64,000 bases of DNA from a virus. The position numbers were made by a program, and so were the translations under genes. This document shows positions 1-64,000 of this stretch, in pieces. Position 1 is the first letter of the stretch, and each line of letters opens with the position of its first letter. The notes under the pieces were generated by a model, which was given only the letters and a program-made list of their open reading frames with translations, ran no database searches and had not been told where the DNA came from. The stretch is taken from positions 120,467 to 184,466 of IMG/VR virus record IMGVR_UViG_3300021181_000006; one strand, given 5' to 3'.

Positions 1-72
1 CAACACGAAAATGTTATTAGCTTAAAGAAATACAACGCAAAGGCCATACAGGCATGGATATCGGATCTGTAG
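1..72 (+). CDS. C-terminal end of an upstream gene (partial)
   Basis: The first forward frame is open from the window edge to a TAG at 70-72 and encodes 23 residues ending KAIQAWISDL. It overlaps the ATG of the next gene at 54, as most gene pairs here do. The start lies outside the window, so nothing can be said about function. The call rests only on the open frame and the overlap style. Confidence 0.4.
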   Translation, partial: QHENVISLKKYNAKAIQAWISDL

Positions 73-374
73 ACATAGATAAGAAATATGTCACCAATAG
101 ATCATTGAGCGAACTGATTTTCGATAATCTTGAACAGCGCACTAAGGATCAATGGAGCCTGAATCGTGATCTTGGATTACCCTATGAGGTACTCGTAGGT
201 GATGGTATATTCTTTGGAATCAATGCCAATGGATGGGTGTTAGGCGTGTCACATCCATGGGAATACAAAGGTTATTACGTGAATAATTGTCCATCAAAGA
301 ATGCGTTTATAACACAGCTTTCTGTGAGCAATGTTCGCTCTATCTATAGAAATTTATTCCCACAATTCCGGTAG
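54..374 (+). CDS. hypothetical phage protein, 106 aa
   Basis: Small soluble protein of unknown function with no signal peptide or membrane segment. Residues around LGLPYEVLVGDGIFFGI resemble LNLPYKVYIIDN in the 146-residue protein at 5056-5496, and more weakly LGLKVSLYIQLG in the protein at 4611-5078. These may be distant members of one family; this comparison is by eye. The ATG at 54 has a weak AAAGG about 10 bases upstream and overlaps the end of the previous open frame. Confidence 0.6.
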   Translation: MDIGSVDIDKKYVTNRSLSELIFDNLEQRTKDQWSLNRDLGLPYEVLVGDGIFFGINANGWVLGVSHPWEYKGYYVNNCPSKNAFITQLSVSNVRSIYRNLFPQFR

Positions 375-600
375 AAGGTTAATGCCCTGGGAAGTGGAGC
401 TTAAGAATCTGAAGGTTTCCAGTCCAGCCAGAACGATAATTGATATAAGTATATATCTATATGCACTAGCAATGCATATATATCTATATGAAGGTCATCC
501 CATCTTTCGCAGCTGGTGGTAGTGATGCTAACATATTTTGACGCTTATGCTTTACCTTTAAATATTCTGCCGAGAGATTCAGATGGGCGAGAACACTCGT
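375..600 (+). other. gene-poor stretch with two doubtful mini-ORFs
   Basis: No convincing gene lies between the stop at 374 and the hairpin at 601. Two short frames follow one another: 382-522 (46 codons, with VSSPARTIIDIS, reminiscent of the SPxRTIxD box of AbiEi-type antitoxins, probably chance) and 525-602 (25 codons). Neither has a good ribosome binding site. A 14-base direct repeat lies inside (450-463 and 477-490). Confidence 0.35.
450..490 (+). repeat. 14-base direct repeat, TATATATCTATATG x2
   Basis: Identical copies at 450-463 and 477-490 are separated by 13 bases. The repeat resembles the TATAATATCTATACA start region seen at 5694 and 54443, so it may be a duplicated promoter-like element. 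It could also be simple AT-rich sequence. Confidence 0.45.
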
Positions 601-651
601 AAAGAGTTGCACTCTTTCAGTATTGGTATATATAAAATCATGTATATACAC
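601..651 (+). promoter_or_regulatory. hairpin followed by promoter-like GGTATATATAAAATC
   Basis: A 7-bp hairpin (AAAGAGT / ACTCTTT, 601-617) is followed by GGTATATATAAAATC and a TATACAC about 10 bases later. This is the same order, hairpin then GGTATA box then TACAC, found repeatedly at 40.9-45.0 kb. It would start a transcript reading into the structured gene-free region to the right. Confidence 0.5.
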
Positions 652-1118
652 GATCAAACTGATAGTAGCTTTTCATTGCTACACTCGTGTAGCAATGGTT
701 TTCTAGAGTTAGTTTCTGGCTTGTCTCATACATCCAGAAGTCACTAGAATAACAATAGACATTAAATTCTATACCCGCAAGGGAGAGCCACGAGAACGTC
801 GCATCGTGGTTAGTATGAGCGTGGCTCGGTTCAGTGGGGTCATGGTTTATCAAAGCTTTCCATACGGTTTAACTGAGATCGTATGGCGCAAACTTACCTT
901 CCTGTCGGTGGTGAGCGATAGAGTCCCTTGGTGGTGATCCCATTAAGAATTCTCACAGTTGCAGGGTATATGGATGTCTAGGCTCCTTGGAGTTCCGACC
1001 ACACACATATATCTGAGTGACCAGACAGGAATTTTTTCCCGCTGCTTTCCGTAGGCAGGCTCAACGGGTTGTGGGGAGTATCTCGGTGAGCGAGATACTC
1101 CCCAATACGGAGTTTTTT
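645..1118 (+). ncRNA. candidate large structured non-coding RNA (~470 nt)
   Basis: No coding frame on this strand fits the stretch, yet it is full of helices: a 10-bp hairpin with CTCG loop (674-683/688-697); nested TTCTAG/CTAGAA (701-706/744-749) and TTCTGG/CCAGAA (714-719/734-739); GAGCCACG/CGTGGCTC (785-792/820-827); CCATACG/CGTATGG (860-866/880-886); nested CCCG/CGGG and CTGC/GCAG (1038-1068). It starts after a promoter-like box and ends in a 13-bp hairpin with a T-run. I do not recognise it as tmRNA, RNase P or 6S RNA. Large ornate phage RNAs such as ROOL and GOLLD are known, but I cannot match this to them. The helices are seen directly; the RNA is inferred. Confidence 0.5.
1073..1118 (+). 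terminator. terminator: 13-bp perfect hairpin plus T-run
   Basis: GGGGAGTATCTCG (1073-1085) pairs perfectly with 1091-1103 across a 5-base loop. A T-run (1113-1118) follows nine bases later and runs straight into AGGTATAAAA. It would end the candidate RNA on its left and resembles the terminator-promoter units at 40.9-45.0 kb, although the hairpin-to-T spacing is longer here. Confidence 0.6.
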
Positions 1119-1130
1119 AGGTATAAAATA
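1113..1130 (+). promoter_or_regulatory. promoter-like TTTTTTAGGTATAAAATA
   Basis: The box matches the recurring TTTTAGGTATAAG element immediately after a terminator hairpin. It touches the ATG at 1131. If it acts as a -10 element, transcription would start inside the first codons of that gene, so the real start could lie downstream or translation may use read-through RNA. Confidence 0.5.
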
Positions 1131-1478
1131 ATGAGAACGATCACGCAGTTTGTTAATATCCTTTGGGATGAATTTTACGTTCCATATACTATGGGAATAT
1201 CGAGTGTTACTATTTTTCCTCATTACGTGCATCAACCATTGATGTGTGGGTTTGCATTCAATAACTCATTACTTCCTCATAAAAGTATAAAATCATATGT
1301 CACTCGTTGTGAGATTCGATTTGGACACAATGGGTGGGGATCTATCTGCTATGACTTTCAAACATTTATCCATAGTGTAGAAAATCACGAATACATCAAC
1401 TCACACCTAGCACGGATGAGAGCCTATGTTAAAAAACACCATGCCGAGCTATGTTCCAACCAAGGAAAGGATAGCTAA
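1131..1478 (+). CDS. hypothetical phage protein, 115 aa
   Basis: Protein of unknown function beginning MRTITQFVNILWDEFY. The frame extends upstream to 1017, but that part crosses the terminator hairpin and T-run, so the ATG at 1131 is the more likely start. There is no clear ribosome binding site before it. It is rich in aromatic and His residues, with no membrane segment. It overlaps the next gene by about 53 bases. It is the first gene of an overlapping run of small + strand genes. Confidence 0.55.
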   Translation: MRTITQFVNILWDEFYVPYTMGISSVTIFPHYVHQPLMCGFAFNNSLLPHKSIKSYVTRCEIRFGHNGWGSICYDFQTFIHSVENHEYINSHLARMRAYVKKHHAELCSNQGKDS

Positions 1479-1845
1479 AAATATACTCGATCAGTTATTC
1501 CGAGAGTTCGGAGTGCAGATTGTTATGCGCATTGCCTTTGAGTGTATGCTCAAACCAGGAGTGAGATTTTACTATGAAAGTTATCCATACGATGATCGTA
1601 ACGAATTCTGTTATCGGTTAGACTTTCAACTGGATGGTCGAGCTGGTATCGTAAAGCATCGATGGATGCCTATTGGCATGACGAAGAAAGCACTGCTGAA
1701 ATCAATGGTCGGCTTTCTCAACACACGCCATGGCGATGAGTTCTTCATGGACATGCTCTCATTACCAGAGATATATACACAGTTGGATAAATATGGTTAC
1801 AACTGGTTCACTATCACGGATCGGATACGTGATGAAAGACTTTAA
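1426..1845 (+). CDS. hypothetical phage protein, 139 aa
   Basis: Unrecognised protein. A central part (FECMLKPGVRFYYESYPYDD) and a basic/aromatic composition resemble other small genes of this cluster. A later ATG at 1441 is possible; neither start has a strong ribosome binding site. It overlaps genes on both sides, indicating translational coupling in one operon. Confidence 0.55.
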   Translation: MLKNTMPSYVPTKERIAKNILDQLFREFGVQIVMRIAFECMLKPGVRFYYESYPYDDRNEFCYRLDFQLDGRAGIVKHRWMPIGMTKKALLKSMVGFLNTRHGDEFFMDMLSLPEIYTQLDKYGYNWFTITDRIRDERL

Positions 1846-2176
1846 TGCTAGCGAAAAACGAGATATCCATACGATAAACACTATCGTTGATTCATTTTGT
1901 AATGAATATGCGATACAAATAAATATGAATATTCCGTGTGATCGGGAGATGATCGGCAATGTGATATTTGGTTATGATGGCCTCGTACTCTATTGCAGCA
2001 GCCCATCTGATATACGTCTCTGCAGCGCAGAGTATAAAGAAGTATTTAAGACACAGATTTTTTTTATGAAAAAATATGAAACCATTAGACATATGATAAA
2101 TATATACAGGATGCTGTACACACTCAACCTAGAAAGACCTTATGACATCCGACGACCATCTGAAACAATGCATTGA
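1832..2176 (+). CDS. hypothetical phage protein, 114 aa
   Basis: The frame is open from 1730, but the ATG at 1832 (MKDFNASEKRD) lies just before the stop of the previous gene, the usual arrangement here. The protein contains INMNIPCDREM, echoing the MNIT/MNIP sequence seen in several neighbours. Function is unknown. It overlaps the next gene by 35 bases. Confidence 0.55.
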   Translation: MKDFNASEKRDIHTINTIVDSFCNEYAIQINMNIPCDREMIGNVIFGYDGLVLYCSSPSDIRLCSAEYKEVFKTQIFFMKKYETIRHMINIYRMLYTLNLERPYDIRRPSETMH

Positions 2177-2501
2177 TGATTTAATCGAGGATATCAAGAA
2201 TAATCCTAATGGATGGCAGATGATCAGCAATAATACCACCTTATATAATGTTCACGAAAGTATAACAATATCCTGGAACTCTCATTGGTTCAGAAAGTTC
2301 TATAATCAACGTATTGAGATTGAGGATACGCATCTGAACGCAACATCATATACCATACCAAAATCCATATTCATACCGATGTATGCAGCTATCCAGTCAT
2401 GGAAAATACAGGAGGAAGATAAACAGCGTATAAGAAATATGAATATGTTAATAGATCGTACTGCGGGATTAAAAATCAAGTCTGAGATGAACATTACATG
2501 A
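2142..2501 (+). CDS. tandem paralogue 1 of 4, KxxMNIT-tail protein, 119 aa
   Basis: First of four consecutive related proteins. It begins TSDDHLKQCIDDLIEDIKNNPNGWQ, has a central W-containing beta-like part (SWNSHWFRKF) and ends TAGLKIKSEMNIT. The family N-terminus (H-x-x-x-C-x-x-x-I-I-x-N) is shared with the next two. The gene ends in ATGA, overlapping the next start by 4 bases. Function is unknown; no membrane segment or known motif is visible. Confidence 0.7.
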   Translation: MTSDDHLKQCIDDLIEDIKNNPNGWQMISNNTTLYNVHESITISWNSHWFRKFYNQRIEIEDTHLNATSYTIPKSIFIPMYAAIQSWKIQEEDKQRIRNMNMLIDRTAGLKIKSEMNIT

Positions 2502-2896
2502 CGAGCATACGTACCACATCAGATGAACATATAAAACGATGCATTGAACAGATTATAGAGAATATAAATCATTTTCCAAATAACTGGAAACAAAAGGTAG
2601 ATAGTGATGATGAACATCATCTGAAAACATTAGATGATATGTTAGGCCTTCGTTGGTATCCACGTAAAGCAGGATGGTTTAATAAGAGTACCACAGAACG
2701 ATGGAGACTCTCTTATAGAGATCATGATTTTAATCATCATAGCTATGATCTGAAGAGTATCTATTGGAAGGATCTTGAAGCCATTATAAAGAAATGGATG
2801 GAAACACATGAAGACAGTGAACTGGTAAAACGTATGGAACATCTCATAGAAACAACTGCAGCACTAAAAATTAAAGCAGAGATGAACATTACATGA
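2498..2896 (+). CDS. tandem paralogue 2 of 4, KxxMNIT-tail protein, 132 aa
   Basis: Clearly homologous to its neighbours: TSDEHIKRCIEQIIENINHFPNNW at the start, a D-x-E-H-H-L-K element, then a conserved end ALKIKAEMNIT. It is closest to the next protein, so the pair probably arose by recent duplication. ATGA overlaps at both ends point to coupled translation. Function is unknown. Confidence 0.7.
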   Translation: MTSIRTTSDEHIKRCIEQIIENINHFPNNWKQKVDSDDEHHLKTLDDMLGLRWYPRKAGWFNKSTTERWRLSYRDHDFNHHSYDLKSIYWKDLEAIIKKWMETHEDSELVKRMEHLIETTAALKIKAEMNIT

Positions 2897-3282
2897 AAAA
2901 ATGCACTATGACCCCTGATGAACATATCATGCGATGCGTAAACCAGATTATCGATAATCTGAATCAATTTCCAAAATACTGGGACATACGTATTGATAAT
3001 GATAAAGAACATCACCTCAAGTCTAAAGATGGTAAAATGCGTTTGCACTGGTATCCATCTTGGTTCAGAAAATCAAAAACCTGTAAGTGGAGGCTATCCT
3101 ATATAGGTCGTGGGATGGATGAGCACACGTATATACTAACGAAGAGGTTCTGGAAACCATTAGCGGATGCATCTAAGGCTTGGATGAAAAATCATGAGGA
3201 TGAGTTCCTTATTGCACATATGGAAGAACTCATTGATCATACGGCAGGATTAAAAATAAAAGCAGAAATGAATATTACATGA
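2893..3282 (+). CDS. tandem paralogue 3 of 4, KxxMNIT-tail protein, 129 aa
   Basis: It shares with paralogue 2 the start (TPDEHIMRCVNQIIDNLNQFP), the central KEHHLKSKDG and LHWYPSWFRKS elements, and the end TAGLKIKAEMNIT. There is no recognisable domain. The 4-base ATGA overlap with the following gene is kept. Confidence 0.7.
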   Translation: MKKCTMTPDEHIMRCVNQIIDNLNQFPKYWDIRIDNDKEHHLKSKDGKMRLHWYPSWFRKSKTCKWRLSYIGRGMDEHTYILTKRFWKPLADASKAWMKNHEDEFLIAHMEELIDHTAGLKIKAEMNIT

Positions 3283-3635
3283 AGCATGTCTGTGGTGTTG
3301 AGACGATCATGAATATAGCTAATAATATGAGATCACATCCAGATCATTGGAAGTACAATGAGCGTGATGATGATATTACTGTATATAATAAAAATGAGCA
3401 GTTTACTATCAGGTATGAGAAGCATTGGTATGGATATATCGATAAAAGATTAGAATTTAGAGATAATTCAGGCCAGTATAGGGTTATGCTCGGTAGAGTT
3501 GCATTTAAACCATTAATTTCTGCGATACGCTTTATGCAGGATTGGCATGAGAATAAGCAGAGTCGTGATATAGCAGAAAGGGTGTTATTAGCTACTCGTG
3601 ATCTCACGATCAAATCTGATATGAATATCACATGA
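3279..3635 (+). CDS. tandem paralogue 4 of 4, KxxMNIT-tail protein, 118 aa
   Basis: The most diverged member. The N-terminus is changed (MKHVCGVETIMNIANNM), but it keeps the W-centred middle (IRYEKHWYGYIDKR) and a tail TRDLTIKSDMNIT. It ends in ATGA shared with the next gene. Function is unknown. Confidence 0.68.
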   Translation: MKHVCGVETIMNIANNMRSHPDHWKYNERDDDITVYNKNEQFTIRYEKHWYGYIDKRLEFRDNSGQYRVMLGRVAFKPLISAIRFMQDWHENKQSRDIAERVLLATRDLTIKSDMNIT

Positions 3636-4015
3636 GAAAACTCCCTCAGATAGATAACTATACCTATCTTCTTCCTATTCGTGAGAAAACTCTCATGGAG
3701 TATCGTGATAAGCTCGCCATAGCTGTATTTGCTGATAATATCATCGAGATCGAGATGGGTATAGATTTAGATTACTATATTAATAAGAAACTCTTGTTTT
3801 CTAAACGCGGCGATAAAGGTATGCTCAGCACTCCACATGGAGGAATTGAGTTTAACTTTGATATCAACGAGTTTAAGAAAGCATTGATGATCTATTATGT
3901 ATTCAGTAAAGATTATCCAGGATGCCGTATCAAACGTCAAAGAACACGCAGGTTTCGCATCTTTCTACGAAAAATACGAAACCTATTCTTTGGGTATAAG
4001 AGGAATACTCACTAA
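3632..4015 (+). CDS. hypothetical protein with basic C-terminus, 127 aa
   Basis: Starts in the ATGA overlap after the four-paralogue array. The last 30 residues are strongly basic (RIKRQRTRRFRIFLRKIR), suggesting nucleic-acid or membrane-surface binding; this is inference from composition only. No known family is recognised. Confidence 0.6.
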   Translation: MRKLPQIDNYTYLLPIREKTLMEYRDKLAIAVFADNIIEIEMGIDLDYYINKKLLFSKRGDKGMLSTPHGGIEFNFDINEFKKALMIYYVFSKDYPGCRIKRQRTRRFRIFLRKIRNLFFGYKRNTH

Positions 4016-4029
4016 CAAGGATTCTTCTT

Positions 4030-4293
4030 ATGCCAACGACGGATAGGATTCGTAAGTCTCTGCTCGCTGAAAAGCAGCCTCCTCGTGTCTATTATGAACC
4101 AACAAAAGAGAAGGCGAATCAAAAATCAACTCAGTTTTTTAAAAATGCCAAGAAGGTTCCTACGGTTGAAACAGCTGCAGAAGCGATGGCTATCTTACGT
4201 ACAGGATCTTCGGTGATTCTCTGTAACCAAGATATATACGATCTCTTCTCAGGTGAAGACCGTGAGCACCATTTGAACCGATGGGATTTATAA
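4030..4293 (+). CDS. hypothetical phage protein, 87 aa
   Basis: Preceded by an AAGGA ribosome binding site 9 bases before ATG. It is a basic N-terminal half (KQPPRVYYEPTKEKANQK) followed by an alpha-helical part. The TAA stop overlaps the promoter-like TTTATAATCTATACAC. Function is unknown. Confidence 0.6.
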   Translation: MPTTDRIRKSLLAEKQPPRVYYEPTKEKANQKSTQFFKNAKKVPTVETAAEAMAILRTGSSVILCNQDIYDLFSGEDREHHLNRWDL

Positions 4294-4325
4294 TCTATAC
4301 ACGAAAGTAGGCTCGGCCTACTTTA
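4285..4325 (+). promoter_or_regulatory. promoter-like TATAATCTATACAC plus immediate hairpin
   Basis: TATAAT overlaps the stop codon of the previous gene. CTATACAC follows, then a hairpin GTAGGC-TCG-GCCTAC with TTTATTAGC behind it, all before the AGGA/ATG of the gene at 4339. A start followed at once by a terminator-like stem would be an attenuator layout. Read another way, the hairpin only ends the upstream operon. Confidence 0.45.
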
Positions 4326-4338
4326 TTAGCTAGGATAT

Positions 4339-4614
4339 ATGGATATCAAAGACATCGATACCTTAATCGATTATATTGTCGGTAAAGAAATACGTTTACT
4401 GATGAATCTTGAACAAAAAGCTACTGTTACTATTAAAGATAGTACCTATTCATTACTGGAAGATACGGGTAGATTTACACTCTATATGACGTGTAATAGT
4501 CGTACTCATTGTCTGTATAGCGGAGGTACATTCAATCAGATGATTGATACGCTCAAAACAGAGTCATTCAGACAATCTATTATTACCAATACTAAGATCT
4601 ATTCCAGAAAATGA
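4339..4614 (+). CDS. hypothetical phage protein, 91 aa
   Basis: Good AGGA ribosome binding site 7 bases before ATG. It is a small mixed alpha/beta protein with no recognised domain. It is the first gene after the promoter/hairpin at 4285-4325. It overlaps the next gene by 4 bases (ATGA), opening a new overlapping gene run to about 6.8 kb. Confidence 0.6.
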   Translation: MDIKDIDTLIDYIVGKEIRLLMNLEQKATVTIKDSTYSLLEDTGRFTLYMTCNSRTHCLYSGGTFNQMIDTLKTESFRQSIITNTKIYSRK

Positions 4615-5078
4615 GCACTATCTATGATCTCGTCCAAAATCATATGCAAATCCAGCACTATCTTGGGCTAAAAGTATCTCTCTATATTCAACTCGGGTGT
4701 GATTATTTTCTTATACGTAATGAAAGCGCAGATCTATTCGCGTTTATAAAAATTACGTATTCGATAAGAAAATATGAAGGCCATAAAATATTACTGTTGA
4801 CCGGTAAATATGCATGGTATACCAGTCATCTCAAGAACATCGATCTCTATATCAAAGGTCATGCACCATGCAGTATTGTGCATCAAAACGATATGTGCTT
4901 AGATTTTGTACATCGTGTAATACCGAACATACAAAAGGTATCGCATCTCCACTCTGCTGTCCCATTTAATTTCTATGGATATCCATGTGAATCTCTATTT
5001 GTGGCAGTCCACGCCGATAGTGGATATACAGCTATACATATGGTAGATATGACCAATGACATACCTGCAAAACCGTGA
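4611..5078 (+). CDS. hypothetical phage protein, 155 aa
   Basis: Unrecognised. The start region HMQIQHYLGLKVSLYIQLGCDYFLI aligns loosely with the proteins at 54-374 and 5056-5496, suggesting divergent relatives of one small family. His/Cys residues are scattered, without a clear metal-binding spacing. It overlaps the next gene by 23 bases. Confidence 0.6.
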   Translation: MSTIYDLVQNHMQIQHYLGLKVSLYIQLGCDYFLIRNESADLFAFIKITYSIRKYEGHKILLLTGKYAWYTSHLKNIDLYIKGHAPCSIVHQNDMCLDFVHRVIPNIQKVSHLHSAVPFNFYGYPCESLFVAVHADSGYTAIHMVDMTNDIPAKP

Positions 5079-5496
5079 TGTATTTGAGATGCATAAACAT
5101 CTCAATTTACCATATAAAGTATATATTATCGACAATTCTTCAGTACATAGCGTCGAAATACGCGGTGACTTATATGTACTGAGTGTCTATAGCCATGAAA
5201 TCAACAAAACGGTAGATGGCCAGATTGAGATCATCGTTCATCAAATATTTCATAGTAGTCATCATGAACTCGCTCAGTATTGCCATATTTTTATTGGCAG
5301 CCATGCTACTGATAATATACATGATATCTATACCTTCTTCGTGAGGAAACATATACCAGAAGCGGTCTGTATATGGCATGATTTTTACAAAAAGGACTGT
5401 AATCCTTCTAACTTCCAACATACGTCTAGAACGAGGTGTGTTCTCAACATACCAGGTTATCGTATGAATATACTAGTCATAGGGCATATAACATGA
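5056..5496 (+). CDS. hypothetical phage protein, 146 aa
   Basis: Starts within the previous gene. The N-terminus HKHLNLPYKVYIIDNSS resembles the 106-residue protein at the window start. It ends RMNILVIGHIT, close to the MNIT ending of the tandem paralogues, and its last codons overlap the next ATG. Function is unknown. Confidence 0.6.
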   Translation: MTYLQNRDVFEMHKHLNLPYKVYIIDNSSVHSVEIRGDLYVLSVYSHEINKTVDGQIEIIVHQIFHSSHHELAQYCHIFIGSHATDNIHDIYTFFVRKHIPEAVCIWHDFYKKDCNPSNFQHTSRTRCVLNIPGYRMNILVIGHIT

Positions 5497-5696
5497 GCAT
5501 TAAACGCGATATGAACATCCCATTGGTATGGGTCTGTGTTGAATGTGGCAAGAAAGCACGCGCTACATCGGAGCACGGACCCATGACATTTACCTCTACT
5601 TTCCATAATGGCATCTGTGATTGCTGTAGTAAGCCAAAAGCAGTATGCCCAGTACGTGATTTTGGATATCCAAGCTTCGATAAAGTTCAGGTATAA
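5493..5696 (+). CDS. small zinc-ribbon protein, 67 aa
   Basis: Start chosen at the ATGA overlap (MSIKRDMNIPLVWVC). Two cysteine pairs, CVEC and CDCC about 28 residues apart, fit a small zinc ribbon. IKRDMNIP resembles the IKSDMNIT tail of the paralogue array. It is probably a nucleic-acid or protein-interaction module; the role is unknown. Confidence 0.6.
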   Translation: MSIKRDMNIPLVWVCVECGKKARATSEHGPMTFTSTFHNGICDCCSKPKAVCPVRDFGYPSFDKVQV

Positions 5697-5706
5697 TATC
5701 TATACA
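5688..5706 (+). promoter_or_regulatory. promoter-like GGTATAATATCTATAC abutting an ATG
   Basis: A near-perfect TATAAT with the local GG prefix. With normal spacing transcription would begin at or within a few bases of the ATG at 5706, giving a leaderless or nearly leaderless message. The same TATAATATCTATACA string stands before the gene at 54523. Confidence 0.5.
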
Positions 5707-6128
5707 TGAACGTAATCGATCTACCATCTCCTTTTACGAAAAAAGAAGATGATCTGTATACCTGCCTCGGTATAGAGCGGGAAAGATTTTTCCTAGTGTG
5801 GCCGTATGGATATCTGATATCACGAGCTACGAGTTTTGATCCGATCCTCCAGACTGATACGCTAGAATATACCATCACTCGTATTCTAGGAATTAGAGAC
5901 TATAAGTCTTATTTCAACTTAGTGATGAATAGAGTTTTGGATAGCGAACAGAAACTCTTGTCAGAACAGTTCCTGCATCCAACGGAAAGATTCAGAGAGT
6001 TCATTGACAGTTCTGAATTTTATAATTATTGCATAATATATCCACGTAAATCATACCTCGATGTCTACTCTGACGATATGAGCGATAAAGATGTAGGCAT
6101 GACACTTAAAATAAGATTTCCAACATGA
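5706..6128 (+). CDS. hypothetical phage protein, 140 aa
   Basis: Unrecognised acidic protein. The ATG lies directly behind a promoter-like box, and no ribosome binding site is visible, so leaderless translation is possible. It ends in ATGA overlapping the helix-turn-helix gene and is therefore probably co-transcribed with it. Confidence 0.6.
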   Translation: MNVIDLPSPFTKKEDDLYTCLGIERERFFLVWPYGYLISRATSFDPILQTDTLEYTITRILGIRDYKSYFNLVMNRVLDSEQKLLSEQFLHPTERFREFIDSSEFYNYCIIYPRKSYLDVYSDDMSDKDVGMTLKIRFPT

Positions 6129-6826
6129 AAACCATTCACGAAGTCAGTACGGAACTCCATATGGAGATCAGCGATCTTGGATCGTTGATCTCCAATGGTC
6201 GTATAGCTCGACCTACCAGAGCCAATAACCAATGGTTGTTCTCTGAAGACAATATTAAAGAAATCAGAAGCATCGCTCCAGATCTTCTTCCTTCCTATCA
6301 ACGTTTATTCCGTCAGAAAGCCTTCTGGGCTCATAAAGTGGATGGCGTGACCATCCATCCCACAGTGATTGCTCTGGCACGAGCAGCCTGTGAAAATAGT
6401 ACTCTCTTTGAGAATAATAAAACTATTCTTGTCAGGGACTATCCAGACCAGTTCGTTGCTTACGCGAGAAGCGTGAATCCTGCTGACATCAGCGTCGAAG
6501 AGCGACGTGTCTTTAGGGCTATCCAGCTTGCCTGTGAAGGAGCTGTTGAATTTAATAACGCTTTAGGGCTTGTTCATGAAGATAAGCTCATTTCTACCCA
6601 TCAACTCGCTGTACTCTGTGGCACGCATGATAGTACCATCCGTAATTTGTGGAAAGAGCGTCGCGTAGCCCCTACTACCATGTCTCAATCCAATGCTCTG
6701 CTCTGGCGTGTTGACAACACACTTATTACTGCTATAAAGCGATTCCTTGCACGCGAAGGAGATCTACCTCCCCAGCAATTTAGTGCACGGAAGGATATCG
6801 TTCATTTTCACATCGAATCAACCTGA
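6125..6826 (+). CDS. DNA-binding protein with two helix-turn-helix domains, 233 aa
   Basis: Residues 2-45 (TIHEVSTELHMEISDLGSLI, then an R-rich wing and W-L-F-S) look like an excisionase/MerR-type winged helix. Residues about 155-210 repeat the pattern (LISTHQLAVLCGTHDSTIRN, then KERRVAPTT and LLWRVD). The middle is helical. This suggests a dimer-like single-chain DNA binder, probably a transcription regulator. Target sites are not evident. It overlaps the previous gene by 4 bases. Confidence 0.65.
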   Translation: MKTIHEVSTELHMEISDLGSLISNGRIARPTRANNQWLFSEDNIKEIRSIAPDLLPSYQRLFRQKAFWAHKVDGVTIHPTVIALARAACENSTLFENNKTILVRDYPDQFVAYARSVNPADISVEERRVFRAIQLACEGAVEFNNALGLVHEDKLISTHQLAVLCGTHDSTIRNLWKERRVAPTTMSQSNALLWRVDNTLITAIKRFLAREGDLPPQQFSARKDIVHFHIEST

Positions 6827-6837
6827 AGGAGTCAACT

Positions 6838-7341
6838 ATGACCACCCCACTCGTTAAGTATGTTTATCATAATATGATCACTGGCCATAATCTGGCCTAT
6901 GGCTTTACCGTTCCAGACGACAAGTCTAAAGGCGGAACAATCGCTGTTGGTTTCGCTTTTGGTTCGCCAAAAGACTCTTTCAGCCGTAAAAAGGCGAGAG
7001 CTATTATCGCTTCTTTCATGGTATCTCGTCCTATTGTCCTGGTGCAGCAACCTGGCCGTCACATCCTGGATGTTATTGGTGACTACATCAATAGCATTGA
7101 TTTCCACCAGATCATGCCTCCATCATGGCAGGGTAAGTTCAAGGGCGGATTACGTCAGCGCAAGGTCATTGTTCTGACTGAGGTCAGTGAGGGTTATCCC
7201 CGTGTCGATGGATCGGCACAGCGTCTCATGGAATGGCCTATTACCGATGTTCCTATCCGTATCCATCGTGATGACTGGGTAGCTGCTACCAAGGTAGACG
7301 CTGCTGGCAATGTCATTCCAGAGGCGGTAGCATCGCAATGA
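6838..7341 (+). CDS. hypothetical phage protein, 167 aa
   Basis: Strong AAGGAG ribosome binding site and more G+C-rich codon choice than its left neighbours, suggesting good expression. No domain recognised; the middle (GKFKGGLRQRKVIVLTEVSEGYPRV) is basic. It overlaps the next ATG by 4 bases. Function is unknown. Confidence 0.65.
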   Translation: MTTPLVKYVYHNMITGHNLAYGFTVPDDKSKGGTIAVGFAFGSPKDSFSRKKARAIIASFMVSRPIVLVQQPGRHILDVIGDYINSIDFHQIMPPSWQGKFKGGLRQRKVIVLTEVSEGYPRVDGSAQRLMEWPITDVPIRIHRDDWVAATKVDAAGNVIPEAVASQ

Positions 7342-7913
7342 TATACCCACGCCTAATGGCGGTGGTTATACTCATTTTGGTTTATTTGCCACCAGCAACT
7401 TCGTTTTCTAATGAAGATGAGTTCATATCGGTAACACCACGTGCTCAACATGTGGCGTTACCGGTACAGATTCAGATTCCTAAGATTACACCTATTATAT
7501 ATACAGTTTTTGATGGAGAAACATTTGCAGTCTTACCAAACGGTATACTCAGTGATGCCAACGGATACCACTGGAAGCTATTGGAAGTCATTACCACCGC
7601 TTATACCTATCGCAGTGGCATTGAAAATGAAACAACGGCAACTCTTCAAGATGCTATTGCCAGCTACGGGATCGCTTCTTGCCCTGGAGCCCTACCTTAT
7701 GGCACATTGGTACACGTACCCAATTACGGTACCTATATCGTCGATGATTGTGGGCGTATTCCTAACGAGCAATTTGCTCGCGGAAATATTCTCCTAGATC
7801 TCAGAATACCACATCGTCGTTATGATGGCGTATGGCGTTCTGAAGCAGAATGTGTCAATATCTGTAATAAGCATGGTGTACAACATACTGTTGTGTTAGT
7901 TCAAGTTAATTGA
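7338..7913 (+). CDS. exported 3D-domain protein, likely cell-wall active, 191 aa
   Basis: An N-terminal hydrophobic segment (about residues 5-21) is followed by S-F-S, consistent with a signal peptide. Residues about 110-158 match the 3D (Asp-Asp-Asp) fold of MltA/YuiC-like murein enzymes: GIASCPGALPYGTLVHVPNYG, IVDDCG (Asp136, Asp137) and LLDLRI (Asp154). Such domains sit in peptidoglycan-cleaving lytic transglycosylases and resuscitation factors. Here it may act in lysis or entry. The enzymatic role is inferred from the motif spacing. It runs 13 bases into the convergent nuclease gene. Confidence 0.7.
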   Translation: MIYPRLMAVVILILVYLPPATSFSNEDEFISVTPRAQHVALPVQIQIPKITPIIYTVFDGETFAVLPNGILSDANGYHWKLLEVITTAYTYRSGIENETTATLQDAIASYGIASCPGALPYGTLVHVPNYGTYIVDDCGRIPNEQFARGNILLDLRIPHRRYDGVWRSEAECVNICNKHGVQHTVVLVQVN

Positions 7914-8614
7914 GGATATGCATGGCGTTTAGGTAAAACAATACCTAAACGCTTAGCATATTTCTTAATTGCATTATCACTTACTCCAAGTATTTTTCCT
8001 ATAGATACATAGGATTTATGAGCAATAAGTATTTCTAAATCTTCTTTCGATATATGTATCTTGCGTTTTAATCTACGAATAGCTAAAAAATCATCTGAAT
8101 TATTATAACAAGATCTACATAAACCTGACTTTGTATCTTGCGATAGAATATTTTTGCAATTGATACAATGTATTACTTTTTTTGTCTTAATATAATAAGA
8201 ATAGTCTACTTTAGACAGATTGTAATCAGACTTTATCTTTTCTATTAATAACTTTATAAAATGCTCATCATACATTAGTGAATAATGATATTCATATAAA
8301 GACCATCCATGTGATAAAATTAAATTTCTTCTGTTTTGATAATAATCTTTCAATGTACCATCAGAGTTATAATGTTGATTGCCATTGATTTCGATACCAA
8401 CCTTTTTATCAGGGAAAGCAATATCTATAGAAAAAAATCTTTCTGGAAAGAGCGGCTGAAACTCAGGAACGTATGATATATTATTATCGATTAGTATATT
8501 TTTCAGTATTTCACATGGAACAGATGTAAATTTTTTGCTAGATTTCCATGGATGCTTTTCAGGGTTATTACGAAGATACATCCTACGAGCTTGTGATTTT
8601 AACGGATATTTCAT
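7901..8614 (-). CDS. homing-type PD-(D/E)XK endonuclease with zinc ribbon and HTH, 237 aa
   Basis: Glu35, then Asp64 (FSIDIAF) and IEINGNQHY (74-82) form the catalytic core seen in DUF559/Vsr-like and EDxHD-type homing nucleases. A zinc ribbon follows (CINC ... CRSC, about 149-170), then a C-terminal helix-turn-helix (VSIGKILGVSDNAIKKYAKR). It is read against all neighbours, is AT-rich, and sits between the 3D gene and a tRNA-like sequence, the usual picture of a free-standing selfish nuclease gene. The target is unknown. Confidence 0.75.
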   Translation of the reverse strand: MKYPLKSQARRMYLRNNPEKHPWKSSKKFTSVPCEILKNILIDNNISYVPEFQPLFPERFFSIDIAFPDKKVGIEINGNQHYNSDGTLKDYYQNRRNLILSHGWSLYEYHYSLMYDEHFIKLLIEKIKSDYNLSKVDYSYYIKTKKVIHCINCKNILSQDTKSGLCRSCYNNSDDFLAIRRLKRKIHISKEDLEILIAHKSYVSIGKILGVSDNAIKKYAKRLGIVLPKRHAYPQLT

Positions 8615-8640
8615 AAGCGAACCTAATAAATATTGTTATA

Positions 8641-8657
8641 TTGGTATAATATTATTG
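8641..8657 (+). promoter_or_regulatory. promoter-like GGTATAAT before the tRNA-like gene
   Basis: TTGGTATAATATTATTG matches the GGTATAAT signal used elsewhere on the + strand. Transcription starting about 7 bases after it would produce the tRNA-like sequence with a leader of roughly 25 bases, and then the two small membrane protein genes. Confidence 0.5.
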
Positions 8658-8681
8658 TTGGTTCGATTGAGAAGTCAACTT

Positions 8682-8760
8682 GCCATTGTATCGGAACCGC
8701 CTTCTAAGCGGTAGCCCCGTAACTGGATCAATGTAGGTTCAACTCCTACCGATGGCGCCA
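8682..8760 (+). tRNA. tRNA-Arg(TCT)-like sequence lacking a D-arm
   Basis: Acceptor GCCATTG (8682-8688) pairs with CGATGGC (8750-8756), followed by G and encoded CCA. The T-arm is GTAGG-TTCAACT-CCTAC (8733-8749). The anticodon arm ACCGC-CTTCTAA-GCGGT (8696-8712) gives anticodon TCT (Arg, AGA). However, only 7 bases separate the acceptor from the anticodon stem, so no D-arm fits, while 20 bases lie between anticodon and T arms. It is either degenerate or rearranged, or a tRNA mimic. Confidence 0.6.
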
Positions 8761-8764
8761 AACG

Positions 8765-8896
8765 ATGAAACTTATCATACAGATCATCATTATACTTTTG
8801 ATCGCTCAGGCTTCTGAGCAGAATAAAGATGTTACTATGCTCGTGATATTACTTATAGCCACATTCATCATAAACGATAGAGACGATCACCGATGA
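8765..8896 (+). CDS. small membrane protein, 43 aa
   Basis: A short frame right after the tRNA-like CCA. Two hydrophobic stretches (LIIQIIIILLIA and MLVILLIATFII) are separated by a polar EQNKD turn, with a charged end NDRDDHR. Size and topology would suit a holin- or spanin-like or regulatory membrane peptide; no family is recognised. It overlaps the next gene by ATGA. Confidence 0.5.
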   Translation: MKLIIQIIIILLIAQASEQNKDVTMLVILLIATFIINDRDDHR

Positions 8897-9060
8897 CCAT
8901 TTTCTGGTCTGTAGCCGCGCATATCTTCTATGCCATCATTATCATGTATATTGTGATGTGCGCATTTATTATTCTTATTGCCTGTATCGCTACAGGCTTT
9001 TATATCCATGACACTATAAAGGGTTTTTATGAGTCCAGAAAAAACAAAGTATCTACTTGA
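8893..9060 (+). CDS. small membrane protein, 55 aa
   Basis: Starts in the ATGA overlap. One long hydrophobic segment (residues 5-36, AAHIFYAIIIMYIVMCAFII onward) is followed by a basic tail ESRKNKV. It overlaps the next gene by 32 bases. With the previous gene it forms a coupled pair of tiny membrane proteins near the 3D-domain gene, so a lysis role is possible but unproven. Confidence 0.5.
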   Translation: MTIFWSVAAHIFYAIIIMYIVMCAFIILIACIATGFYIHDTIKGFYESRKNKVST

Positions 9061-9430
9061 ATCGTTTCCTAAGCTCTATGCTAGCCATATGCTGCCCATG
9101 AGTGAAAGTCTTATGTGTTTTGGTTTTGAGCACAGTGATGGTTGGTACGATATTATTCATACGCTCTCTTCGGAGCTAGAGACGCTCAATAACAATGGCG
9201 CTACGATTACCGCTGAACAGGTGAAAGAAAAGTATGGTACGCTACGTTTCTATATCAGCTATAATGATGAGACTACTAAAGAGCAAGTAAATCAGGCCAA
9301 TATTTTTATTGGAGAGGCTGAATTCAGATCAGCAAAAACCTGTGAGGGATGCGGCAAACCTGGAAAGATACAAGGTACAGGTTGGATCTATACCGCATGC
9401 GATGAGTGTTTTAAACCGAAAAGAGTGTAG
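9029..9430 (+). CDS. conserved phage protein with C-terminal zinc ribbon, 133 aa
   Basis: It matches a phage family I recognise by pattern: a GWYDIIHTLSSELE element, then VKEKYGTLRFYISY, and a final CEGCGKPG ... CDEC zinc ribbon. The biological role of the family is not known to me. Start ATG at 9029 follows AAAGGG. It is the first gene of a likely unit with the 59-residue protein and the fibres. Confidence 0.7.
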   Translation: MSPEKTKYLLESFPKLYASHMLPMSESLMCFGFEHSDGWYDIIHTLSSELETLNNNGATITAEQVKEKYGTLRFYISYNDETTKEQVNQANIFIGEAEFRSAKTCEGCGKPGKIQGTGWIYTACDECFKPKRV

Positions 9431-9475
9431 CTCTTTTCTTCTGAGGCTCAGTGCACTATACTACCAGGAGTATCC

Positions 9476-9655
9476 ATGGACGATGACACTAAATTCAGAA
9501 TACAAATTGCTTCAACCATCTTAAGTGGGAAAATTGGACATATTAATCTACACCCCGATGACCCAGCTATTGAGAATTATGCACTGGTAGCCTTACATAT
9601 AGCTGATCGACTCATAGCTTTATCAACATCAAATAAGAATCAAGAACACGCATAA
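9476..9655 (+). CDS. hypothetical small protein, 59 aa
   Basis: The short frame MDDDTKFRIQIASTILSGKI has a good AGGAG 7-8 bases upstream and ends one base before the ATG of the first fibre gene. It is mostly helical, without membrane segments. Function is unknown; position suggests co-expression with the tail fibre genes. Confidence 0.6.
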   Translation: MDDDTKFRIQIASTILSGKIGHINLHPDDPAIENYALVALHIADRLIALSTSNKNQEHA

Positions 9656-9656
9656 T

Positions 9657-10688
9657 ATGACACAATACATCAAGCCACATCCTCCTGGAATGACTGATAA
9701 CGCAGCTATTGGCTTTGTTATTGGGGATACGTGGCTTGATGTATCGGTGCAGCCATCTGATCTTTATGTTTTAGTTAATATATCTCGTATTGATGCAGTA
9801 TGGCGTAAGACATCATTCTCTGATAGCGGTGGTGGTGGAGGCGGCGGCTCGACTAACGTTCCTATTGGCGCTCTTGCCTTTGGTGACGGATTAGAGCCAG
9901 CTGGTGTTACTGGTGATCCTGATGGTATCATCTACGATGACGAAGATCAGGCCCTCGTATTTCCTAACTTATGGTCTATCGACTTTACTGATTCTATTGG
10001 TGGTTCTGCAGGGTTTATAGCTGATGTTGATGAGTTAACGTTTGTTACTACAAATACCGCTAGCGAGCCTGTACTTGCCATTCAGATTGATATGAATAAT
10101 GCTTCACCAGCGGTGAATGTATTAATACCATTGGATATGACAGCCGCATTTGGAGATAGTGCATTTATTTACTTCCCAGCTCCAGATGGCACTACTGGTG
10201 GATTTAACTTCGAATACGATGCAGACGCTCAGGGAACGCTCACGCTCAATGATGATCTTGGCAATACATATTTTAGATTCAATACATTAGATACGACTAT
10301 TACGCCAAATGGTCCAACTATTTCGATGGGTGTGCCGCTGAATTGTCTTCTTGGAGATCCTATTTTTGGATTAACAACAGAAGATAATCGATATTTTCCA
10401 ACAGTAACAACGCAAACGTATACTATTATACAATTTGCCAATACGACACGACAGTTCTCTGAACTGGTAATTCAGCTTGCCTCAGGTACCTGTACCGTGA
10501 CATTCAAGATTAATAGTGTTTCTATTACTGGTATGACCAATATAGCAGTTACTAGCGTTCAAGGATTCCATGCAGGAGTCAACGGAGTAGATAATGTTTT
10601 ATCTGCTGGTGATAAACTGACCATGGTAGTTACTGCGGCTTCAACTCCAGTGGACCTGAGCTTTTCTCTGCCTGGTTTAACTCAGTAA
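9657..10688 (+). CDS. tail fibre-like protein, 343 aa
   Basis: Residues 1-60 (TQYIKPHPPGMTDNAAIGFV ... VWRKTSFSD) are shared with the proteins at 10983 and 15175 and probably attach the fibre to the virion. A poly-Gly hinge (about residues 59-66) leads to beta-rich domains. The C-terminal sandwich (GTCTVTFKINSVSITG ... AGDKLTMVV) is shared with the 426-residue protein and is typical of phage fibre tips. It probably binds the host surface. Role inferred from architecture. Confidence 0.7.
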   Translation: MTQYIKPHPPGMTDNAAIGFVIGDTWLDVSVQPSDLYVLVNISRIDAVWRKTSFSDSGGGGGGGSTNVPIGALAFGDGLEPAGVTGDPDGIIYDDEDQALVFPNLWSIDFTDSIGGSAGFIADVDELTFVTTNTASEPVLAIQIDMNNASPAVNVLIPLDMTAAFGDSAFIYFPAPDGTTGGFNFEYDADAQGTLTLNDDLGNTYFRFNTLDTTITPNGPTISMGVPLNCLLGDPIFGLTTEDNRYFPTVTTQTYTIIQFANTTRQFSELVIQLASGTCTVTFKINSVSITGMTNIAVTSVQGFHAGVNGVDNVLSAGDKLTMVVTAASTPVDLSFSLPGLTQ

Positions 10689-10696
10689 GGTGACAT

Positions 10697-10972
10697 ATGA
10701 AACATAAGAAAATTCAATTACCTACGCCTAAGGAAGCACCTACACCTGCAGTAGTAGCAGCTCGGCGTACTCAATGGCTCATGGAACATCAGACTAAAAC
10801 CAATACAAAGCTAGCCAGTAATAATGCTCCTGTAGTCTGTGTCGTGCATACCGAGCCAGACCTTGGACAAATGAATATCGATGGCACTATCATGAATTTC
10901 ACCAAAGGCGCACAAATAACTTTAAAGCGTAAGTATGCATCCAGACTCCATCGCTTTGTGACTATTAAGTAA
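10697..10972 (+). CDS. hypothetical protein between fibre genes, 91 aa
   Basis: Starts 8 bases after the first fibre gene with an AAGGTG site. A Pro/Ala/Lys-rich N-terminus (PTPKEAPTPAVVAARR) is followed by a beta-like part (NIDGTIMNFTKGAQITLKRK). It may be a small virion or assembly protein given its place in the fibre cluster. No family recognised. Confidence 0.55.
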   Translation: MKHKKIQLPTPKEAPTPAVVAARRTQWLMEHQTKTNTKLASNNAPVVCVVHTEPDLGQMNIDGTIMNFTKGAQITLKRKYASRLHRFVTIK

Positions 10973-10982
10973 AGAAATACCA

Positions 10983-12263
10983 ATGACACAATACGTTAAA
11001 CCGCATCCTCCTGGTAAAACAGATAACACCGTTCTCGGCTTTATTGTTGGAGATGAATGGCTTGACGTATCCGTACAGCCAGCTGACCAGTATGTCCTGG
11101 TGAATACCTCACGGGTCGATGGGGTATGGCGTAAAGTGTCATTTACTGATGGCGTTTCTGGCGTTGCATCGCTGAATGCATTAACTGGCGCTCTTACATT
11201 AGTAGCCGGTAGTAATATTACTATTACTCCATCTGGAACTAATATCACTATTGCTTCTTCTGGTGGAGGAAGTGGTGGTAGTACCAATGTTCCTGCCAAT
11301 GCTTTAGCATTTGGCGATGGATTAAGTACTCCGGGAGTCACAGGTGATCCTAATATCGCCTATACCGGTGAAGGCTTTAGTTTAGCTAACGGATATACGA
11401 TTGGTTTCGATGATACCGTAGGTGGTGTTTCTGGTATCGGAACTAGTAGTGATGCATTAATTCTTTATACGACAAACACAACACAAGTAGCCTCAGCAGC
11501 GCTGACTATTGATCTTAATAATGATACGCCTAACGCTACATTCTCTATTCCAGTAAAATCTTCGCTTATCACACTGAATGGTGGCTCCGCTACGGTGGTG
11601 TGGAATGATATCGATGGTAGAGATCCATCGTATACAGCATTTGTATCTGGCGCATGGACGATTTTCTCAACCCAAAGTTCCATGAATGTCATGACTGTTG
11701 ACTTTGATGGTAGACTAAACCTTTTTGGCCCAACTGGACTTCAGGGTCTGTACGCTTCACAAGGAAATTTAATACTGGATGCCTCTGGTGCTAGAGTCAA
11801 TATTAGTGGTACTGGAAACGTTACTGTCACTGGTATTTTACAAGCCTCATCCGATGCCACCTATGATATAGGAACATCTGGGGCTAATAGATTTAATAAT
11901 CTCTGGCTGGCTGGTAATATTAGCATTGATGGCGGTGGCATTACTGGCCTTATCGAGCAGATCCCAGGTCTTATTGAGAGTCCTGTCGCTAAAACTTACT
12001 TTATTATTCTCTCGAATGTTGTTCCTTTAGCTATTAATAATATCACTATTCAAGCGGTTTCTGGCGGAACATGCACAGCATCACTGCAAATTAACAGCAC
12101 GAGCATTACTGGACTCGATTCTATGGCGGTATCCGTAACGCCTCAGACCATTACTGCAACAGGCTTAAATACTATGGTAGCTGGCGATATCCTTTCATTA
12201 GTAGTAACGTCGCCTTCGAGTCCTCAGGATATGGCTTTCGTCATTCAGACTACGAGAAGCTAA
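10983..12263 (+). CDS. tail fibre-like protein, 426 aa
   Basis: A paralogue of the 343-residue fibre over most of its length: the same N-terminal domain (TQYVKPHPPGKTDNTVLGF ... VWRKVSF), then STNVPANALAFGDGL after a Ser/Gly hinge, and the C-terminal GTCTASLQINSTSITG sandwich. An inserted middle (residues about 220-320) is unique. The TAATG overlap couples it to the next gene. Probably a second receptor-binding or chaperoned fibre. Confidence 0.7.
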   Translation: MTQYVKPHPPGKTDNTVLGFIVGDEWLDVSVQPADQYVLVNTSRVDGVWRKVSFTDGVSGVASLNALTGALTLVAGSNITITPSGTNITIASSGGGSGGSTNVPANALAFGDGLSTPGVTGDPNIAYTGEGFSLANGYTIGFDDTVGGVSGIGTSSDALILYTTNTTQVASAALTIDLNNDTPNATFSIPVKSSLITLNGGSATVVWNDIDGRDPSYTAFVSGAWTIFSTQSSMNVMTVDFDGRLNLFGPTGLQGLYASQGNLILDASGARVNISGTGNVTVTGILQASSDATYDIGTSGANRFNNLWLAGNISIDGGGITGLIEQIPGLIESPVAKTYFIILSNVVPLAINNITIQAVSGGTCTASLQINSTSITGLDSMAVSVTPQTITATGLNTMVAGDILSLVVTSPSSPQDMAFVIQTTRS

Positions 12264-15148
12264 TGGCCTGGATTCATCAAAAACCTGATGCGAATGGGCT
12301 TCAGCGTGATGCGAGCTTTCACGACTTAGCGCAGATGCCTATTACGAATGCACATGGTCGCATGACCTCTGCGTTTGATCCATCCAGTAATACTATTACT
12401 CCTTGCGGAACTCTTCGCCAGAGAGTGATGCATATTGGCGTTGAATCGCATGAATTATTTCTTATTGAGTCTGTTTCACAGAATATTATGGCTGCTGGAT
12501 CCAGTGATAGCTGGGTAAATCCTTGCTGGAATACTGTCAATAACTGTACCTGCGCTCAGGATGGAACTGATCCGGGTGGTCTGCCTACATTTATTCTGAC
12601 TCCTACGACCACGAATGGAACGCATTATTACGGACAGACTATTCCATTCCCAGCTGGTGCCAATGTTATCTCATTCTACGTAAAAGCGAATGGTTATACA
12701 GGTGTAGCCATCGGTATGTGGGATAATAACAATAGCACTTATCAACAAGGTTTTCTTGATCTGACGACAGGTCAAGATACAGGCGCTGGTACCGCTATGT
12801 ATGCAGAAAGCCTGGATGGTGGATGGTATCGTGTCTGGTGCTCACGTACCTGGGCATCTGGGGCAAGTAATGACAGTAATTTTAGTATTAATATAGGACA
12901 AAATGCCGGTACATATACGTATGCTGGAGATGGTATTTCTGGCATCCTCGTAACACAACCGGCGGTTGAGACCGGGTTAACGAAACCGACATCATGGATT
13001 AGTGGGCGCAATGCAGTCATCCATAGTACTGATGTGAGTGATGCTTCATGGGGTCCGAGTAATCTCACGGTTACGGCTAACCAAGCAGTGGATCCTATCA
13101 GTGGATTGATGACAGCAGCATTGTTGACAGAGAATACTGCTTCTGCTGCTCATTTTATGACTCAATCTATTACTACTATCAATGGTCTCTATATTTGTCA
13201 TAGTGCTTATTATAAGCCAACCGGCAGAACATGGTTACTGCTGAATAATGGTCCAACATCGAATGGATGTTGGTTTAATTGTACTGGGGCAGGTACTGTC
13301 GGTAGCCCGAATGGGATTATTAGTTCATCTGGTATTGTAGCGCTCACAGGACCATTAGCTGGCTGGTATCGTTGTTGGTTTGTATCACAAGCTGGATCGT
13401 CAAATAATGCCCAGGTGTACACTTCCACTGGAGATACGGTCTATACCTATCTTGGTACTGGTATATCATGTGGGTATTTAGCGAATATCCAGGTAGAGCC
13501 AGTTGGTCTGAATATTACTCCATATCCTGATTCGGCTAACTTAATCCTTGATGCGGCGAATCTTGCAGATGCGACCCATTGGAATGGTGGAGCTATTATT
13601 GGAGTCTCATCATTCGTTACCGATCCACGTGGTGGAACCGATGCTTTTACGATTACGAATGGTGCTGGTGGTATTTATGATGCTTTATTTCAATCTATTA
13701 CGACATTACCGAATAATGGTCCAGTTTTAATATCATTTTATATTAAGCATGGTAATACGACGGCATCTGCTATACAAATTTATGATACAACAGCGAATAC
13801 TGGTCGTGGCATATTAGAGGTCGTATGGACAGGCAATCTTATTACTGCTATTAATACATTAGGCAGTAATCTTGTCCCATTAGGATGTGGATATATTGCG
13901 TTGCAAAATGGCTGGTATCGGGTCATGGCGTTGTCTGCTAATGGGATTATTGCTAGCAATGCCAATGGTATTTATATTTATCCTGGTCAACCTGGCGTAC
14001 AGAGCGCTGGAAACTTCTGTTACGGTTATGGTCCTCAGGTTACAGCACTAGCTCCTACTGCCTATTGGGGAGTAAATGGTACGGTAGGCGGTAGGGATAC
14101 TGAAGATGTATACGCTGATATTAGCTCGATTTCAGATACACGTGTGAATTATTTAGGATGTTCTGAGCAGTTCGATAATGGTGGTAACTGGATCTATAAC
14201 AATACGAGTATAAGTGCTAACGCTGGTACGGATCCTAATGGCAATATGTATGCTGATGATCTGGTCGAAACGGGAACCAGCGTACTCCAATACTATGTGG
14301 CAACTTCTGCTCCGGTTGGATCTGCTGGTAACTGGGTATTTTTGTGTCGTATCAAGCCTACGGGTCGAACATGGTGTACACTACAGATGTATGATACTGG
14401 TATTAACCAGACAGTTGGTAACTACTTCGGTTTGACTGGTAGTGGAATTGTCGGAGTACCTGCAGGTAATACACCAAATAATGCCACTATTACTGGTCCA
14501 GACAGCGAGGGATACTATCGCTGTGCCCTGTTCGTGACTTTAATCGGCTCCGCTTACGCGCTCATTGTTACTGCCATATCAAACGGTGTGCAAAACGCGA
14601 CTGGATTAAACGCATCAGCCCTTCGTCTGTTCGGCGCTCAGCTCGTTCCTGGTACGGTGGATCCTGGTAACGCTGGATACTTACCGACACAAAGTGCAGT
14701 GACCTCACCTCAAACGGGCCTGAGTACTACTGGTGGCAGTATGGTTGCCGTAGGTATTCCATATACAGGATATGCTAATAGTGGCAATTACTATAGTCAT
14801 GTTGGTAATGCCAATTTCGTCATGGATGGATCTGGTGGTGGTCAGATGTACCGTAATGTCAACGCCGGTTCTCCTATTAGCCAGACGGTTGATGTCATCA
14901 ATATGGCTATTCTGACATGGAGCGTGAAAGATGATATTGTCATATTATACGCTGGCGGTTTACATATTAATTCAGCAGTAGTAGGACAGGCAAACTGTCC
15001 TCTGAGCGCCAATGTTCAGGGAATCCCTATTGGATCACTCTTTGGAGCGAGTAATTATAATGGATGGGTATGGCTTGGTTATTTCCATAACCGGGTGCTC
15101 TATCCATCCGAATGTATCACCCTTGCCAAAGCCTTAGAAAACGCGTAA
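12263..15148 (+). CDS. large tail adhesin with tandem beta repeats, 961 aa
   Basis: Residues about 85-240, 250-420, 425-615 and 630-800 are four repeats of one domain, recognised by a W near the start, a central sandwich, and a GWYR(C/V) motif followed by an IYxYxGxG-like element. This type of carbohydrate-binding-like domain is frequent in phage tail proteins. The last 150 residues look like a LamG/concanavalin sandwich, ending GYFHNRVLYPSECITLAKAL. The N-terminus differs from the other fibres. It probably binds host surface sugar. Start ATG overlaps the previous stop (TAATG). Confidence 0.7.
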   Translation: MAWIHQKPDANGLQRDASFHDLAQMPITNAHGRMTSAFDPSSNTITPCGTLRQRVMHIGVESHELFLIESVSQNIMAAGSSDSWVNPCWNTVNNCTCAQDGTDPGGLPTFILTPTTTNGTHYYGQTIPFPAGANVISFYVKANGYTGVAIGMWDNNNSTYQQGFLDLTTGQDTGAGTAMYAESLDGGWYRVWCSRTWASGASNDSNFSINIGQNAGTYTYAGDGISGILVTQPAVETGLTKPTSWISGRNAVIHSTDVSDASWGPSNLTVTANQAVDPISGLMTAALLTENTASAAHFMTQSITTINGLYICHSAYYKPTGRTWLLLNNGPTSNGCWFNCTGAGTVGSPNGIISSSGIVALTGPLAGWYRCWFVSQAGSSNNAQVYTSTGDTVYTYLGTGISCGYLANIQVEPVGLNITPYPDSANLILDAANLADATHWNGGAIIGVSSFVTDPRGGTDAFTITNGAGGIYDALFQSITTLPNNGPVLISFYIKHGNTTASAIQIYDTTANTGRGILEVVWTGNLITAINTLGSNLVPLGCGYIALQNGWYRVMALSANGIIASNANGIYIYPGQPGVQSAGNFCYGYGPQVTALAPTAYWGVNGTVGGRDTEDVYADISSISDTRVNYLGCSEQFDNGGNWIYNNTSISANAGTDPNGNMYADDLVETGTSVLQYYVATSAPVGSAGNWVFLCRIKPTGRTWCTLQMYDTGINQTVGNYFGLTGSGIVGVPAGNTPNNATITGPDSEGYYRCALFVTLIGSAYALIVTAISNGVQNATGLNASALRLFGAQLVPGTVDPGNAGYLPTQSAVTSPQTGLSTTGGSMVAVGIPYTGYANSGNYYSHVGNANFVMDGSGGGQMYRNVNAGSPISQTVDVINMAILTWSVKDDIVILYAGGLHINSAVVGQANCPLSANVQGIPIGSLFGASNYNGWVWLGYFHNRVLYPSECITLAKALENA

Positions 15149-15174
15149 TATAATCAACCATCCTAGGAAAATAT

Positions 15175-15759
15175 ATGGCCCAATACATTAAAAATCATCC
15201 TCCCGGTGCGGCAGATAATGCGAAGCTTGGCTTCGTTGCTGGCGACCAGTGGATGGATACATCAGTAACTCCTGCTGATCTGTATCAGCTGAGTAATACT
15301 TCACAGAATGCGGCCTCATGGCGCAAAGATTCCTTTTCTGATAATCTGATCGTTGCCACAGCTGATTCAGCGGTAGTAGGTACTTCAGCTCCAGTGGCTG
15401 ATGCCATCCTTGTGCTGAATGCTCCTGCTAGTAAGCATGTTGATATTCAGATTCTGGCATGGTTTAAGGGTTCTGCTGCAGGAAACGTCCTCTTGAACTT
15501 TGGCCTGCCTTCAGGCGCTACAGTGCGCTTCAGCTCAGAGGCAGTTCTGACTGGTAGTACCTATGCTGCTGCACTGTCAACTGGTGGTAATGCGACTCTG
15601 ACTGTTCCAGCTGCTTCTGCGTATACGCTGTATCGTATCTTTGCCAGCGTAACGATGTCTACGACATCTGGCACCGTGAGTTTCGAATGGGGTTCTGATG
15701 GAAGCTCAGCTACCATTACTCGTGGTGCTGGTTCGCGTATGACTTACGATATCGCCTAA
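15175..15759 (+). CDS. short tail fibre-like protein, 194 aa
   Basis: The third copy of the N-terminal domain (AQYIKNHPPGAADNAKLGFV ... SWRKDSFSD), here joined to one beta-sandwich of about 125 residues resembling other phage tail tip domains. The good CCTAGGAAA ribosome binding site and G+C-rich codons suggest strong expression. It is the last gene before a strong hairpin terminator. Likely a virion-attached head fibre or short tail fibre. Confidence 0.65.
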   Translation: MAQYIKNHPPGAADNAKLGFVAGDQWMDTSVTPADLYQLSNTSQNAASWRKDSFSDNLIVATADSAVVGTSAPVADAILVLNAPASKHVDIQILAWFKGSAAGNVLLNFGLPSGATVRFSSEAVLTGSTYAAALSTGGNATLTVPAASAYTLYRIFASVTMSTTSGTVSFEWGSDGSSATITRGAGSRMTYDIA

Positions 15760-15779
15760 TAGTAGTAGTAAATAAATAA

Positions 15780-15812
15780 TAACCTGTCATGGTATAAAGC
15801 TATGACAGGTTA
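15780..15812 (+). terminator. hairpin terminator after the fibre cluster
   Basis: TAACCTGTCAT (15780-15790) pairs perfectly with ATGACAGGTTA (15802-15812), followed by TTTCG. The loop contains GGTATAAAG, the promoter-like box of this phage. So it may combine termination with re-initiation for the next genes. Confidence 0.7.
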
Positions 15813-15834
15813 TTTCGTATCATAATGGAATTAT

Positions 15835-16080
15835 ATGCCATCTTTGCCTCCTAAGAAAGTTATTAAACTTTCTGGTGATCTTTCCCTACGGACTCCTGAT
15901 ATCACACCAAATACGCTATATGACATGCGTGACGTGACTCATGTGAGTTCGTTTACTATTGGTAAGTTCGTTCCACACATGGATTCGGTTCGTATCACGA
16001 ATGTTTCAAGAAACATTCGTGATATCTTTCATGTTCTGAGAATGGATCACATAATTACTGTTGAACCAAGCGCCTTCTAG
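15835..16080 (+). CDS. hypothetical phage protein, 81 aa
   Basis: It begins MPSLPPKKVIKLSGDLSLRT and contains T-P-N-T-L-Y-D-M-R-D. No recognised domain. It is the first gene after the fibre terminator. Ribosome binding is weak (GGAAT). Function is unknown. Confidence 0.55.
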   Translation: MPSLPPKKVIKLSGDLSLRTPDITPNTLYDMRDVTHVSSFTIGKFVPHMDSVRITNVSRNIRDIFHVLRMDHIITVEPSAF

Positions 16081-16090
16081 CGTATCATTG

Positions 16091-16108
16091 CGCTCCTCAG
16101 CAGGAGCG
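16091..16108 (+). promoter_or_regulatory. hairpin that hides a ribosome binding site
   Basis: CGCTCCT (16091-16097) pairs with AGGAGCG (16102-16108) over a CAGC loop. The AGGAG Shine-Dalgarno of the gene at 16113 is inside the stem, 5 bases before its ATG. Translation would depend on opening the stem, for example by an RNA-binding protein or a passing ribosome. Confidence 0.5.
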
Positions 16109-16112
16109 AATT

Positions 16113-16391
16113 ATGATATGTTTTACGTGCTTAAAAGCTATTACTAACGGCGAAGTCTACTACACAGCAACGGCACAATGTGCGTTGCCAGAGAGTATTC
16201 CCGATAAACATAAAGCCTATTCACAGGGACTCCTCGTGAATCGCCTGAAAGACTATCGTCCTTTTCATATCTGCCTCGGCTGTAGTAAAGCTACTAAAAA
16301 AGAATTTGTGAAGCCGAAGCCTGTAAAACGTTTCTTAGGTAAAAATGAAGATATCACCGCATGCACGATTGCGACTGCGGCAAAGGTTTAA
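16113..16391 (+). CDS. small zinc-binding protein, 92 aa
   Basis: CFTC at residues 3-6 and CLGC about 50 residues later form a plausible zinc site. The C-terminus is basic (KPKPVKRFLGK). Its ribosome binding site lies in a stem. It overlaps the next gene by 47 bases in another frame. Function is unknown. Confidence 0.6.
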   Translation: MICFTCLKAITNGEVYYTATAQCALPESIPDKHKAYSQGLLVNRLKDYRPFHICLGCSKATKKEFVKPKPVKRFLGKNEDITACTIATAAKV

Positions 16392-16596
16392 TCTCCATGA
16401 ACATGTAGATCAAACCATTGTCTACAGAGTCGCCCACTCTCATTTATTAAAAGCTAAAGATCTTTATGAGATAGGCTCACAGTATCGTATGGGATACACC
16501 TATCTCGCTTATGAAGACATGATTCTCATATGTAAAAACGACACCCTAACCAGCGTACTCTATAATAAAAGGATGCCATATGGCTCAAAAGATTAA
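16345..16596 (+). CDS. small protein with SxHAxxRLRxRF motif, 83 aa
   Basis: Residues 4-16 (SPHARLRLRQRFN) resemble SSHSIRRLRERFD in the protein at 42648-43010. Both then have Tyr-rich beta strands, ending in L-T-S-V-L and V-T-V-L-T respectively. This is the layout of small phage or DUF4258-like proteins with a conserved His/Arg helix. A ribonuclease-like role has been suggested for some similar folds; here it is only a guess. Confidence 0.55.
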   Translation: MKISPHARLRLRQRFNLHEHVDQTIVYRVAHSHLLKAKDLYEIGSQYRMGYTYLAYEDMILICKNDTLTSVLYNKRMPYGSKD

Positions 16597-16789
16597 GATC
16601 TTCACCAAGGAACTCGGAACTCAAGGACAGAGTCTTGAAGATCAGTTTAACAACTGGACTGAAACCGTAGATATACAAGTATTATCAACGCAATTTCTAT
16701 CATTTAATAAGCTGAATACAGACAATTCTATCGACAAGCAGTACATTTCGCTTACGGTGTTGTATTTTCCCGTTGCTCAACCTGCATGA
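16580..16789 (+). CDS. hypothetical phage protein, 69 aa
   Basis: Good AGGA ribosome binding site at 16570 and overlap with the previous gene. Sequence MAQKIKIFTKELGTQGQSLE has no recognised motif. The beta-rich second half ends in QYISLTVLYFPVAQPA. It may be a small accessory factor; unknown. Confidence 0.5.
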   Translation: MAQKIKIFTKELGTQGQSLEDQFNNWTETVDIQVLSTQFLSFNKLNTDNSIDKQYISLTVLYFPVAQPA

Positions 16790-16790
16790 G

Positions 16791-16991
16791 ATGATCCAAG
16801 ATGCTCCAGCATCATGGATCATCTCAGACGCGTTAATCGAACTTTATGGATTCCCATCACTCGCTAGATGGGGTATTCATACGATAGCCGATCTCAAAAA
16901 ATATCACCAACATGAGTTGAAAACATTAACTGGCATGCCAAAGCAGACCTATCAACAGATCATTGTAGGACTCAAAAGACTCTATGGATGA
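16791..16991 (+). CDS. helix-hairpin-helix protein like RNAP alpha C-terminal domain, 66 aa
   Basis: Residues 20-62 (FPSLARWGIHTIADLKKYHQ, then HELKTLTGMPKQTYQQI) fit the order of the bacterial alpha-CTD: L-x-x-x-G-I-x-T-I-x-D-L, then L-x-x-x-x-G-x-x-x-x-x-x-I. ATG at 16791 was chosen over an upstream TTG at 16773 because it directly follows the previous stop. In a phage with its own polymerase it could be a DNA- or polymerase-binding adaptor, but other (HhH)2 proteins look alike. Confidence 0.45.
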   Translation: MIQDAPASWIISDALIELYGFPSLARWGIHTIADLKKYHQHELKTLTGMPKQTYQQIIVGLKRLYG

Positions 16992-17499
16992 GCTACATGT
17001 AGCGATTGAAAGCAGCTTTACTATTCCGTCATATATGCGCCAATTGATGGTACAGTATGCTGATGAAATTTTATATAAAGATAACTGGTATTATCTCAAA
17101 TTCATGAATGCGAGTGTCTATCCAGTAGATGTAACGATTATGGAATTTATTAAGATACATAATTATTCATACCAGCTCAAAGCCATACGCGTGAAGCGTA
17201 CTTATAATAATGTCAATAATACTACGATGACTATTGATGAAATAGGTCCATATGGTAGTTTTCCAGTGCCACTGACAGTAAATATGCCGAGTATACAGAT
17301 GGATGGTGCGAGGTATGATCTTATGACAGGCTCATTAGCATCAGAGACCAAAGAACTGATCCATATGAAAGAGAAAATGAATATACCTTTAAAAGATGAC
17401 GAATATCTTTCATGCCGTATCATGCGAATACAATCCATGAAAAATGGATCCTATACTCATTCAGAATCTCCTTGTTATTTCGATTTTATTAACCCATAA
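16984..17499 (+). CDS. hypothetical phage protein, 171 aa
   Basis: Starts in the end of the helix-hairpin-helix gene. Beta-rich middle. It contains HMKEKMNIPLKDDEYL, again with the K-x-x-MNIP string seen in the left arm. No domain recognised; last gene before the 170-base gap at 17500. Confidence 0.55.
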   Translation: MDELHVAIESSFTIPSYMRQLMVQYADEILYKDNWYYLKFMNASVYPVDVTIMEFIKIHNYSYQLKAIRVKRTYNNVNNTTMTIDEIGPYGSFPVPLTVNMPSIQMDGARYDLMTGSLASETKELIHMKEKMNIPLKDDEYLSCRIMRIQSMKNGSYTHSESPCYFDFINP

Positions 17500-17671
17500 T
17501 CGTGTCAACACCACACGATATTATTCTCTCCCAATGGCCCAGGCAACGCCTCAGATCGAAAAAGAAATCACGGCCACCACCAAGTATATCAGTACCATTA
17601 AATGGTCACCACGAGCCTAGGATTGACATCATTCCCATTGTGCTCAAGGTATACACACCTAGGAAATAAGT
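17500..17671 (+). promoter_or_regulatory. intergenic region with promoter-like signals
   Basis: It holds TTGACA (17623-17628), AAGGTATACACACC (17646-17659) and the ribosome binding site CCTAGGAAA before the ATG at 17672. The spacing between TTGACA and TATACA (21 bases) is too long for an ordinary sigma70 promoter, so the GGTATA-TACACC phage box is the likelier signal. CCTAGG occurs twice, 42 bases apart. Confidence 0.45.
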
Positions 17672-18223
17672 ATGTTAAACAATGTAGATATTAATGACTG
17701 GATTGAACAGAATGCCTATAAGCAAGAGCACTCTCTCTCTAGTAATAGTAATGTAGGTGCTCTTAGCTCGTACCAAGTGACTCATACTTGGAGTACTCAG
17801 AATAATCCTAATCTTCTTCAGGGTCCGCAACAGCAGCTCATGACTCTTTTGGGTCAGCCATGGGGTCAGCCAGGACTCGGATTGCCGTATGGTGGAGTAT
17901 ACCCAAGTGGAGTATATCCAACTACTAATTTCCCAGTTACTACTCAGGAGCATCGTGATCAGTCTCAGGATGAATTCAAAGAGCCTTTAGAAGCTTTCTA
18001 TCAAGAATCCATCGATGCTATCTTCAAACTTCAGGATCTTCTGACCAAGATGGAAGATGAGTTACAACTCCATGCAGTCATGAGAACCATACCGAAGTTC
18101 GATCTCTTTATTCGTATTGAAGCTATTAAAGCCATGATTGAAGATAGGCGCGAGCAGCTCCTATTACATTATAACTCTCAGTTAATCGCCGCTAAAGAAT
18201 TCTACGAAGGAAAAATTAAGTGA
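17672..18223 (+). CDS. hypothetical protein with Pro/Gly-rich middle, 183 aa
   Basis: The N-terminus is Ser/Asn/Gln-rich. Residues 50-90 are Gly/Pro/Tyr-rich with a duplicated [11 protein letters not shown], and residues 100-183 form a charged helical, probably coiled-coil, region. It could be a virion or scaffolding-type protein; unrecognised. Its stop overlaps the GTG start of thyA (GTGA). Confidence 0.6.
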
Positions 18224-19059
18224 AGGCGTATAAAGATCTTTTACAACACATTATTACTCACGGAACCCCATCTGATGATCGTACTGGAACCGGTACGATC
18301 TCGGTGTTTGGGTACCAGAATCGCTATAATCTCGCTGATGGTTTCCCGTTACTCACAACAAAAAAAGTACCGTTTAGACTGGTGATTTCAGAGTTACTCT
18401 GGTTCTTGAGTGGTAATACTGACGCTCAATCTCTTCAAGAACAAGATAATCATATATGGGATGAATGGGCTACTAAAGAACAGTGCGCTAAATTTGGTAG
18501 GGAAGCAGGAGATTTAGGCCCTATCTATGGACACCAATGGCGTAACTTTGCACAAACCTATGACGAGGAAGGTGTAGATCAGATACAATGGCTCATTCAT
18601 GAGATTCATAAGAATCCTAATAGCCGTCGTCTTATTGTGACGGGATGGAATCCCAAGGAACAAGATCAAGTGGCTCTTCCTCCATGCCATACCATGTTCC
18701 AGTTTTATGTTCGTAACGGCAAAATCAGTTGTCAGCTCTATCAACGTTCTGCAGATAGCTTCTTAGGAGTACCGTTTAATATCGCTAGTTACGCTCTCCT
18801 CACGCACATGATCGCTCATGTCTGTAACCTCGAAGTTGGTGAATTCATCCATAGCTTTGGAGATCTTCACATCTACAATAACCATAGAACACAGGTTGAT
18901 CTGCTTTTAAGCAGAGAGCCGATGAAGTTACCGACTATTGTGCTGAATCATGCTCTCAAAGGCAGCGGATTCGATGGTCTTATGCGATTTAAACCAGAGG
19001 ATGTGATTCTATGCAACTATCTCAGCCATCCAGCCATCAAAGCGCCGGTATCAGTATAG
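18220..19059 (+). CDS. thyA: thymidylate synthase ThyA, 279 aa
   Basis: Converts dUMP and methylene-tetrahydrofolate to dTMP and dihydrofolate in the cytoplasm. Motifs present: DRTGTGT (20-26), [10 protein letters not shown] (101-110), RRLIV (136-140), catalytic Cys156 in LPPCHT, and [12 protein letters not shown]. It is slightly longer than the usual 264 residues. The start is GTG in a GTGA overlap with the previous gene. With the dihydrofolate reductase two genes downstream it forms a complete dTMP-producing cassette for phage DNA synthesis. Confidence 0.97.
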
Positions 19060-19583
19060 GTAGTAGATTTTTTCTTGATACAAATACTGCACTTGTGGAT
19101 GATATTTTAGAGTACATTCTAGAAGCCGGTGAAGAAAACTATCAAGAATTTATGCTGAGTCAGTATAAATCACAACATACTGATATAGTATTACTCATAG
19201 AAGAGCATCACTTCTTTAATAATTGTCACCCATATCAATCAGCTTTACTGTTACGCGCACAACGTGATCAAGAATATTGTCGCGGTCATAAAAAATTACA
19301 TATCCACATTCACGATGATAAAGATGAGATATGTACTACTCTCAGAAGAAAACCATTAGTAACTTTATTTCCAGCATTCATAGAAATGGTTAAAAGTAAT
19401 ATTTCGCTCAAAAAGACTCTTGGCTTAGATGATACTATTAAACTCATACATCGTTTTGAGTATGTGAAGTTTGCAGCCATCGCAGATACCTGTGGAGAAT
19501 GCTATATCATGTTTAATGCTAATTGCGAACATCCATGCAAGGATACTGAGATTATCTATATCAGAGATATATGTCAAATATGA
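19011..19583 (+). CDS. hypothetical protein of a paralogous pair, 190 aa
   Basis: Starts inside the end of thyA, in another frame. It shares with the next protein the order [25 protein letters not shown] and an end [11 protein letters not shown]. No known domain recognised. Sitting between thyA and the reductase gene, it may be a passenger of the nucleotide cassette. Confidence 0.6.
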
Positions 19584-20128
19584 TCTCAATAGATTGCTCT
19601 CTCGATGCTAAAAGCGATCTTTGCACAGAAATATTAGACCACGTCATTGATACTGAACGTCTCAGCTACATAAAATATTTGCATGAAGAACTCCATGTGG
19701 AGCCTCAATATGCTGATGATCTCGTCTATCTTGTAGAAAATCATCATCTTGAAAAGATACGGCATATCTACTTAACGGCATGGCTATGTAAGGCGATGCA
19801 TCAGCAAGTATTTACTTTAGAAGCTGACTTTAGCATCGTCATATGGAATAGCCCAGGTGGTTATGTTCAGGTGAGCGTGAATGACAAAAAGTTCAGGGAT
19901 TCTCTCTTTATCTTTCTTCGATATATGAAAGAACAGATTCAGGTGAAGTATGAGATGCGTATTATGGATACCGTGTCAATAACTATGCATGAACCAATGA
20001 GCCAGATCTATTTCGCCGCTATTGTCAATACGTCTGGTAGAGGGTATATCTTCTTTAGTGGAAGAGTATATACCGCGCAAAGAGACACCCAAGTACTTTA
20101 TATAGAGAATCTATGCTCACTGGTATAG
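19571..20128 (+). CDS. hypothetical protein of a paralogous pair, 185 aa
   Basis: A paralogue of the previous protein by the shared V-Y-L-V-E-N-H-H, FAAIVNTSGRGYIFF and DTQVLYIENLC elements. The start overlaps the previous gene. Function unknown; the pair probably arose by duplication inside the thyA-folA cassette. Confidence 0.6.
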   Translation: MSNMISIDCSLDAKSDLCTEILDHVIDTERLSYIKYLHEELHVEPQYADDLVYLVENHHLEKIRHIYLTAWLCKAMHQQVFTLEADFSIVIWNSPGGYVQVSVNDKKFRDSLFIFLRYMKEQIQVKYEMRIMDTVSITMHEPMSQIYFAAIVNTSGRGYIFFSGRVYTAQRDTQVLYIENLCSLV

Positions 20129-20592
20129 TAACTATATCACAGGATGGCGTGATCGGACACCATGGTAAAATACCATGGCATATACCAGAAGATTTACAAT
20201 TTTTTAAAGAGACTACCTACGGTTCCGCAGTGATTATGGGTCGTAAGACTTACGAATCACTGCGGCATCCATTGGATTATCGTCTGAATGTAGTCCTCTC
20301 AAAAGAGGGATCAATTACTGGAGTAGTAACACGTATTACAAAGCCAGAAGAAGCAAAGCCCATCATTGACCAAATGAAGTCATTTGTCATTGGTGGGACT
20401 GCTGTCTATACCGAGTTTTCTCGTCAGATTACTGACTGGATTATTACCAGAGTACCCACTGAGTGTGGATTATCGGATACCTACTTCCCAGAAGTGCTCC
20501 TCGATCATTTTTCTTTAGCTCATACTCACGACATCCCATGTAAAAATGGCATGACGCTCACGGTTCAACATATGGTTCGGGTGGAAGAATGA
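20113..20592 (+). CDS. folA: dihydrofolate reductase, 159 aa
   Basis: Regenerates tetrahydrofolate from the dihydrofolate made by ThyA, using NADPH. Family features: GIVTISQDGVIG, PWHIPEDLQFFK (Trp22, acidic Asp27), MGRKTYESL (42-50) and FVIGGTAVY (91-99). The length is that of bacterial enzymes. Its start overlaps the previous gene and its end overlaps the next by 4 bases. Confidence 0.95.
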   Translation: MLTGIVTISQDGVIGHHGKIPWHIPEDLQFFKETTYGSAVIMGRKTYESLRHPLDYRLNVVLSKEGSITGVVTRITKPEEAKPIIDQMKSFVIGGTAVYTEFSRQITDWIITRVPTECGLSDTYFPEVLLDHFSLAHTHDIPCKNGMTLTVQHMVRVEE

Positions 20593-20888
20593 TACCTCTC
20601 TCAAAGCGTTTTGAGATACTACAACGTACTGGTAAATATAGCGAGGCTAAGGAGTTAGTAAAAAATTCCCGTTGGTATCAGTGCGGTAAGCTCTACTACC
20701 GTCCATTTGATGATATGACGATTGATAAGGGAAGAGTTTTTAAGCAGATACAGGATATCTCGCAGTGTACAGAGGTGCCATTCGAGCAGATTGACCAACT
20801 AGATTCTCTTGCAGGGATCGCACTCGCAGCTACAGTGACGCATGTCAGTCAACCTCAATTACCTAGAAAACGCTGCTGTGGTGCATGA
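20589..20888 (+). CDS. hypothetical phage protein, 99 aa
   Basis: ATGA overlap with folA and with the next gene. No recognised motif. It ends in a Cys pair (KRCCGA). Position suggests the same transcript as the thymidylate genes. Confidence 0.6.
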   Translation: MIPLSKRFEILQRTGKYSEAKELVKNSRWYQCGKLYYRPFDDMTIDKGRVFKQIQDISQCTEVPFEQIDQLDSLAGIALAATVTHVSQPQLPRKRCCGA

Positions 20889-21397
20889 ATAAGCTAGAAA
20901 AGCATTTATGGCAGATAGTGAGCAGTTCTATTCTTCAGGACCAGCGTTATAAGTTTCTGAAGATTATTGAGCGCCAATACTCTACATTACTTGGCTTTAG
21001 CGAAAACACGATATTTGTTTACCTATTAAAAAATAAAATCATCTCTCTCGATCATTTAGAAATTGAATCAGCTTTCGTCAACCCGAATAACGTATCTAAG
21101 AATATCTTGATACAATATTTTAGCTTCTCATTACTGCAATCACGAGCCTTTAAGTTTCTCTGGAAAGGGAAACTAGAAAACCTCGTAGCGCGTACTGTAG
21201 CTAATGAGACGTCGGTGAAGAAGATGCTTGGTATGAAAGAGTGGCGTCTCCACTTCACGAGAAGCAATGAATGCTATGCGTTACATACGTCTGGCGATGG
21301 GTTTATCATCACTAAAAATGGTTTATTCGCTTTTTTCTGGGACTTCGAGAAGAACAAATTTAAAGAACCACATCCCGCAGTTGCCAGTACCACATGA
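20885..21397 (+). CDS. hypothetical phage protein, 170 aa
   Basis: Unrecognised, Lys/Phe-rich protein. The C-terminal half (KKMLGMKEWRLHFTRSNECY, then GDGFIITKNGLFAFFW) has a beta-hairpin-like pattern somewhat like the two paralogues upstream, which also have K-K-T-L-G-L followed by a strand. A distant relation is possible but unproven. Confidence 0.6.
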   Translation: MNKLEKHLWQIVSSSILQDQRYKFLKIIERQYSTLLGFSENTIFVYLLKNKIISLDHLEIESAFVNPNNVSKNILIQYFSFSLLQSRAFKFLWKGKLENLVARTVANETSVKKMLGMKEWRLHFTRSNECYALHTSGDGFIITKNGLFAFFWDFEKNKFKEPHPAVASTT

Positions 21398-21413
21398 GTT
21401 ACTAAAGTGACGC

Positions 21414-21653
21414 ATGCTCTACTTATATGAATACGAAATTCTTGGTGGTTTCTTTGCTCCCAGTAAGTTATTTGTCTCTCATAGAATCCTGACTGAAGCT
21501 GAAGTAGTTCAGGGCATCAATCGTGTTGCTTCCAGCCATAAAGTGGTTATGACTAGCGTTCCATTCGAGTTTGTACTCAATGGCCGTAAAGTCAGAATCA
21601 CCTGTAAGGAAGTACCAAGTGCCGACATTAACAGTAGGAAACGCCAACATTGA
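21414..21653 (+). CDS. hypothetical phage protein, 79 aa
   Basis: Short beta-rich protein (YLYEYEILGGFF ... KVRITCKEVPSA) without recognised motif. The 16-base gap before it carries only a weak ribosome site. It overlaps the next gene by 35 bases. Confidence 0.5.
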   Translation: MLYLYEYEILGGFFAPSKLFVSHRILTEAEVVQGINRVASSHKVVMTSVPFEFVLNGRKVRITCKEVPSADINSRKRQH

Positions 21654-22452
21654 GTTAGAGGATTGGCAGTATCAACGAGTCATTGCTCATCAGCTCAGCC
21701 CATATCTCATATTTTTAATTCAGTATAAACTCTCTCAAGTTGATGATACTGAACTATTAGCTGCATTACTTTATGCTGAGTATCGCGGTCCAGCCATGCT
21801 CTCGATTGCGGCTGAGATGCATTGGCTCAGACTCCATATGCTCGTAGGTCTTCCTTTGGAAGACGCTATCAAATACGCAGGTTCTTTAGCTCCTACTGCG
21901 GCTGAGCTTGAAGATTATAAGATTAAACTGGTTCATAAGTTGGACTTCGATGCCAGCCGTACTTGGATGGGTATCACTGTCTTAGATGAAATAGGTCCAA
22001 ATGGTCTCTATTTATATACGCTCTTTGCTATGGGAGCCCCAAGAGTCTGTGTAAAAGATATAAGAGATCCGTTGTTCGCGGCCATACATTTAAATCCAAG
22101 ACATATTTCGACTGGTTTCGATGACCTTGATATCGTAAAGCTGACTGGGAATATTGCTTTTACTTACTACATACCCGATCATCTGTATCAGAAGATATTC
22201 CGTATGCGTAAGTTTTTATTAGCAGAAGCTGGCTTAGTGAAGCCTCGTGATATTCGTCACTGGCATCCAAAGATTCAATTTGGCTTCACTAAAGTGCAGT
22301 TAGATGCGCTGAGACAGCTCAATGATTTCTATCAGAATGTGCTAGATGATACGAATGATCATTTTATTGTGGACGTACCTGACCACGTAAAGCATGCGAG
22401 ATGTGTCATGATCGTAGATAAGGATGGCGTCGAGAGGATTATAACATCCTAG
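21619..22452 (+). CDS. hypothetical phage protein, 277 aa
   Basis: Start placed at GTG 21619 because AAGGAA lies 7 bases before it; the frame is open further upstream (a TTG at 21571), but without such a site. Mostly helical protein with no recognised domain. It is the last + strand gene before the convergent terminator. Role unknown. Confidence 0.6.
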   Translation: MPTLTVGNANIELEDWQYQRVIAHQLSPYLIFLIQYKLSQVDDTELLAALLYAEYRGPAMLSIAAEMHWLRLHMLVGLPLEDAIKYAGSLAPTAAELEDYKIKLVHKLDFDASRTWMGITVLDEIGPNGLYLYTLFAMGAPRVCVKDIRDPLFAAIHLNPRHISTGFDDLDIVKLTGNIAFTYYIPDHLYQKIFRMRKFLLAEAGLVKPRDIRHWHPKIQFGFTKVQLDALRQLNDFYQNVLDDTNDHFIVDVPDHVKHARCVMIVDKDGVERIITS

Positions 22453-22460
22453 CCAATAGA

Positions 22461-22486
22461 AAGACCTAGGCTTTGGCCTAGGTCTT
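22461..22486. terminator. bidirectional terminator between convergent operons
   Basis: AAGACCTAGGC pairs perfectly with GCCTAGGTCTT over a TTTG loop. It lies between the end of the + strand run (22452) and the end of the - strand tail genes (22510), so it can stop both. Confidence 0.75.
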
Positions 22487-22509
22487 AGTTTTGGTAGCTT
22501 TATTAGCTA

Positions 22510-23265
22510 TCAAGCACCATCTATGCTCACGGGCACGAGCTGATCGTATTGACAAGAGATTCCCTCGGCAACAAGCACAGAACTAGCATTTACATTCAGC
22601 GAATGACTCTGGATGAATACGTCTTCCAGATAGAATGCTGAGTAAACCTGGTCTCTTACGTCCTTCATGTACACCAACAGGCCAAGAGGCTGGTTAAACA
22701 GATCTGAAGCCAGATTCATGTAGAACGCACCCTTTTGGTCAGCAGGCAATCCAGCGCCAGCTGAAGTACCAGGAGCTACCTCAATGAATGGCAGGCTAGG
22801 ATCAGCAGTACCAGACAGTTGAATGGCGTCATCATTGCTTGAGTCGCTCATCAGAGCGCCGTTAGCCATGGTGATAAGGCTTTCAGGGTAGTAAGCGTAC
22901 ATCACGCGCATGAGTGATGGACCCCAGAAAAGTACACGCCCCATAGAGAACGAACCGATGTTACGTCCTGGGATGAAGTAGGAACGCTTCGAACCGATTT
23001 CGAATAAGCGCTGGAGCTGCTTATTTTGGCTCAGACCGAAGTTTTCCACCATTCCGATAGGATACACTGCGCCAGATTGAGTTCCTGTAGGAATATCTGC
23101 ACCTGATGCGGCTGAACTAGCCACATTCTGGAACGATACATCGCTAAAGCTGGGAGGACCAGCTGCGATCAGTACCGACTCTGCTGAGACATACTCACCC
23201 TGTTGGAGACGAGACTCCACATGTTGAGTCTGCCATGCCCAGTTGCTGAAATTAGTCGTAGCCAT
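22510..23265 (-). CDS. tail tube protein, 251 aa
   Basis: Forms the inner tube through which DNA leaves. Identified from its place right after the sheath gene, its size, and the pattern NKQLQRLFEIGSKRSYFIPG followed by GRNIGSFSMGRVLFWGPSLM, typical of myovirus tube proteins. Residues about 185-235 add a beta domain. It is the last gene of the leftward tail operon. Confidence 0.75.
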   Translation of the reverse strand: MATTNFSNWAWQTQHVESRLQQGEYVSAESVLIAAGPPSFSDVSFQNVASSAASGADIPTGTQSGAVYPIGMVENFGLSQNKQLQRLFEIGSKRSYFIPGRNIGSFSMGRVLFWGPSLMRVMYAYYPESLITMANGALMSDSSNDDAIQLSGTADPSLPFIEVAPGTSAGAGLPADQKGAFYMNLASDLFNQPLGLLVYMKDVRDQVYSAFYLEDVFIQSHSLNVNASSVLVAEGISCQYDQLVPVSIDGA

Positions 23266-23274
23266 TCATTATCC

Positions 23275-26229
23275 TTAGATGAGGAGAGTAACACGGATGT
23301 AGTTAGCTGGGAAGGGCACTTTAACATTTACATCGAGAATCACCTGGTCAGGAGTCGTTGGATCCTGAATCAGCGAAGCAATCGTAGTGCCAGATACGCA
23401 CTGTCCTGCTGCTAACAGATTCTTGATGATCGACTGAGCTGCGGTACGAACCTGGCTCAGGTAATTACCAGTGATGTTAAAGCGGCCAATGTAAGGACGG
23501 AGATTATTGCGGAAGTATTTCGCAATATAGTCTACATCTTTCACGATGCTCAGCTCTTGGCTCTCAATCGTTGTAGGATCGGTAGTCAGCTGATGACGTG
23601 TATAAGGTAAGCTGTCCACAGTAGCCTGGACGCAGATATACACTCCACCAGCGGCCATGACATCAAGCTGAGATCCACGGAAGTAGCGGTTGCTATCAAA
23701 CAACTGCGTAATGCCCTGGATAGGCAGATTGGTGAATGGTTGCTGAGGATCCTGCTGGTTAATCATGCCACCGATGGCGCATGAGAGGTAATAACCAGGA
23801 ACCGTAGCTGTCACATTCGCACCAGTACCTGGCGAAAACAAGTCAGCGTAGGTCAGCGAGATCTGATCAGGCCATACCAGAACAGCACGGCGATTCAGGA
23901 TCGACTCTGCGTAGGTGGCGATATAAGCCGCTTGCGCATCTTTGCTCAGAGCATGAGTCTGGACCAAGAATTTCACGGCTGAAGCACTCGCAGGTGCCGC
24001 AGACAGCAAGACTAAGGTCGTCTGGTTGGTTACTGATGCCACACGATATGTAGCAAGAACATGATTGCCAGAATCAAGATATACCAGGTCATCACCTTGA
24101 GATACACCGACAGTCTGAAACTGTGCTGATGCCGAGGTAAAGATAAGTCCGGTGACATCCGTCGCGCCATCCACAGGGTAGCTGGTGCTGTTATTTTCAG
24201 GCCATTCCTGGCTCTGAATGAATAACTGACGATTCAGTAAGCAGATACGCTCTTTCTTCTCAACTGGTGTTGAAAGAGCAGTCACATGAGCAGGATACAG
24301 TGAGAGATTGGTCAGATCCTGAGTCAGAGGCACTAAGGTATAGACCTCCTCGGATTCGAGGAACTCAAGAGCATTTTGATGCTCTACCACGCTATCGGCA
24401 TTTAATCCGATAACGAAGATGCTGTTTACTGTGGTATTCAGTGCTACTGAAGCAGCTAATGCCAGAGGATTCTGAGGCACTGGGAACCCAAGCAGAGTGG
24501 TCACATCAGTGATGCTGTCAATCTGCGTCAGAACACCAGTCAGATCCTGTCGCAGGGCCTGGTAGGTAATAAGCACGGTGGCTGAGTACGGTCCAGAGTT
24601 CGTTTGCTGAATCTGATAGCTATTGCTGATGCTATTGAAAGGCAGACCTCTGAGATACGAATAGGTATCGCTATTAGCGGTAGCCCCTAAGAGGGGCGTC
24701 AGGAGGGTTAACAGATCAGGAGTCGCAGAAGCAACCTGGTAATTCCCAACTGCAGCACCAGAGGTAACAACGAGGTAATCGCCAGCAGTATTCAGGAACG
24801 TATTCGCTCCACGAGCAACGCGATCAACCTTGAAGGTATCTACGGTGGTTGAATTTACATCTTGCAGAGTCGCTAAAGAAGGTCCGCTAGTTTCGCTGGT
24901 AGTCAGAGTCTTTGTCAGCCACAGAGTAGAACCTGAGAGAGCAGGACTTGCAGCAATGGTATACGTTCCATCGTTAGCTGGATTCGTAGCATTTGAGATG
25001 ATAATGAAATCACCAGCGACGATTGAGCCGGGAATCGCGGTAGAAAGAATGATCTTTGCCTGTGTTGGATGTCCACCACCAACGTCTGATGCTAAGATAG
25101 ATGAAATCGAGGCATTGATGAGTACATAGTCCGTACCATCGACCTTACCCAGTAATCCAGGGCTAGCGATCTGAATGGTATTTGCATTTAATACAGCAGT
25201 GATGAGATAATCACCAGCGGCAGCAGGATCGCCATCGCCACCAGCGTTCACATCTTGGACATTCGCTGTACCGGCTGCTGAACCCTGATTAGCACCACCA
25301 AGTAATCCAGATACGTCTACATTCGCACCAGAAACTGCAATAATGGTATAGGTTCCATCATTACCGCTATCAGTAGCGCCAACAATAGTAATTTTATCAC
25401 CAGCGATGATGCCAACAGGTGCTGATGCCGAAAGAACGATACGACCATTACCGGAAGAGCCTTGGTTCTTAGTTAACGAAGCAATAGACAGACCCTGCCA
25501 AGGAGTTGGCATAACTGGAGCAGAATGAGTGACACGCAGGTAATCGCCAACTTGAACATTAGTACCAATCCCAGCCTGAGTAATCGACTGCGAACCAGTC
25601 GCATAGTCATTATCGAGATTGGTGACTGTAGTCACGTGAGCAATAACGCCGATATCATCCTCTGCGATCACTGATCCAGTGAAAGTTCCACCGAATGATC
25701 CAGTAGCCAGGGCACCAGAAACTTCCTCATGGACTCTGAGAGTATTAGGATCAATCAGTTGATCGATAATGTAGGTAGCAACGTTACCTGCAGGAGAAGT
25801 AACAAGCAGTTTCGAAGATCCACCACTTGTAACGCCTAAATCAAGGAAATCGACATTAGGATCTGAGAAGATAATGCCGTTAGAGGCTCCGGTCACCGAG
25901 TTATTGTCATTCAGCTGAACAGTCAGATCTACATCACCAGGAATAGATACTGTCGAAGATCCAGCTGTAACTAAGTTGGTAATTTCGAATAAACCGAGAG
26001 AATTCTGTAAGAAGGTCCGCACTGTAGCCTGATTCACTACCGCACCCTGAATCAATTCAGGATAAGGAATGGTAGCAGGTGTTCCACGTGAGTAAGAACC
26101 AGCGTTGCCTTGAGCGACCAGCTGGTTACAGACACCAATGATGCACAATGGGAGGTCAGGAGCATTTAAGACAGGACTTGTCGTAGTAAAGTCTTGCTCA
26201 ACTGTCACATCTGGTACTTCGTAAGCCAT
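23275..26229 (-). CDS. contractile tail sheath protein, 984 aa
   Basis: N-terminus YEVPDVTVEQDFTTTSPVL and C-terminus PYIGRFNITGNYLSQVRTAA ... VKVPFPANYIRVTLLI are typical of sheath proteins, with the C-terminal part forming the contacts that drive contraction. At 984 residues it is much longer than common sheaths. Residues about 200-560 are inserted beta modules, two with a NDGTYTI motif (about residues 290 and 420), probably exposed on the tail surface. A gap of 9 bases separates it from the tube gene. Confidence 0.85.
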   Translation of the reverse strand: MAYEVPDVTVEQDFTTTSPVLNAPDLPLCIIGVCNQLVAQGNAGSYSRGTPATIPYPELIQGAVVNQATVRTFLQNSLGLFEITNLVTAGSSTVSIPGDVDLTVQLNDNNSVTGASNGIIFSDPNVDFLDLGVTSGGSSKLLVTSPAGNVATYIIDQLIDPNTLRVHEEVSGALATGSFGGTFTGSVIAEDDIGVIAHVTTVTNLDNDYATGSQSITQAGIGTNVQVGDYLRVTHSAPVMPTPWQGLSIASLTKNQGSSGNGRIVLSASAPVGIIAGDKITIVGATDSGNDGTYTIIAVSGANVDVSGLLGGANQGSAAGTANVQDVNAGGDGDPAAAGDYLITAVLNANTIQIASPGLLGKVDGTDYVLINASISSILASDVGGGHPTQAKIILSTAIPGSIVAGDFIIISNATNPANDGTYTIAASPALSGSTLWLTKTLTTSETSGPSLATLQDVNSTTVDTFKVDRVARGANTFLNTAGDYLVVTSGAAVGNYQVASATPDLLTLLTPLLGATANSDTYSYLRGLPFNSISNSYQIQQTNSGPYSATVLITYQALRQDLTGVLTQIDSITDVTTLLGFPVPQNPLALAASVALNTTVNSIFVIGLNADSVVEHQNALEFLESEEVYTLVPLTQDLTNLSLYPAHVTALSTPVEKKERICLLNRQLFIQSQEWPENNSTSYPVDGATDVTGLIFTSASAQFQTVGVSQGDDLVYLDSGNHVLATYRVASVTNQTTLVLLSAAPASASAVKFLVQTHALSKDAQAAYIATYAESILNRRAVLVWPDQISLTYADLFSPGTGANVTATVPGYYLSCAIGGMINQQDPQQPFTNLPIQGITQLFDSNRYFRGSQLDVMAAGGVYICVQATVDSLPYTRHQLTTDPTTIESQELSIVKDVDYIAKYFRNNLRPYIGRFNITGNYLSQVRTAAQSIIKNLLAAGQCVSGTTIASLIQDPTTPDQVILDVNVKVPFPANYIRVTLLI

Positions 26230-27171
26230 TTAATTCCCCGTAATATCTGGTCGTTGCTGAGGTGGTGTGCTATCGTTAGTCAGTATATCTTGGACTTGGT
26301 CGTTGCCCACTGTCAATCCGCCTGGAACGGTTATTTGAACATGTGCGCCTGATCCAGATTCATTAGCAGAGCCGTTTAATGGTGATAAGAGAAGGATAAC
26401 ATCACCAGTTATTGTTGCTATGCGATAGATCCCGTCGTTTCCGTTTACTGATCCTACTATACTAAACTGACTTGCTTGTTTCAAGTTAGGGTTCGTAGAA
26501 GCACCAGTTACCGTAATAGTGCCATTAGCAACATTTATCGAAGCAATGGCATACATAATAAATGTATCCGGCAATGTAGCATGTGTTGGAGATAGAGTTT
26601 CAGAAATACTCAGTTTATTGAGCTGGAGATACTCTTGGCTAAACTTCCATTCTTCCTTCCATGCTAACTTTAAGAAGACTGGCACCACGGTGAGTTCTAT
26701 CTTAGAATCGGCTGAAACAATCGTCTCCGCACCAATACCTGCGATATCGAGTTTATGGATGCCATAAATGGTACGAATAGACTGTTTGAAGAATGTAAAT
26801 AACTGGAATACGAGACTTGCCAAGAATTCAGCTTCGAGACCTTCTCTAGAAAAGCAGTTAATCGTCATATCAACTTGAATAAGATCTTGATAAGTCTTAT
26901 TCTCAGCGAAACGACTATTAGTCTTAAAGTTATCATTCGAAGTATTCATCCACTGGATCTGTCCACGAGAGATAACTAACGAAGGACGGGTCTCTACTGT
27001 TTGCAGATTCTCTACATTCGTATCTATGATCTGTATCTTGGACACCTTTTCATCTGGTGACCATATGAAATCATTCTTATCGGAATACAGTTTCTGACGA
27101 GAAAAAACATCTTTAAGGAAGTGTAATAACACATCCTTAGCTTTAGATGGATAATTTGTCTCAGAGATCAT
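26230..27171 (-). CDS. neck/tail terminator-like protein, 313 aa
   Basis: It directly precedes the sheath in the operon, where tail terminator or sheath-capping proteins usually sit. Residues 1-190 are alpha/beta (ETRPSLVISRGQIQWMNTS ... FSREGLEAEFLASLVF). Residues about 205-290 carry a beta module with GNDGIYRIATITGD like those in the sheath. Assignment rests on gene order and size, not on a recognised domain. Confidence 0.5.
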   Translation of the reverse strand: MISETNYPSKAKDVLLHFLKDVFSRQKLYSDKNDFIWSPDEKVSKIQIIDTNVENLQTVETRPSLVISRGQIQWMNTSNDNFKTNSRFAENKTYQDLIQVDMTINCFSREGLEAEFLASLVFQLFTFFKQSIRTIYGIHKLDIAGIGAETIVSADSKIELTVVPVFLKLAWKEEWKFSQEYLQLNKLSISETLSPTHATLPDTFIMYAIASINVANGTITVTGASTNPNLKQASQFSIVGSVNGNDGIYRIATITGDVILLLSPLNGSANESGSGAHVQITVPGGLTVGNDQVQDILTNDSTPPQQRPDITGN

Positions 27172-27419
27172 GCATCTCTTGGGACGTAATGATCACGACG
27201 AGTGAGTACTGGCTCGAACTCTGGTACATGATCATTGGTTACATCACGATTAATATGCTTATAGTAAGCTAAAGCACCCATAGCTAAGAGTCCACCTAAG
27301 ATAGCACGGTTTACTGGATCTTTCGATTTCAATACTTTTTCACTGGATAAACTACCAACTAAAGCACCTAAAGTGCCAGTAGCAATGTATTCCATCTCAG
27401 CTGTCTTAGTAATCTGCAT
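27168..27419 (-). CDS. small membrane-like virion protein, 83 aa
   Basis: It starts MQITKTAEMEYI (a KTA motif as in many virion proteins here) and has two Gly/Ala-rich hydrophobic stretches (ATGTLGALVGSL, ILGGLLAMGALAYY), then a charged tail. It overlaps the next gene by 4 bases. Role unknown; operon position suggests a virion or neck component. Confidence 0.55.
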   Translation of the reverse strand: MQITKTAEMEYIATGTLGALVGSLSSEKVLKSKDPVNRAILGGLLAMGALAYYKHINRDVTNDHVPEFEPVLTRRDHYVPRDA

Positions 27420-27432
27420 GGTCTATAGTACC

Positions 27433-27837
27433 TTACTGGCGACTAAATCTCAACATGGGATACGATTCGTTCATAGCTCGTAAGGCAACATCGATATAAT
27501 GCACACCTTCATAGCCTTTATAGTGCCACTTACCTTCGTTGATAGATTTTATGGTGCATCGACGGAAGACACCGTTAATTGGGATAGTTTTTCCTAAAAG
27601 GTACCACATAATATGTGGTTTACGACCTGTATCGATGAATTGAGCGTAGTCTTTATCTGAATAAATAAAGATGATATTATCGATGACATACCCACGCATG
27701 CTTGCAGCTAATTGGCCAGTCGGATGCTTTAAAACACCTGAATACAAATATTCTTTGATCGAAGTAACCATGTCCTCTTTAATGCGAGACATGCCTTCAA
27801 AATCAACATCGCCATCAACAGCGATTTTGGTGATCAC
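27433..27837 (-). CDS. head-tail completion protein, HK97 gp10-like, 134 aa
   Basis: The pattern MRGYVIDNIIFIYSDKDYAQF followed by IDTGRKPH and GKTIPI matches the HK97 gp10/neck family, where Y-A-x-x-x-E/D-x-G-x-x-P is characteristic. These proteins join the head connector to the tail. It sits between the connector and tail terminator candidates, as expected. Confidence 0.6.
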   Translation of the reverse strand: MITKIAVDGDVDFEGMSRIKEDMVTSIKEYLYSGVLKHPTGQLAASMRGYVIDNIIFIYSDKDYAQFIDTGRKPHIMWYLLGKTIPINGVFRRCTIKSINEGKWHYKGYEGVHYIDVALRAMNESYPMLRFSRQ

Positions 27838-28595
27838 TTGTGTCTACCTACCATATACTCAATGTCATTGGGATTAATCTGAGTAGACTGAATAATCTGT
27901 GAAATAGTCGCACCCATACGAGTGGTCTGAGTCACTTTAATAATACGATAACGCTTTCCAGTCTGTGGATAGAGAAAGAAATCTCCATCCTTCAGCTGTG
28001 GATAGTTAGATGTCTCTACAATGAAGTTATCTGGATTACGTGCAGGACCTAAAGTAGCTACGATATCATTCGGCACATTGGTATTCAAGAATCCTGAAAT
28101 AGGATTCCAATACCCACCAGCAAAGTTTGTTCCATAACAGACTTCGCAGTTTGCTTTGCTTTTGCGCTGTTTCAGCGCATCCCAGCAATTAGGGCAATAC
28201 TGACCAAAGGTCTTTTTACTGTAGAAAATGGCAGGAATACCCGTATAGCGCTGAAGATAGACATTCTTTTTACGTATTAACTCTAATGCCACAGCATCTG
28301 GTTGCCAAAGATTGTAGTAGACTCCGTAGTCCTTAAAGTCCTTGGTTACGATATTTGTGATACGAATCGTATAGAAGTACTTACGGCTATTCGAGAAATT
28401 ATTAACTGTCGTATCAATATACTCGAATGGCGTCACATTCTCAGCTATAAGAGCAAAGGGACCTTCCTCTGCACCTGAACGCAGGATACTGAAAGCATAG
28501 TCACTCAGTAACTCAGCAGTGGGCTCAATGGTCCAAAAGAGGCGTAGAGCCTCAATTTCGATCATCATGACACGAACTTCATTCATCACTAACAT
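27834..28595 (-). CDS. neck/connector candidate with CxxC pairs, 253 aa
   Basis: Cysteines at YCPNCWDAL and NCEVCYGTNF form a plausible zinc site in the middle of a beta-rich protein; the second half has KDGDFFLYPQTGKRYRIIKV. Such zinc-bearing proteins occur among neck proteins of large phages, but I cannot name a family. The TAATG overlap with the upstream gene indicates coupling. Confidence 0.5.
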   Translation of the reverse strand: MLVMNEVRVMMIEIEALRLFWTIEPTAELLSDYAFSILRSGAEEGPFALIAENVTPFEYIDTTVNNFSNSRKYFYTIRITNIVTKDFKDYGVYYNLWQPDAVALELIRKKNVYLQRYTGIPAIFYSKKTFGQYCPNCWDALKQRKSKANCEVCYGTNFAGGYWNPISGFLNTNVPNDIVATLGPARNPDNFIVETSNYPQLKDGDFFLYPQTGKRYRIIKVTQTTRMGATISQIIQSTQINPNDIEYMVGRHK

Positions 28596-29479
28596 TATGA
28601 TCTACCTAGATTTGCGGATGAGACGTATTTCTCATCCTTCCCTGCTATCAGTTTATGATAGAGATCAGAATTTTCAGTAACAGCATCTAGCGTCAGAGTC
28701 TTAAAGGTAACAAATGCATTTTCAGCAGAGTTATTCAGCTTATCAATGGCTTTATCTATACGTTCTTCTAAGTTGAATTGATCACCTGTATAAAAAGGTA
28801 CGAGATCCTGCCAGAGCTTACGAGCTAAGTTTGATGAGCCATCAGTATCTTTAGCAAAAAGCATAGAGATATCGAGTGTCAACTTGTAGTTATGAGCTAA
28901 TGATGTCTCGATAGAGATGAGCGACTCTGTCAGTTGCGATATGACTTTAGCCCGAATCTTATTAGGCGTCTTGCTATAGTGATTCTCAGTGAGACTCTTC
29001 GTTACAATATTAATAATGGCTGAGTGAAACACGTACTTAATCTTATCCTCTAAGATTACTAATGATTGATCCGTGCTAATAAATCCACGTTGTTCAGCGG
29101 CTAATATGAGAAGACGATTACCGATAGTATTTCCCATATTATTCACTGAGCTAGTAATCTGCTTAGTCTGCTCAGTAATAGCATTCTTGAGATTTTCACT
29201 ATCTTCATGGATAGCTTCAGTGTGTTCAGAAATGACCATAGACTGCTGATGAAGCATCTCCTTCATACCAGTCATAGCGTCCACAAACTTGGCAGTACGT
29301 TCATTCTTAGAGGCGAGTTCTTTTTCCTTGAACTCAAGCTCTTTTACTTTGAGCCTATTTTTCTCTTTCAGAGTGCGAGCCTGCCAAATAAAGTATGCTA
29401 AAATACCTAAAAATAATAATACTACTGAGTACCACTTGAAGCTTACTAACGCATGCAAAATATCAGCGATATATTCCAT
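28595..29479 (-). CDS. membrane-anchored coiled-coil protein, 294 aa
   Basis: A transmembrane segment (residues about 17-34, WYSVVLLFLGILAYFIW) is followed by a long charged coiled coil (35-120) and a helical C-terminus. Unusual inside a head-tail operon. It may be a virion protein that meets the host membrane, or an operon passenger. No recognised family. Confidence 0.55.
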   Translation of the reverse strand: MEYIADILHALVSFKWYSVVLLFLGILAYFIWQARTLKEKNRLKVKELEFKEKELASKNERTAKFVDAMTGMKEMLHQQSMVISEHTEAIHEDSENLKNAITEQTKQITSSVNNMGNTIGNRLLILAAEQRGFISTDQSLVILEDKIKYVFHSAIINIVTKSLTENHYSKTPNKIRAKVISQLTESLISIETSLAHNYKLTLDISMLFAKDTDGSSNLARKLWQDLVPFYTGDQFNLEERIDKAIDKLNNSAENAFVTFKTLTLDAVTENSDLYHKLIAGKDEKYVSSANLGRS

Positions 29480-29532
29480 TTAAGATACTCTCCAACTGAT
29501 ACCCAGTATACCGAATAAACAAACACGAACCA

Positions 29533-29985
29533 TTACTTCTTCGTAGGTAAGGCTGCCTCTAAAGCATCGATAATACGAGAGTATAGAATGGATTCCTGTT
29601 GAGTCAGTTCAGTCTGACATTCATCATCGAGCATGATTTCGAGAACAGCCTGTAATGATTGGCTCTTGGCAGCATCTGCAGAAGCGTCAATAATGACAGT
29701 GACTTCTTTTTGTAAATCTGCAAATGCGCTATTAAATCCGTCTTGATCTTTAAATACAAATGAATTACCTTTAGTCTTTCGCGCACCCTGATCATCAAAC
29801 TCCACAAACTTATCTACCAGCTGCAGACGAGCCTTCTCGAAATCACTCATCTGTTCACTGAGATATCGCAATACACGACTCTTTTGTACGTTTCTTCCAC
29901 CACCTTTGACGACAGTCTTCAGGAGGATATCGTAAAAAGTTTTAGCTACAGCAAAAGTAACTGAAAAAATACCAGCATCGGTCAT
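29533..29985 (-). CDS. small virion or assembly protein, 150 aa
   Basis: Helical protein with the element KARLQLVDKFVEFDDQGARK followed by F-x-x-A-F-A-D-L-Q-K-E, similar in pattern to small phage proteins of the DUF1617 type. It has a strong AGAAGGAAA ribosome site and lies just after a long 5' hairpin (29997-30033). Function unknown. Confidence 0.5.
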   Translation of the reverse strand: MTDAGIFSVTFAVAKTFYDILLKTVVKGGGRNVQKSRVLRYLSEQMSDFEKARLQLVDKFVEFDDQGARKTKGNSFVFKDQDGFNSAFADLQKEVTVIIDASADAAKSQSLQAVLEIMLDDECQTELTQQESILYSRIIDALEAALPTKK

Positions 29986-29996
29986 AGAGTTTCCTT

Positions 29997-30033
29997 CTAA
30001 GGTTTGAATGATAGAATATCACCCAAACCTTAG
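29997..30033 (-). promoter_or_regulatory. 10-bp inverted repeat hairpin in the 5' leader
   Basis: CTAAGGTTTG and CAAACCTTAG pair over 17 bases, with an inner TGATA/TATCA stem. No T-run follows, so it is not a classical terminator. It ends 2-3 bases before the AGAAGGAAA ribosome site of the 150-residue protein, and TTGACTCT lies just upstream. It could be an RNA processing or control element. Confidence 0.45.
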
Positions 30034-30043
30034 AGTCAAGTCT

Positions 30044-30316
30044 TTACCAGAGTGCAATTAAGAGCGTTGCTGTAGTATTTGTGCTATAAACTTGCTGTGC
30101 ACGAACATACAGCACAGTTCCAACTGGTACTGCAGTAAATAATACAGGAGCCTTATCATTAACGAGCTGCATACTGATATTACCAGCGCCACCTACATAG
30201 ATAGCACGAGTGACAAATGGCAGTGCTACTGTATCACTTTTGGTGATAAGAGCACTATTGCCAGCTGGTGAATTGAGTTGAGGCTGCTGAGAAGAGAAGA
30301 TATCAGTCATAATCAT
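30044..30316 (-). CDS. small conserved virion protein, 90 aa
   Basis: It fits a widespread phage virion pattern: T-R-A-I-Y-V-G-G-A-G-N-I-S, then F-T-A-V-P-V-G-T-V-L-Y-V-R, and finally N-T-T-A-T-L-L-I-A-L-W. These small beta proteins usually lie near capsid genes and are thought to be decoration or neck components. A second ATG lies two codons inside. Confidence 0.65.
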   Translation of the reverse strand: MIMTDIFSSQQPQLNSPAGNSALITKSDTVALPFVTRAIYVGGAGNISMQLVNDKAPVLFTAVPVGTVLYVRAQQVYSTNTTATLLIALW

Positions 30317-30319
30317 TCC

Positions 30320-31216
30320 TTAGGTAGGGACACCGTATGAGATAACGATACTACCGCTACCTTGTGTGGATCCATCAGATGTGAGATAAGCAAAGACAAG
30401 AGTTTGTGCTGATACATTTGCATCAAGATTCGTAATATAATTACCTGCAACTTTAAGATTCGCTGCTCCAGTACCTAAGAATGCAGCAGTATCAGATACA
30501 TCGCCGATGCTTAAGGTTGGAGCCGATCCATTTAATGGTGTAGTCACGAGTACACGAATCTCAAAGATCAGGTTACCACCGGCTACAATGAGAATAGGGC
30601 GAGACGATGGATCTGAGTAAGAAAATGGAATAATAAACTGTTGTACTGGATCCTGTGGATTACCACCGTCTCCACCAATACCACCTATAGATGGAACATC
30701 TGCGATAGTATCTTCTTCTGGAGCAGGCGCAGTAATAGGTAAATCAGAGTTAAAGATACCCCAGCCGGAGTCATAATCGTATTCTGATCCAACGCCGCCA
30801 TAAGAGTCTTGGATGTTAATAGAAACCTTTAAATCAGTTTTCTTACGCTCATAATCAGCATCTAAGTATTGGAGCCATTGCGAATATTCACCAATTTTAG
30901 CATGATCGTCAGCAGAAGTACCACCATCTTGGCTTGGTAAATGCTCACGTGAATGCCAGATACCGGCGCTCTTCAGCAACTCAATAGCTGCTTTTCTGAT
31001 TAATAGATGAGGAGCAGGATGCGTTTGAAGTAGTACAGAAGCAATCGGCGGATTACTAATATTCCAATCCCAGAGAGCATCCATAATCGCCTGGCGCACA
31101 GACTGATCATCGCTTTCATATTTACCACCAAGTAGCTTATTCAGCTCCTTCGTATCACGAATATAGAGTCTCGTTCTACGGACAGCTATTTCCATGATCT
31201 TTGGGTTATTTTGCAT
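30320..31216 (-). CDS. head completion/connector candidate, 298 aa
   Basis: The N-terminal third is helical (EIAVRRTRLYIRDTKELNKL), the middle acidic and Gly-rich, and the C-terminal third a beta sandwich ending GSGSIVISYGVP. Position after the capsid genes and before the small virion protein suggests a head completion or fibre-like head protein. No exact family recognised. Confidence 0.5.
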   Translation of the reverse strand: MQNNPKIMEIAVRRTRLYIRDTKELNKLLGGKYESDDQSVRQAIMDALWDWNISNPPIASVLLQTHPAPHLLIRKAAIELLKSAGIWHSREHLPSQDGGTSADDHAKIGEYSQWLQYLDADYERKKTDLKVSINIQDSYGGVGSEYDYDSGWGIFNSDLPITAPAPEEDTIADVPSIGGIGGDGGNPQDPVQQFIIPFSYSDPSSRPILIVAGGNLIFEIRVLVTTPLNGSAPTLSIGDVSDTAAFLGTGAANLKVAGNYITNLDANVSAQTLVFAYLTSDGSTQGSGSIVISYGVPT

Positions 31217-31253
31217 GAGCGATTTCCCTGCTACATTCTAGCACAAAGCTGAG

Positions 31254-31304
31254 CTAAAAAAAGACCCTTGTAGACTACCCGTCTCTTGGACGGACCTACA
31301 AGGG
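31254..31304 (-). terminator. terminator of the Pro-rich protein gene
   Basis: In the leftward direction CCCTTGTAG and CTACAAGGG pair, with an inner CCGTC/GACGG stem, followed by TCTTTTTTT. A classical intrinsic terminator. Confidence 0.75.
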
Positions 31305-31333
31305 CATCAATCTAAAACCAATTATCAATGAAA

Positions 31334-31855
31334 TCAAACAGTAACGGTTGATTCCGTTGTCTTCGTCGCAGGTGGTGCTGCAGGAGCAGTAACTTTTGGA
31401 GTCTTTGGAGTCTTTGGAGTCTTCACTTCAGGAGTTGGCTTCTCTACAAGAGTAGCCGCATCAACATGATGATGCTCAGGAGCATGCGCTACAGGATGCT
31501 TCTCAGCATCAGTGACAGTCGTAGCAACAACATCCTTAACTTCTGGTGCTGGTGTTGGTTTAGGCGCAGGAACCGTAGAGGGTGCTGACTTAGGCTTTGT
31601 TACATCACCAAGTAGTACTGACTGATTCTGAACAATAATTTTATCGACCAAAGGAGGCTTCACAAAGGTAGGGGTACGGAGTGCTGGATTAGAGTTATTA
31701 TCAACTGTAAAAATATCTGGCTTACCATTAAAATAGGTTAAAAGCTTCGCAAGATCCTTACCAATAGCATGATAAGATTTTACGGCATTAGGACTGAATT
31801 GACCGAAAGGTGACGAAAAGGAACTATTAGTCTTGTTTGTTACGATTAATGTCAT
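31334..31855 (-). CDS. virion-associated Pro/Thr-rich protein, 173 aa
   Basis: Start taken at the ATG at 31855 (MTLIVTNKTNSSFSSPFG) with GGAG upstream; the frame is open further but crosses the terminator of the capsid gene. Residues 1-85 look globular and resemble small phage head/tail proteins. Residues 90-173 are a flexible Pro/Ala/Thr/Lys tail with a tandem KTP repeat and a His-rich AHAPEHHHVD. Flanked by terminators on both sides, so it has its own transcript. Confidence 0.6.
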   Translation of the reverse strand: MTLIVTNKTNSSFSSPFGQFSPNAVKSYHAIGKDLAKLLTYFNGKPDIFTVDNNSNPALRTPTFVKPPLVDKIIVQNQSVLLGDVTKPKSAPSTVPAPKPTPAPEVKDVVATTVTDAEKHPVAHAPEHHHVDAATLVEKPTPEVKTPKTPKTPKVTAPAAPPATKTTESTVTV

Positions 31856-31904
31856 TATATTCTCCGAAGAGTAGTTTATATAGTTATGGTCAGAGTCAAT
31901 GGAA

Positions 31905-31930
31905 AAGCCCAGGAATTTCTTCCTGGGCTT
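31905..31930 (-). terminator. terminator after the major capsid gene
   Basis: An 11-bp perfect stem (AAGCCCAGGAA / TTCCTGGGCTT) followed leftwards by TTTTCC. TTGACTCTGACCATAACTATATAAA just beyond it could be the promoter of the next gene. Confidence 0.7.
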
Positions 31931-31954
31931 CCCTCCGACTACCAAAAGGACTTA

Positions 31955-33112
31955 TTAGGTCCCAAGGGTAACGGCTGCGGCAGCGTTCAGATTGCCGATT
32001 CCGATTGCAATATCTTCCCATGCACGCCATGAGATGATATTGAAGTCCTTCTTGATCACAAACTTCGTCTGATTCAGGATGTAGAACTGTCCCAGGAAGC
32101 GAGGAGCGGTGAAGGCGTACACAACCTTCAGGCTTGCTGCTGTGACAGTGAACGTCTCTGCGAGAGATGAGTTTGAGATGGCTTCATTTACCACGATGGA
32201 GTTGGCACCAACCGACGCAACCGTCACAGTCAGTCCGTTATTCTCATGTCCACCTGAGATCACAATCGAGTCACCGCGACCAATTGGCACCAGGTTTGCA
32301 CCTGAGAAGCTAAAGGTCTTGGTGCTGGCTACTGCGCCAGTGGTTGTGAGCGTGGTGACTGTTCCGCCTGGAACGTATGCAGCATTCTTGAAGAACATCG
32401 AGGTCTTAATCGAGGTGATAACCTTGCGACCCAGGAAGGTAGCGTAGGTGTATCCGTCGATAGTGACCTTCTCGATCAGATCGTCACCGAGGACGGTATG
32501 ATCGAATTCCAGGATATCATTCCAGGTTGTGGTTGACATCAGGAATGTCTCAGCCTTGAGGCGCTGATTCTCAATCAGATTGATAAGGACCTTCAGGGCG
32601 CCCTTGCTCAGATCTGGAGTGCTTCCGATGTAGTTAACCCACATATCGTTGCTCAGAATACCTGCATCGACGTTGGCCAGGAAGCCTGCGTCTTCGATAC
32701 CCTGAATATCCTTGACCGAGTTCTCTTCAATCACCTTGGTGATAGGATAGTCGTAGGCCAGGAGTTCGGTCTCATCCTTCGAGAAGTCCTCGGAGGCGAT
32801 ACGATAGAAAGGCACTGCGTATCTCTTGCCCACAACGTAACGACCATCGGGCTCGCCTTGGAAGTTCATTGCCATAGCCTTCGAATCAGGCTCGATGTCA
32901 ACGATCTTGACGAAACCGTCATTGGTCACGCTGCGTGTAACGTCAGAACGAGTGACATTCACTGGAGGAAGGATCTGACGAGCAAACGATGTCTCGCGCA
33001 GGATCTTTTGGATGTAGGCGCCGCCTACTTCGGCCAACTTCTCCAGACCTTCGTTGTTGCTAAGAGCATCAACGAATAATCCGTTTAAGATGGAGGCATT
33101 ATTATCACTCAT
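31955..33112 (-). CDS. major capsid protein, HK97-fold, 385 aa
   Basis: Builds the icosahedral head. Support: size; place downstream of the protease, scaffold-like and decoration genes; E-loop/P-domain style sequence (DGRYVVGKRYAVPFYRIASE, then YPITKVIEENSVKDIQGIED); and G+C-rich, well-expressed codons. A beta insert (about 245-330, with GRGDSIVISGGHENNGLTV) resembles the modules in the sheath. The N-terminus contains LEKLAEVGG (residues 23-31), a possible maturation cleavage site. Confidence 0.82.
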   Translation of the reverse strand: MSDNNASILNGLFVDALSNNEGLEKLAEVGGAYIQKILRETSFARQILPPVNVTRSDVTRSVTNDGFVKIVDIEPDSKAMAMNFQGEPDGRYVVGKRYAVPFYRIASEDFSKDETELLAYDYPITKVIEENSVKDIQGIEDAGFLANVDAGILSNDMWVNYIGSTPDLSKGALKVLINLIENQRLKAETFLMSTTTWNDILEFDHTVLGDDLIEKVTIDGYTYATFLGRKVITSIKTSMFFKNAAYVPGGTVTTLTTTGAVASTKTFSFSGANLVPIGRGDSIVISGGHENNGLTVTVASVGANSIVVNEAISNSSLAETFTVTAASLKVVYAFTAPRFLGQFYILNQTKFVIKKDFNIISWRAWEDIAIGIGNLNAAAAVTLGT

Positions 33113-33154
33113 TTGATGTTATCCTTGTTTAAGTTTTTGTAGGTAGGTTAGTTA

Positions 33155-33568
33155 TTACTGTAAGGTACGGAACTGAAGGCGTCCAGCAACAAACTGCTCA
33201 CAGATAGCGACATTGATATCACTACCGGAAGCAACGCGAAGACGGAAGCCAACTTGGCCAGCTGCGGCTGAGTCTACTGCGAGGTAATTACCTACTACAG
33301 GAGTTCCAACGTAGCCTTCGGTTCCAACGGCGAAACGATTCTGTCCGTACTGAACGGTGATAGTCTCTGAACCAACGCTATCAGGACGAGCATTCTCATT
33401 ACCGAGAACGATGAGCTGAACGGGGCCTACGCCACCAGCAGAAGGGGCAATCGCGTTGCCATTAGCATCGCGTGAAACCCAGGTTCCAGATTGTGCGATT
33501 GAGGTGCCAGAATATCCAAGGACATTGCGGCGGATCTCGTCATAACGTGTTAATACTTCTAAAGCCAT
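33155..33568 (-). CDS. head decoration/stabilisation protein, 137 aa
   Basis: Ala/Gly/Val-rich beta protein immediately upstream of the capsid gene, with codons like it: PVQLIVLGNENARPDSVGSE, then FAVGTEGYVGTPVVGNYLAV. Size and place fit a capsid decoration protein. No exact family match claimed. Confidence 0.6.
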   Translation of the reverse strand: MALEVLTRYDEIRRNVLGYSGTSIAQSGTWVSRDANGNAIAPSAGGVGPVQLIVLGNENARPDSVGSETITVQYGQNRFAVGTEGYVGTPVVGNYLAVDSAAAGQVGFRLRVASGSDINVAICEQFVAGRLQFRTLQ

Positions 33569-33572
33569 GTGA

Positions 33573-34448
33573 TTAAACTCCTCTACTGAGTAGATATTCT
33601 TCTATTAGGTTTGTGGATTCGACTGATGCAGTCTTGATTGTTCCAAAAGATGTGTAAGTAGCTGGTTCCAAGAGAGATTGACCACGTTCAGGGCTTGTTT
33701 TAAGTTCGGCTATCTTTTCGTCTAATTGGTCGATATCGATGATACCTTCCTTTAAGAGTTGGATGGCTAAGTCTTGTGCGTGTGCGGTCTTTTCCTGGTC
33801 TTCTAACTTGATTTGAAGTGCTATCTTATCTTGTTCTAGATTACGGATGAAGCTTGCGGTTTTCAAGAGGACATTTTTATCAACAGCCACTTTAGTCTGC
33901 TGCTTATCATGTTCCGTCATTTTCTTATCTCCCGCTAAAGCTTGCGCCCCTTGATTTAATGCTACTGTAGCAGCAATGGGCACCACAATCTTACCAGCCT
34001 TGCGGATGGGTTCAGTAGCTCTATGAGTATCGTGTCCTTTAGTTGCGAATTCAACCCTGTGTTTATCTTCTTCAGTTAAAGGATGGTTATTCTTGATTTT
34101 ATCAAGAACTTTATCATCTACAGCGTGTGCATGCTGTTCGTTTACTTTAAAAGCTTTCCCAACTCCTGGGACCTTACCAAGATGCTTACCAAGATATTCA
34201 TCGGCTTTATCGATATGCTTGCCAACGTGGTTGTATACAGCCCCGCGAACTGTATCAGAGACTACTTTTTTATTCTCTGCATACGTTCTCGCATCTTTCT
34301 TACCAGTAGCTTTATGAAAAATCTTCCTAGCTCCAGCAGCTAAACGACTACCTACACCAATAGCTGCATCAGCAACTAAAGATCCAGTGCCAGCATCTAC
34401 TGACTGCGCTCTACGGAGCTTATGAAGAAGTTCAATCTTAGACGACAT
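33573..34448 (-). CDS. internal head/virion protein with KTA motifs, 291 aa
   Basis: Basic, helical protein. The first 190 residues are rich in Lys, His and Ala (RKIFHKATGKKDARTYAENK), with a hydrophobic patch IVVPIAATVALN; the rest is an acidic coiled coil. LLKTASF, EKTAHAQ, DEKIAEL and IKTASVE repeat the virion motif. It could be packaged with DNA and processed by the protease. Unrecognised. Confidence 0.5.
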   Translation of the reverse strand: MSSKIELLHKLRRAQSVDAGTGSLVADAAIGVGSRLAAGARKIFHKATGKKDARTYAENKKVVSDTVRGAVYNHVGKHIDKADEYLGKHLGKVPGVGKAFKVNEQHAHAVDDKVLDKIKNNHPLTEEDKHRVEFATKGHDTHRATEPIRKAGKIVVPIAATVALNQGAQALAGDKKMTEHDKQQTKVAVDKNVLLKTASFIRNLEQDKIALQIKLEDQEKTAHAQDLAIQLLKEGIIDIDQLDEKIAELKTSPERGQSLLEPATYTSFGTIKTASVESTNLIEEYLLSRGV

Positions 34449-34695
34449 GAGTAATAGCGTCCAGTAATGCCTTCATTTCGGCAATCTTGGCTTGTTTGCT
34501 ATCACCAGCGGATTTGAACTGCTCCGCTTCTTTATCAGCATTACCATTGAAGGCCAATGCTTCTAATAAAGATGCGATCTTACCTGATTCAGTCTCTTCT
34601 TTTACTGGAGTAGCTACAGTAGCTACCTTTTCCATATCAAGCTTGTGAGACTGCTTCAGAATGGACTCTACGATATCATCGGGAGTTAATTGCAT
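34438..34695 (-). CDS. small scaffold-like protein with KxA motifs, 85 aa
   Basis: Short acidic helical protein with MEKVATVA, SGKIASLLEA and QAKIAEMKALL. It overlaps the next gene by 11 bases. It is first in the unit that includes decoration and capsid genes, after a terminator. Probably an assembly or internal head protein. Confidence 0.5.
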   Translation of the reverse strand: MQLTPDDIVESILKQSHKLDMEKVATVATPVKEETESGKIASLLEALAFNGNADKEAEQFKSAGDSKQAKIAEMKALLDAITHVV

Positions 34696-34750
34696 GGGAA
34701 CCTCTATCAGATTTTAATCTGTCTATGAGTTATTACAAGGTCAAGAAAAA

Positions 34751-34777
34751 AGGGATGTACATAGCGTACATCCCTTT
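34751..34777 (-). terminator. terminator between scaffold-like genes
   Basis: AGGGATGTAC and GTACATCCCT pair over a 5-base loop, with TTTTTTCTTGACC following in the leftward direction. It separates the 162-residue gene from the capsid transcription unit. Confidence 0.75.
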
Positions 34778-34803
34778 CGGACAGTCAGGTCCCTGTAAGA
34801 AGA

Positions 34804-35292
34804 TTACTTCTTATTTTTCTTCATCTTGTATGCTGCGAGTCCACCGACTACTGCTCCAGCACCAGCGGCTGCAGCTGCGGTTGACTTAGGATGAGTCTTA
34901 GCAAATTCCTTAGCCTTCTCAGCCCCAGAACGTGCATGAGCCATACCAGCCGAAGCGCCCTTTGAGGCCTTAGCTTTAGCAGCCATTGCCATCTCTCTGA
35001 CTCTCTTCAGTCCAGCGCCAGTCTTTTCCTTAAGTCCAGCCTGCTTCTCCACGGCTTCCTCATAACCTTCAACGATCATGAGAGCAGCAGCAATCTTCTC
35101 GTCTTCTGAATCAAATGCGATCTCATCGGCATCGAATTGGTCAGCGACAGCAGAGATGGCCTCAGCCTTTTCATCAGAGATCTCGACTTCAGCCTCTGAA
35201 GTAGTCTCTTCAGCTTCTGCAGTCTTCTCGGTTAATCCGGCAGTCTTGACTACTTCAGCGTAGTAAGAAGCTAAATTGAGTTCTTCAGTCAT
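34804..35292 (-). CDS. acidic/basic bipartite head protein, 162 aa
   Basis: Residues 1-85 are strongly acidic with VVKTAGLTEKTAEAEE and DEKIAAAL. Residues 86-140 are basic and Ala-rich. A Gly/Ala hydrophobic segment (TAAAAAGAGAVVGGLAAY) and a poly-Lys end follow. The composition resembles scaffolding or internal head proteins that are cleaved during maturation. Confidence 0.55.
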   Translation of the reverse strand: MTEELNLASYYAEVVKTAGLTEKTAEAEETTSEAEVEISDEKAEAISAVADQFDADEIAFDSEDEKIAAALMIVEGYEEAVEKQAGLKEKTGAGLKRVREMAMAAKAKASKGASAGMAHARSGAEKAKEFAKTHPKSTAAAAAGAGAVVGGLAAYKMKKNKK

Positions 35293-35321
35293 TTTAGTAG
35301 TTCCTTGTATAAGTTGTTAAA

Positions 35322-35957
35322 TTAGCCGTTAGTAGGAAGGTCGGTCTTATTAGTACGGACTTTCTTAAGAGCATTGGCAACAGCTGACATGCCCTTCAGC
35401 TCAGTAGTAGCAGGTCCACCCGCATGGGTAGCATTGAGCGCTACATCGCGCTTACCAGCACCTGAGTTGTTCTTAGCCTCAGTATAAGCTGCATCCTGAG
35501 CGTCAGCGATCTTCTCGCCCATCAGCTCATCAAGAGTCATACCAAGAGCGGCGGCAGTCTTCTCGACAGCAGCTTCATCGATCTGATCAGCCAGATAAGC
35601 GATCTTGGTCTGCTCGGCCACGAGGCCACGTGCAAACAGACGACCTTGGAATTCGAGTTCCTCAGCGAGCTTCTCAGCCTCTGCGGTCTTCTCTTCCTGC
35701 TCACTCATATCCATCAGAGCCTTGAGGGCTTCTGGATTAGCGGTAAGAGCCTCGGCAACCTTCATCGCCTCAGGCGAGAACTTAGGAGCTTCGGATGTCT
35801 TAGCTGCAGCTTCAGCGGCAGTCTTCTCAGCTTCGGCTTTCTTATCAGCCTCTGCTTTAGCGGCAACAGCGACAGCTGTGGCAGCAGTCTTCTCTGACTC
35901 GGCAGGTGTAGTACCAGCAGCGAGCTGAGCGAGAACTTGTTCGATAGTCATGGTCAT
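35322..35957 (-). CDS. scaffolding-like Ala/Glu-rich protein, 211 aa
   Basis: Low-complexity acidic helix with many copies of the virion motif: EKTAATA, EKTAAEA, MKVAEAL, EKTAEAE, EKLAEEL, TKIAYLA, EKTAAAL, EKIADAQ. Position directly after the protease gene (4-base overlap) and composition fit a scaffolding or core protein that the protease removes. Strong expression is suggested by regular, G+C-rich codons. Confidence 0.6.
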   Translation of the reverse strand: MTMTIEQVLAQLAAGTTPAESEKTAATAVAVAAKAEADKKAEAEKTAAEAAAKTSEAPKFSPEAMKVAEALTANPEALKALMDMSEQEEKTAEAEKLAEELEFQGRLFARGLVAEQTKIAYLADQIDEAAVEKTAAALGMTLDELMGEKIADAQDAAYTEAKNNSGAGKRDVALNATHAGGPATTELKGMSAVANALKKVRTNKTDLPTNG

Positions 35958-37762
35958 TTGTTTTCTCCGTGTTTATTAGAGTTAATTTTTTTTAGGGCTT
36001 TATTGATGGCCCACGAGTCGAGAGCGCCACCAACGATTGAATGAGGAATGCTGCCTGATAGCGATGTCATAGGTCCAATAACAAAGTTATTTATCAAATC
36101 CATCTTACCAAGCTCGGCAGTTTTTTTCAAGCCCAAGACTGCGGCATTCGCTGCTAACGCCAAAGCACCAGGGTGATCCTTGATCACCTTCTCGATTCCA
36201 TTGAGATCACGATGTTTTTCTCGCTCAGTAGCGTAACCGTGTCCAATATAGGGAATAGCAGTTGCTAATAGCATCTTATTTACCATAGACGCATTCGCAT
36301 GTTTTTCAAATGCTGATTGTGCTACTGATGCCATAGCCGTACCGCCTGCAATCGCTGCAGGCAGTGCAATAGGATTTTTATCGATCAGCTTAAAGAATTG
36401 ATCGATAGTTCCATTGCGAATCGAGGTGCGATACTTAGCATACAAGATCGCTAAGAGAGCGCCTAAGGTAATGCCAGCAGGCAACATCTTATTAAATTTT
36501 TCATACGAAGAAGCTGCCAGAGATTTCTTGGCCTTAGCCTGTAACTCATCTGATGGTAAGGCAGCAAGCTTCTCCATACGATTAATGGCGTACAATCCAT
36601 AGTAAGCGCGCTTCTCAGCATATTTACGTAAATCACGTGAAATATCCATATCAATAGAAGCATCCCAGTTAATATCTGAGGCTTCCTTATGGAAATCAGG
36701 TGAACGACCCATACGTAATATAATGAGCTTACCCATTTCATGGGGCTTAGCGAGAATACCAGATGCTAAAAGATTACTGAGTGCGTTATGTAGAGGTAAA
36801 TTACCAAGATTATCAAGAGTACTATCTGACAGATCATCCTCAAAGCATTCCATCTCTGGACACCCAATAGAATCAGATACTTCTCCGATGGATTTACCAC
36901 CGGGTATGACTTTCTTGATCTCCGACTTCTTAGCAAGATCTGCTTCTTTCTCATTATCAATCATGCCATATTCTGCGGCTTTTTCAGCAGAAAACAAGGC
37001 TATAACTGAAGCGACTTTCTGGATGCTCCAGCCAAGAGGATCGGCAGGAATAGTTACCTTTGAGATATCGAAGAAACGAGGCTTTTTATTGATAGCATAG
37101 ACGCGTCTTCCATCAGGAAGAATCTTACCCATCATATTCTTGAGATAGAATCCGTACTCGTTTACAGTTTTATTGAACTTGCCAGTAATCGAGCAGTAGT
37201 CGCCAGGAACCTTACATCCCATGCTAAAAGCAATAGGAAGTCCTTTTTCAGCACGCATACAGGTATCTGGATCTCCCAGATACTGGATACCATTGATGGT
37301 CTCATTAGTGCGATAGACCTCAATAATGAGTTCTACACGATGCATAATGAAGTTATATTCAGCTATAATTACTTTACCGAAACGAGGATGACCTTGATCA
37401 GGCTTATTCTTATGATGATGATAGAATGAAGCGTATAAGAATGTCTTATAACGCTGCATAGCAGGTACACCACCAGGATTCTTAGCGGCCTCTTCCTGAT
37501 CCTGCATTCCTAAGAGATCTTGCTCTGAGAAATAATCTCCATTACGGTTGGGACCATAATAGTCACCAGCCGTCATAGCGATCATATGCAGATATACACA
37601 ATTCTTATTGAGCTTCGCTGTCTTAGCAAAGTTCAGAATCGATTCAGGTACATACTTTCCTAAACAAGCAGCGACCTTTTCATTGCTATCTTGGCTCGTT
37701 AACTGCCGAATAGCAACTTCACCTTCCGGGGTAAATGACTCAATATCTATGACTTTAAACAT
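35954..37762 (-). CDS. capsid maturation protease with C-terminal virion domain, 602 aa
   Basis: The N-terminal 260 residues match phage head proteases: GDYYGPNRNGDYFSEQDL, YHHHKNKPDQGHPRFGKVII, then GLPIAFSMGCKVPGDYCSIT, where the Ser before M-G-C is the likely nucleophile and a His in the HHHK/GHPRFG region its partner, and VTIPADPLGWSIQKVAS. Residues 330-602 are helical with hydrophobic Gly/Ala stretches and may be a fused internal head protein released by self-cleavage. It sits just before the scaffold and capsid genes. Confidence 0.75.
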   Translation of the reverse strand: MFKVIDIESFTPEGEVAIRQLTSQDSNEKVAACLGKYVPESILNFAKTAKLNKNCVYLHMIAMTAGDYYGPNRNGDYFSEQDLLGMQDQEEAAKNPGGVPAMQRYKTFLYASFYHHHKNKPDQGHPRFGKVIIAEYNFIMHRVELIIEVYRTNETINGIQYLGDPDTCMRAEKGLPIAFSMGCKVPGDYCSITGKFNKTVNEYGFYLKNMMGKILPDGRRVYAINKKPRFFDISKVTIPADPLGWSIQKVASVIALFSAEKAAEYGMIDNEKEADLAKKSEIKKVIPGGKSIGEVSDSIGCPEMECFEDDLSDSTLDNLGNLPLHNALSNLLASGILAKPHEMGKLIILRMGRSPDFHKEASDINWDASIDMDISRDLRKYAEKRAYYGLYAINRMEKLAALPSDELQAKAKKSLAASSYEKFNKMLPAGITLGALLAILYAKYRTSIRNGTIDQFFKLIDKNPIALPAAIAGGTAMASVAQSAFEKHANASMVNKMLLATAIPYIGHGYATEREKHRDLNGIEKVIKDHPGALALAANAAVLGLKKTAELGKMDLINNFVIGPMTSLSGSIPHSIVGGALDSWAINKALKKINSNKHGENK

Positions 37763-38102
37763 TATCGCCCTTTAAAGTCAGTTTCTTACCCTTACGCACC
37801 ATCTCATGACGGCGAGCCTCTTCACGATCCTGCACATCGCCATTGATCTCAACTCGATCTGGTTGATCTTGAAAATCCATACTACCGGCTTGTTTCATGG
37901 TTTCGTTGACTTGACCCTTAAGAAATCCTGGTTCTTTGACAGAACCTGGCTTCTTTTTCGGAACGAAAGCATGAGTTGGAACATCGATAGCATTAATCTT
38001 ATCATAATCTAAAGTCGTGTCATCTTTTTCGTCTCTGGTATAACCAGGAGCGCCATCTGCTAACTTCACGATAGCCTGCTCAATAAGTGACATTATCGAC
38101 AT
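37755..38102 (-). CDS. hypothetical virion-operon protein, 115 aa
   Basis: Overlaps the protease gene. LIEQAIVKLADGAPGYTRDE begins with a KLAD form of the virion motif; the rest is charged and probably disordered. A second ATG three codons inside is possible. Role unknown. Confidence 0.5.
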   Translation of the reverse strand: MSIMSLIEQAIVKLADGAPGYTRDEKDDTTLDYDKINAIDVPTHAFVPKKKPGSVKEPGFLKGQVNETMKQAGSMDFQDQPDRVEINGDVQDREEARRHEMVRKGKKLTLKGDNV

Positions 38103-38355
38103 ATTTAAATGATTGATCCGTATGGCCGATCTTAAGATAGTATGGGGAATGTATCTTATTCTTCAAGCGTACCAATACCGCTTCGTCACCAGAGACTGGT
38201 AATTTATGATCACCAGCACGTAACTTAATATCGCATTGTAATGCAATATTAACCATCTTTATGAGAACAGGATCATTGGATTCAATGTTACCATTGTAAT
38301 ATCCAACTACACGCTCTTCAGTACCTTTTCGCTTATAAAAGACGATCATGGACAA
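38080..38355 (-). CDS. hypothetical virion-operon protein, 91 aa
   Basis: Small alpha/beta protein (MIVFYKRKGTEERVVGYY ... GDHKLPVSGDEAVLVRLKN). It has no KxA motif and overlaps both neighbours by 23 bases. Unrecognised. Confidence 0.5.
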   Translation of the reverse strand: MSMIVFYKRKGTEERVVGYYNGNIESNDPVLIKMVNIALQCDIKLRAGDHKLPVSGDEAVLVRLKNKIHSPYYLKIGHTDQSFKYVDNVTY

Positions 38356-38791
38356 TACTGCCTAAAATGAGATGGGCTTTCTTCTCATTTGGCATTAGCT
38401 TATCTGTGGCATGGAATGCTGCAAGACCAATAGCAGATCCAGCAATAGTGCCTAAAATAGTGGAGTTACGTTTATCCACGATATACTTTTTAACCATGTC
38501 AGCAAATTTAGCATTCGGTATCGATGCTGTAGCGAATGCCTCTCCATTCGATAATTTAGCCTTTTGATATGCCTCAGCATATTCCTTGATAACCTCTGGA
38601 TGTTCTTTTAATAACTTTGAGGTAACCTTTCCACTAGCAAACTGACTACCAGCAGCTATTCCACCTATAATGGAACCTTTTAAAAAACCCTTTGATCGTC
38701 CTTTTAATGAACGATCACTGGTAGTAGAAGCACCAACAGCGCCACCAATACCCATAAATGGAAAGAGTTTATTAACGAAAAACGTATGCAT
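38333..38791 (-). CDS. glycine-zipper membrane-like virion protein, 152 aa
   Basis: Gly/Ala-rich hydrophobic segments (LFPFMGIGGAVGAST, FLKGSIIGGIAAGSQF, ILGTIAGSAIGLAAFH) alternate with charged parts. This is the pattern of virion proteins inserted into host membranes during infection. It is likely an internal or ejected protein, by composition only. It ends EKKAHLILGS. Confidence 0.5.
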   Translation of the reverse strand: MHTFFVNKLFPFMGIGGAVGASTTSDRSLKGRSKGFLKGSIIGGIAAGSQFASGKVTSKLLKEHPEVIKEYAEAYQKAKLSNGEAFATASIPNAKFADMVKKYIVDKRNSTILGTIAGSAIGLAAFHATDKLMPNEKKAHLILGSIVHDRLL

Positions 38792-39393
38792 TAGACATTC
38801 ATCATATCTAAGATACTATTCGTCGCTTTAGCCGTATCTCCAATAGACTTAATCGCGGTATTACCCACTGACTTCAGACGAGAATCATTCATATTTTTGT
38901 CCGCTTCGATCAGTTTAGCCAACATGGTATGATCGATCATATCGTATTGCGACAACTGCTCTAAAATAGAACCAGCAATGATATGATTCGTCATCAGATT
39001 AGGCGCAATATGAAATAACATATTAAAGTGCTCAGTAGTACGCTTCAGATTCGACTTCAGATCAGGCTTATCTTTCAGAACCTGTTCTAATGACTGCTTT
39101 TTCTGTACATGCTTGAGCAGGTATCCACCAACAATAACGCTAGGGATAACTCCTAATGCAGCTGCGCCAATCATATTACGCATATTCGTAACATGCGGTA
39201 GCGATACTTTGGGAGTAGCGGCTTCCTTCTCCATCTCATCGGCTTTTTCTTCTACGAGATTGCAGAACGTAGTAAAATCATCAATAGTTTCGATACCAAG
39301 AGCAGCGATCTTCTCCTGAAGAACATCAGCTAATGAGTTATCTGCTTTCGCTTCAATCAGTTCATTAATAAGATCAAGATTGTCCGTGCTCAT
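38791..39393 (-). CDS. virion protein with membrane segment, 200 aa
   Basis: Acidic N-terminus with LQEKIAALGI, then EEKADEMEKEAA, and one hydrophobic segment (MIGAAALGVIPSVIVGGYLL, about residues 72-91), then a helical C-terminus. It overlaps the neighbours at start and end. Function not recognised. Confidence 0.5.
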   Translation of the reverse strand: MSTDNLDLINELIEAKADNSLADVLQEKIAALGIETIDDFTTFCNLVEEKADEMEKEAATPKVSLPHVTNMRNMIGAAALGVIPSVIVGGYLLKHVQKKQSLEQVLKDKPDLKSNLKRTTEHFNMLFHIAPNLMTNHIIAGSILEQLSQYDMIDHTMLAKLIEADKNMNDSRLKSVGNTAIKSIGDTAKATNSILDMMNV

Positions 39394-39719
39394 TTGCCTG
39401 CTCCGAAAGTGGGATTCATGCCTGTTGGATGTCGATTTTCGCCGTAATTTCTTGAAAGTTTACCCTGATAGTCAGAGTTTGCTTTGATAGCTCGTACACC
39501 TAAGTAACCAGCTGCTCCAACGCCTGCAGCTCTCGTCAGGCTTAGGCGACTACCACCCTTACCATTCGGAACATACAGAGCCTTATGAGCCACATCAGCA
39601 CCGACTTCCAGTGCTTTACCGGTACCAGTCACGGCTGCACGTCCAACCTTTTTAGCTCCAGTAGCTAATAGATCGAAAGCCGAAGCTGTTTTGATCATTG
39701 ATTCGAAAAATGGGTTCAT
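39390..39719 (-). CDS. small virion-operon protein, 109 aa
   Basis: Starts MNPFFESMIKTASAFDLL with the KTAS motif near the N-terminus. Basic, Gly/Ala-rich with a hydrophobic AAGVGAAGYLGV. The 4-base overlaps on both sides show coupled translation. Role unknown. Confidence 0.5.
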   Translation of the reverse strand: MNPFFESMIKTASAFDLLATGAKKVGRAAVTGTGKALEVGADVAHKALYVPNGKGGSRLSLTRAAGVGAAGYLGVRAIKANSDYQGKLSRNYGENRHPTGMNPTFGAGK

Positions 39720-40552
39720 TTTTTAATACAGTTTTTGAGTTCTTGGATCTTCTTACCAATCCACTGAGTTCCGCCTTCAACAGCTAAACGCTCATCGGCC
39801 TTACTGAAGAAGTCTCTAATGACTAAATATAAAGGATGTTGGCCGTTTACAACTCGAACACCATAGTTACCAAGTAACTTGCTAATATATTGCTCATCTA
39901 CTGGCTCAGAAGCAGAAGCTACTTTAACGCCGTCTTCAACCAGTTTCTTAGTGATATCAGCAAACATCGTCATAAGCTCAATTTTACGCTCTGGAAAGCT
40001 GATAAGCATCGCTGCAAAGAGATCGTCACGGGTATAACCATCAAGAATCAGGTTCTTAACTGTGGAATACAGGTCTTTGAGATATCCAGAAGCTGCAGCC
40101 TCAGCAACAATCAGCTTATTCATCAACAGAGTCTCAGCAGAAGCCATCTTCTCCAACACGATAGTGACTCGCTGATTATGTTCTCTCGGGGCCATATCCA
40201 TGACTTCAGGAGATCCGAACATATCCATAATACGATCAGTATCAACTGAACGTGGAATCGAAGGCTGAGCATTAAAAGTTGTATCCACAGGTGGCTGCCT
40301 TAAGTCTTTAAGTTCTTCAAGAACCTCAGAAAGGTCCGTTGTTGGGAAGGTGAATGTCTTATCAGAGACCTTGTTAAACAGTCTAGTGTATGTCAGCTGA
40401 TTCGCCAGTTCACAAATACGTTGGATCTGGTTCTGGTTTAGATCATGCTTATGTGCGATAGTAGCTACCGACTTCTTAATAGGTACTTCTTTCTCTATAA
40501 AAGAGTCAGAAGCTATTTTAGCCCAGGTAGAAGCAAGAGTAGCATCGAACAT
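39716..40552 (-). CDS. virion protein, 278 aa, first gene of the head operon
   Basis: N-terminal STWAKIASDSF carries the KIA motif, then KKSVATIAHKHDLNQNQIQRIC, an HTH-like helical segment. Helical throughout. LEKMASAET and VKVASASEP are further motif copies. It is the first gene read leftwards from the divergent region at 40.6 kb. A portal protein was expected nearby, but this does not look like one. Confidence 0.5.
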   Translation of the reverse strand: MFDATLASTWAKIASDSFIEKEVPIKKSVATIAHKHDLNQNQIQRICELANQLTYTRLFNKVSDKTFTFPTTDLSEVLEELKDLRQPPVDTTFNAQPSIPRSVDTDRIMDMFGSPEVMDMAPREHNQRVTIVLEKMASAETLLMNKLIVAEAAASGYLKDLYSTVKNLILDGYTRDDLFAAMLISFPERKIELMTMFADITKKLVEDGVKVASASEPVDEQYISKLLGNYGVRVVNGQHPLYLVIRDFFSKADERLAVEGGTQWIGKKIQELKNCIKK

Positions 40553-40610
40553 GTATTACCTTCGTATTACCCAATAGGGTACGGTGTTTTACCCTATCTT
40601 CAAGAGATAA

Positions 40611-40632
40611 GGGAGGGGAGGGGGGTATAGGG
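40611..40632 (+). other. G-quadruplex-forming G-rich tract
   Basis: GGGAGGGGAGGGGGGTATAG, continuing with GG, has four G-runs of at least three, separated by 1-4 bases. It fits the standard quadruplex pattern and stands out in low-G+C DNA. It lies in the 160-base divergent region between the leftward head operon and the rightward gene run. Two overlapping TACCC/GGGTA stems lie just left of it (40568-40593). Confidence 0.6.
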
Positions 40633-40644
40633 AAAAATAGGCAC

Positions 40645-40670
40645 CTTTTGGTATAAGCTATATACACACC
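40645..40670 (+). promoter_or_regulatory. promoter-like TTTTGGTATAAGCTATATACAC
   Basis: GGTATAAG followed by TATACACACC fits the repeated + strand element of this phage, here without a preceding hairpin. It would be the first promoter of the 40.7-45.2 kb run, serving the gene at 40712. Confidence 0.55.
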
Positions 40671-40711
40671 CATTGAAGAACTACACTTCTTCATACAACA
40701 AGGAATATACC

Positions 40712-40915
40712 ATGCTCTTCGGAATCCCCACTCAGACCATCGTTGTCGGAGTCGTCTGCGCCGCTGCCGGTGCCATCGGTGGTGCCATGTACGCCAAGAG
40801 TGCCGCCGCTGCTGACATCAAGGCGCTCACCGATCTCAACGCCAAGCACAAGGTGGAGATCGAGAGCCTCACCAAGCTGCTCGACCAGGCCACCTCGACC
40901 AAGCGCGCTGCGTGA
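40712..40915 (+). CDS. small membrane protein with G+C-rich codons, 67 aa
   Basis: N-terminal hydrophobic Gly/Ala segment (TIVVGVVCAAAGAIGGAMYA), then a charged helix (KALTDLNAKHKVEIESL). Start ATG at 40712 with AAGGAA eight bases upstream. Almost every codon ends in C or G, unlike its neighbours, indicating either very high expression or recent import. Ends just before a 14-bp terminator hairpin. Possibly a virion or host-membrane peptide; unrecognised. Confidence 0.65.
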   Translation: MLFGIPTQTIVVGVVCAAAGAIGGAMYAKSAAAADIKALTDLNAKHKVEIESLTKLLDQATSTKRAA

Positions 40916-40920
40916 TCTGT

Positions 40921-40977
40921 TGATCATACAAACCGCAAGGTTTGTATGATCACTTAGCTATGTTTTTTAGGTATAAG
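40921..40977 (+). promoter_or_regulatory. terminator-promoter unit: 14-bp hairpin + TTTTTTAGGTATAAG
   Basis: TGATCATACAAACC pairs perfectly with its complement over a GCAA tetraloop (40921-40952). TTAGCTATG and then TTTTTTAGGTATAAG (40963-40977) follow, with TACACC a few bases on. First of the series of fused terminator-promoter elements. Confidence 0.7.
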
Positions 40978-41004
40978 TTAAATACACCACCAACAAGGAA
41001 CCCT

Positions 41005-41304
41005 ATGTACTCTCAGACTCCAGAAGAGATTGCTCATAGTATCAGTCTCCTCAAAGATGATATCCAAATCCGTATGCGTGCCATGCATTACTATCTCATG
41101 CAGCAAGGCTCTGCGATTCTGGAACGGTTTGTTCGTGAAATTCCTCCTCCAGCAACCCATGAGATGAATCAAGAACTCATCAATCTGGCTCTGCAGAGCA
41201 AGATGCATTGGGATGACATTGAGGACAAGATTTGCTTTCCGATGTCAGTCGTGCATAGGAAATACAAGGAGATCGATAGACTCATGCGAGTTAAGACACC
41301 TTAA
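41005..41304 (+). CDS. hypothetical helical protein, 99 aa
   Basis: Start ATG at 41005 chosen for AAGGAA upstream and because the promoter box lies before it. Helical with PEEIAHSISLLKDDIQIR at the start and an HTH-like end (DDIEDKICFPMSVVHRKYKEI), so DNA binding is conceivable. The stop overlaps the next terminator stem. Not recognised. Confidence 0.6.
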   Translation: MYSQTPEEIAHSISLLKDDIQIRMRAMHYYLMQQGSAILERFVREIPPPATHEMNQELINLALQSKMHWDDIEDKICFPMSVVHRKYKEIDRLMRVKTP

Positions 41305-41324
41305 TGGTGTCTTTTAGGTATAAG
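41293..41324 (+). promoter_or_regulatory. terminator-promoter unit
   Basis: AAGACACC/GGTGTCTT stem (41293-41313) merges directly into TTTTAGGTATAAG (41312-41324), followed by ATTAATACACC. The stem includes the stop codon of the upstream gene. Confidence 0.68.
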
Positions 41325-41353
41325 ATTAATACACCCTTTCTCTAGGAACTATT

Positions 41354-41710
41354 ATGCTAATCTATTATTTTGGATGCTGGGATTCCATTGGCCATCACCT
41401 CTATACACCCGGTGGTCGGTATGCAGATGATAATATTAAGAATTTATTACCATGCAAATGGGAAAATCTCGACGGTGGTTTTTCTCCAGAGGAAACCAAC
41501 ACCCAAGGGATAGCAAAGCTCACCCATATTGAAGACTGGACTATTGTTTCATTTTGGGATTATAGCGTAGATACTCGACACGGTTCCCATAGCACATTCA
41601 TTATTGATGAAATACTGGATATAGATAAAGCTTTAATGTCTGCTCGTAATGTATATCCAGACATCTTTGCTCGTTATAAGTTCCAGATCTCAGGGACCAC
41701 ACAGACGTAA
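41354..41710 (+). CDS. hypothetical phage protein, 118 aa
   Basis: Soluble alpha/beta protein starting LIYYFGCWDSIGHHLYTPGG and containing WTIVSFWDYSVDTRHGSHST. It has the look of a small phage-specific protein, perhaps a metal-binding one given the clustered His and Asp residues, but no family is recognised. It has its own promoter unit. Confidence 0.6.
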   Translation: MLIYYFGCWDSIGHHLYTPGGRYADDNIKNLLPCKWENLDGGFSPEETNTQGIAKLTHIEDWTIVSFWDYSVDTRHGSHSTFIIDEILDIDKALMSARNVYPDIFARYKFQISGTTQT

Positions 41711-41714
41711 ATAT

Positions 41715-41760
41715 TAGTATTTTTTCAGATATAAGAACATTAGAGACATATTGTCTCTAC
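41715..41760 (+). promoter_or_regulatory. variant promoter CAGATATAAG with leader hairpin
   Basis: A T-run and CAGATATAAGAACATT (GATATAAG at 41728-41735), then AGAGACA-TAT-TGTCTCT forming a 7-bp hairpin in the leader. Only a weak AAATA/TATTT stem precedes the T-run, making this the least typical member of the series. Confidence 0.5.
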
Positions 41761-41810
41761 TACAGATTCATCTTAATTGATGATATCTGATAAATATATA
41801 GGAGTTTCCC

Positions 41811-41984
41811 ATGAATGACCGTAACGACAATGATCAGAATACGGCTGGGGTTCTAGGGATTCAGTCTGAAGAAAGCATCTCGCACATGTGGGGCGATACT
41901 GACGATGATGAAGACATAGAAGATGATGAAGATGATGAAAGCGACGATGACGACTCAGACGACGGTGACGATAACGATACATAA
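41811..41984 (+). CDS. extremely acidic small protein, 57 aa
   Basis: ATG with ATAGGAG nine bases upstream. The first 27 residues are ordinary (NDRNDNDQNTAGVLGIQSEE); the last 30 are almost only Asp and Glu with some Ser/Gly/Asn (DDDEDIEDDEDDESDDDDSD). Such a tail could mimic DNA, as phage anti-restriction proteins do, or bind basic host proteins. Inference from charge only. Confidence 0.6.
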   Translation: MNDRNDNDQNTAGVLGIQSEESISHMWGDTDDDEDIEDDEDDESDDDDSDDGDDNDT

Positions 41985-42045
41985 TCACACACTTTCCAAG
42001 ACTAGAAAGATAGGTTTCCCAATGTGAACATTATTACAACTCATG

Positions 42046-42091
42046 CGTGAACCAGCTGCAATTATGCTGGTCACGTTTTTTTAGGTATAAG
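42046..42091 (+). promoter_or_regulatory. terminator-promoter unit
   Basis: Stem CGTGA(A)CCAGC / GCTGGTCACG with one bulge (42046-42075), a T7 run, then AGGTATAAG (42083-42091). The 60 bases before it (41985-42045) show no gene. Confidence 0.68.
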
Positions 42092-42117
42092 ATTATGAAC
42101 CCCAACAAGGAAACCAT

Positions 42118-42486
42118 ATGAACCTTATTATCTCGTCGTTATCCGACGTTAATCATCGTCATGCTGAAGATACCATCGTCATGAACCAGCATATCATGGC
42201 AGAATGCCATCTCACGCTCAAGGTCGCTAGAGATCCACGTGATCGATACGCAGCAACTGCAGCATTGAATGCGGCTTTCAAGCGTATTCAACTGGCTCAT
42301 AGCCTCAAACTCTTGAAAGATGATCCCATCCGTTCATCACAGATCTGCCAACAGATCGTTGAGACCCAACCAGAGGAATATCCATGTCAGATCAGAGGCC
42401 AGGTTACGTCATCGTCAGTGGTCATTCAACCGAACAGCTCAAAAAGCATGTTCTTGAAGCTCTTAAAGATGGCTACGTTCCAATAG
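42118..42486 (+). CDS. hypothetical helical protein, 122 aa
   Basis: Helical protein (AEDTIVMNQHIMAECHLTLK ... YAATAALNAAFKRIQLAHSL). The AAGGAA-ATG start is good. The last 34 residues overlap the next gene in another frame and look less protein-like (TSSSVVIQPNSSKS), so the functional protein may end near residue 90 with this tail a by-product. Unknown function. Confidence 0.55.
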   Translation: MNLIISSLSDVNHRHAEDTIVMNQHIMAECHLTLKVARDPRDRYAATAALNAAFKRIQLAHSLKLLKDDPIRSSQICQQIVETQPEEYPCQIRGQVTSSSVVIQPNSSKSMFLKLLKMATFQ

Positions 42487-42575
42487 GAGGTATAGCCGTG
42501 CTAGAATATGATCATGGATATGGACATAGCCCTGAATACGTCCAATCCATGGTCTTAAAAGAAGTCCTTCGCTAG
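42384..42575 (+). CDS. DUF1737-like small protein, 63 aa
   Basis: RPGYVIVSGHSTEQLKKHVL followed by EALKDGYVPIGGIAV fits DUF1737: a Y-x-I-V-S-G-x-S start, a helix, and G-[WY]-x-P-x-G-G-I-x-V. Family function is unknown. The AGAGGAA ribosome site supports this start despite a 103-base overlap with the previous frame. Confidence 0.65.
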   Translation: MSDQRPGYVIVSGHSTEQLKKHVLEALKDGYVPIGGIAVLEYDHGYGHSPEYVQSMVLKEVLR

Positions 42576-42593
42576 GTCTGCTCTATGCAGATC

Positions 42594-42628
42594 GAATCCC
42601 CCTACTAAGGGGATTCTTTAGGTATAAG
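42594..42628 (+). promoter_or_regulatory. terminator-promoter unit
   Basis: GAATCCCC/GGGGATTC stem (42594-42616) runs into TTTAGGTATAAG (42617-42628). A small stem (TCTGC/GCAGA) precedes it. The leader is short: ATTAAGGAG and the ATG at 42648 follow. Confidence 0.68.
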
Positions 42629-42647
42629 AACATTAAGGAGATTTATT

Positions 42648-43010
42648 ATGTTAACAGAGATTTCCGATAACTATGTTCATTGCAGTAGTCACTCTATAAG
42701 GCGACTCAGAGAAAGATTTGATTTCTTTGCCCTCAAAAGCAATTACTTCTGTATGAGATTCCTGGAGCAGAATGTAGATAAATCAGAAATAGTGATAGAA
42801 TCACGTGAAAAGCATCATCGATGGTATGGACGCACAGCTCGCTATTATCGGCATACCTATCAAGGAACTCCATTAGAGATGTTTTTCATAGTCAGCCCAG
42901 ATAATATTGTCGTCACAGTACTCACGAAAATACAGTTCCTGGCCTTAATGGAAGATACTCTTCATCTCAAAAGATATCATGCGTTGCTCTATAAGATAGC
43001 GAATGCATGA
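42648..43010 (+). CDS. protein with SxHSxxRLRxRF motif, 120 aa
   Basis: CSSHSIRRLRERFDFF near the N-terminus matches the SPHARLRLRQRF of the protein at 16345. Beta strands and VSPDNIVVTVLTK follow at the end. This layout suggests a small fold with a conserved His-Arg helix, perhaps RNA-binding. Unrecognised beyond the pair. Confidence 0.55.
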   Translation: MLTEISDNYVHCSSHSIRRLRERFDFFALKSNYFCMRFLEQNVDKSEIVIESREKHHRWYGRTARYYRHTYQGTPLEMFFIVSPDNIVVTVLTKIQFLALMEDTLHLKRYHALLYKIANA

Positions 43011-43017
43011 TCTCACT

Positions 43018-43051
43018 AAGAAGTCCCACTAGGACTTCTTTTAGGTATAAG
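43018..43051 (+). promoter_or_regulatory. terminator-promoter unit
   Basis: AAGAAGTCC/GGACTTCTT stem (43018-43040), then TTAGGTATAAG (GGTATAAG 43044-43051) and AAGGAA before the ATG at 43072. Confidence 0.68.
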
Positions 43052-43071
43052 GACATTACAAGGAATAACCT

Positions 43072-43257
43072 ATGCTCATTATATTCTGTATCCTCATCAA
43101 TTGGATGCTGATAGGCTCTTTGGGAGCAATAACATCTATTAGTCAGTTTAAGCAAGATATGTCTCTAAAAGACTATTTCATGATTTGGACTATTGCTTTC
43201 ACTATAGGACCTATTCTGTTAACAAACGTTCTTATTCAGCATATACGTAGAAAATGA
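43072..43257 (+). CDS. small membrane protein, 61 aa
   Basis: Two transmembrane segments (IIFCILINWMLIGSLGAI and MIWTIAFTIGPILLTNVL) with a polar loop and a basic end HIRRK. Coupled by ATGA to the next membrane protein. The pair may form one inner-membrane complex, for example for superinfection exclusion or host membrane change; no family recognised. Confidence 0.6.
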   Translation: MLIIFCILINWMLIGSLGAITSISQFKQDMSLKDYFMIWTIAFTIGPILLTNVLIQHIRRK

Positions 43258-43472
43258 TATGGTGCATCATCTCCTATGTGATCTTTGGAATGTGGATATC
43301 ATTCCAATGTATTATATTGGATAAATATACTGATATTGAAAGTACCGTCAAAAATAAAAAACTAATCGTTGATTACACATTCATTATTCTAGTTGTGTCT
43401 ATCTTATGGTTCCCGTTAGGGATCTTTATGGTTGGATCTGTTATCTGGGAGTTATATCACGAGAAGTCCTGA
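43254..43472 (+). CDS. small membrane protein, 72 aa
   Basis: Two transmembrane segments (MIWCIISYVIFGMWISFQCI, YTFIILVVSILWFPLGIFMV) around a charged loop. Starts in the ATGA overlap. Its TGA stop lies inside the next terminator stem. Confidence 0.6.
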   Translation: MIWCIISYVIFGMWISFQCIILDKYTDIESTVKNKKLIVDYTFIILVVSILWFPLGIFMVGSVIWELYHEKS

Positions 43473-43494
43473 ATAGGCTTCTTTTAGGTATAAG
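43463..43494 (+). promoter_or_regulatory. terminator-promoter unit
   Basis: GAAGTC/GGCTTC stem with one G-T pair (43463-43481), then TTTTAGGTATAAG (GGTATAAG 43487-43494). The leader to the ATG at 43572 is the longest of the series (about 75 bases) and contains a TATCCA/TGGATA hairpin. Confidence 0.65.
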
Positions 43495-43571
43495 ATTACT
43501 AGCGCTGCCCGATACGCAGTGTCATCTTTATCCATGTTGGATAGAGATAATCTATCGCCAAGGAGTTACCC

Positions 43572-44048
43572 ATGGCTCGTCAATATTCAAATGAAAAATC
43601 TTGCGCTGAACTGCGTGGGATCCAAATCTTTCATATCCTTCAAGGTTGTGCGTTTAACCGCATGACGAAGAATTATGAATGGCTTTCAGGCAAACTCGGC
43701 TACCCAGGCACGACTGATCTTCAGACCTCACAAGGACTTGGAGTAGGTAGAGTACTCGCATGGCCGTTAGGTCGTCTCATGTCGTGGTGCATCGATAATA
43801 AACTACCTCCCATTACCGTCCTTGTCGTGAACAAGAAGACCGGTAAGCCTGGAGTTGGTCTCGTCGGTACCACTGACTTCGATGCTGCCAGGGAAGCGGT
43901 ATTCGCTTACAACTGGTACGATATTATCGATCCAACCTTCGAGGAGTTGGCTAAGTATCGTAAAGGTAGTGAGGAGGATGTTCCTCAAGTGACCATTAAA
44001 GAGCAGTTGGGAGAATATTTCGTAGATGGTCAAACACGACGTGCCTAG
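43572..44048 (+). CDS. conserved-looking phage protein, 158 aa
   Basis: Helical N-terminus (CAELRGIQIFHILQGCAF), a middle GVGRVLAWPLGRLMSWCI, and a conserved-looking part LPPITVLVVNKKTGKPGVGL followed by DFDAAREAVFAYNWYDI. The pattern reminds me of hypothetical proteins found in mobile elements, but I cannot name a family. Strong AAGGAG site. Confidence 0.6.
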   Translation: MARQYSNEKSCAELRGIQIFHILQGCAFNRMTKNYEWLSGKLGYPGTTDLQTSQGLGVGRVLAWPLGRLMSWCIDNKLPPITVLVVNKKTGKPGVGLVGTTDFDAAREAVFAYNWYDIIDPTFEELAKYRKGSEEDVPQVTIKEQLGEYFVDGQTRRA

Positions 44049-44056
44049 ATGAATAA

Positions 44057-44092
44057 AGAAGAGTCTTAAATGACTCTTCTTTTAGGTATAAG
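44057..44092 (+). promoter_or_regulatory. terminator-promoter unit
   Basis: AGAAGAGTC/GACTCTTCT perfect 9-bp stem (44057-44080), then TTTTAGGTATAAG (GGTATAAG 44085-44092) and a leader with TTACACCATCAACAAGGAAC. Confidence 0.7.
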
Positions 44093-44124
44093 ATAGTTAC
44101 ACCATCAACAAGGAACTAACTATT

Positions 44125-44967
44125 ATGACTTCATATGCCGAACATCGCATGACGAAAAGCGTTCATGCCAAGCAGTACCTACTCAAGCAACACCCAAAAC
44201 AAAGACCAGATTCTGATACTCATATCGAAGATCTAGCCAATTTAATGCTGAAAGGTAACTTTTGCCAAGATATGAATGATGCCATTTGTATCAATACTCG
44301 CGGTGAATTATGCAATGGACAGAACCGGCTCTACGCTTTGATCAAAGCATCAGAAATAAACCCTGATATCACCATCAGAATGCTCTTCTTGCTGGATCAA
44401 GATCCTGATGCTTTCCCCTATATGGACGGCAATGGATTGGCTCGTCGCATGGAAATGCGCCTATCTTTCTTCAGATCTGAGCCTAAGTCTGTACTCAAGA
44501 AATATACTAGTCTGATCAGATTCGCCATGCGCGAACTGTATCACTTGAATCCCAAGGTCGAAATCGATGAAATCAACAAATATGCCGATAAGCATAAAGC
44601 GATCTTGGATTGGGCGACTGCTCGTGATCCTGAAGATAATAAGGCATTCGTCGGCACAGAATTCGTGATGTCCATGATAGAGATGCATCTGATGAATCCT
44701 GCGAAAGCAAGAGAATTCAGAAGGCATGTTCTGAGTGGTGCTAGTCTACCAGAGAAACATCCTGCGTTGGTTCTCCGAACATTCCTGATGGCAAACGAGG
44801 CGTCACGCCTCATGCCAAGAAGGAAAGAGATCTACTACAAGTGTATCCGGGCAGTAAAGGAATATTTGTCAGCTGGTGAAGCTGGCCAGATTCGTGGCAA
44901 CAAACTCACCATCGATGAATGGGAGGAAGAAACCTACGAAATGCTCAAGTCGATGTTTGCTGATTAA
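44125..44967 (+). CDS. ParB/DGQHR-like domain protein, 280 aa
   Basis: Residues 35-72 (IEDLANLMLKGNFCQDMNDA, then ICINTRGELCNGQNRLYAL) fit the N-terminal ParB-like/DGQHR domain found in phages and plasmids, where a G-Q-[HN]-R-L motif lies in the nucleotide-binding pocket. The rest is helical. It may act in DNA binding or as a nucleotide-dependent regulator. Here the usual DGQHR reads NGQNR. Confidence 0.6.
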   Translation: MTSYAEHRMTKSVHAKQYLLKQHPKQRPDSDTHIEDLANLMLKGNFCQDMNDAICINTRGELCNGQNRLYALIKASEINPDITIRMLFLLDQDPDAFPYMDGNGLARRMEMRLSFFRSEPKSVLKKYTSLIRFAMRELYHLNPKVEIDEINKYADKHKAILDWATARDPEDNKAFVGTEFVMSMIEMHLMNPAKAREFRRHVLSGASLPEKHPALVLRTFLMANEASRLMPRRKEIYYKCIRAVKEYLSAGEAGQIRGNKLTIDEWEEETYEMLKSMFAD

Positions 44968-44973
44968 TAGCAA

Positions 44974-45012
44974 CGAGAGGGCTCACCACCCTCTCGTTTT
45001 TTTAGGTATAAG
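44974..45012 (+). promoter_or_regulatory. terminator-promoter unit
   Basis: CGAGAGGG/CCCTCTCG stem (44974-44996), T7 run, AGGTATAAG, then TACTATACACC and CAAGGAAAC. Last unit of the series. Confidence 0.7.
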
Positions 45013-45040
45013 TACTATACACCCCTCAAGGAAACATCCC

Positions 45041-45223
45041 ATCACTCATATCGAAGCGATTAAGAAAAATAATAAAGAAATCGAGCAAACTGAGATTGCA
45101 TTTAAAAAGGCATGGAGAGCGCGTGATTCCATGAAGATGGCTCGCATGGAGGCATCGTTGAAGATTCTTCGGAAACGACATGAGCATCTCATGGCACAGC
45201 CAGAAGAGGCGAAAGCGTCATGA
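45041..45223 (+). CDS. small coiled-coil protein, possible ATC start, 60 aa
   Basis: A promoter unit and an AAGGAA ribosome site lie before it, but no ATG, GTG or TTG follows at normal spacing. The frame can begin at ATC 45041 (ITHIEAIKKNNKEIEQTEIA). The protein is a charged helix with a KASLKILRKRHEHL-like end. The alternative is a shorter product from the ATG at about 45130 (MKMARMEASL). The frame also continues upstream, without a start signal. Confidence 0.45.
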   Translation: MTHIEAIKKNNKEIEQTEIAFKKAWRARDSMKMARMEASLKILRKRHEHLMAQPEEAKAS

Positions 45224-45241
45224 CTAGTAGGGCGGAATAGG

Positions 45242-45266
45242 AGGAATAGGCCATGACTGGCCTGTT
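45242..45266 (+). terminator. hairpin at the convergent end of the + strand run
   Basis: AGGCC-ATGACT-GGCCT followed by GTTTCTTTAGCTATCAAGG. It ends the rightward gene run just before the stop of the leftward terminase gene. The box after the stem reads TTTAGCTATC instead of TTTAGGTATAAG, so it lacks the promoter-like core. Confidence 0.5.
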
Positions 45267-45276
45267 TCTTTAGCTA

Positions 45277-46815
45277 TCAAGGACGACCCGTGTAGAATAA
45301 CTCACCTGCTAGCATGCAGTACATGGTACTATGAACTGCATCATCTGGAGTAGCAGGAGAATGATCATAATACATGATATTATCACGATTATACTCAATA
45401 TTAATAGCCAAGAAATCATCAGCAAACTTCTGATAGAGATTCCAGCTCGGAAATTCGATACGTCGCTTCTCGATGAGATTAAAGAGATCAGTCATCACGG
45501 TAGTACGCCCAATCGTGAACATCAGGCGTTCTTGGTTCCAGTTCACACGATTTTTCTGACTTCCTGAGTTATAGAACTGGCATACACGTTCTGTGCCATA
45601 ATGATCCATGAGCTTCAGATTATTATGTAATCCAGCACCCCAGTCACAACCGATGAGCTGACAGTTATACTGCTCACAGATAATCTTGATATCTTCTAAC
45701 TGGAGATTTACGTCGGCTAATTGACCTTCATATTTCTTTTGGAATAAGATCATGAACTTATCTGGATACGGCATCCATGCGCCAATAGTCAGAATAGTGA
45801 ATGACACTTCACCAGTGAGACCCCAGTCGATTCCAGCTACAGTTGGAGTAGGTAACTGAGGATCATCATGGGCATACCAGTCAGTACGATTCGGATTGCA
45901 ACAGGCACGCATGAGAGCAGTGGTAAGAGGCTTTGATCCACTATCGTATGAAAGGCCTAAAACTTCGTTATAAAATCTGTGCTGTGGATAGTTGTTAAGT
46001 TTAAAAAGAATATCACTCTTCCAATCCATCCACGATGTCTGGAGTTGGCACAGGTGAAATCCTTCAATATCTGATCCAGGATTGGTTTTAATCCATTGGC
46101 CTAGAGCAGGATAAAGACGGCATATCTGACATCTCGCGCATACTAGATAATCTTTACCGATATTCTTGAGACCCATCTCCAAATTCCAATGACCACACCC
46201 AGAACATTTATTGGCCCATTCACGTTGTGTGCTGCGAGACCAATAAAATTCTATAGCATTATTAGTGGTTTTAGGCGTGCCGCTATAAACAAATGATTTA
46301 TAAGGATGAGATTTCTCTGCTCGTGGACTATGAGAAGCAGCTTCTTCTATGACACTAAGATTAGATACCAAGATATCCTGAAGCTCGTCTACGCATATTT
46401 GATCTGCTGACAAACCGCGAGTTCTGTCAGCATTCAAGAATGCGTAGCGAATATAGATATTAGAGCCGTTTAACAGAGTTTTTTGATCGATACGATCTGT
46501 ACATGTCGAATCAAATAGATTATCTGCTATATAAGGAGAGTTTTTTAAAAAATCATTTAATCTATCGGAGCTAAAATCTTTTGATTGAGATGCAGAAGGA
46601 CTAACAAACAATGTATTAAAATATGGGATACATGCACTATTGACTGAAATACGCGCAGATAGCGATGTAGACTTTTCTGACTGACGAGCAAACTTGAGAA
46701 TTAGTCTCTGTGCTGGCGATTCGTAGATAGCCTTTAAATATGGTCTATTACTCAGATCTAAAGGTTTACCTTTTAAAAATAACATCTTACTAGCTAAAGA
46801 AAAAGGTGAAATCAT
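45277..46815 (-). CDS. terL: terminase large subunit, 512 aa
   Basis: The ATPase/nuclease that packages DNA into the prohead. ATPase: ARQSEKST (43-50) as the P-loop, with Glu where Gly is usual; Walker B ICVDE (Asp143, Glu144); coupling motif SGTP (179-182). A zinc-like insert CSGC ... CARC (204-229) follows. RNase H-like nuclease: GIDWG (Asp330), GCDWG (Asp391) and the TPDDA Asp pair near 491. The C-terminus looks complete. Its start overlaps the stop of a homing endonuclease gene (TAATG). Confidence 0.9.
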   Translation of the reverse strand: MISPFSLASKMLFLKGKPLDLSNRPYLKAIYESPAQRLILKFARQSEKSTSLSARISVNSACIPYFNTLFVSPSASQSKDFSSDRLNDFLKNSPYIADNLFDSTCTDRIDQKTLLNGSNIYIRYAFLNADRTRGLSADQICVDELQDILVSNLSVIEEAASHSPRAEKSHPYKSFVYSGTPKTTNNAIEFYWSRSTQREWANKCSGCGHWNLEMGLKNIGKDYLVCARCQICRLYPALGQWIKTNPGSDIEGFHLCQLQTSWMDWKSDILFKLNNYPQHRFYNEVLGLSYDSGSKPLTTALMRACCNPNRTDWYAHDDPQLPTPTVAGIDWGLTGEVSFTILTIGAWMPYPDKFMILFQKKYEGQLADVNLQLEDIKIICEQYNCQLIGCDWGAGLHNNLKLMDHYGTERVCQFYNSGSQKNRVNWNQERLMFTIGRTTVMTDLFNLIEKRRIEFPSWNLYQKFADDFLAINIEYNRDNIMYYDHSPATPDDAVHSTMYCMLAGELFYTGRP

Positions 46816-47474
46816 TATTTCTTTACTTTACTTAATAAAGTAAAGCCCTTTGTGCGACCACTAGACAATAAATTACCATGAGATAAAGAGTATTCTTCGC
46901 AAAATGGGTTGATAGCATCAGTCGGAATAATTTCGCCATCAGGCATCTTAATAGTATAAAGATTTTTTCGCATATTCTTCTTCATATCATCTGAATATAC
47001 TCTACCTTTATTCTTGCCCATCATAGAATTTCTAGCTTTTTCTCTAGTAGATTCCGATCTAACTGTTCCAAGTTTAGACAAACCAATATTCTTACAATGC
47101 TCTTCTGAACACTTTTTACCTAATTTAGTCACTCGACATTTTTCTATAGACTCTGGTCTATGTTTGCCATGTCCACCTCCAGTACGAAGATTATATCCAT
47201 TGTCTATGGAATTATATTGTTTAATTAAACAAATTTCTGCTCTATCAAGACCATCTTTAGACCAAGAAGATGCCAGTATGGTCACAATAAAATTGTTGAA
47301 CCCGTATTTCTTGATTGCATCACGTATTTTAGGCCGATCTTTACCTTTATAATATTCATATACATTCTGTATATAATATTGAGGATTTCTAGTCGTCTGG
47401 CCAATATAAAATTTACCACTAGGTGACTCTAGTGAGTAAATCACACCATATGGCTTCTTATCCATACCAGTCAT
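46815..47474 (-). CDS. GIY-YIG homing endonuclease, 219 aa
   Basis: The GIY-YIG core is visible as GVIYSLESPSGKFYIGQTTR (residues 10-29), the acidic residue lies in LDRAEICLIKQY, and the end NGYNLRTGGGHGKH is typical of free-standing phage enzymes such as the Seg group. The C-terminal half carries NUMOD-type DNA-binding helices (SEEHCKNIGLSKLG, TREKARNSMMGKNKG). ATG 47474 preferred over TTG 47489. AT-rich compared with neighbours and wedged directly before terL. Confidence 0.85.
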   Translation of the reverse strand: MTGMDKKPYGVIYSLESPSGKFYIGQTTRNPQYYIQNVYEYYKGKDRPKIRDAIKKYGFNNFIVTILASSWSKDGLDRAEICLIKQYNSIDNGYNLRTGGGHGKHRPESIEKCRVTKLGKKCSEEHCKNIGLSKLGTVRSESTREKARNSMMGKNKGRVYSDDMKKNMRKNLYTIKMPDGEIIPTDAINPFCEEYSLSHGNLLSSGRTKGFTLLSKVKK

Positions 47475-47502
47475 ACTACCAAACACCAATTACAACGCAA
47501 GT

Positions 47503-47922
47503 TTATCTTACGTGGTAATCCTTAATCGGCTTCAATCCATCGCCATTATGAATAATAGCCTTAGACGTAGTCTTAGCTGTCTGCCCTACAATGCTCTTAG
47601 CGGCAGGTAATCTCGCCGCAATACGTCCAGCTCTAATACCACCAGTTAATGCTGCACCACCAATGGCTCCCTTGAGCGCACCACCAATAGCTGATCCATT
47701 ATCACTAGATCCACCCGCTACAGCTCCACCAGCTGCACCAATAGCCGCACCAGGTAAAGCAGCTTTACCAATACGTTTTAACATACCACTCTTACCAGCT
47801 ACAGCGGATACCAGAGAGGCGGTCTTCATGAGATAGGCGAGTTTAGCTGTCATGGGCTTTATGGCAATAGCTTTGCCATTCCTAATATAAGGTGAGATCT
47901 TAGGAATCTGATTTGGATTCAT
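47503..47922 (-). CDS. glycine-zipper virion protein, 139 aa
   Basis: Long Gly/Ala/Ser segments (AALPGAAIGAAGGAVAGGSS, SAIGGALKGAIGGAALTGGI) flanked by basic parts; LMKTASLVS carries the KTA motif. Typical of virion proteins that enter membranes. It overlaps the next gene by 23 bases. Confidence 0.55.
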   Translation of the reverse strand: MNPNQIPKISPYIRNGKAIAIKPMTAKLAYLMKTASLVSAVAGKSGMLKRIGKAALPGAAIGAAGGAVAGGSSDNGSAIGGALKGAIGGAALTGGIRAGRIAARLPAAKSIVGQTAKTTSKAIIHNGDGLKPIKDYHVR

Positions 47923-48748
47923 GGTCTATCCCAAGGTCATCGATGGTAGATGCATTATCTTCGCTGAAGCTTAAGAGTAAAGCGTTGAAGTTCTTAGAAC
48001 GCTGAGGTGACTTCTGGATAGACTCTAACTTCACCATACGATCAATCGACTTAAATGCGAGATCAGCAAGACGACGTGTGGTCTCAAGCCCAGCAGAACT
48101 ACTATCTATTAAGCTTTCTTTATATTTAAAGAACGAGTCTGTGGCAATTTGCTTAATAGCTAACTGAGGATCGATATGGACCGCAACGCCGAGTTTCCAC
48201 CTGACATAATCCTGAGGCTGCACAATGATAGCATTCCGAAAGACTTGCTCGTCCTTCGGATAACAACGCATGGTGGCAAACCAGTCTTTTTGATCTCTGA
48301 CAAACGTCAGATCAGCAAAGAGATGCCGGTAATCGATAATAACTTCTAATGGAACAATAATATTGTAAGTAACATGTAGATCATCATAAATCATCTCAGG
48401 TGTGAGCCTGCCGATAAAAGAGCATTCAATATGACGCTGAATAAGTCTATTACGGATAATATTATCGAATTTATCTATATTGAGCTTATTATTAATAAAA
48501 TACTGATTAATTCCAAGTAATGCTGTGACTGACTTTAAGATTGATGGATGCAGACTGTGCATGCCAGCGGTCATAAAATGACTGCGCAGATTCTCAGGAA
48601 CTGCTATAAGGAAGTATTGATCGTAATATGCAGTTAATAACTCAGTAGATGCGCTAATGCCAGCAGATCGGAGAACTGTACTGATCTTCGTAAAGTCACG
48701 ATTATATGCCACATAGAGGCATCGCAAAAATCGAGTAAAAGGGAACAT
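47900..48748 (-). CDS. hypothetical protein near terminase, 282 aa
   Basis: Helical protein with the element VRWKLGVAVHIDPQLAIKQI, then TTRRLADLAFKSIDRMVKLE. Its size and place upstream of terL would allow a small terminase or packaging factor, but the sequence does not show a clear HTH start. Treat as unknown. Ends in an acidic tail. Confidence 0.5.
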   Translation of the reverse strand: MFPFTRFLRCLYVAYNRDFTKISTVLRSAGISASTELLTAYYDQYFLIAVPENLRSHFMTAGMHSLHPSILKSVTALLGINQYFINNKLNIDKFDNIIRNRLIQRHIECSFIGRLTPEMIYDDLHVTYNIIVPLEVIIDYRHLFADLTFVRDQKDWFATMRCYPKDEQVFRNAIIVQPQDYVRWKLGVAVHIDPQLAIKQIATDSFFKYKESLIDSSSAGLETTRRLADLAFKSIDRMVKLESIQKSPQRSKNFNALLLSFSEDNASTIDDLGIDHESKSDS

Positions 48749-48760
48749 ATCTACATCATC

Positions 48761-49498
48761 TTAATGATGCTTAGACATGCCTTCAATAGCCATAGCGACT
48801 TTTTCGCTTGGCGTGTAATACGTAATCACTTTTCCGGTACGGCTAAGAACTAATATATTACCTTCAGGATCTCGTAACTTCTTTGATCCATCGAGTGATT
48901 GCTTGATGAGCTTAAGCTTTGATGTCTTCGCATCAATAGCCTTCTTAATATAAGCACGCTCAGTGAGTCCCATATCTACTGAGTGCTTCTTAGCATGGCT
49001 ATGAGCGTTACTAGGACTAGTCCATGCCAACTTCGTCATCTCTGCTTCAGTAGTGACGTATCTCACACCGTCTTCCTGATGTTCTAACGCGGGAATAGGG
49101 CCAACCTGCACAACAAGATGCTTTTCAGGCAATACAAACTTATTACCGGAAATAAGCCATGACTTACCATTAATGACTTTTGTCTTGTAGTGGTAGCTAC
49201 CACGAGATAATCGATCTTGTGCATTAGATCCTCTATCGCCAACAGCGAGATTATCTAACGAGACATTACTGCGTGTATTGTCTAAATGGCGAACCTCATG
49301 TTTATCTGGATTAAATCCATCTAAATACGTACTAGCAACTAAACGATGTACTTTGAGATTCTTCAGGCCAGTAGGTGTCGTTAAACGAACTCTTGGATAT
49401 CCATCCACGGTATCCCTACGAACAATCTCCTTATCGCCACGAAAGATTTTACCTTCGGGTGTAATGGAATAATTTTCGTATCCTGGGATAGGTCTCAT
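48761..49498 (-). CDS. HNH homing endonuclease with virion-like tail, 245 aa
   Basis: NUMOD4 at residues 4-20 (IPGYENYSITPEGKIFR), then an HNH_3-type core: VHRLVASTYL, EVRHLDNTRSNVSLDNL and a following N-rich segment. The middle has a further DNA-binding part (TEAEMTKLAWTSPSNAHSHA). The last residues, EKVAMAIEGMSKHH, nearly match EKIAKAIEGFSGSHH in the virion-operon protein at 49686-50018, so the gene has captured or converged on a virion tail. It starts 4 bases inside the upstream gene. Confidence 0.8.
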   Translation of the reverse strand: MRPIPGYENYSITPEGKIFRGDKEIVRRDTVDGYPRVRLTTPTGLKNLKVHRLVASTYLDGFNPDKHEVRHLDNTRSNVSLDNLAVGDRGSNAQDRLSRGSYHYKTKVINGKSWLISGNKFVLPEKHLVVQVGPIPALEHQEDGVRYVTTEAEMTKLAWTSPSNAHSHAKKHSVDMGLTERAYIKKAIDAKTSKLKLIKQSLDGSKKLRDPEGNILVLSRTGKVITYYTPSEKVAMAIEGMSKHH

Positions 49499-49689
49499 TG
49501 GAGTGATGCTATAGCCTGTGCGATTTTATCTAGCGATTCTGTCTGATCTTTATTACCCTTATTACGAAATGCTGAAACGAGGATAGCAAAGTTTGGATCT
49601 TCGTTATAGCGCTTCTTAGCCAGCGGTATAGCCATATCCTCAGCATTGGTAATTTGGATACCTTTATCAGGCGAGACTTCCATGCTCAT
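49495..49689 (-). CDS. small virion-operon protein, 64 aa
   Basis: Helical protein ending TESLDKIAQAIASLQ, another form of the EKIAxAI motif. The 4-base overlap at each end shows coupling. Function unknown. Confidence 0.5.
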   Translation of the reverse strand: MSMEVSPDKGIQITNAEDMAIPLAKKRYNEDPNFAILVSAFRNKGNKDQTESLDKIAQAIASLQ

Positions 49690-50018
49690 AGATAACCATT
49701 TCCAACACTGATCTCAGCTGCAGGAGTCGCTGAAGCATCTCCAGATGAAGCATTACCACCAACTGAAGCTTCATCAGCACCTACAAGACCGGTAGGACGA
49801 CTATTTCTTGGAAATATATCTTCGTGTAACGAATGGTGAGATCCACTAAAACCTTCGATAGCTTTAGCAATCTTCTCGCAATGCGTCGCTTCGAGTTCTT
49901 TCCAACCCTTTACTTTATTCTTATCTGAAGCCTTAGAGTTCAGGATGAGCTGCTCTTTCGCTTCATGTACAGCATTACTGTCGCAGATTGCTTTTGCTAT
50001 CTTTTCTATAGATGACAT
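49686..50018 (-). CDS. virion-operon protein with two EKIAKAI motifs, 110 aa
   Basis: Start placed at the ATG 50018 (MSSIEKIAKAICDSN) because relatives at 50671 and 51018 begin in the same way. A second copy, CEKIAKAIEGFSGSHH, lies near residue 53. The rest is Gly/Ser/Ala-rich. Unknown role; probably a virion protein. Confidence 0.55.
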   Translation of the reverse strand: MSSIEKIAKAICDSNAVHEAKEQLILNSKASDKNKVKGWKELEATHCEKIAKAIEGFSGSHHSLHEDIFPRNSRPTGLVGADEASVGGNASSGDASATPAAEISVGNGYL

Positions 50019-50187
50019 CGGTTTCTGCTTTCTCAATCGCTTTTTTATTAAACTTTTTATTCTTATAAGCCTGAAGCTGTTCTTTTATACTTTTTCCAGA
50101 CTTAGAAGATAACTGATGAGCTTCACCAGCAGCAAAGTTTCGCATCAACTTAGCAGCAGATGCAATCTTACTTAGGTGCTTTGACAT
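49975..50187 (-). CDS. small basic virion-operon protein, 70 aa
   Basis: Starts MSKHLSKIASAAKLMRNFAA (motif KIAS at residues 7-10), then strongly basic. It overlaps both neighbours in other frames (about 44 and 20 bases). Possibly a packaged DNA-binding protein. Confidence 0.5.
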   Translation of the reverse strand: MSKHLSKIASAAKLMRNFAAGEAHQLSSKSGKSIKEQLQAYKNKKFNKKAIEKAETDVIYRKDSKSNLRQ

Positions 50188-50671
50188 ACTTTAATGTCGG
50201 AGCTTCTTTAGGATTTACAACTGGTTTTCTGATAATCTCAGTGGCTGCAGTAGCCTTATTAATACTAGGATTAATACTAGGAGCAGGAGCTTTCATTTTC
50301 ATGATAGCACTCATCGTACTTGCGCATTTACTCATTACCTTGCGCGACTTAGGACAGTACGTAGCTGAACTGACCAGATTACTGGTAGCCTGTACGTTCT
50401 TATTCTCTTGAGTCGATCCATTCGATGAATAAGGGCTATAATCCTCAGACATCATAGATGCTTCAATCGCAGCCATCTTCAGCATGGCCTGCTTCACGCG
50501 ATACATATTACCGCTATGGGAATCCATATGGAATGTATTAGGACGCTTTCCAAGGGCACCTTGGAACTCTGGCTTCACGAAGTTTTTAGGACCAGATGAG
50601 AGGATCTTTGATCCACCCTTCAGGACGTTGCCAACAGTATTAATGGCGTCAGCGATCTTTTCGAAACTCAT
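50168..50671 (-). CDS. virion-operon protein, 167 aa
   Basis: N-terminus MSFEKIADAINTVGNVLKGG is almost the same as the next protein's. The rest is Ser/Asn/Met-rich with VKQAMLKMAAIEASMM and a Pro/Lys-rich end. One base overlap (TAATG style) with the upstream gene. Likely virion protein of unknown role. Confidence 0.55.
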   Translation of the reverse strand: MSFEKIADAINTVGNVLKGGSKILSSGPKNFVKPEFQGALGKRPNTFHMDSHSGNMYRVKQAMLKMAAIEASMMSEDYSPYSSNGSTQENKNVQATSNLVSSATYCPKSRKVMSKCASTMSAIMKMKAPAPSINPSINKATAATEIIRKPVVNPKEAPTLKYVKAPK

Positions 50672-51018
50672 TAGTCGTCCTTTTTCTTACGCTTGGCAAG
50701 ATGATAAGCTGCGACACCACCTAAGGCAGCACCAGCATAACGTGTAGCTTTCAGAGCACGTATTACATTCTTAGCACGAGGTAGATCTTGATTTGCCGCC
50801 GCCAAATTAAATGCTTTAATAGCATGATCTTTAGCTAAATGATGTGCAAGAGCATGGCCAGCAAGCATACCTGTTTCAACGGCGAAGCCAGTACCAGCTG
50901 AACGTAAAACAGCATGAGTACGACTTTCGCCTTTATCCAGTTTCCTTTGACTGCCAATAACAGCACCAACGATAGCGTTGGCCTGCTTTATAGCATCAGC
51001 AATCTTTTCTAAACTCAT
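50671..51018 (-). CDS. virion-operon protein, 115 aa
   Basis: MSLEKIADAIKQANAIVGAV at the start, shared with the 167-residue protein; then Ala/Gly-rich helices (GTGFAVETGMLAGHALAHHL, TRYAGAALGGVAAYHLAKR) and a poly-Lys end. Membrane-active or internal virion protein by composition. 4-base overlap upstream. Confidence 0.55.
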   Translation of the reverse strand: MSLEKIADAIKQANAIVGAVIGSQRKLDKGESRTHAVLRSAGTGFAVETGMLAGHALAHHLAKDHAIKAFNLAAANQDLPRAKNVIRALKATRYAGAALGGVAAYHLAKRKKKDD

Positions 51019-52670
51019 TGTAATCCCTTTAATGAGTCGATGACTCGTTGTAAGTATTTCATAGCCATTTTTGTAGCGTTTTCATCGCCTTTAAGACCAA
51101 GTCTGATCATGACCAAGATTTTTGCTAATCCATTAACGCAATCTTGCATATCAGGGAGCATTTGGATGAAGGCTTGGATATTTTCTTCATTCACAAACCC
51201 GAGACCAAGAATGGCATCTACGGAATCTGGATCTGAGAGCGCTGCAGCGAGTTTAATACGATCATTCCAACCGAGTTTCACTGGTGTAGGTACTGATGCC
51301 ACTTTCATGGCCTGACTGTCAGTCACACCAGAAATAATCACACGACCACGATTCTCAGCAGTCTTTACTAACTCTTCAGCATTAGAATAGAATGGCTTTA
51401 GTTTAGCAGTCAACTCTACCGCATTCATGCCATGGAACGAACCAACCTTCTCATTCTCAAACTGGTAATTATCACCAGAAAACTTCAGAAATGTCAGGTT
51501 AGGACTGATCTTCGCCATAGCCATCTTCTGGAGAACATCGTCCTCCTGAAGAGGATGAATACGCTTACCCAGTTTCACAATACCTAATGATTTAGGAATC
51601 AGATAACCGCCAGCGATCTTCTGGATAGAAGCGATCTTTTCTGAGAACTGTAAACGGATAGTCTCACCAAAATGAGTACGAGCTGCGAGCTTAATACCAT
51701 CTGGAGTCGTCATCTTACTGAGGATCTGGATAGGCTCTAAAGCGACACCACTGGTCTTCACGAAGCATATATCATCGCCCATGTCGAATGAACTCGTGGC
51801 TTCAATAGGAGCTGAATAGGACTTACCAGCCATCTTTTCCTGATAGCCATACACATCCTTGCCGATGAATAAGCTATGAGCCAGCTTTTCACCAGCAAGG
51901 GTTTCTACATCGTGAATAAACACACCGGTAACGGCACCTTGCTTACGATCTACGACGATAGCTCCACCAGTCTTGGTCAGAGGCTCAAAACCCATATCAA
52001 TTTTATCGAGAACCATACCTGCAACTTTTGACTGCTGATTCAATGCTTTTGGCGTTGGATCAACCGTCACCAACTTAGCAATTTTTTCTAATGACGTGAC
52101 AGTGCCATTAGCTTTAAAGCCAGCTTGGTATGACATATTTTCTTGTAATGTCTCATGAAACGCAGCCATATCGTCTTTATAAGCGCTAACGATACGCTCA
52201 GCATATTTTCCATAACCTGGAGTACTCTGAGGATCAAGACCCTCATGCGATGCTTGCATGTAATGGTCTACGCGACCTTCAGAACTCTTGCGCTTGAGTT
52301 TTCCCATAGCCTGCTTCTTCTGAAGCAGAGACATGAGATTCTCTTCTGTCAGTGGGAACACATGGTCTTTCCCCACCATGAGAGTATCCAAAGCAGCTAA
52401 CCTACGCTTTTTGATGATTAAAGGCACTGTTGCCTGGACATCAGGGATATTGAGGCGAACACCGCCCTGAGCGTAACCTAATTCTTTATCGAGATTCTTG
52501 AACACGATTTCAAACGGTACTTGAGCTAAAAATGGTATTTCTTCGTTAATGTGAGAGATGATCTCTTCATCCCACTTCGCGCAGTTGTCACTCAGCTTAA
52601 AATCAGCCGTCTTCTCACTGTCAAACGACGGTGGATCGATGAATAACGATTGATGAGCATGAGGCTTCAT
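51015..52670 (-). CDS. large virion structural protein, 551 aa
   Basis: Mixed alpha/beta protein next to the baseplate spike genes, with many motif copies (SEKTADF, LEKIAKL, GEKLAHS, QEKMAGK, SEKIASI, QKIAGGY, KTAENRG). The central part resembles a beta-barrel region (AVTGVFIHDVETLAGEKLAH). It could be a baseplate or internal virion protein; it does not look like a portal. No family recognised. Confidence 0.55.
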   Translation of the reverse strand: MKPHAHQSLFIDPPSFDSEKTADFKLSDNCAKWDEEIISHINEEIPFLAQVPFEIVFKNLDKELGYAQGGVRLNIPDVQATVPLIIKKRRLAALDTLMVGKDHVFPLTEENLMSLLQKKQAMGKLKRKSSEGRVDHYMQASHEGLDPQSTPGYGKYAERIVSAYKDDMAAFHETLQENMSYQAGFKANGTVTSLEKIAKLVTVDPTPKALNQQSKVAGMVLDKIDMGFEPLTKTGGAIVVDRKQGAVTGVFIHDVETLAGEKLAHSLFIGKDVYGYQEKMAGKSYSAPIEATSSFDMGDDICFVKTSGVALEPIQILSKMTTPDGIKLAARTHFGETIRLQFSEKIASIQKIAGGYLIPKSLGIVKLGKRIHPLQEDDVLQKMAMAKISPNLTFLKFSGDNYQFENEKVGSFHGMNAVELTAKLKPFYSNAEELVKTAENRGRVIISGVTDSQAMKVASVPTPVKLGWNDRIKLAAALSDPDSVDAILGLGFVNEENIQAFIQMLPDMQDCVNGLAKILVMIRLGLKGDENATKMAMKYLQRVIDSLKGLQ

Positions 52671-52711
52671 ATTATCAGTGTCCTATTAGGCTCTACTGGT
52701 ACAGTGTACAT

Positions 52712-53014
52712 TTAGGCAGAGAAAAATCCATTTGTTCCAGCGACGGTACAGAGTCCTAAAGGTGGAGCTGTTGCAACACCCAAGGTTGCCACTGGCTTTC
52801 CATTAATAGTGAAGTGCCCTGATGCAACAATGGTTGTCGGAGACGTATCAAATGGCTCACTTGTCTCCTGGGCTTCTCCAATATCACCAAGCACTAATAC
52901 GAGTATACCTAAGATAGTGAAGTGGCTCTGCCCACTAGCCACAGGAGCTACAATCTGTGCATATGCCGTAGGGGCAAACAATGCTAAGCCAGACTGAGCA
53001 ATGAATCCGCTCAT
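52712..53014 (-). CDS. PAAR-like spike tip protein, 100 aa
   Basis: Caps the tail spike. The pattern SGHFTINGKPVATLGVATAP and an earlier related SGQSHFTILGILVLVLGD fit the PAAR-like fold, with Gly-Gly turns at each end. The usual His/Cys metal ligands are only partly visible. It directly follows the spike gene (4-base overlap), as PAAR tips do. Confidence 0.65.
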   Translation of the reverse strand: MSGFIAQSGLALFAPTAYAQIVAPVASGQSHFTILGILVLVLGDIGEAQETSEPFDTSPTTIVASGHFTINGKPVATLGVATAPPLGLCTVAGTNGFFSA

Positions 53015-54393
53015 GATTCAAACTGATTATCTGGATTAGGCATAAGATTGGCAGGCGTAGGAACAGGATCGGCTGGAGGAGTAATAATCACAGGCGTAGT
53101 CGTTGGCAGTGATGTAACTGATGGAGCGTTCAACGCCAAGGTACCTTCAGACTGAACCGTAGTGCTCGTCGCACCATCTATAGCTACTGTTGGAGCACTA
53201 ACATTGATTGCAGTATTACCGCTAATATTAATAATGTTAGCATTGAGATTGAGTACAGATGCTTTAATATCAACTTCGTTAGATTTGAGTGCGATCTTTG
53301 AGCTAGAGACAATATCGACTTCACCACGTTGGTTCATTTCTATTTGTACAACAGGATTATTACCAGTACCAAGTACCACTTGGAGCAGTCCTGCTGATGT
53401 TTTGGTTACTTTAATGAGGTAGGTAACGCCGCCATCACTCGATCCGACTTCTTCGATGACAGAACCATCATTACGCCATTCCTTTTTATATACTGGCGAC
53501 TTTGAGGTAATCTGTCCATTACTTCCTTGTACACTATATACTTTTCTACGCTTAACCGCAGTAGAGTTTAAAATAGTCTGTGGCTTAGCCCTTACCCGTC
53601 CAATTGGCCCCGAGAGATCGATAGATGATGTCCATCCTGTGCTTTGGAGAGACGTCTGTAAATCAGTAAATCCTTTTTCTTCACGTAAGAGATACGTAGG
53701 AGATATAGGATTATCAGTGACGTTTAATACATCATATAATGCGCTATAGGCATCTTTATCTAACGATGAAATAAATGTCTTACGAAGCTGTTGTAAGCCA
53801 GGAATGCGTTCTTCATCCCATAGAGCATGACGCATCCGATGCGCCGCTTCTGGTATCATATAATCAGTACAAAGGTCACCAGATCGTAATACGATTATTC
53901 CAGATGCTTTAAGCTTTATTTTTCCATGTTGTCCGATGAATCCATGATCGCCTTGATCATGACCAAAGTCAGATAAATATGGGATATTATCGGCAAGTGG
54001 TAAGCCAACGTCGGTGAGGTTAATATATGATTCATAGCCGTTATGAGTTTGCTGATCATCGGTTATCGATCTTCCAGGAATAGGGATTGGACCCCCTAAG
54101 CATCCTAAGATGATCTGTATATTTCCACCGGTGCGAAAGTATACAATTCGACTTCCATTAGTAGGAAGTCCAACAGTGCCTTCTTTTGTCTCTACATTAT
54201 AGAGTGGTGTTAACATGATCCCTACAAGATCTGATTCGCCACTCTGTGTATCATCAAAGGTAATGAGATGTGTTTTAGGATCGGCAGTCTTTACACGTCC
54301 TTGACGTAAAACACGATCCATCGCTGGTTCTACACCAGTAAGTGAAGTCCGCGCATCATGAGTACCAAGCATACGTTTCATAGTGATAATCAT
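53011..54393 (-). CDS. baseplate spike protein, gp5/gpV-like, 460 aa
   Basis: Central puncturing spike. Residues 20-110 form an OB-fold-like domain (RVLRQGRVKTADPKTHLITF, GTVGLPTNGSRIVYFRTG). Residues 140-165 contain HGKIKLKASGIIVLRSGDL, the start of spike-like repeats. The C-terminal 130 residues (VDIVSSSKIALKSNEVDIKA, NLNANIINISGNTAINVSAP) form a repetitive beta-helix typical of T4 gp5 and P2 gpV needles, followed by a Pro-rich tail. Next to the PAAR gene. Confidence 0.78.
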   Translation of the reverse strand: MIITMKRMLGTHDARTSLTGVEPAMDRVLRQGRVKTADPKTHLITFDDTQSGESDLVGIMLTPLYNVETKEGTVGLPTNGSRIVYFRTGGNIQIILGCLGGPIPIPGRSITDDQQTHNGYESYINLTDVGLPLADNIPYLSDFGHDQGDHGFIGQHGKIKLKASGIIVLRSGDLCTDYMIPEAAHRMRHALWDEERIPGLQQLRKTFISSLDKDAYSALYDVLNVTDNPISPTYLLREEKGFTDLQTSLQSTGWTSSIDLSGPIGRVRAKPQTILNSTAVKRRKVYSVQGSNGQITSKSPVYKKEWRNDGSVIEEVGSSDGGVTYLIKVTKTSAGLLQVVLGTGNNPVVQIEMNQRGEVDIVSSSKIALKSNEVDIKASVLNLNANIINISGNTAINVSAPTVAIDGATSTTVQSEGTLALNAPSVTSLPTTTPVIITPPADPVPTPANLMPNPDNQFES

Positions 54394-54434
54394 ATCTAAA
54401 AAAATGAAACTGTCTGCATAAAAAACTTATCGCA

Positions 54435-54460
54435 GATTGTGATATAATATCTATACACAA
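54435..54460 (+). promoter_or_regulatory. extended -10 promoter TGATATAATATCTATACAC
   Basis: TATAAT at 54443-54448 with a TG one base before it, an extended -10 of the sigma70 type, and the TCTATACAC that follows the phage boxes. No -35 is visible. It drives the rightward gene at 54523, whose leader is about 65 bases. Confidence 0.6.
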
Positions 54461-54522
54461 GTCACTCCGACTGGTGTATGTAGTGTTGTCATGTTCCTTA
54501 CCTCAAGGGAATACGTAATTCT

Positions 54523-55788
54523 ATGACGTCTATCGCTATCGACCAGGTGAGGGCTTTGGCCTCTCGCTTCGAAACTGCTACTGACCGTAATACGGTCATC
54601 CGTAGCAAAGAAATATGCCTCAGTGAAGATTCTTTCGCCAAGAACATCGTCTTCTTGAATGTCGATGAGAACTTGTACGTTCTCCTCGCCAATCCGGCAG
54701 CGACTGATGAGGATCTCAAGGCGCATTATCGCCTGAATGCTCATACTTGTGCGATTCTGCGGTTCAAACAGAACATGGAAGGTACCGAGCTTCCTTACTC
54801 CGGTAAGCCAGTTCCTGCCAGCCATGCTGAAATTCACCAGTCCGGGTTCAACGATAGCCGTGTGAAAATCAAGCGAATCAGCGACGGGGTAATCCATCTG
54901 GAAGCTCCCGTTTCAGTTCGTGCAGGAGCCGAAGTGCGCCTGATGAAGATCGAAAAAGCCAATACGAAGATCGAAGCGATCTGTAGGGTCTGCGAGACCA
55001 TGCAGTGGCTTCCAGTATTCCATGGCACCAATGGTATCTGCATCGAATGCAATACCAATCTGGTCGTTCCTGCCAAGATCAAGCTTGGCTGCAATCTGCG
55101 CTGGCTGGAACAGGAGGGCATGTTCTTCAAGGAGATCCGCCCCAAATCGCGCCGCTTCAAGGCTGACGAAGTCACCTTCAAGGGGTTCGATCACAATATC
55201 TACACGATCCAACTGCCAAATGGTGAGGAAGTGCGTTGCTTCCAAGACTCAAGCGGCAATTACCGAGAGGAGACGAAACCTCTTTGTTGGCCTTTCAGCA
55301 ACTTCAATCCCGAGTCCATGCAAACGGTGGATGGCGATACACGATACCTGTTCGAGGGGAACTGGTATACAATCGACATGGCACGATGGGCAAAGGGTCT
55401 GAGGACGAAGCTCAAGGACCTACGAACTGATCGCTCAAAGTGGACACCACTCGCTTACGATGGGCTGTTCAACGACGATCCGACATATGGCGATAAGACA
55501 CTCGAACACATGCGTCGGGTCTTTAATATCGCTGTCGGCAAGCGTATCGCCGAGAATCTTCGCCCCAACAAGAAGAACTACGAAGAGTGCGTCGAGCACT
55601 TGAAGATGATCTTCGATCAGCCAGACTGCTCCAGGCAACTGTATGAGATCCTCAAGGAGAAGTTGGACAAGATCTGTCAGGTTGGCAACTTTCATGCCAA
55701 TCTGCATGCGCCTTGGGCTCAGGAAGTGGTCACCATGTATACTGCAATCAACAACATGCAGACCAATACTGCGGTTCAGCACGCATAA
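54523..55788 (+). CDS. zinc-ribbon protein with G+C-rich codons, 421 aa
   Basis: Long + strand gene inside the leftward block. A zinc ribbon (AICRVCETMQWLPVF ... GICIEC, about residues 153-177) is followed by beta-rich and helical parts. Codons are clearly richer in G and C than the neighbours, suggesting strong expression or separate origin. Long antisense frames inside it (for example at 54834-55245) are rejected. No family recognised; the role may be early host takeover, by promoter type only. Confidence 0.65.
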   Translation: MTSIAIDQVRALASRFETATDRNTVIRSKEICLSEDSFAKNIVFLNVDENLYVLLANPAATDEDLKAHYRLNAHTCAILRFKQNMEGTELPYSGKPVPASHAEIHQSGFNDSRVKIKRISDGVIHLEAPVSVRAGAEVRLMKIEKANTKIEAICRVCETMQWLPVFHGTNGICIECNTNLVVPAKIKLGCNLRWLEQEGMFFKEIRPKSRRFKADEVTFKGFDHNIYTIQLPNGEEVRCFQDSSGNYREETKPLCWPFSNFNPESMQTVDGDTRYLFEGNWYTIDMARWAKGLRTKLKDLRTDRSKWTPLAYDGLFNDDPTYGDKTLEHMRRVFNIAVGKRIAENLRPNKKNYEECVEHLKMIFDQPDCSRQLYEILKEKLDKICQVGNFHANLHAPWAQEVVTMYTAINNMQTNTAVQHA

Positions 55789-55807
55789 TTCTATGTATAC
55801 CAAGAAC

Positions 55808-55831
55808 ACTTAACCCAGGTTAAGTGTTCTT
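55808..55831 (+). terminator. hairpin after the zinc-ribbon gene
   Basis: AACACTTAACC-CAG-GTTAAGTGTT followed by CTTTAGCTATTAGG. Stem of 10 bp plus a short T-run; ends the upstream gene. The following box is the TTTAGCTAT variant. Confidence 0.65.
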
Positions 55832-55903
55832 TAGCTATTAGGAAATATGGTAGAAGCCCAATACCGACATTTAATATTAATTCTTTCATAAGTGAAAACC
55901 ATT

Positions 55904-56098
55904 ATGTCGCAAGACACACATATCAAGTTTCCTCAATCAAACAGTGATGATTTCGATAATGCTGTAGCAGATAGTCATGATACTATCACTATGCGTTTAT
56001 ATACTACCGTACAAATTATTCATGCTGTAACTGGACTCGTTATTGCCGCTAACGATCTATACTGCAATATTAATAATACAGGTAAGAAAACTGTTTAA
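55904..56098 (+). CDS. hypothetical small protein, 64 aa
   Basis: ATG at 55904 (MSQDTHIKFPQSNSDDF) preferred over GTG 55892. The C-terminal half is hydrophobic (TVQIIHAVTGLVIAANDLY) and may be membrane-associated. Weak ribosome site. A strong terminator follows. Function unknown. Confidence 0.5.
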   Translation: MSQDTHIKFPQSNSDDFDNAVADSHDTITMRLYTTVQIIHAVTGLVIAANDLYCNINNTGKKTV

Positions 56099-56108
56099 TA
56101 ATTATTAT

Positions 56109-56139
56109 GAGACCGGATAATCATCCGGTCTCTTTTTTT
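56109..56139 (+). terminator. strong intrinsic terminator
   Basis: GAGACCGGAT-AATC-ATCCGGTCTC followed by seven T. Sits between the convergent ends of the + strand gene at 56098 and the - strand gene ending at 56138. Confidence 0.8.
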
Positions 56140-57292
56140 AACTATCTGATTTTTTATCTATAATCTTTTTATAGACTCTACCCATCAAAGGTATAAATCC
56201 AGGTAATGCACGTGCTAACACGTATGGAACCTGCAGTCCCATTTTACCTTTCAATGAATTTTTATGAGCATTATAAGCACGTGATAAAGACTGCATATCC
56301 TCAATACTACGTGGTATATACGTAGCTGCTTGAGCCAACGCGGTAGTATCTGCTATTCTATTGCTGCCATCAGCTAGAAACGAATAACTACTATTGAGTG
56401 CGCCTAACATCTTCACTGGTGTACTATCCAAATATTTACTGAATACAGGAGCTGACTTGCCTTGACGCAATGCGCCGCGTGATACTTCACGAGCTATAGA
56501 AGTAGGAGAAGTATCTCCTGGATCGATAGATATGGCACCTAATCTCGATCCTACTATATGCTGCTCTGGAGTTACTTGGCCTGGTAAAACTTTTTTAATA
56601 AAATCTTCTGGACCAATATACGAAGTACCTGATCGTGATTTATCACTCAGAATCATAGGCATACCATCTAGTCCTGCTTTACGAGACGCAGCGGCATGAA
56701 TAGGAGGTATTTTACTTACATGAGTTGGAGTTGCTAAATAAGAGAAAACAGTCAGTGGTGCAATAATACCAGTAGCTATTTCTCCAATGGCTTCATCGGT
56801 AGCATCCTGATCTCTCTTTTTACGAATCATTTCTTTATTATATTCGTTTACTTCAGCATTCTTATCGAGATTATCTAATGCAGCTGCTTCATTAGCAGCA
56901 TAATTACCGATTAAACTTCCATTCACAAGACCAGTCCACTTTCTTGTGGCATCTATATACTCTGGAACTTTTGGCTTATGATTTTCTTGAATGACTGCAT
57001 CAAAGGCAGGTTGATCCTGATGACGTAGACGTTCATCTCTACGAATACGCATCTCATTAATAACGGTATTAATAGCTGCGCCCTTTAATGCATTACTCAT
57101 CATCATGCTTTTCAAAGCATCAACATTACGATTTCTCATAAGCGCATACGCAGCGAATGAACTTGTTAAGCCACCAGCAGCACCAATAAGTGCTGATAAG
57201 GCATAGCCTTTAGATACCTTCAGATTACCCTGAGGTGTATCTATGGAGTGATTCAGCAGCCCACGATTAATATCAGGCTGGGGATTCGGCAT
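56138..57292 (-). CDS. virion-like protein with membrane segments, 384 aa
   Basis: An N-terminal Gly/Ala-rich hydrophobic segment (LSALIGAAGGLTSSFAAYAL), helical charged parts, another hydrophobic patch (GEIATGIIAPLTVFSYLATP), and a basic C-terminus (LMGRVYKKIIDKK). Resembles the other membrane-active candidates of the virion block. Overlaps the next gene by 20 bases. Confidence 0.5.
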   Translation of the reverse strand: MPNPQPDINRGLLNHSIDTPQGNLKVSKGYALSALIGAAGGLTSSFAAYALMRNRNVDALKSMMMSNALKGAAINTVINEMRIRRDERLRHQDQPAFDAVIQENHKPKVPEYIDATRKWTGLVNGSLIGNYAANEAAALDNLDKNAEVNEYNKEMIRKKRDQDATDEAIGEIATGIIAPLTVFSYLATPTHVSKIPPIHAAASRKAGLDGMPMILSDKSRSGTSYIGPEDFIKKVLPGQVTPEQHIVGSRLGAISIDPGDTSPTSIAREVSRGALRQGKSAPVFSKYLDSTPVKMLGALNSSYSFLADGSNRIADTTALAQAATYIPRSIEDMQSLSRAYNAHKNSLKGKMGLQVPYVLARALPGFIPLMGRVYKKIIDKKSDS

Positions 57293-57752
57293 CTAAAGCT
57301 CGCTTGGTAGCTTTGACAGCATGATTCCGATAGTGCTCAACCGCTGCTTGCAGTTTCTCAGCATTATCGCCATGCGCCTGAGCTGTCTGCTCTGCAATCA
57401 TCAGCTTCTCTTTGAGCTTTTTAATGGTATTCTTCAGTTTATCGACATTCGAGATAAGACCAAAATTATCGTTCTCTAAGAGAGCTTTCTCATGATCTAC
57501 AGGAGTAGGCTTGGGAGCCTGTACACCTTTACCATGAAATTGAGTATTAAGCTCTGCGGTTTTATCTGCTGCGAAGTCCATGACTTTAGGATTATAGCCT
57601 TTGTCATAGACCGTGTCCATATCCCAAAGATTAATACGACGGTCACGGTTAGCCCGTGGCTTAAACTCAGTCTCTTTTGTCAGAGAAACAGACATGCCCT
57701 GCGGCACAACCTGCATGTAGTTGACTGCAGCTAATTTACTTACGGAGGGCAT
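57273..57752 (-). CDS. coiled-coil protein after RNA polymerase, 159 aa
   Basis: Starts MPSVSKLAAVNYMQ (SKLAA motif), then a basic region and a coiled coil (NVDKLKNTIKKLKEKLMIAE, NAEKLQAAVEHYRNHA). It overlaps the end of the polymerase gene by 17 bases, so it is co-transcribed with it. May be virion or polymerase associated; unknown. Confidence 0.55.
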   Translation of the reverse strand: MPSVSKLAAVNYMQVVPQGMSVSLTKETEFKPRANRDRRINLWDMDTVYDKGYNPKVMDFAADKTAELNTQFHGKGVQAPKPTPVDHEKALLENDNFGLISNVDKLKNTIKKLKEKLMIAEQTAQAHGDNAEKLQAAVEHYRNHAVKATKRALDAESPA

Positions 57753-60700
57753 CGATCATATCCTGCACATGTGATATTTTCTTCATATAAGAAGGCATAT
57801 CAACCCTCTTCATAGTTTTATCAGGCATGGTTGTAGTGGCATTACCAAACTCAGCTCCATAAGCATACCCAGGGATAGGATGAGTTCCATGGAGTTCTGA
57901 CTTCCATGATTGAGCAGCACCCTGAGTAATGGACTTCTGTAAGTGTTGGAAATTCATACGGGCTAAGAAATCGTTACTCATCTCTGGCGACAGCTTTAAT
58001 CCTTTTACAATTTCTTCGTATTGGATTGGTTTCGCCAATTCTTTATTACGGAAATCTAACTCATTGATTGGCATATAATCGCCAATAACAACATTTTTAT
58101 CAGATCCAGTATCAGTGATCTGACCGTACCGTACAATCTGACCAACAGCAGTCTCTACCAGAGGTCTACGTACAATACGGCCAGAAGCCGCATAGCTATC
58201 TACTATAGAATCAACGATATACTTCTTAGCTTCTAATGTATTCTTAAGCGCTGCTAATTCTTGAGGTTTAATATTGCCTTCAGTAAGACGATCACCCTTT
58301 AAGACTTTATCGCCTTCTTTTACAATGGGTTGCATGAGTCCGTAATGCAGTTCTCCACCCACTGATACATAATGTCCACCCTGAGGGGCTGCATTCACCT
58401 TAGTAACAGTTCCATTTACTTCAGATAAAATAGCTTTATCTTGAACGATCTTCGGCATTTCTAAGAGTTGTACCGCCTGATCAAATCCACCAATACTCTT
58501 AGCGCCAACGGATCCACCAGTATGGAATTTCTTCATGGTCAGCTGTACGGATGGCTCTGAAAGAGATTGAGCCGCAATCACGCCAATATTATCACCGATA
58601 CGAGGCAGTTTACCATCTTCACGAAGACCAAAACACATAGCACATGGAGCATTACGAGCTTTGCAGGTGAGTGGTGAACGCACTTTAAGAAAATGAATGC
58701 CTTCTGCTTTCATTCTCTTAACTAAATCTGACTTCACCAGGGTATTCGCTGCAACGCCTGGATTGCCCTTCGCGGTATAGCGATCAATGGCATGAACCAT
58801 CTCGCCATCCAGATTGACATTAATGCCTTCTGTCGTACCGCAGTCGATTTCCGTAATCTTGCCATATAATCCGCTATTAATCATTTGCTTAGAGAATGCG
58901 CCAGAATCTTCAGTAGCTAAAGCACGATCCATCATACCTTTACGCACACCAGCCATAGTGGTCCAGTATTCGCTAGCAGTTAAGCCTTCAGCATATCCAT
59001 GCTTAATCAAGATAGGAACTGGCTGCTCATTATGATCGTTCACGAACATAGGTCCAACCATCATCTGTTCGATCTGGTTTGTTTTCCCAGACAGTGACGA
59101 TTTCATCATTTGATTCAATCCAGAGTCTTTATCAGTGAGATCCTTATGGACTTCCTTGATAATGGCACTTTCCTTCATCTTATTAGCGAATGACTGTACC
59201 CATGCTACTGGATTCTTCGCTACGGCCAACTCTTGCTCCAGTTTCTGGAATTCTTTACGTACCAGAGTAGGATTGGTCAGCTTCAGGTCAGACAGACCAA
59301 AGCTAACGCCTGAACTATACGATGCTGCATTACCTAAGTCTTTGAGTTTACTAACGATAGGACCATAATCCTTCTCGTGAGTCTTAGCAATTTTATCTAA
59401 AAGAATATTGATATTCTTCTTATCGAGAGTGATATCATCATTCCGTAATTCAGTAGGTAATGCATTATTTACAAGAATACGCCCAACCGTATTCACCTTT
59501 TTACCAATAGCGACTACATCACGTACCGATACTTTATGACCTTTATAGGCATTCTCTAACTCATTAACTGAATTATAGAAGGCTACAGGAGCTGCCTTAA
59601 TAGGAGGCAGCGTCATCACATAGAGGCCATTCAACATTTCCATCGCTGGACGATGTTCTAAGGTCAGAGTCTGAGGATTATAGAGATTGCGACTTGGCAA
59701 CATACCAAATGACTCTTTACGAGCATCTTCTGATACTGGTACGTGTACTGACATCGTATCGCCATCAAAGTCAGCGTTAAATCCACCAATAACCAGAGGA
59801 TTCAGTCGGATAGACTTACCTGTAGTCATTTTAGGAATAAAGCTCATCACTGAGAACTTATGAAGCGAAGGCGCTCTGTTGATAAAAACAGGACGCTCTT
59901 TCATCTCGTTCTCAAGAGTACGCTTCGCAATATCCTTATGCTCTTCTACAGCATTACGAGCATCAATAGGATTGTAACCCAGACGTACTAAAGCACGGAT
60001 GACATGAGGACGATAGACTGTCCATGCCATCTCATCTGGAATACCAACCTCATCTAAACTGAGTTCTGGCTCTGGAATAATGGTTGAACGGCCAGAAAAA
60101 TCCTGACGTTTACTTAATACCTTGGACTGGAAGAATCCTTCTTTCGGTGAAGATCCTGCAATCTGTGTAATAAAGCCCTTCGTGTCTCGCGTTCCCTTTT
60201 TCGTCAGAGACACACCGGTACCAATAAGTGCTTTCATAGCATTATAGGTATCGAGACGCAGATTCGCTTTTTCTGAATCAGGTAAATAACTAATCGACTT
60301 CAGCTGATTATTTACTGTAATCAGGTCTTTATACAATGTATTCGCATCAGAAATAATAAGATCGCCACTCTTCTGCTGGATAATAGGACGGAACTTCGGA
60401 GGAATAACTGGAATCTTACTGGTGAGATAATCTGAGAGCTTCATTGAATTATCGCGTAACGCTTTGATATATCTCATCTTACGATTGATTTTATCTAAAC
60501 TCTCTAACTTAGCTGTCTTTGCCTCGCTATTCAGATGGCTGTATTCAGTATCCAGATTAATACGATCCATCATACGCTTGATAGCTAACCCGCCTGAAAC
60601 AGATCCAGGTGTCTCTGTCGTCGATAGTTCACCAGAACGATTAACAAAGGCTTTATGTGAAAGAATATCATTAAATTCTTTCTTATCGATACCTAAGATG

Positions 60701-63700
60701 GTAATAATAGCATCTTCATACATGGGCATCGGCATCGGCTCGGCCAGCTGGATATGAGACCATTTATCCCCAGCTAATCCGCCAGTCAACTTCAAATCAA
60801 AAAGACCACCAGCTTCTGGCTCTAAATCCTTCGATTTTACAGCTTTAGCTTCAGTGACTTCACCATGTGACATCTTCGTGACATCAGCTTCTGTAACTGG
60901 AATCAAATGGATCGCATCATTACGACGCTCCATATTGACGCCTGATGCCGCTAACATGGCACGGAACTTATCAAATACGAATGGCACCTTCGGAGAAGGT
61001 AATGGCAGACCAGACTGATAGGCATTCCAGAAGTCATCCGACTTCTCAGATTTAAAGGTAGCCATTTCCTTCAGATTATGGTTTGCGCCATGGGCTAACA
61101 TCGAGTACAGCGTAAGCTGATCCATACTCTGACCACCTACACCACCACCAGATGATGGCTGCATATTCAGTGTATAACCATCTTGACCACGAGATGAGAA
61201 TTTTTTACGAACTGCATGATCCAGCTTCATGATATACTGCTGACCGGTCTGGATAGGATTATCCAACTTCTTGCCAGTAGTAGGATCAGTCACAAACTCT
61301 TTATCTTGGAGTTTATGTTGTTTTAACTCTCCAATTATTTTATCTAAGTAGTTAGTCGAACTGAAATTATCAGCGATATACGGATGGCCCGTCTTCTCAG
61401 CAATCTTTGATGCACCAAGTTCCAAGTTCTGAGACGGATTAATACGTCCAGGAACCGAATGTGGATTCAGATAGACATCAATTCTACGACCAGAATCAGT
61501 AACCAGTGCTTCATTATCTGGAATAATCTTCGAGATAATCCCCTTGTTTCCATGGCGTCCACTGAGTTTATCGCCCAGCTTCATGACTTCTTCAGTCTGA
61601 ACCTGGACCTCAACTGACTTAGGACCACGAACAATACGAACTACCTTACCACGGTCTTCTTCATTCCACTCAATGGAACGATTCTTCATCGGTCTTACAG
61701 CTGATTTTTTAAAAGCACTCAGGATGATATCGTCCTTCGTCAGCTCTTCTTTATGCAGATGAACAATAAGAGGATCACCGAGTTCAACGGTCTCACCTTG
61801 TTTAATGATGCCTTCTGAGTCTAATTTAGCGAGCTGAGCAGACGTATAAGCGGTAGGATAATTAGCGATGAATTTCTTCTTATCTAAGAAGCTATTCACA
61901 TCTAATTCCAGATTCTCTTTATACATATGCTCTGATGTCAGCTTCTTAGAAGCTGATTCAGTGATAACCACACCATCTTCAAGCCCATGACCCTTATAGG
62001 ATACATAGCCTACATTGAGATTCGTGCCTAAAGCTAACGTATCGCCTTTATTAAAGTTCAGTTCAGCGATAGTTTGGCCAGCTTTGACTTTATCGCCAAC
62101 CTTTACAAGAGCTTTATGATTAAGATACTGCTTAGAACGTAAAGGGAAGTTGTTATACAGATAATGAGGATCATTCCCGATATAAATCTCATCAGGTGTT
62201 ACCTTAGTTACCACGCCAGCGGATTTAGATGATACGTTCTGACCTTTGCCAATATAGTCTTCAAAGGTTGTGTTATTACCGAACATGCTCTGTACGAGAG
62301 GAGCCTCACGATACTTCAGAGGTAATGCCTGCTCCATCTGTTTACCAGCAAAGGCAGCACGATTACCGGAGTTCGATTGTAAGAATGGCGCTAAGTTCGA
62401 AGCGAAGTCAAACATCGCCTTATCTGATGGCAGAATGTATTCCACTGACTTCGCTGGTACTTTATGGAGTACACCACGATCACAGGCTGATACCATCGCA
62501 TGTTTTGGAGTTCCATCTGCATGAAACTCATCAGCAAAGCTAATAATAGCATTGGCTGATTGATCAACGCGCAACTTCTCAAACTTGCCAGTCTTCAAAT
62601 TCTTTAAGTGAGTAAAGAGATCATTACCCTCTTTTAAAGCACCAATAGCCATGTGCTGGGTAACGCCCACATCCTTTTCAGGGGTATGGACAGGATCAAT
62701 AAATCCCAGCTGTGATGGATGAGCCATACGAGCTTCATCAGTAATCGAATGATGGTTCTCAATGCCACCTTCTCCAGAGATCACGACTTTATTTGTCTCA
62801 CCGATCATATTGAGCGGATTAATCTGCTCTGTGGTAGACGATAAGCTACTCTGAGTAAAGAAGCTTTTGATAGGCTTTCCGATGAGTGATGCATTGATGA
62901 TAAGACGTACATTCTCACGTTTATCAACGTTATTACGAATCTTCATCTTAATCTCAGGAAGTTTCTTCATGAAACTATCGTAGACGAAGTCATCAACTGA
63001 TCTGATAATCTTAAACTCTAAAGAGTCACGTTCATCTTGCTGCGATGTACCTCTGTTAATATCGAGTAATCTCTTACTCGACATCAGTAATACTTGAGGT
63101 GATAACGCATCTTGACCCTGTAATGTTTTAGTGGTAACACGAGGATCCAGTTTCAGTTTAGAAAGCCAAAGACTAGCAGTAATAGCGTCTTTACCAGCTT
63201 TACCGAATGATGTCTTATCAAGCTTTGCTAACTCAGCTTCAGGAGATGATTTGCTGTTCTTCAGCGACATCTCATAGGTCTCTTTACCCCAGGCAGTTTG
63301 GATCTCCTGAGGTGTAACACCTAATCCGATGAGTAATGGCAGCAGCTTAATATTCAGAGTTCCCTTTTCCAACTTAAATACAGCTGTCTCAGGATCGAAT
63401 AAGATCTTTGCCTGGAAACCTTTTACGTTGATAAAGGACTCTAATTCACCGTTCTCTTTGACACGATGAAAAATACCAGGACGTAACAGGAGCTGATTTG
63501 CTACCTGATATTCGTTGCCATCAATGATATAGGATCCGCGAGGAGTGATTCGTGGTATATTTCCTAACTTCATCTTTGCGTTACTAATAACCTTTTTAGT
63601 AAGATTATCAGTTAAAGTGGCTGTACCAACGATAGGAGAACCAAAAGTTCCACCCTTGAGTTTGAGATCCATCTGCTCTTTGTAGTTCTCATTTGAGAGA

Positions 63701-63822
63701 TCTTCTACATGGAGATTAGATACTACTAAGGTATGAACCTTGCCTTCAATAGGAAAAATCTGACTAATAGCTTGAAGAGCTTTGCTCTTCATATTCTCAT
63801 ACTGCTGCTGGAAGTTCTGCAT
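57736..63822 (-). CDS. single-chain DNA-directed RNA polymerase, beta-beta' fusion, 2028 aa
   Basis: Transcribes DNA with both large subunits in one chain. Beta part (1 to about 960): GLEDGVVITESA (about 615), GDKLSGRHGNKG (750-761), NPHSVPGRINPSQNLE (about 790), GGGVGGQSMDQLTLYSML (about 900). Beta' part (about 970-2028): PMPMYED region, GRSTIIPEPELSL (about 1250), the catalytic NADFDGD (1349-1355) binding Mg, a Zn site RSPLTCKARNAPCAMCFG (about 1715) and QLTMKKFH of the trigger loop region (about 1765). The N-terminal beta' zinc-binding domain of bacteria is missing: no CxCxK start is seen. No sigma, alpha or omega gene was recognised in the window. Start is ATG at 63822. Confidence 0.93.
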   Translation of the reverse strand: MQNFQQQYENMKSKALQAISQIFPIEGKVHTLVVSNLHVEDLSNENYKEQMDLKLKGGTFGSPIVGTATLTDNLTKKVISNAKMKLGNIPRITPRGSYIIDGNEYQVANQLLLRPGIFHRVKENGELESFINVKGFQAKILFDPETAVFKLEKGTLNIKLLPLLIGLGVTPQEIQTAWGKETYEMSLKNSKSSPEAELAKLDKTSFGKAGKDAITASLWLSKLKLDPRVTTKTLQGQDALSPQVLLMSSKRLLDINRGTSQQDERDSLEFKIIRSVDDFVYDSFMKKLPEIKMKIRNNVDKRENVRLIINASLIGKPIKSFFTQSSLSSTTEQINPLNMIGETNKVVISGEGGIENHHSITDEARMAHPSQLGFIDPVHTPEKDVGVTQHMAIGALKEGNDLFTHLKNLKTGKFEKLRVDQSANAIISFADEFHADGTPKHAMVSACDRGVLHKVPAKSVEYILPSDKAMFDFASNLAPFLQSNSGNRAAFAGKQMEQALPLKYREAPLVQSMFGNNTTFEDYIGKGQNVSSKSAGVVTKVTPDEIYIGNDPHYLYNNFPLRSKQYLNHKALVKVGDKVKAGQTIAELNFNKGDTLALGTNLNVGYVSYKGHGLEDGVVITESASKKLTSEHMYKENLELDVNSFLDKKKFIANYPTAYTSAQLAKLDSEGIIKQGETVELGDPLIVHLHKEELTKDDIILSAFKKSAVRPMKNRSIEWNEEDRGKVVRIVRGPKSVEVQVQTEEVMKLGDKLSGRHGNKGIISKIIPDNEALVTDSGRRIDVYLNPHSVPGRINPSQNLELGASKIAEKTGHPYIADNFSSTNYLDKIIGELKQHKLQDKEFVTDPTTGKKLDNPIQTGQQYIMKLDHAVRKKFSSRGQDGYTLNMQPSSGGGVGGQSMDQLTLYSMLAHGANHNLKEMATFKSEKSDDFWNAYQSGLPLPSPKVPFVFDKFRAMLAASGVNMERRNDAIHLIPVTEADVTKMSHGEVTEAKAVKSKDLEPEAGGLFDLKLTGGLAGDKWSHIQLAEPMPMPMYEDAIITILGIDKKEFNDILSHKAFVNRSGELSTTETPGSVSGGLAIKRMMDRINLDTEYSHLNSEAKTAKLESLDKINRKMRYIKALRDNSMKLSDYLTSKIPVIPPKFRPIIQQKSGDLIISDANTLYKDLITVNNQLKSISYLPDSEKANLRLDTYNAMKALIGTGVSLTKKGTRDTKGFITQIAGSSPKEGFFQSKVLSKRQDFSGRSTIIPEPELSLDEVGIPDEMAWTVYRPHVIRALVRLGYNPIDARNAVEEHKDIAKRTLENEMKERPVFINRAPSLHKFSVMSFIPKMTTGKSIRLNPLVIGGFNADFDGDTMSVHVPVSEDARKESFGMLPSRNLYNPQTLTLEHRPAMEMLNGLYVMTLPPIKAAPVAFYNSVNELENAYKGHKVSVRDVVAIGKKVNTVGRILVNNALPTELRNDDITLDKKNINILLDKIAKTHEKDYGPIVSKLKDLGNAASYSSGVSFGLSDLKLTNPTLVRKEFQKLEQELAVAKNPVAWVQSFANKMKESAIIKEVHKDLTDKDSGLNQMMKSSLSGKTNQIEQMMVGPMFVNDHNEQPVPILIKHGYAEGLTASEYWTTMAGVRKGMMDRALATEDSGAFSKQMINSGLYGKITEIDCGTTEGINVNLDGEMVHAIDRYTAKGNPGVAANTLVKSDLVKRMKAEGIHFLKVRSPLTCKARNAPCAMCFGLREDGKLPRIGDNIGVIAAQSLSEPSVQLTMKKFHTGGSVGAKSIGGFDQAVQLLEMPKIVQDKAILSEVNGTVTKVNAAPQGGHYVSVGGELHYGLMQPIVKEGDKVLKGDRLTEGNIKPQELAALKNTLEAKKYIVDSIVDSYAASGRIVRRPLVETAVGQIVRYGQITDTGSDKNVVIGDYMPINELDFRNKELAKPIQYEEIVKGLKLSPEMSNDFLARMNFQHLQKSITQGAAQSWKSELHGTHPIPGYAYGAEFGNATTTMPDKTMKRVDMPSYMKKISHVQDMIDALRK

Positions 63823-64000
63823 GGCTATAGGATAGCCCTGTTAGTACATGAAGCAAGATCTCAGTATCTGTTACTTTTATGATGAGGTGGTAATTTTCCA
63901 CCATGTCAACTTGGCCAAATAAAAAAAAAAAAATGATGCCCAAGGAATTCTAAAAAGGGTTGTGACCCTGAGTCATGGGCAAAGTGCCAGGAATTTTTTC
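63823..64000 (-). promoter_or_regulatory. upstream region of the polymerase gene
   Basis: No gene seen. Leftwards it holds a terminator-like stem (GCCCA/TGGGC enclosing AGGGT/ACCCT) with a run of 13 T (complement of 63920-63932), then GTTGACATGGTGG, an inverted repeat GGTGG-7-CCACC (63887-63903), and a leader of about 65 bases. The repeat just after TTGACA could be an operator; a clear -10 is not visible. Confidence 0.4.

What the first reader, a model, noticed from the sequence alone, without database searches (positions are those of the whole stretch)
40921..45012. Serial terminator-promoter units before almost every gene of the 41-45 kb run
At 40921, 41293, 42046, 42594, 43018, 43463, 44057 and 44974 a hairpin with a different stem each time is followed immediately by the same TTTAGGTATAAG box, a TACACC-like start and CAAGGAA. 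Stems differ in sequence but are conserved as stems. The T-run of the terminator is the upstream part of the promoter. Polymerase would stop and restart at each gene, giving each gene its own dose. Related units occur at 601 and 1073; a looser one lies at 41715.
Basis: partly seen in the sequence, partly recalled or inferred. Interest (0 to 1): 0.8.

Follow-up and report, generated by a model that had tools for sequence, protein, structure and literature searches.

The report
Phage terminators fused to promoters
In one stretch of a large, uncultured bacterial virus nearly every small gene is preceded by a stop signal for transcription welded directly onto a start signal, and the start signal turns out to be shared by a wide group of viruses that carry their own RNA polymerase.

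Summary
Eight exact TTTAGGTATAAG boxes lie at the stated places, all on the + strand; none appears in 100 shuffles. Seven of the eight abut a stable hairpin; the first (40921) has a 10-nt gap, 41715 has no hairpin, and 601 has no box. GGTATAAG behaves as a -10 element: -1 is T in 9 of 10 units and +1 is A in 10 of 10, leaders are mostly 13-26 nt, and the genome holds 19 copies on + against 1 on -. The box recurs, equally strand-biased, in Salmonella phage Arash (30:1) and in 18 of 40 IMG/VR records encoding a related multisubunit RNA polymerase; Vibrio phage D69 uses GTTATAAG. Relatives keep a -35-like element; here it is missing and a terminator hairpin occupies its place. Fusion is frequent only here and in the nearest relative found (17 of 43 boxes against 6 of 156). 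The phage encodes a fused beta-beta' polymerase and two sigma factors, the likely readers. Best reading: composite terminator-promoters giving small genes independent transcription, like the PeSL cassettes of T4-like phages but with another promoter type. Unproven: termination in vivo, which sigma reads the box, separate 'doses', direct polymerase hand-over.

The parts
40921..40952 (+). 14-bp hairpin, then a 10-nt gap and a T6 run before the box (unit 1, not abutting)
40966..40977 (+). box TTTAGGTATAAG; predicted +1 at 40984; 21-nt leader to ORF 41005-41304
41293..41313 (+). terminator hairpin, dG -11.1, abutting
41313..41324 (+). box; +1 at 41331; 23-nt leader to ORF 41354-41710
41724..41735 (+). 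looser box TTCAGATATAAG without upstream hairpin; +1 at 41742; 69-nt leader to ORF 41811-41984
42045..42076 (+). terminator hairpin with T7 tail
   Evidence: 40-nt fold -16.6, z -5.0
42080..42091 (+). box; +1 at 42098; 20-nt leader to ORF 42118-42486 (and overlapping ORF 42384-42575)
42594..42616 (+). terminator hairpin
   Evidence: z -3.8
42617..42628 (+). box; +1 at 42635; 13-nt leader to ORF 42648-43010
43018..43040 (+). terminator hairpin
   Evidence: z -4.3
43040..43051 (+). box; +1 at 43058; 14-nt leader to ORFs 43072-43257 and 43254-43472
43461..43483 (+). imperfect terminator hairpin, near-duplicate of 43018
   Evidence: dG -8.6, z -1.3
43483..43494 (+). box; +1 at 43501; 71-nt leader to ORF 43572-44048
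44055..44082 (+). terminator hairpin
   Evidence: z -6.3
44081..44092 (+). box; +1 at 44099; 26-nt leader to ORF 44125-44967 (phrog_5931, unknown function)
44972..44998 (+). terminator hairpin with T7 tail
   Evidence: z -6.2
45001..45012 (+). box; +1 at 45019; the frame downstream (to 45223) has ATC where an ATG is expected
40646..40657 (+). first box of the run, TTTTGGTATAAG, no abutting hairpin; +1 at 40664; ORF 40712-40915
1073..1127 (+). related unit: 13-bp hairpin, spacer, T6, box TTTAGGTATAAA
57736..63822 (-). fused beta-beta' RNA polymerase, 2028 aa, catalytic NADFDGD motif; candidate core enzyme

Best explanation
Each unit is a composite terminator-promoter. The hairpin and its T-run end the transcript of the upstream gene. 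The same T-run, followed by A-GG-TATAAG, is the core of a promoter that starts an RNA about 7 nt after the box and gives the next small gene its own short leader. The promoter belongs to an early- or middle-type class used across a group of phages with their own multisubunit RNA polymerase; it is most likely read by one of the phage's own two sigma factors, on the phage or the host polymerase. In relatives the class has a -35-like element. In this lineage that element has been lost and a terminator hairpin occupies its place, so the promoter should depend on its extended -10 element alone. The effect would be insulation: each accessory gene is transcribed largely on its own and does not read into the next. 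Shown: box, hairpins, strand bias, spacing, conservation, genes for polymerase and sigmas.
For: Exact repetition; 19:1 strand bias; -1 T in 9 of 10 and +1 A in 10 of 10 units, leaders 13-26 nt for 6 units; hairpins at 9 of 17 non-coding GGTATAAG boxes here against 12 of 400 random non-coding positions; own arms pair at 96%, swapped arms 48%. Box conserved: Arash 30:1, D69 GTTATAAG 18 on its early strand and in 16 of 72 upstream regions of that strand, 18 of 40 RNAP-bearing IMG/VR records with at least 8 copies and at least 4:1 strand bias (my cut-off). -35-like element: best match of 5 or more of 7 at 14 of 24 sites in D69, 13 of 20 in G018, 11 of 30 in Arash, but 5 of 19 here (control 15%). 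Fusion in the nearest relative found: 4 of 16 boxes in G041, 4 of 10 in G042. RNAP and two sigma genes. No excess of host-like sigma-70 promoters in the run (8 found, 11.6 expected).
Against: No RNA data. One unit has a gap, one a weak stem, two looser units no abutting hairpin. Most T-runs hold only four Ts before the A, weak by enterobacterial standards (own knowledge). Both sigma factors are candidates: the one with region 4 would be expected to use a -35 element, which is absent here, while Pfam sees no region 4 in its counterparts in Arash and D69, whose promoters do have one. 22 of the 40 RNAP-bearing records do not show the strand-biased box. G041 and G042 were found by searching for the fused motif, so they are ascertained for at least one unit each. 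GGTATAAG also occurs at 2 coding sites of 19 in this phage.
Confidence: 0.78

Rival explanations
1. The boxes are ordinary extended -10 promoters of the host housekeeping sigma; the phage sigmas serve other classes.
For: TATAAG is one base from TATAAT and is preceded by G at -14, as in extended -10 promoters (own knowledge of the consensus). A phage needs some genes read before its own sigma is made.
Against: G at -7, where the housekeeping consensus has T, is the prevailing base, and the box is shared by phages of different hosts (Salmonella, Vibrio). The relatives' -35-like element is TTAATAA-like, not TTGACA. Host-like promoters are not enriched.
Confidence: 0.17
2. The units are kept chiefly as recombination linkers: short shared sequences at gene borders that let small genes be swapped or gained, as proposed for PeSLs of T4-like phages; their transcriptional effect lets an inserted gene work anywhere.
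For: The 11 ORFs of the run have no match in six compared genomes and no second copy in this one; three units share a 17-nt stretch including the stem's 3' arm. PeSL-mediated shuffling is described in passages of PMC4503421.
Against: The missing matches do not set the run apart: only 17 of 152 other genes of similar size have one. No two strains with swapped content were available. Not exclusive of the best explanation.
Confidence: 0.3
3. The hairpins are not terminators but protect or process the 3' or 5' ends of a long joint transcript; polymerase reads through.
For: Short T-runs (mostly TTTTA) and one weak stem. D69 has small hairpins at the predicted 5' ends of its leaders (seen by eye).
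Against: Hairpin and T-run adjoin as in intrinsic terminators in 7 of 8 units, and fused units in G041 have longer T-runs.
Confidence: 0.15
4. The box acts in RNA or DNA for something else (protein-binding site, replication or packaging signal).
For: Strand bias alone would fit other directional signals.
Against: Fixed place just upstream of start codons and T then purine at -1/+1 in several phages.
Confidence: 0.04

Closest known systems
PeSLs (promoterEarly stem-loops) of T4-like phages (Arbiol 2010, Comeau 2014; content recalled, papers not held; mentioned in passages of PMC4503421)
   Same: Stem-loop terminator next to a phage promoter between small non-essential genes; repeated many times.
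   Different: PeSL promoters are host sigma-70 early promoters (recalled). Here the box is TATAAG with no detectable -35 element, belongs to phages with their own RNA polymerase and sigmas, and the T-run directly abuts the extended -10.
phiEco32 gp36 middle/late promoters (tAATGTAtA, single element; passages of PMC8948821)
   Same: Single -10-like element with a GTATA core, start 6-8 bp downstream, read by a phage sigma; no -35.
Early promoters of phiKZ-like jumbo phages (passages of PMC7598289)
   Same: AT-rich element around -10 upstream of genes of phages with their own multisubunit RNA polymerase.
   Different: Those polymerases work with unrelated factors (AR9 gp226) or no known sigma; here bacterial-type sigmas and a bacterial-type fused polymerase are present.
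mReC phages (Weinheimer and Aylward 2020, PMC7481178; abstract and passages)
   Same: Caudovirales encoding beta and beta' related to cellular RNAP.
   Different: That paper does not use the words promoter or sigma in its main text, so the box is not described there; tree placement was not tested here.

Membership tests
PeSL | stem-loop terminator adjoining a phage promoter, repeated between small genes | tested here: met
   (sequence only)
PeSL | host sigma-70 early promoter (recalled) | tested here: not met
   box TATAAG without TTGACA; no excess of sigma-70-type sites
PeSL | mediates gene shuffling between related phages | not testable with these tools
   no close strain found; 11 of 11 ORFs unmatched in 6 genomes is only compatible
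PeSL | T4-like phage | tested here: not met
   nearest named relatives by terminase and other proteins are Arash and D69; own multisubunit RNAP
sigma-dependent promoter | -10 element with purine start about 7 nt downstream | tested here: met
   (sequence only)
sigma-dependent promoter | mapped transcription start | not testable with these tools
   no RNA data
intrinsic terminator | GC-containing hairpin directly followed by a T-run | tested here: met
   7 of 8 exact units; unit 40921 not
mReC-type RNAP phages | beta and beta' homologous to cellular RNAP on a Caudovirales genome | tested here: met
   terminase
mReC-type RNAP phages | RNAP branches within the mReC clade | not tested
   no tree built

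The most novel reading that the evidence does not exclude
The fusion is a relay. A polymerase that ends a transcript at the hairpin stops with its footprint over the next -10 box, and, as bacterial polymerases do in recycling termination, stays on the DNA, picks up the phage sigma and starts the next gene without leaving. A train of one-gene transcripts is then made by the same polymerase, linking the rates of neighbouring genes without a joint mRNA. The lost -35 element would make such promoters poor at recruiting free polymerase and good at catching one delivered by termination.
Probability: 0.13. Interest if true: 0.88.

Novelty: new variant of a known kind. Interest (0 to 1): 0.62.

Why it matters
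It gives a group of polymerase-encoding phages a concrete, testable promoter with two candidate sigmas. It also shows a promoter class in which a -35-like element appears to have been replaced by a terminator, a natural arrangement for studying how termination and re-initiation are coupled, and a compact design for insulating small genes.

Tried and rejected
Chance: rejected. Known RNA families in the run: no match at gathering score; three sub-threshold archaeal snoRNA hits inside an Asp/Glu-rich ORF. The -35 element hidden in the hairpin loop: the loops (TTAAT, TTAAAT, TGAATA) resemble TTAATAA, but by my count they lie about 5 nt too close and at varying distance; not supported. A late-strand box: TAAAATA(TA) lies on the structural-gene strand of D69 and Arash but not in this phage, whose late promoters I did not find. 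Direct homologues by DNA: none in phages; single-protein scans of IMG/VR with the terminase and the 44125 protein gave none; motif + TACACC in IMG/VR gave 3 stretches that look like chance and in bacterial genomes 4 scattered stretches that I did not examine further. G043 (RNAP 39%) has only 1:1 boxes, and G044 has no RNAP match. The 44125 protein was sought in G041/G042 without a match. The g67 sigma was sought in 9 records: matched in 3, not in G041, G042, G043, G044, G001 or G017. Sigma-70-like promoters: no clear excess in three genomes. The TTTTNGGTATAAG search of 40 records gave 25 places in 11 records, 6 of the 24 examined with a hairpin. No structure was predicted.

Rows dropped before counts: boxes inside predicted coding regions (2 of 19 here, 2 of 18 in G041, 1 of 11 in G042), boxes within 50-60 bases of an end; one of 25 loci was not recovered because of its orientation. 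The gene calls are from my own simple caller, not a curated annotation. G019/G020, G028/G029 and others among the 40 records may be near-duplicates; I did not dereplicate. G041 and G042 come from one metagenome (same IMG number) and may be one phage.
Full report
The window is bases 120467-184466 of a 184,466-base virus record. The run at 40.6-45.2 kb is a + strand island between two - strand blocks that hold the terminase and other late-type genes. Its nearest named relatives by terminase are Salmonella phage Arash (32%) and Vibrio phages D69, D181 and D148 (30%).

Check of the observation. TTTAGGTATAAG occurs exactly 8 times in the window, all + and all in the run; 100 shuffles gave none. The record has 10, and GGTATAAG is 19:1 in favour of +. 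Seven of the eight boxes in the run directly follow a hairpin of -8 kcal/mol or better; the first has a 14-bp hairpin 10 nt away from its T-run. The six innermost pairs are 96% complementary within units and 48% when arms are swapped between units (9 units), so the stems are kept as stems while their letters change. Two of them (43018, 43463) are near-duplicates, and the second has an imperfect stem. The TACACC and CAAGGAA words are in 4 and 5 of the 8 units (read). The site at 601 has no box within 3 mismatches; the one at 1073 does, in the spaced form.

What the box is. With TATAAG as -12 to -7, the base before the expected start is T in 9 of 10 units and the start is A in 10 of 10; the distance to ATG is 13-26 nt in six units and 48-71 nt in three. 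The same spacing, and mostly a T then a purine at the start, hold in relatives: Arash (GGTATAAG 30 on its replication strand, 1 on the other; 21 of 95 upstream regions), D69 (GTTATAAG 18, in 16 of 72 upstream regions), and the unnamed records G018, G038, G001 and G030. An alignment of the RNA polymerases brought 93 relatives from IMG/VR, of which 80 were kept; I searched the 40 whose records are 50 kb or longer. By my cut-off of at least 8 copies and a strand ratio of at least 4, 18 of 40 show the biased box; the reversed control pattern meets that cut-off in none. The other 22 do not show it. I read this as a promoter class of a part of this phage group. It is not in the main text of the paper that described RNAP-encoding Caudovirales (words promoter and sigma absent); a literature search for the octamer with 'phage' and 'promoter' counted 57 papers, of which the 20 titles shown had no bearing.

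What is special here. In D69, G018, Arash, G038, G001 and G030 a TTAATAA-like element is enriched at the -35 position (14 of 24, 13 of 20, 11 of 30, 10 of 32, 13 of 29 and 12 of 34 sites with at least 5 of 7 matches, controls 5-15%); in this phage it is not (5 of 19, control 15%). Instead a hairpin with a T-run fills that place. Counting non-coding boxes with a hairpin of -8 or better within 12 nt and at least 4 T in 9 nt, I found 9 of 17 here, 4 of 16 in G041 and 4 of 10 in G042, against 0 of 29 (Arash), 2 of 21 (D69), 1 of 17 (G018), 1 of 30 (G038), 2 of 27 (G001) and 0 of 32 (G030): 17 of 43 against 6 of 156, Fisher p about 1e-8. G041 has the closest polymerase found (46% over residues 2-1408, also a single 2018-aa frame). 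G041 and G042 were found by looking for the fused motif, so the comparison is biased for at least one unit in each; this phage alone (9 of 17) against the six others (6 of 156) remains clear. In D69 the terminator, where present (5 of 21 boxes), ends 14-28 nt upstream of the box, that is, about where or before the -35 element lies. A simple path is that relatives already have a T-rich spacer upstream of the -10, so a hairpin placed before it makes a terminator, at the cost of the -35 element (inference).

Who reads it. The window encodes a single 2028-aa polypeptide with both beta and beta' domains and the NADFDGD motif (window 57736-63822, -). In Arash and D69 the homologous sequence is split inside beta' (1525 + 606 and 1527 + 609 aa). 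The record also has two sigma factors: g67 (264 aa, regions 2 and 4; G000 76740-77534) and g41 (236 aa, region 3 and part of region 2, no region 4 found; G000 46438-47148, in a - strand block). Arash and D69 each have both counterparts, though Pfam sees no region 4 in their g67-like proteins. Because the box is shared by phages of different hosts, prefers G at -7, and lacks TTGACA, I favour a phage sigma. Which one is open: g67 lies on the same strand as the boxed genes and has region 4, but boxes here lack a -35; g41 lacks region 4, as does the phiEco32 sigma that uses a single-element promoter, but lies on the strand of the late-type genes.

How it probably works. Transcription from one unit runs through one or two small ORFs and ends in the next unit's T-run, which is itself the upstream part of the next promoter. 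This insulates each gene. That the dose differs from gene to gene is possible but not shown. The most novel reading is that the terminating polymerase is handed straight to the next promoter. Bacterial polymerases do stay on DNA after hairpin termination and restart at a nearby promoter, whereas T7-like single-subunit phage polymerases do not (abstract and passages of PMC11347151); this phage has the bacterial type. Nothing here tests it.

Known or new. Composite terminator-promoters between small phage genes are known as PeSLs in T4-like phages (recalled; mentioned in passages of PMC4503421; the original papers are not held). The arrangement works like a PeSL but is not one by lineage or promoter type. 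I call it a new variant of a known kind, with what looks like a new, widely shared promoter element beneath it.

Noticed in passing
window 57736-63822 (-); L021 30093-34670 and 39441-41261: Beta and beta' of the RNA polymerase are fused in one 2028-aa frame here (also one 2018-aa frame in G041), while Arash and D69 split the enzyme inside beta'.
   Followed up: partly
D69 and Arash, structural-gene strand (L019-L026): A second motif, TAAAATA(TA), in D69 with an invariant A about 7 nt after the hexamer, precedes late-type genes: a probable late promoter class, not seen in the window's phage.
   Followed up: partly
window 45034-45223: The frame after the last unit has ATC where the start ATG would be (CAAGGAAACATCCCATC; compare G000 104371, same words with ATG): a decayed gene or an unusual start.
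   Followed up: no
D69 leaders after GTTATAAG; window 41742-41760 and 43502-43522: Many D69 leaders, and two here, contain a small hairpin at or near the predicted 5' end of the RNA.
   Followed up: no
window 42118-42486 and 42384-42575: Two plausible ORFs overlap by 103 nt in different frames.
   Followed up: no
window 44125-44967: 280-aa protein of phrog_5931, unknown function, the only family match among the 9 run proteins scanned against PHROGs.
   Followed up: no
G044 (record of L388): 21-kb record with 11 GGTATAAG on one strand, some 7 nt apart in tandem, without an RNAP match.
   Followed up: no

What the first reader, a model, noticed from the sequence alone, without database searches (positions are those of the whole stretch)
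57736..63822. A phage-encoded RNA polymerase with beta and beta' fused in one 2028-residue chain
The frame contains, in order, beta motifs (GDKLSGRHGNKG) and then beta' motifs including NADFDGD. Fused rpoBC genes are known from bacteria such as Helicobacter, and jumbo phages usually carry split subunits; a full-length, full-motif fusion in a phage is uncommon. The N-terminal zinc-binding domain of beta' is absent, and the junction is shortened. This may be a minimal multi-subunit-type polymerase that works without cellular alpha, omega or sigma.
Basis: partly seen in the sequence, partly recalled or inferred. Interest (0 to 1): 0.85.

Follow-up and report, generated by a model that had tools for sequence, protein, structure and literature searches.

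The report
Single-chain cellular-type phage RNA polymerase
A tailed phage encodes the two big subunits of a bacterial-style RNA polymerase as one 2028-residue chain, and over a hundred other environmental phages do the same, showing that this usually multi-part enzyme has been rebuilt as a single protein and later re-cut at new places.

Summary
Window 57736-63822 (-) is one open frame of 2028 aa with a complete beta half and beta' half: both active-site lysines, the NADFDGD triad, the second zinc site and the trigger loop are present. The N-terminal beta' zinc domain is cleanly missing. It is a phage gene: terminase and capsid genes lie on the same strand, and the tree puts it outside bacterial rpoBC. 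It is not an assembly error, since 102 other non-redundant IMG/VR contigs carry the same fusion in one frame. It is therefore common, not rare. Relatives (Salmonella phage Arash, Vibrio D69/D181, many metagenomic phages) hold the enzyme in two or three genes. The three-gene 'beta' still carries about 90 residues of beta', so fusion came first and fission later. The idea of a sigma-free enzyme is not supported: the genome has its own sigma70-family gene, as do most relatives. Alpha was not detected. GGTATAAG is a strand-biased promoter-like motif upstream of opposite-strand genes, shared by many but not all relatives. Best reading: an alpha-independent single-chain core that works with phage sigma. 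I found no published description of the fusion; the mReC phages of 2020 may overlap this group.

The parts
57736..63822 (-). RNA polymerase gene, beta and beta' in one chain, 2028 aa
   Evidence: ORF; Pfam; PDB sequence hits; folds
60928..63822 (-). beta half, residues 1-965
   Evidence: Alignment to E. coli/B. subtilis RpoB; model of residues 1-1000 pLDDT 85, Foldseek TM about 0.74 to bacterial beta
60775..60927 (-). fusion junction, residues 966-1016: beta C-terminus runs into the beta' N-terminus; beta' zinc domain (E. coli 66-97) deleted just after it
57739..60927 (-). beta' half, residues 966-2028
   Evidence: model of residues 965-2028 pLDDT 82, TM about 0.8 to bacterial beta'
61540..61575 (-). 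GDKLSGRHGNKG, catalytic lysines K752 and K760
   Evidence: align with E. coli beta K1065 and K1073; invariant in 45 aligned sequences
59758..59778 (-). NADFDGD, Mg-binding D1351/D1353/D1355
   Evidence: aligns with E. coli beta' D460/462/464
58633..58842 (-). second beta' zinc site C1661, C1720, C1727, C1730
   Evidence: aligns with E. coli C814/888/895/898
58498..58551 (-). trigger loop (M1763, H1767); E. coli SI3 insertion absent
40650..45012 (+). nine GGTATAAG promoter-like sites (40650, 40970, 41317, 42084, 42621, 43044, 43487, 44085, 45005); most directly after a terminator-like T-run and shortly before an AAGGA-type ribosome site and ATG
   Evidence: 11 in window vs 1.8 expected; context; upstream enrichment on + strand
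45277..46815 (-). terminase large subunit (phage hallmark, same strand as the polymerase)
   Evidence: phrog_675 2.9e-66, PF05876 2.6e-10
31955..33112 (-). major head protein
   Evidence: phrog_2522 1.4e-7

Best explanation
The gene encodes the catalytic core of a phage's own DNA-dependent RNA polymerase, in which cellular-type beta and beta' are one chain. Shown: the frame, all catalytic motifs, bacterial beta and beta' folds in the two modelled halves, phage context, wide recurrence, no detectable RpoA-type alpha gene, a sigma70-family gene in the same genome, and a shared strand-biased promoter-like motif GGTATAAG. Inferred: covalent linkage replaces the alpha dimer as the device that brings beta and beta' together; the core recruits phage sigma through its flap and clamp; and the holoenzyme transcribes phage promoters such as the GGTATAAG class that precedes opposite-strand genes. 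The fused state is probably ancestral to the clade, and the two- and three-gene forms arose by later fission.
For: Single frame and motifs. Independent fused contigs: 63% identical relative, 102 one-gene contigs. Folds. Separate from bacterial RpoBC with 100% support. No RpoA in 21 family genomes or contigs, with controls ringing in 13 of 14. Sigma70 regions 2 and 4 in G000, sigma region 2 in 16 of 22 relatives. Motif: 11 vs 1.8 expected; TTTWGGTATAAG 11:0 by strand vs 1 control in G000 and 7-10 copies in three three-gene relatives; GGTATAAG 22-34 copies almost all on one strand in nine or so relatives incl. Arash, not enriched in four gp23-type RNAP phages. Fission after fusion: three-gene 'beta' ORFs end at query residue 1051-1067, about 90-100 residues into beta'; three-gene clade nested inside the two-gene grade.
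Against: No biochemical evidence of any kind. Sigma pairing with this core is inferred; phage sigma could instead redirect host polymerase. Two long one-gene contigs (G003 199 kb, G007 175 kb) show no Pfam sigma region 2. In G000 plain GGTATAAG (20) barely exceeds its reversed-pattern control (15); the case there rests on strand bias, the longer TTTWGGTATAAG and position. Vibrio D69 and the genome of L048 carry sigma but lack the motif excess. AF2 halves were modelled apart, so the assembled active site was not modelled. Ancestral fusion rests partly on one long-branched row (L263) and on bacteria alone as outgroup.
Confidence: 0.8

Rival explanations
1. The single chain recognises promoters itself or with a phage-specific non-sigma factor, as proposed for jumbo-phage enzymes; the sigma gene serves to redirect host polymerase.
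For: Two one-gene contigs of 175-199 kb show no sigma region 2 by Pfam; GGTATAAG is a compact single-element motif with no obvious -35 element in the printed contexts.
Against: Sigma70-family genes in most relatives, including this genome; the gp23-type phage Carin-5 carries a gene annotated sigma factor directly next to its beta/beta' pair.
Confidence: 0.2
2. The polymerase is packaged in the virion and starts early transcription at GGTATAAG promoters after injection (compatible with the main model's core claim).
For: In Arash the polymerase genes lie on the strand and in the region of portal, capsid and tail genes, while 30 of 31 GGTATAAG sites lie on the other strand, which carries replication, nucleotide and tRNA genes. 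The same strand split holds in the window.
Against: Arash annotation tags many 'structural proteins' but not the polymerase pieces, so packaging is not indicated; there is no virion proteome for this phage. A polymerase made from late or middle genes could equally serve later transcription.
Confidence: 0.3
3. Host polymerase carrying the phage sigma reads GGTATAAG, and the fused enzyme transcribes only the late arm (for example the CTAAAATA sites found upstream of Arash late genes).
For: Arash late-strand upstream regions are enriched in CTAAAAT (7 upstream hits, 14 copies in the genome), including before the polymerase beta' C-terminal gene; Arash has two sigma genes.
Against: No CTAAAATA before late-strand genes in the window's phage. 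GGTATAAG is not a good host sigma70 -10 element (own knowledge).
Confidence: 0.25
4. The fusion is an assembly or sequencing error joining two genes.
For: The gene starts 178 bases from the end of a linear metagenomic record.
Against: Same fusion in 102 non-redundant contigs, and beta fused to beta'N in isolated phages Arash and D69.
Confidence: 0.01

Closest known systems
mReC phages (Weinheimer and Aylward 2020, PMC7481178)
   Same: Tailed phages with cellular-type beta and beta', motif NADxDGD, branching apart from cellular enzymes
   Different: The paper speaks of beta and beta' subunits and mentions fusion only for crAssphage. Its capsid hits are PF07068; none in 21 genomes or contigs of this family, but 4 of 4 in YerA41/Carin-5/TM30/Va2-type phages. 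Its contig list could not be read, so part of mReC may be this same group
Salmonella phage Arash and Vibrio phages D69/D148/D181
   Same: Same enzyme family in isolate genomes, about 31-33% identical to the query
   Different: Two genes: beta fused to beta'N (1525-1527 aa, AADYDGD) plus a separate beta'C of about 606-610 aa; annotated only as 'subunit beta' or hypothetical
Jumbo phage vRNAP/nvRNAP (phiKZ, AR9; review PMC7598289)
   Same: Cellular-type phage enzyme without alpha; the beta' split after the catalytic barrel matches the split in the two-gene relatives here
   Different: Jumbo enzymes have beta and beta' each split into several proteins and come as two sets; here one chain and one set
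crAss-like phi14:2 gp66, YonO, P23-45 gp64/gp96 single-chain two-barrel polymerases (PMC10770324)
   Same: Both active-site barrels in one polypeptide
   Different: crAss enzymes show no detectable match to cellular beta/beta' models (PMC7481178); this one matches Pfam Rpb1/Rpb2 models and bacterial chains at E down to 1e-107
Bacterial rpoBC fusions (Helicobacter; own knowledge)
   Same: beta-beta' order in one chain
   Different: Phage tree position outside bacteria, beta' zinc domain lost, no alpha gene; no Helicobacter row was in the trees

Membership tests
Cellular multisubunit RNA polymerase core | beta lysines and beta' DxDxD active site, trigger loop | tested here: met
Cellular multisubunit RNA polymerase core | alpha subunit dimer | tested here: not met
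   no PF01000 in own genome or 20 relatives, controls ring in 13 of 14; use of host alpha not testable here
Bacterial RpoC | N-terminal zinc-binding domain (C70-C88) | tested here: not met
   absent also in the eight relatives aligned
Bacterial RpoB/RpoC clade | placement among bacterial sequences | tested here: not met
   100% separate; six or seven bacteria, archaea not included
mReC Caudovirales | tailed phage encoding cellular-type beta and beta' with NADxDGD | tested here: met
mReC Caudovirales | major capsid matching PF07068 (reported for the 8 MCPs found) | tested here: not met
   0 of 21 family genomes or contigs, 4 of 4 gp23-type controls
mReC Caudovirales | groups with published mReC sequences | not testable with these tools
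   supplementary contig lists not available
Jumbo phage vRNAP/nvRNAP | beta and beta' each split into several polypeptides; two sets | tested here: not met
   one chain, one match per Pfam model in the genome
crAss/YonO single-chain polymerases | no recognisable similarity to cellular beta/beta' models | tested here: not met
   strong Pfam and PDB sequence matches

The most novel reading that the evidence does not exclude
A very large phage clade (hundreds of contigs) carries a cellular-type RNA polymerase whose ancestral form is a single beta-beta' chain needing no alpha. It was later re-cut into two and three genes at sites other than the old subunit boundary. It works with phage sigma at phage-specific promoters, and in one sublineage it has acquired an inorganic pyrophosphatase domain inside beta.
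Probability: 0.6. Interest if true: 0.82.

Novelty: new variant of a known kind. Interest (0 to 1): 0.72.

Why it matters
Cellular RNA polymerases are assembled from beta and beta' on an alpha dimer. This clade offers natural single-chain, two-chain and three-chain versions of one enzyme in one tree, so the role of alpha, subunit assembly order and the effect of chain breaks can be tested directly. A single 2028-aa chain plus a small sigma would be a convenient compact transcription enzyme with bacterial-type domains, and isolates such as Salmonella phage Arash make the family accessible. It also bears on how phage polymerases arose: here split subunits appear to derive from a fusion.

Tried and rejected
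Assembly error: rejected by recurrence. Host rpoBC capture or contamination: rejected by the tree and phage genes. Hits to 'Staphylococcus/Enterococcus/Listeria phage' shotgun contigs set aside as likely bacterial contamination: the one examined (L003) has separate rpoB and rpoC followed by EF-Tu; MT836236 groups with Phocaeicola. The intron idea for the beta'N/beta'C gap in D69 and two others: no Rfam intron there, so plain gene fission is preferred; D181 does have a group I intron inside beta. The genome-contig scan found no relative. The PF07068 search in family genomes alone was uninformative until positive controls were added. A late-strand promoter motif in the window's phage was sought and not found. 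One-gene rows form one clade in the smaller trees but not strictly in the larger one, where L263 joins the base of the split forms.
Full report
OBSERVATION. The frame at 57736-63822 on the minus strand is real: one ATG, one stop, 2028 aa. Pfam finds Rpb2 domains 3 and 6 followed by Rpb1 domains 1, 2 and 5 in that order, and phmmer against solved structures finds bacterial beta' at 3.8e-107. The window is the last 64 kb of a 184,466-base IMG/VR virus record; each of the two polymerase models searched matches it only once. Terminase (45277-46815) and a head protein (31955-33112) lie on the same strand, so this is a tailed phage.

ANATOMY. Aligned with E. coli, B. subtilis, C. difficile and eight relatives, the chain has the two beta lysines (K752, K760), the three Mg-binding aspartates (D1351, D1353, D1355), the second beta' zinc site (C1661, C1720, C1727, C1730) and the trigger loop (M1763, H1767). 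Missing against E. coli are the beta insertions (117 and 112 aa), the 189-aa beta' SI3 insertion and, against both E. coli and B. subtilis, the 32-residue N-terminal zinc domain of beta'. The junction is direct: beta '...FRAMLAASGVNME' runs on into beta' 'LIPVTEADVTKMSHGEV...GGLFD'. AlphaFold models of the halves are good (pLDDT 85 and 82) and match bacterial beta (TM about 0.74) and beta' (TM about 0.8). The whole chain is too long for the tool, so the joined active site was not modelled.

NOT AN ARTEFACT, NOT RARE. A 63%-identical relative on another contig is fused as well up to residue ~1854, where a 26-base duplication breaks its frame. Wider scans of IMG/VR gave 145 related stretches with one alignment query and at least 559 with another. 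Of the loci fetched, 102 non-redundant contigs have beta through beta' in one frame (median 2096 aa), 36 have two genes and 21 were scored as three. One of the 21, L250, is really a single frame interrupted by in-frame TGA codons. The query favours one-gene relatives, so these proportions are not population estimates.

FUSION THEN FISSION. Trees put the family on its own branch away from the bacteria included (100%). In the 36-row mixture-model tree, one-gene, three-gene and bacterial rows are each one side of a branch, and the three-gene clade sits inside the two-gene grade. The two-gene form (isolates Arash and Vibrio D69) is cut after the catalytic barrel of beta'. In 20 of 21 rows scored as three-gene the 'beta' gene ends at query residue 1051-1067, well past the old beta/beta' border near 965: it still carries about 90-100 residues of beta'. 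That is hard to explain unless the ancestor was fused. In the 168-row tree a one-gene row (L263) falls at the base of the split forms with support 92, which would make the single chain the ancestral state; its branch is long, so this is likely rather than proved.

ALPHA, SIGMA AND PROMOTERS. No RpoA domain is found in this genome or in 20 related genomes or contigs. A sigma70-family gene is found (G000:76743-77531, regions 2 and 4), and region 2 rings in 16 of 22 relatives; Arash has two sigma genes. An SNF2-type helicase gene lies near sigma here and next to the beta'C gene in Arash. So the sigma-free idea is not supported. GGTATAAG occurs 11 times in the window against 1.8 expected; nine of these lie within 4.4 kb on the plus strand, most right after a terminator-like T-run and before a ribosome site. 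In many relatives it occurs 22-34 times almost wholly on one strand, with reversed-pattern controls of 0-3 per strand, and it is not enriched in four gp23-type phages with separate cellular-type subunits. In Arash the consensus continues as GGTATAAGTAAAGTGTAAA, 21 upstream regions of the early/metabolic strand hold it within 90 bases (31 copies in the genome), and late-strand genes show a second motif, CTAAAATA. The motif is not universal in the family (D69, the genome of L048), and in this genome the raw count is close to its reversed control; here the case rests on strand bias, position and the longer form.

MECHANISM. Shown: gene structure, motifs, halves that fold like beta and beta', lack of a detectable alpha gene, a sigma gene, a shared promoter-like motif. 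Inferred: the covalent link replaces alpha in assembly; the phage sigma programmes this core; GGTATAAG is one of its promoter classes. Which strand's genes it serves, and whether it is packaged, is open.

COMPARISON. The closest published group is mReC (PMC7481178). That paper does not mention fusion of these enzymes, and its capsid signature PF07068 is absent from 21 family genomes or contigs while present in 4 of 4 gp23-type controls. However, its search criteria (both COGs, NADxDGD) would also admit one-gene sequences, and its contig list could not be read, so partial overlap is likely. Jumbo-phage enzymes (PMC7598289) are split further; crAss/YonO/P23-45 single chains (PMC10770324) are far more diverged. 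My searches of the open literature found no description of this single chain; subscription papers and preprints were not searched.

VERDICT. A real, well-supported and interesting variant: a cellular-type polymerase core as one chain, common in phages, with a natural series of gene fissions.

Noticed in passing
L058, L059, L060, L061, L063, L075 (beta-beta'N ORFs; e.g. L060:9965-14794, residues 595-714): An inorganic pyrophosphatase domain (PF18823 InPase, E 1e-25 to 1e-33 in five, 1e-5 in L075) is inserted inside the beta half of the phage polymerase. An RNA polymerase with a built-in enzyme for its own by-product would be striking.
   Followed up: partly
L020, L041, L032 (after query residue 1357); L043, L052 (after 754); L056, L022 (about 386-397): Intein-like inserts at three highly conserved active-site positions of the polymerase. 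LAGLIDADG or weak intein-splicing Pfam matches in L020, L022, L032, L041, L043, L056; none in L052.
   Followed up: partly
L004:6455-6735 (Vibrio phage D181): A group I intron with a homing endonuclease interrupts the polymerase gene at query residue 483; absent in near-identical D69. A second group I intron lies at L004:2658-2865.
   Followed up: partly
L250:9001-14958: One-frame polymerase interrupted by in-frame TGA codons, which suggests a host or phage that reads TGA as an amino acid; a read-through test on the locus was not conclusive.
   Followed up: partly
Arash record OQ632216 (L117-L120): Two promoter-like motifs split by strand: GGTATAAGTAAAGTGTAAA before early/metabolic genes and CTAAAATA before late genes, sometimes overlapping back to back.
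   Followed up: yes
G000:74841-76229 (L093:14841-16229) and L119:41261-42676: SNF2-family helicase genes near the sigma gene in this phage and directly after the beta'C gene in Arash, reminiscent of the RapA-like partner proposed for jumbo phages (PMC7824862).
   Followed up: partly
W03-W06 (Carin-5, RHph_TM30, Yru_GN1, Va2): A separate set of phages with T4-type gp23 capsid and cellular-type polymerase genes; in Carin-5 a sigma-annotated gene is adjacent, and in Carin-5 and Yru_GN1 gene order is beta' before beta.
   Followed up: partly
window 8682-8757 (+): A tRNA-like match by Rfam (39.2 bits) that ARAGORN does not call.
   Followed up: no
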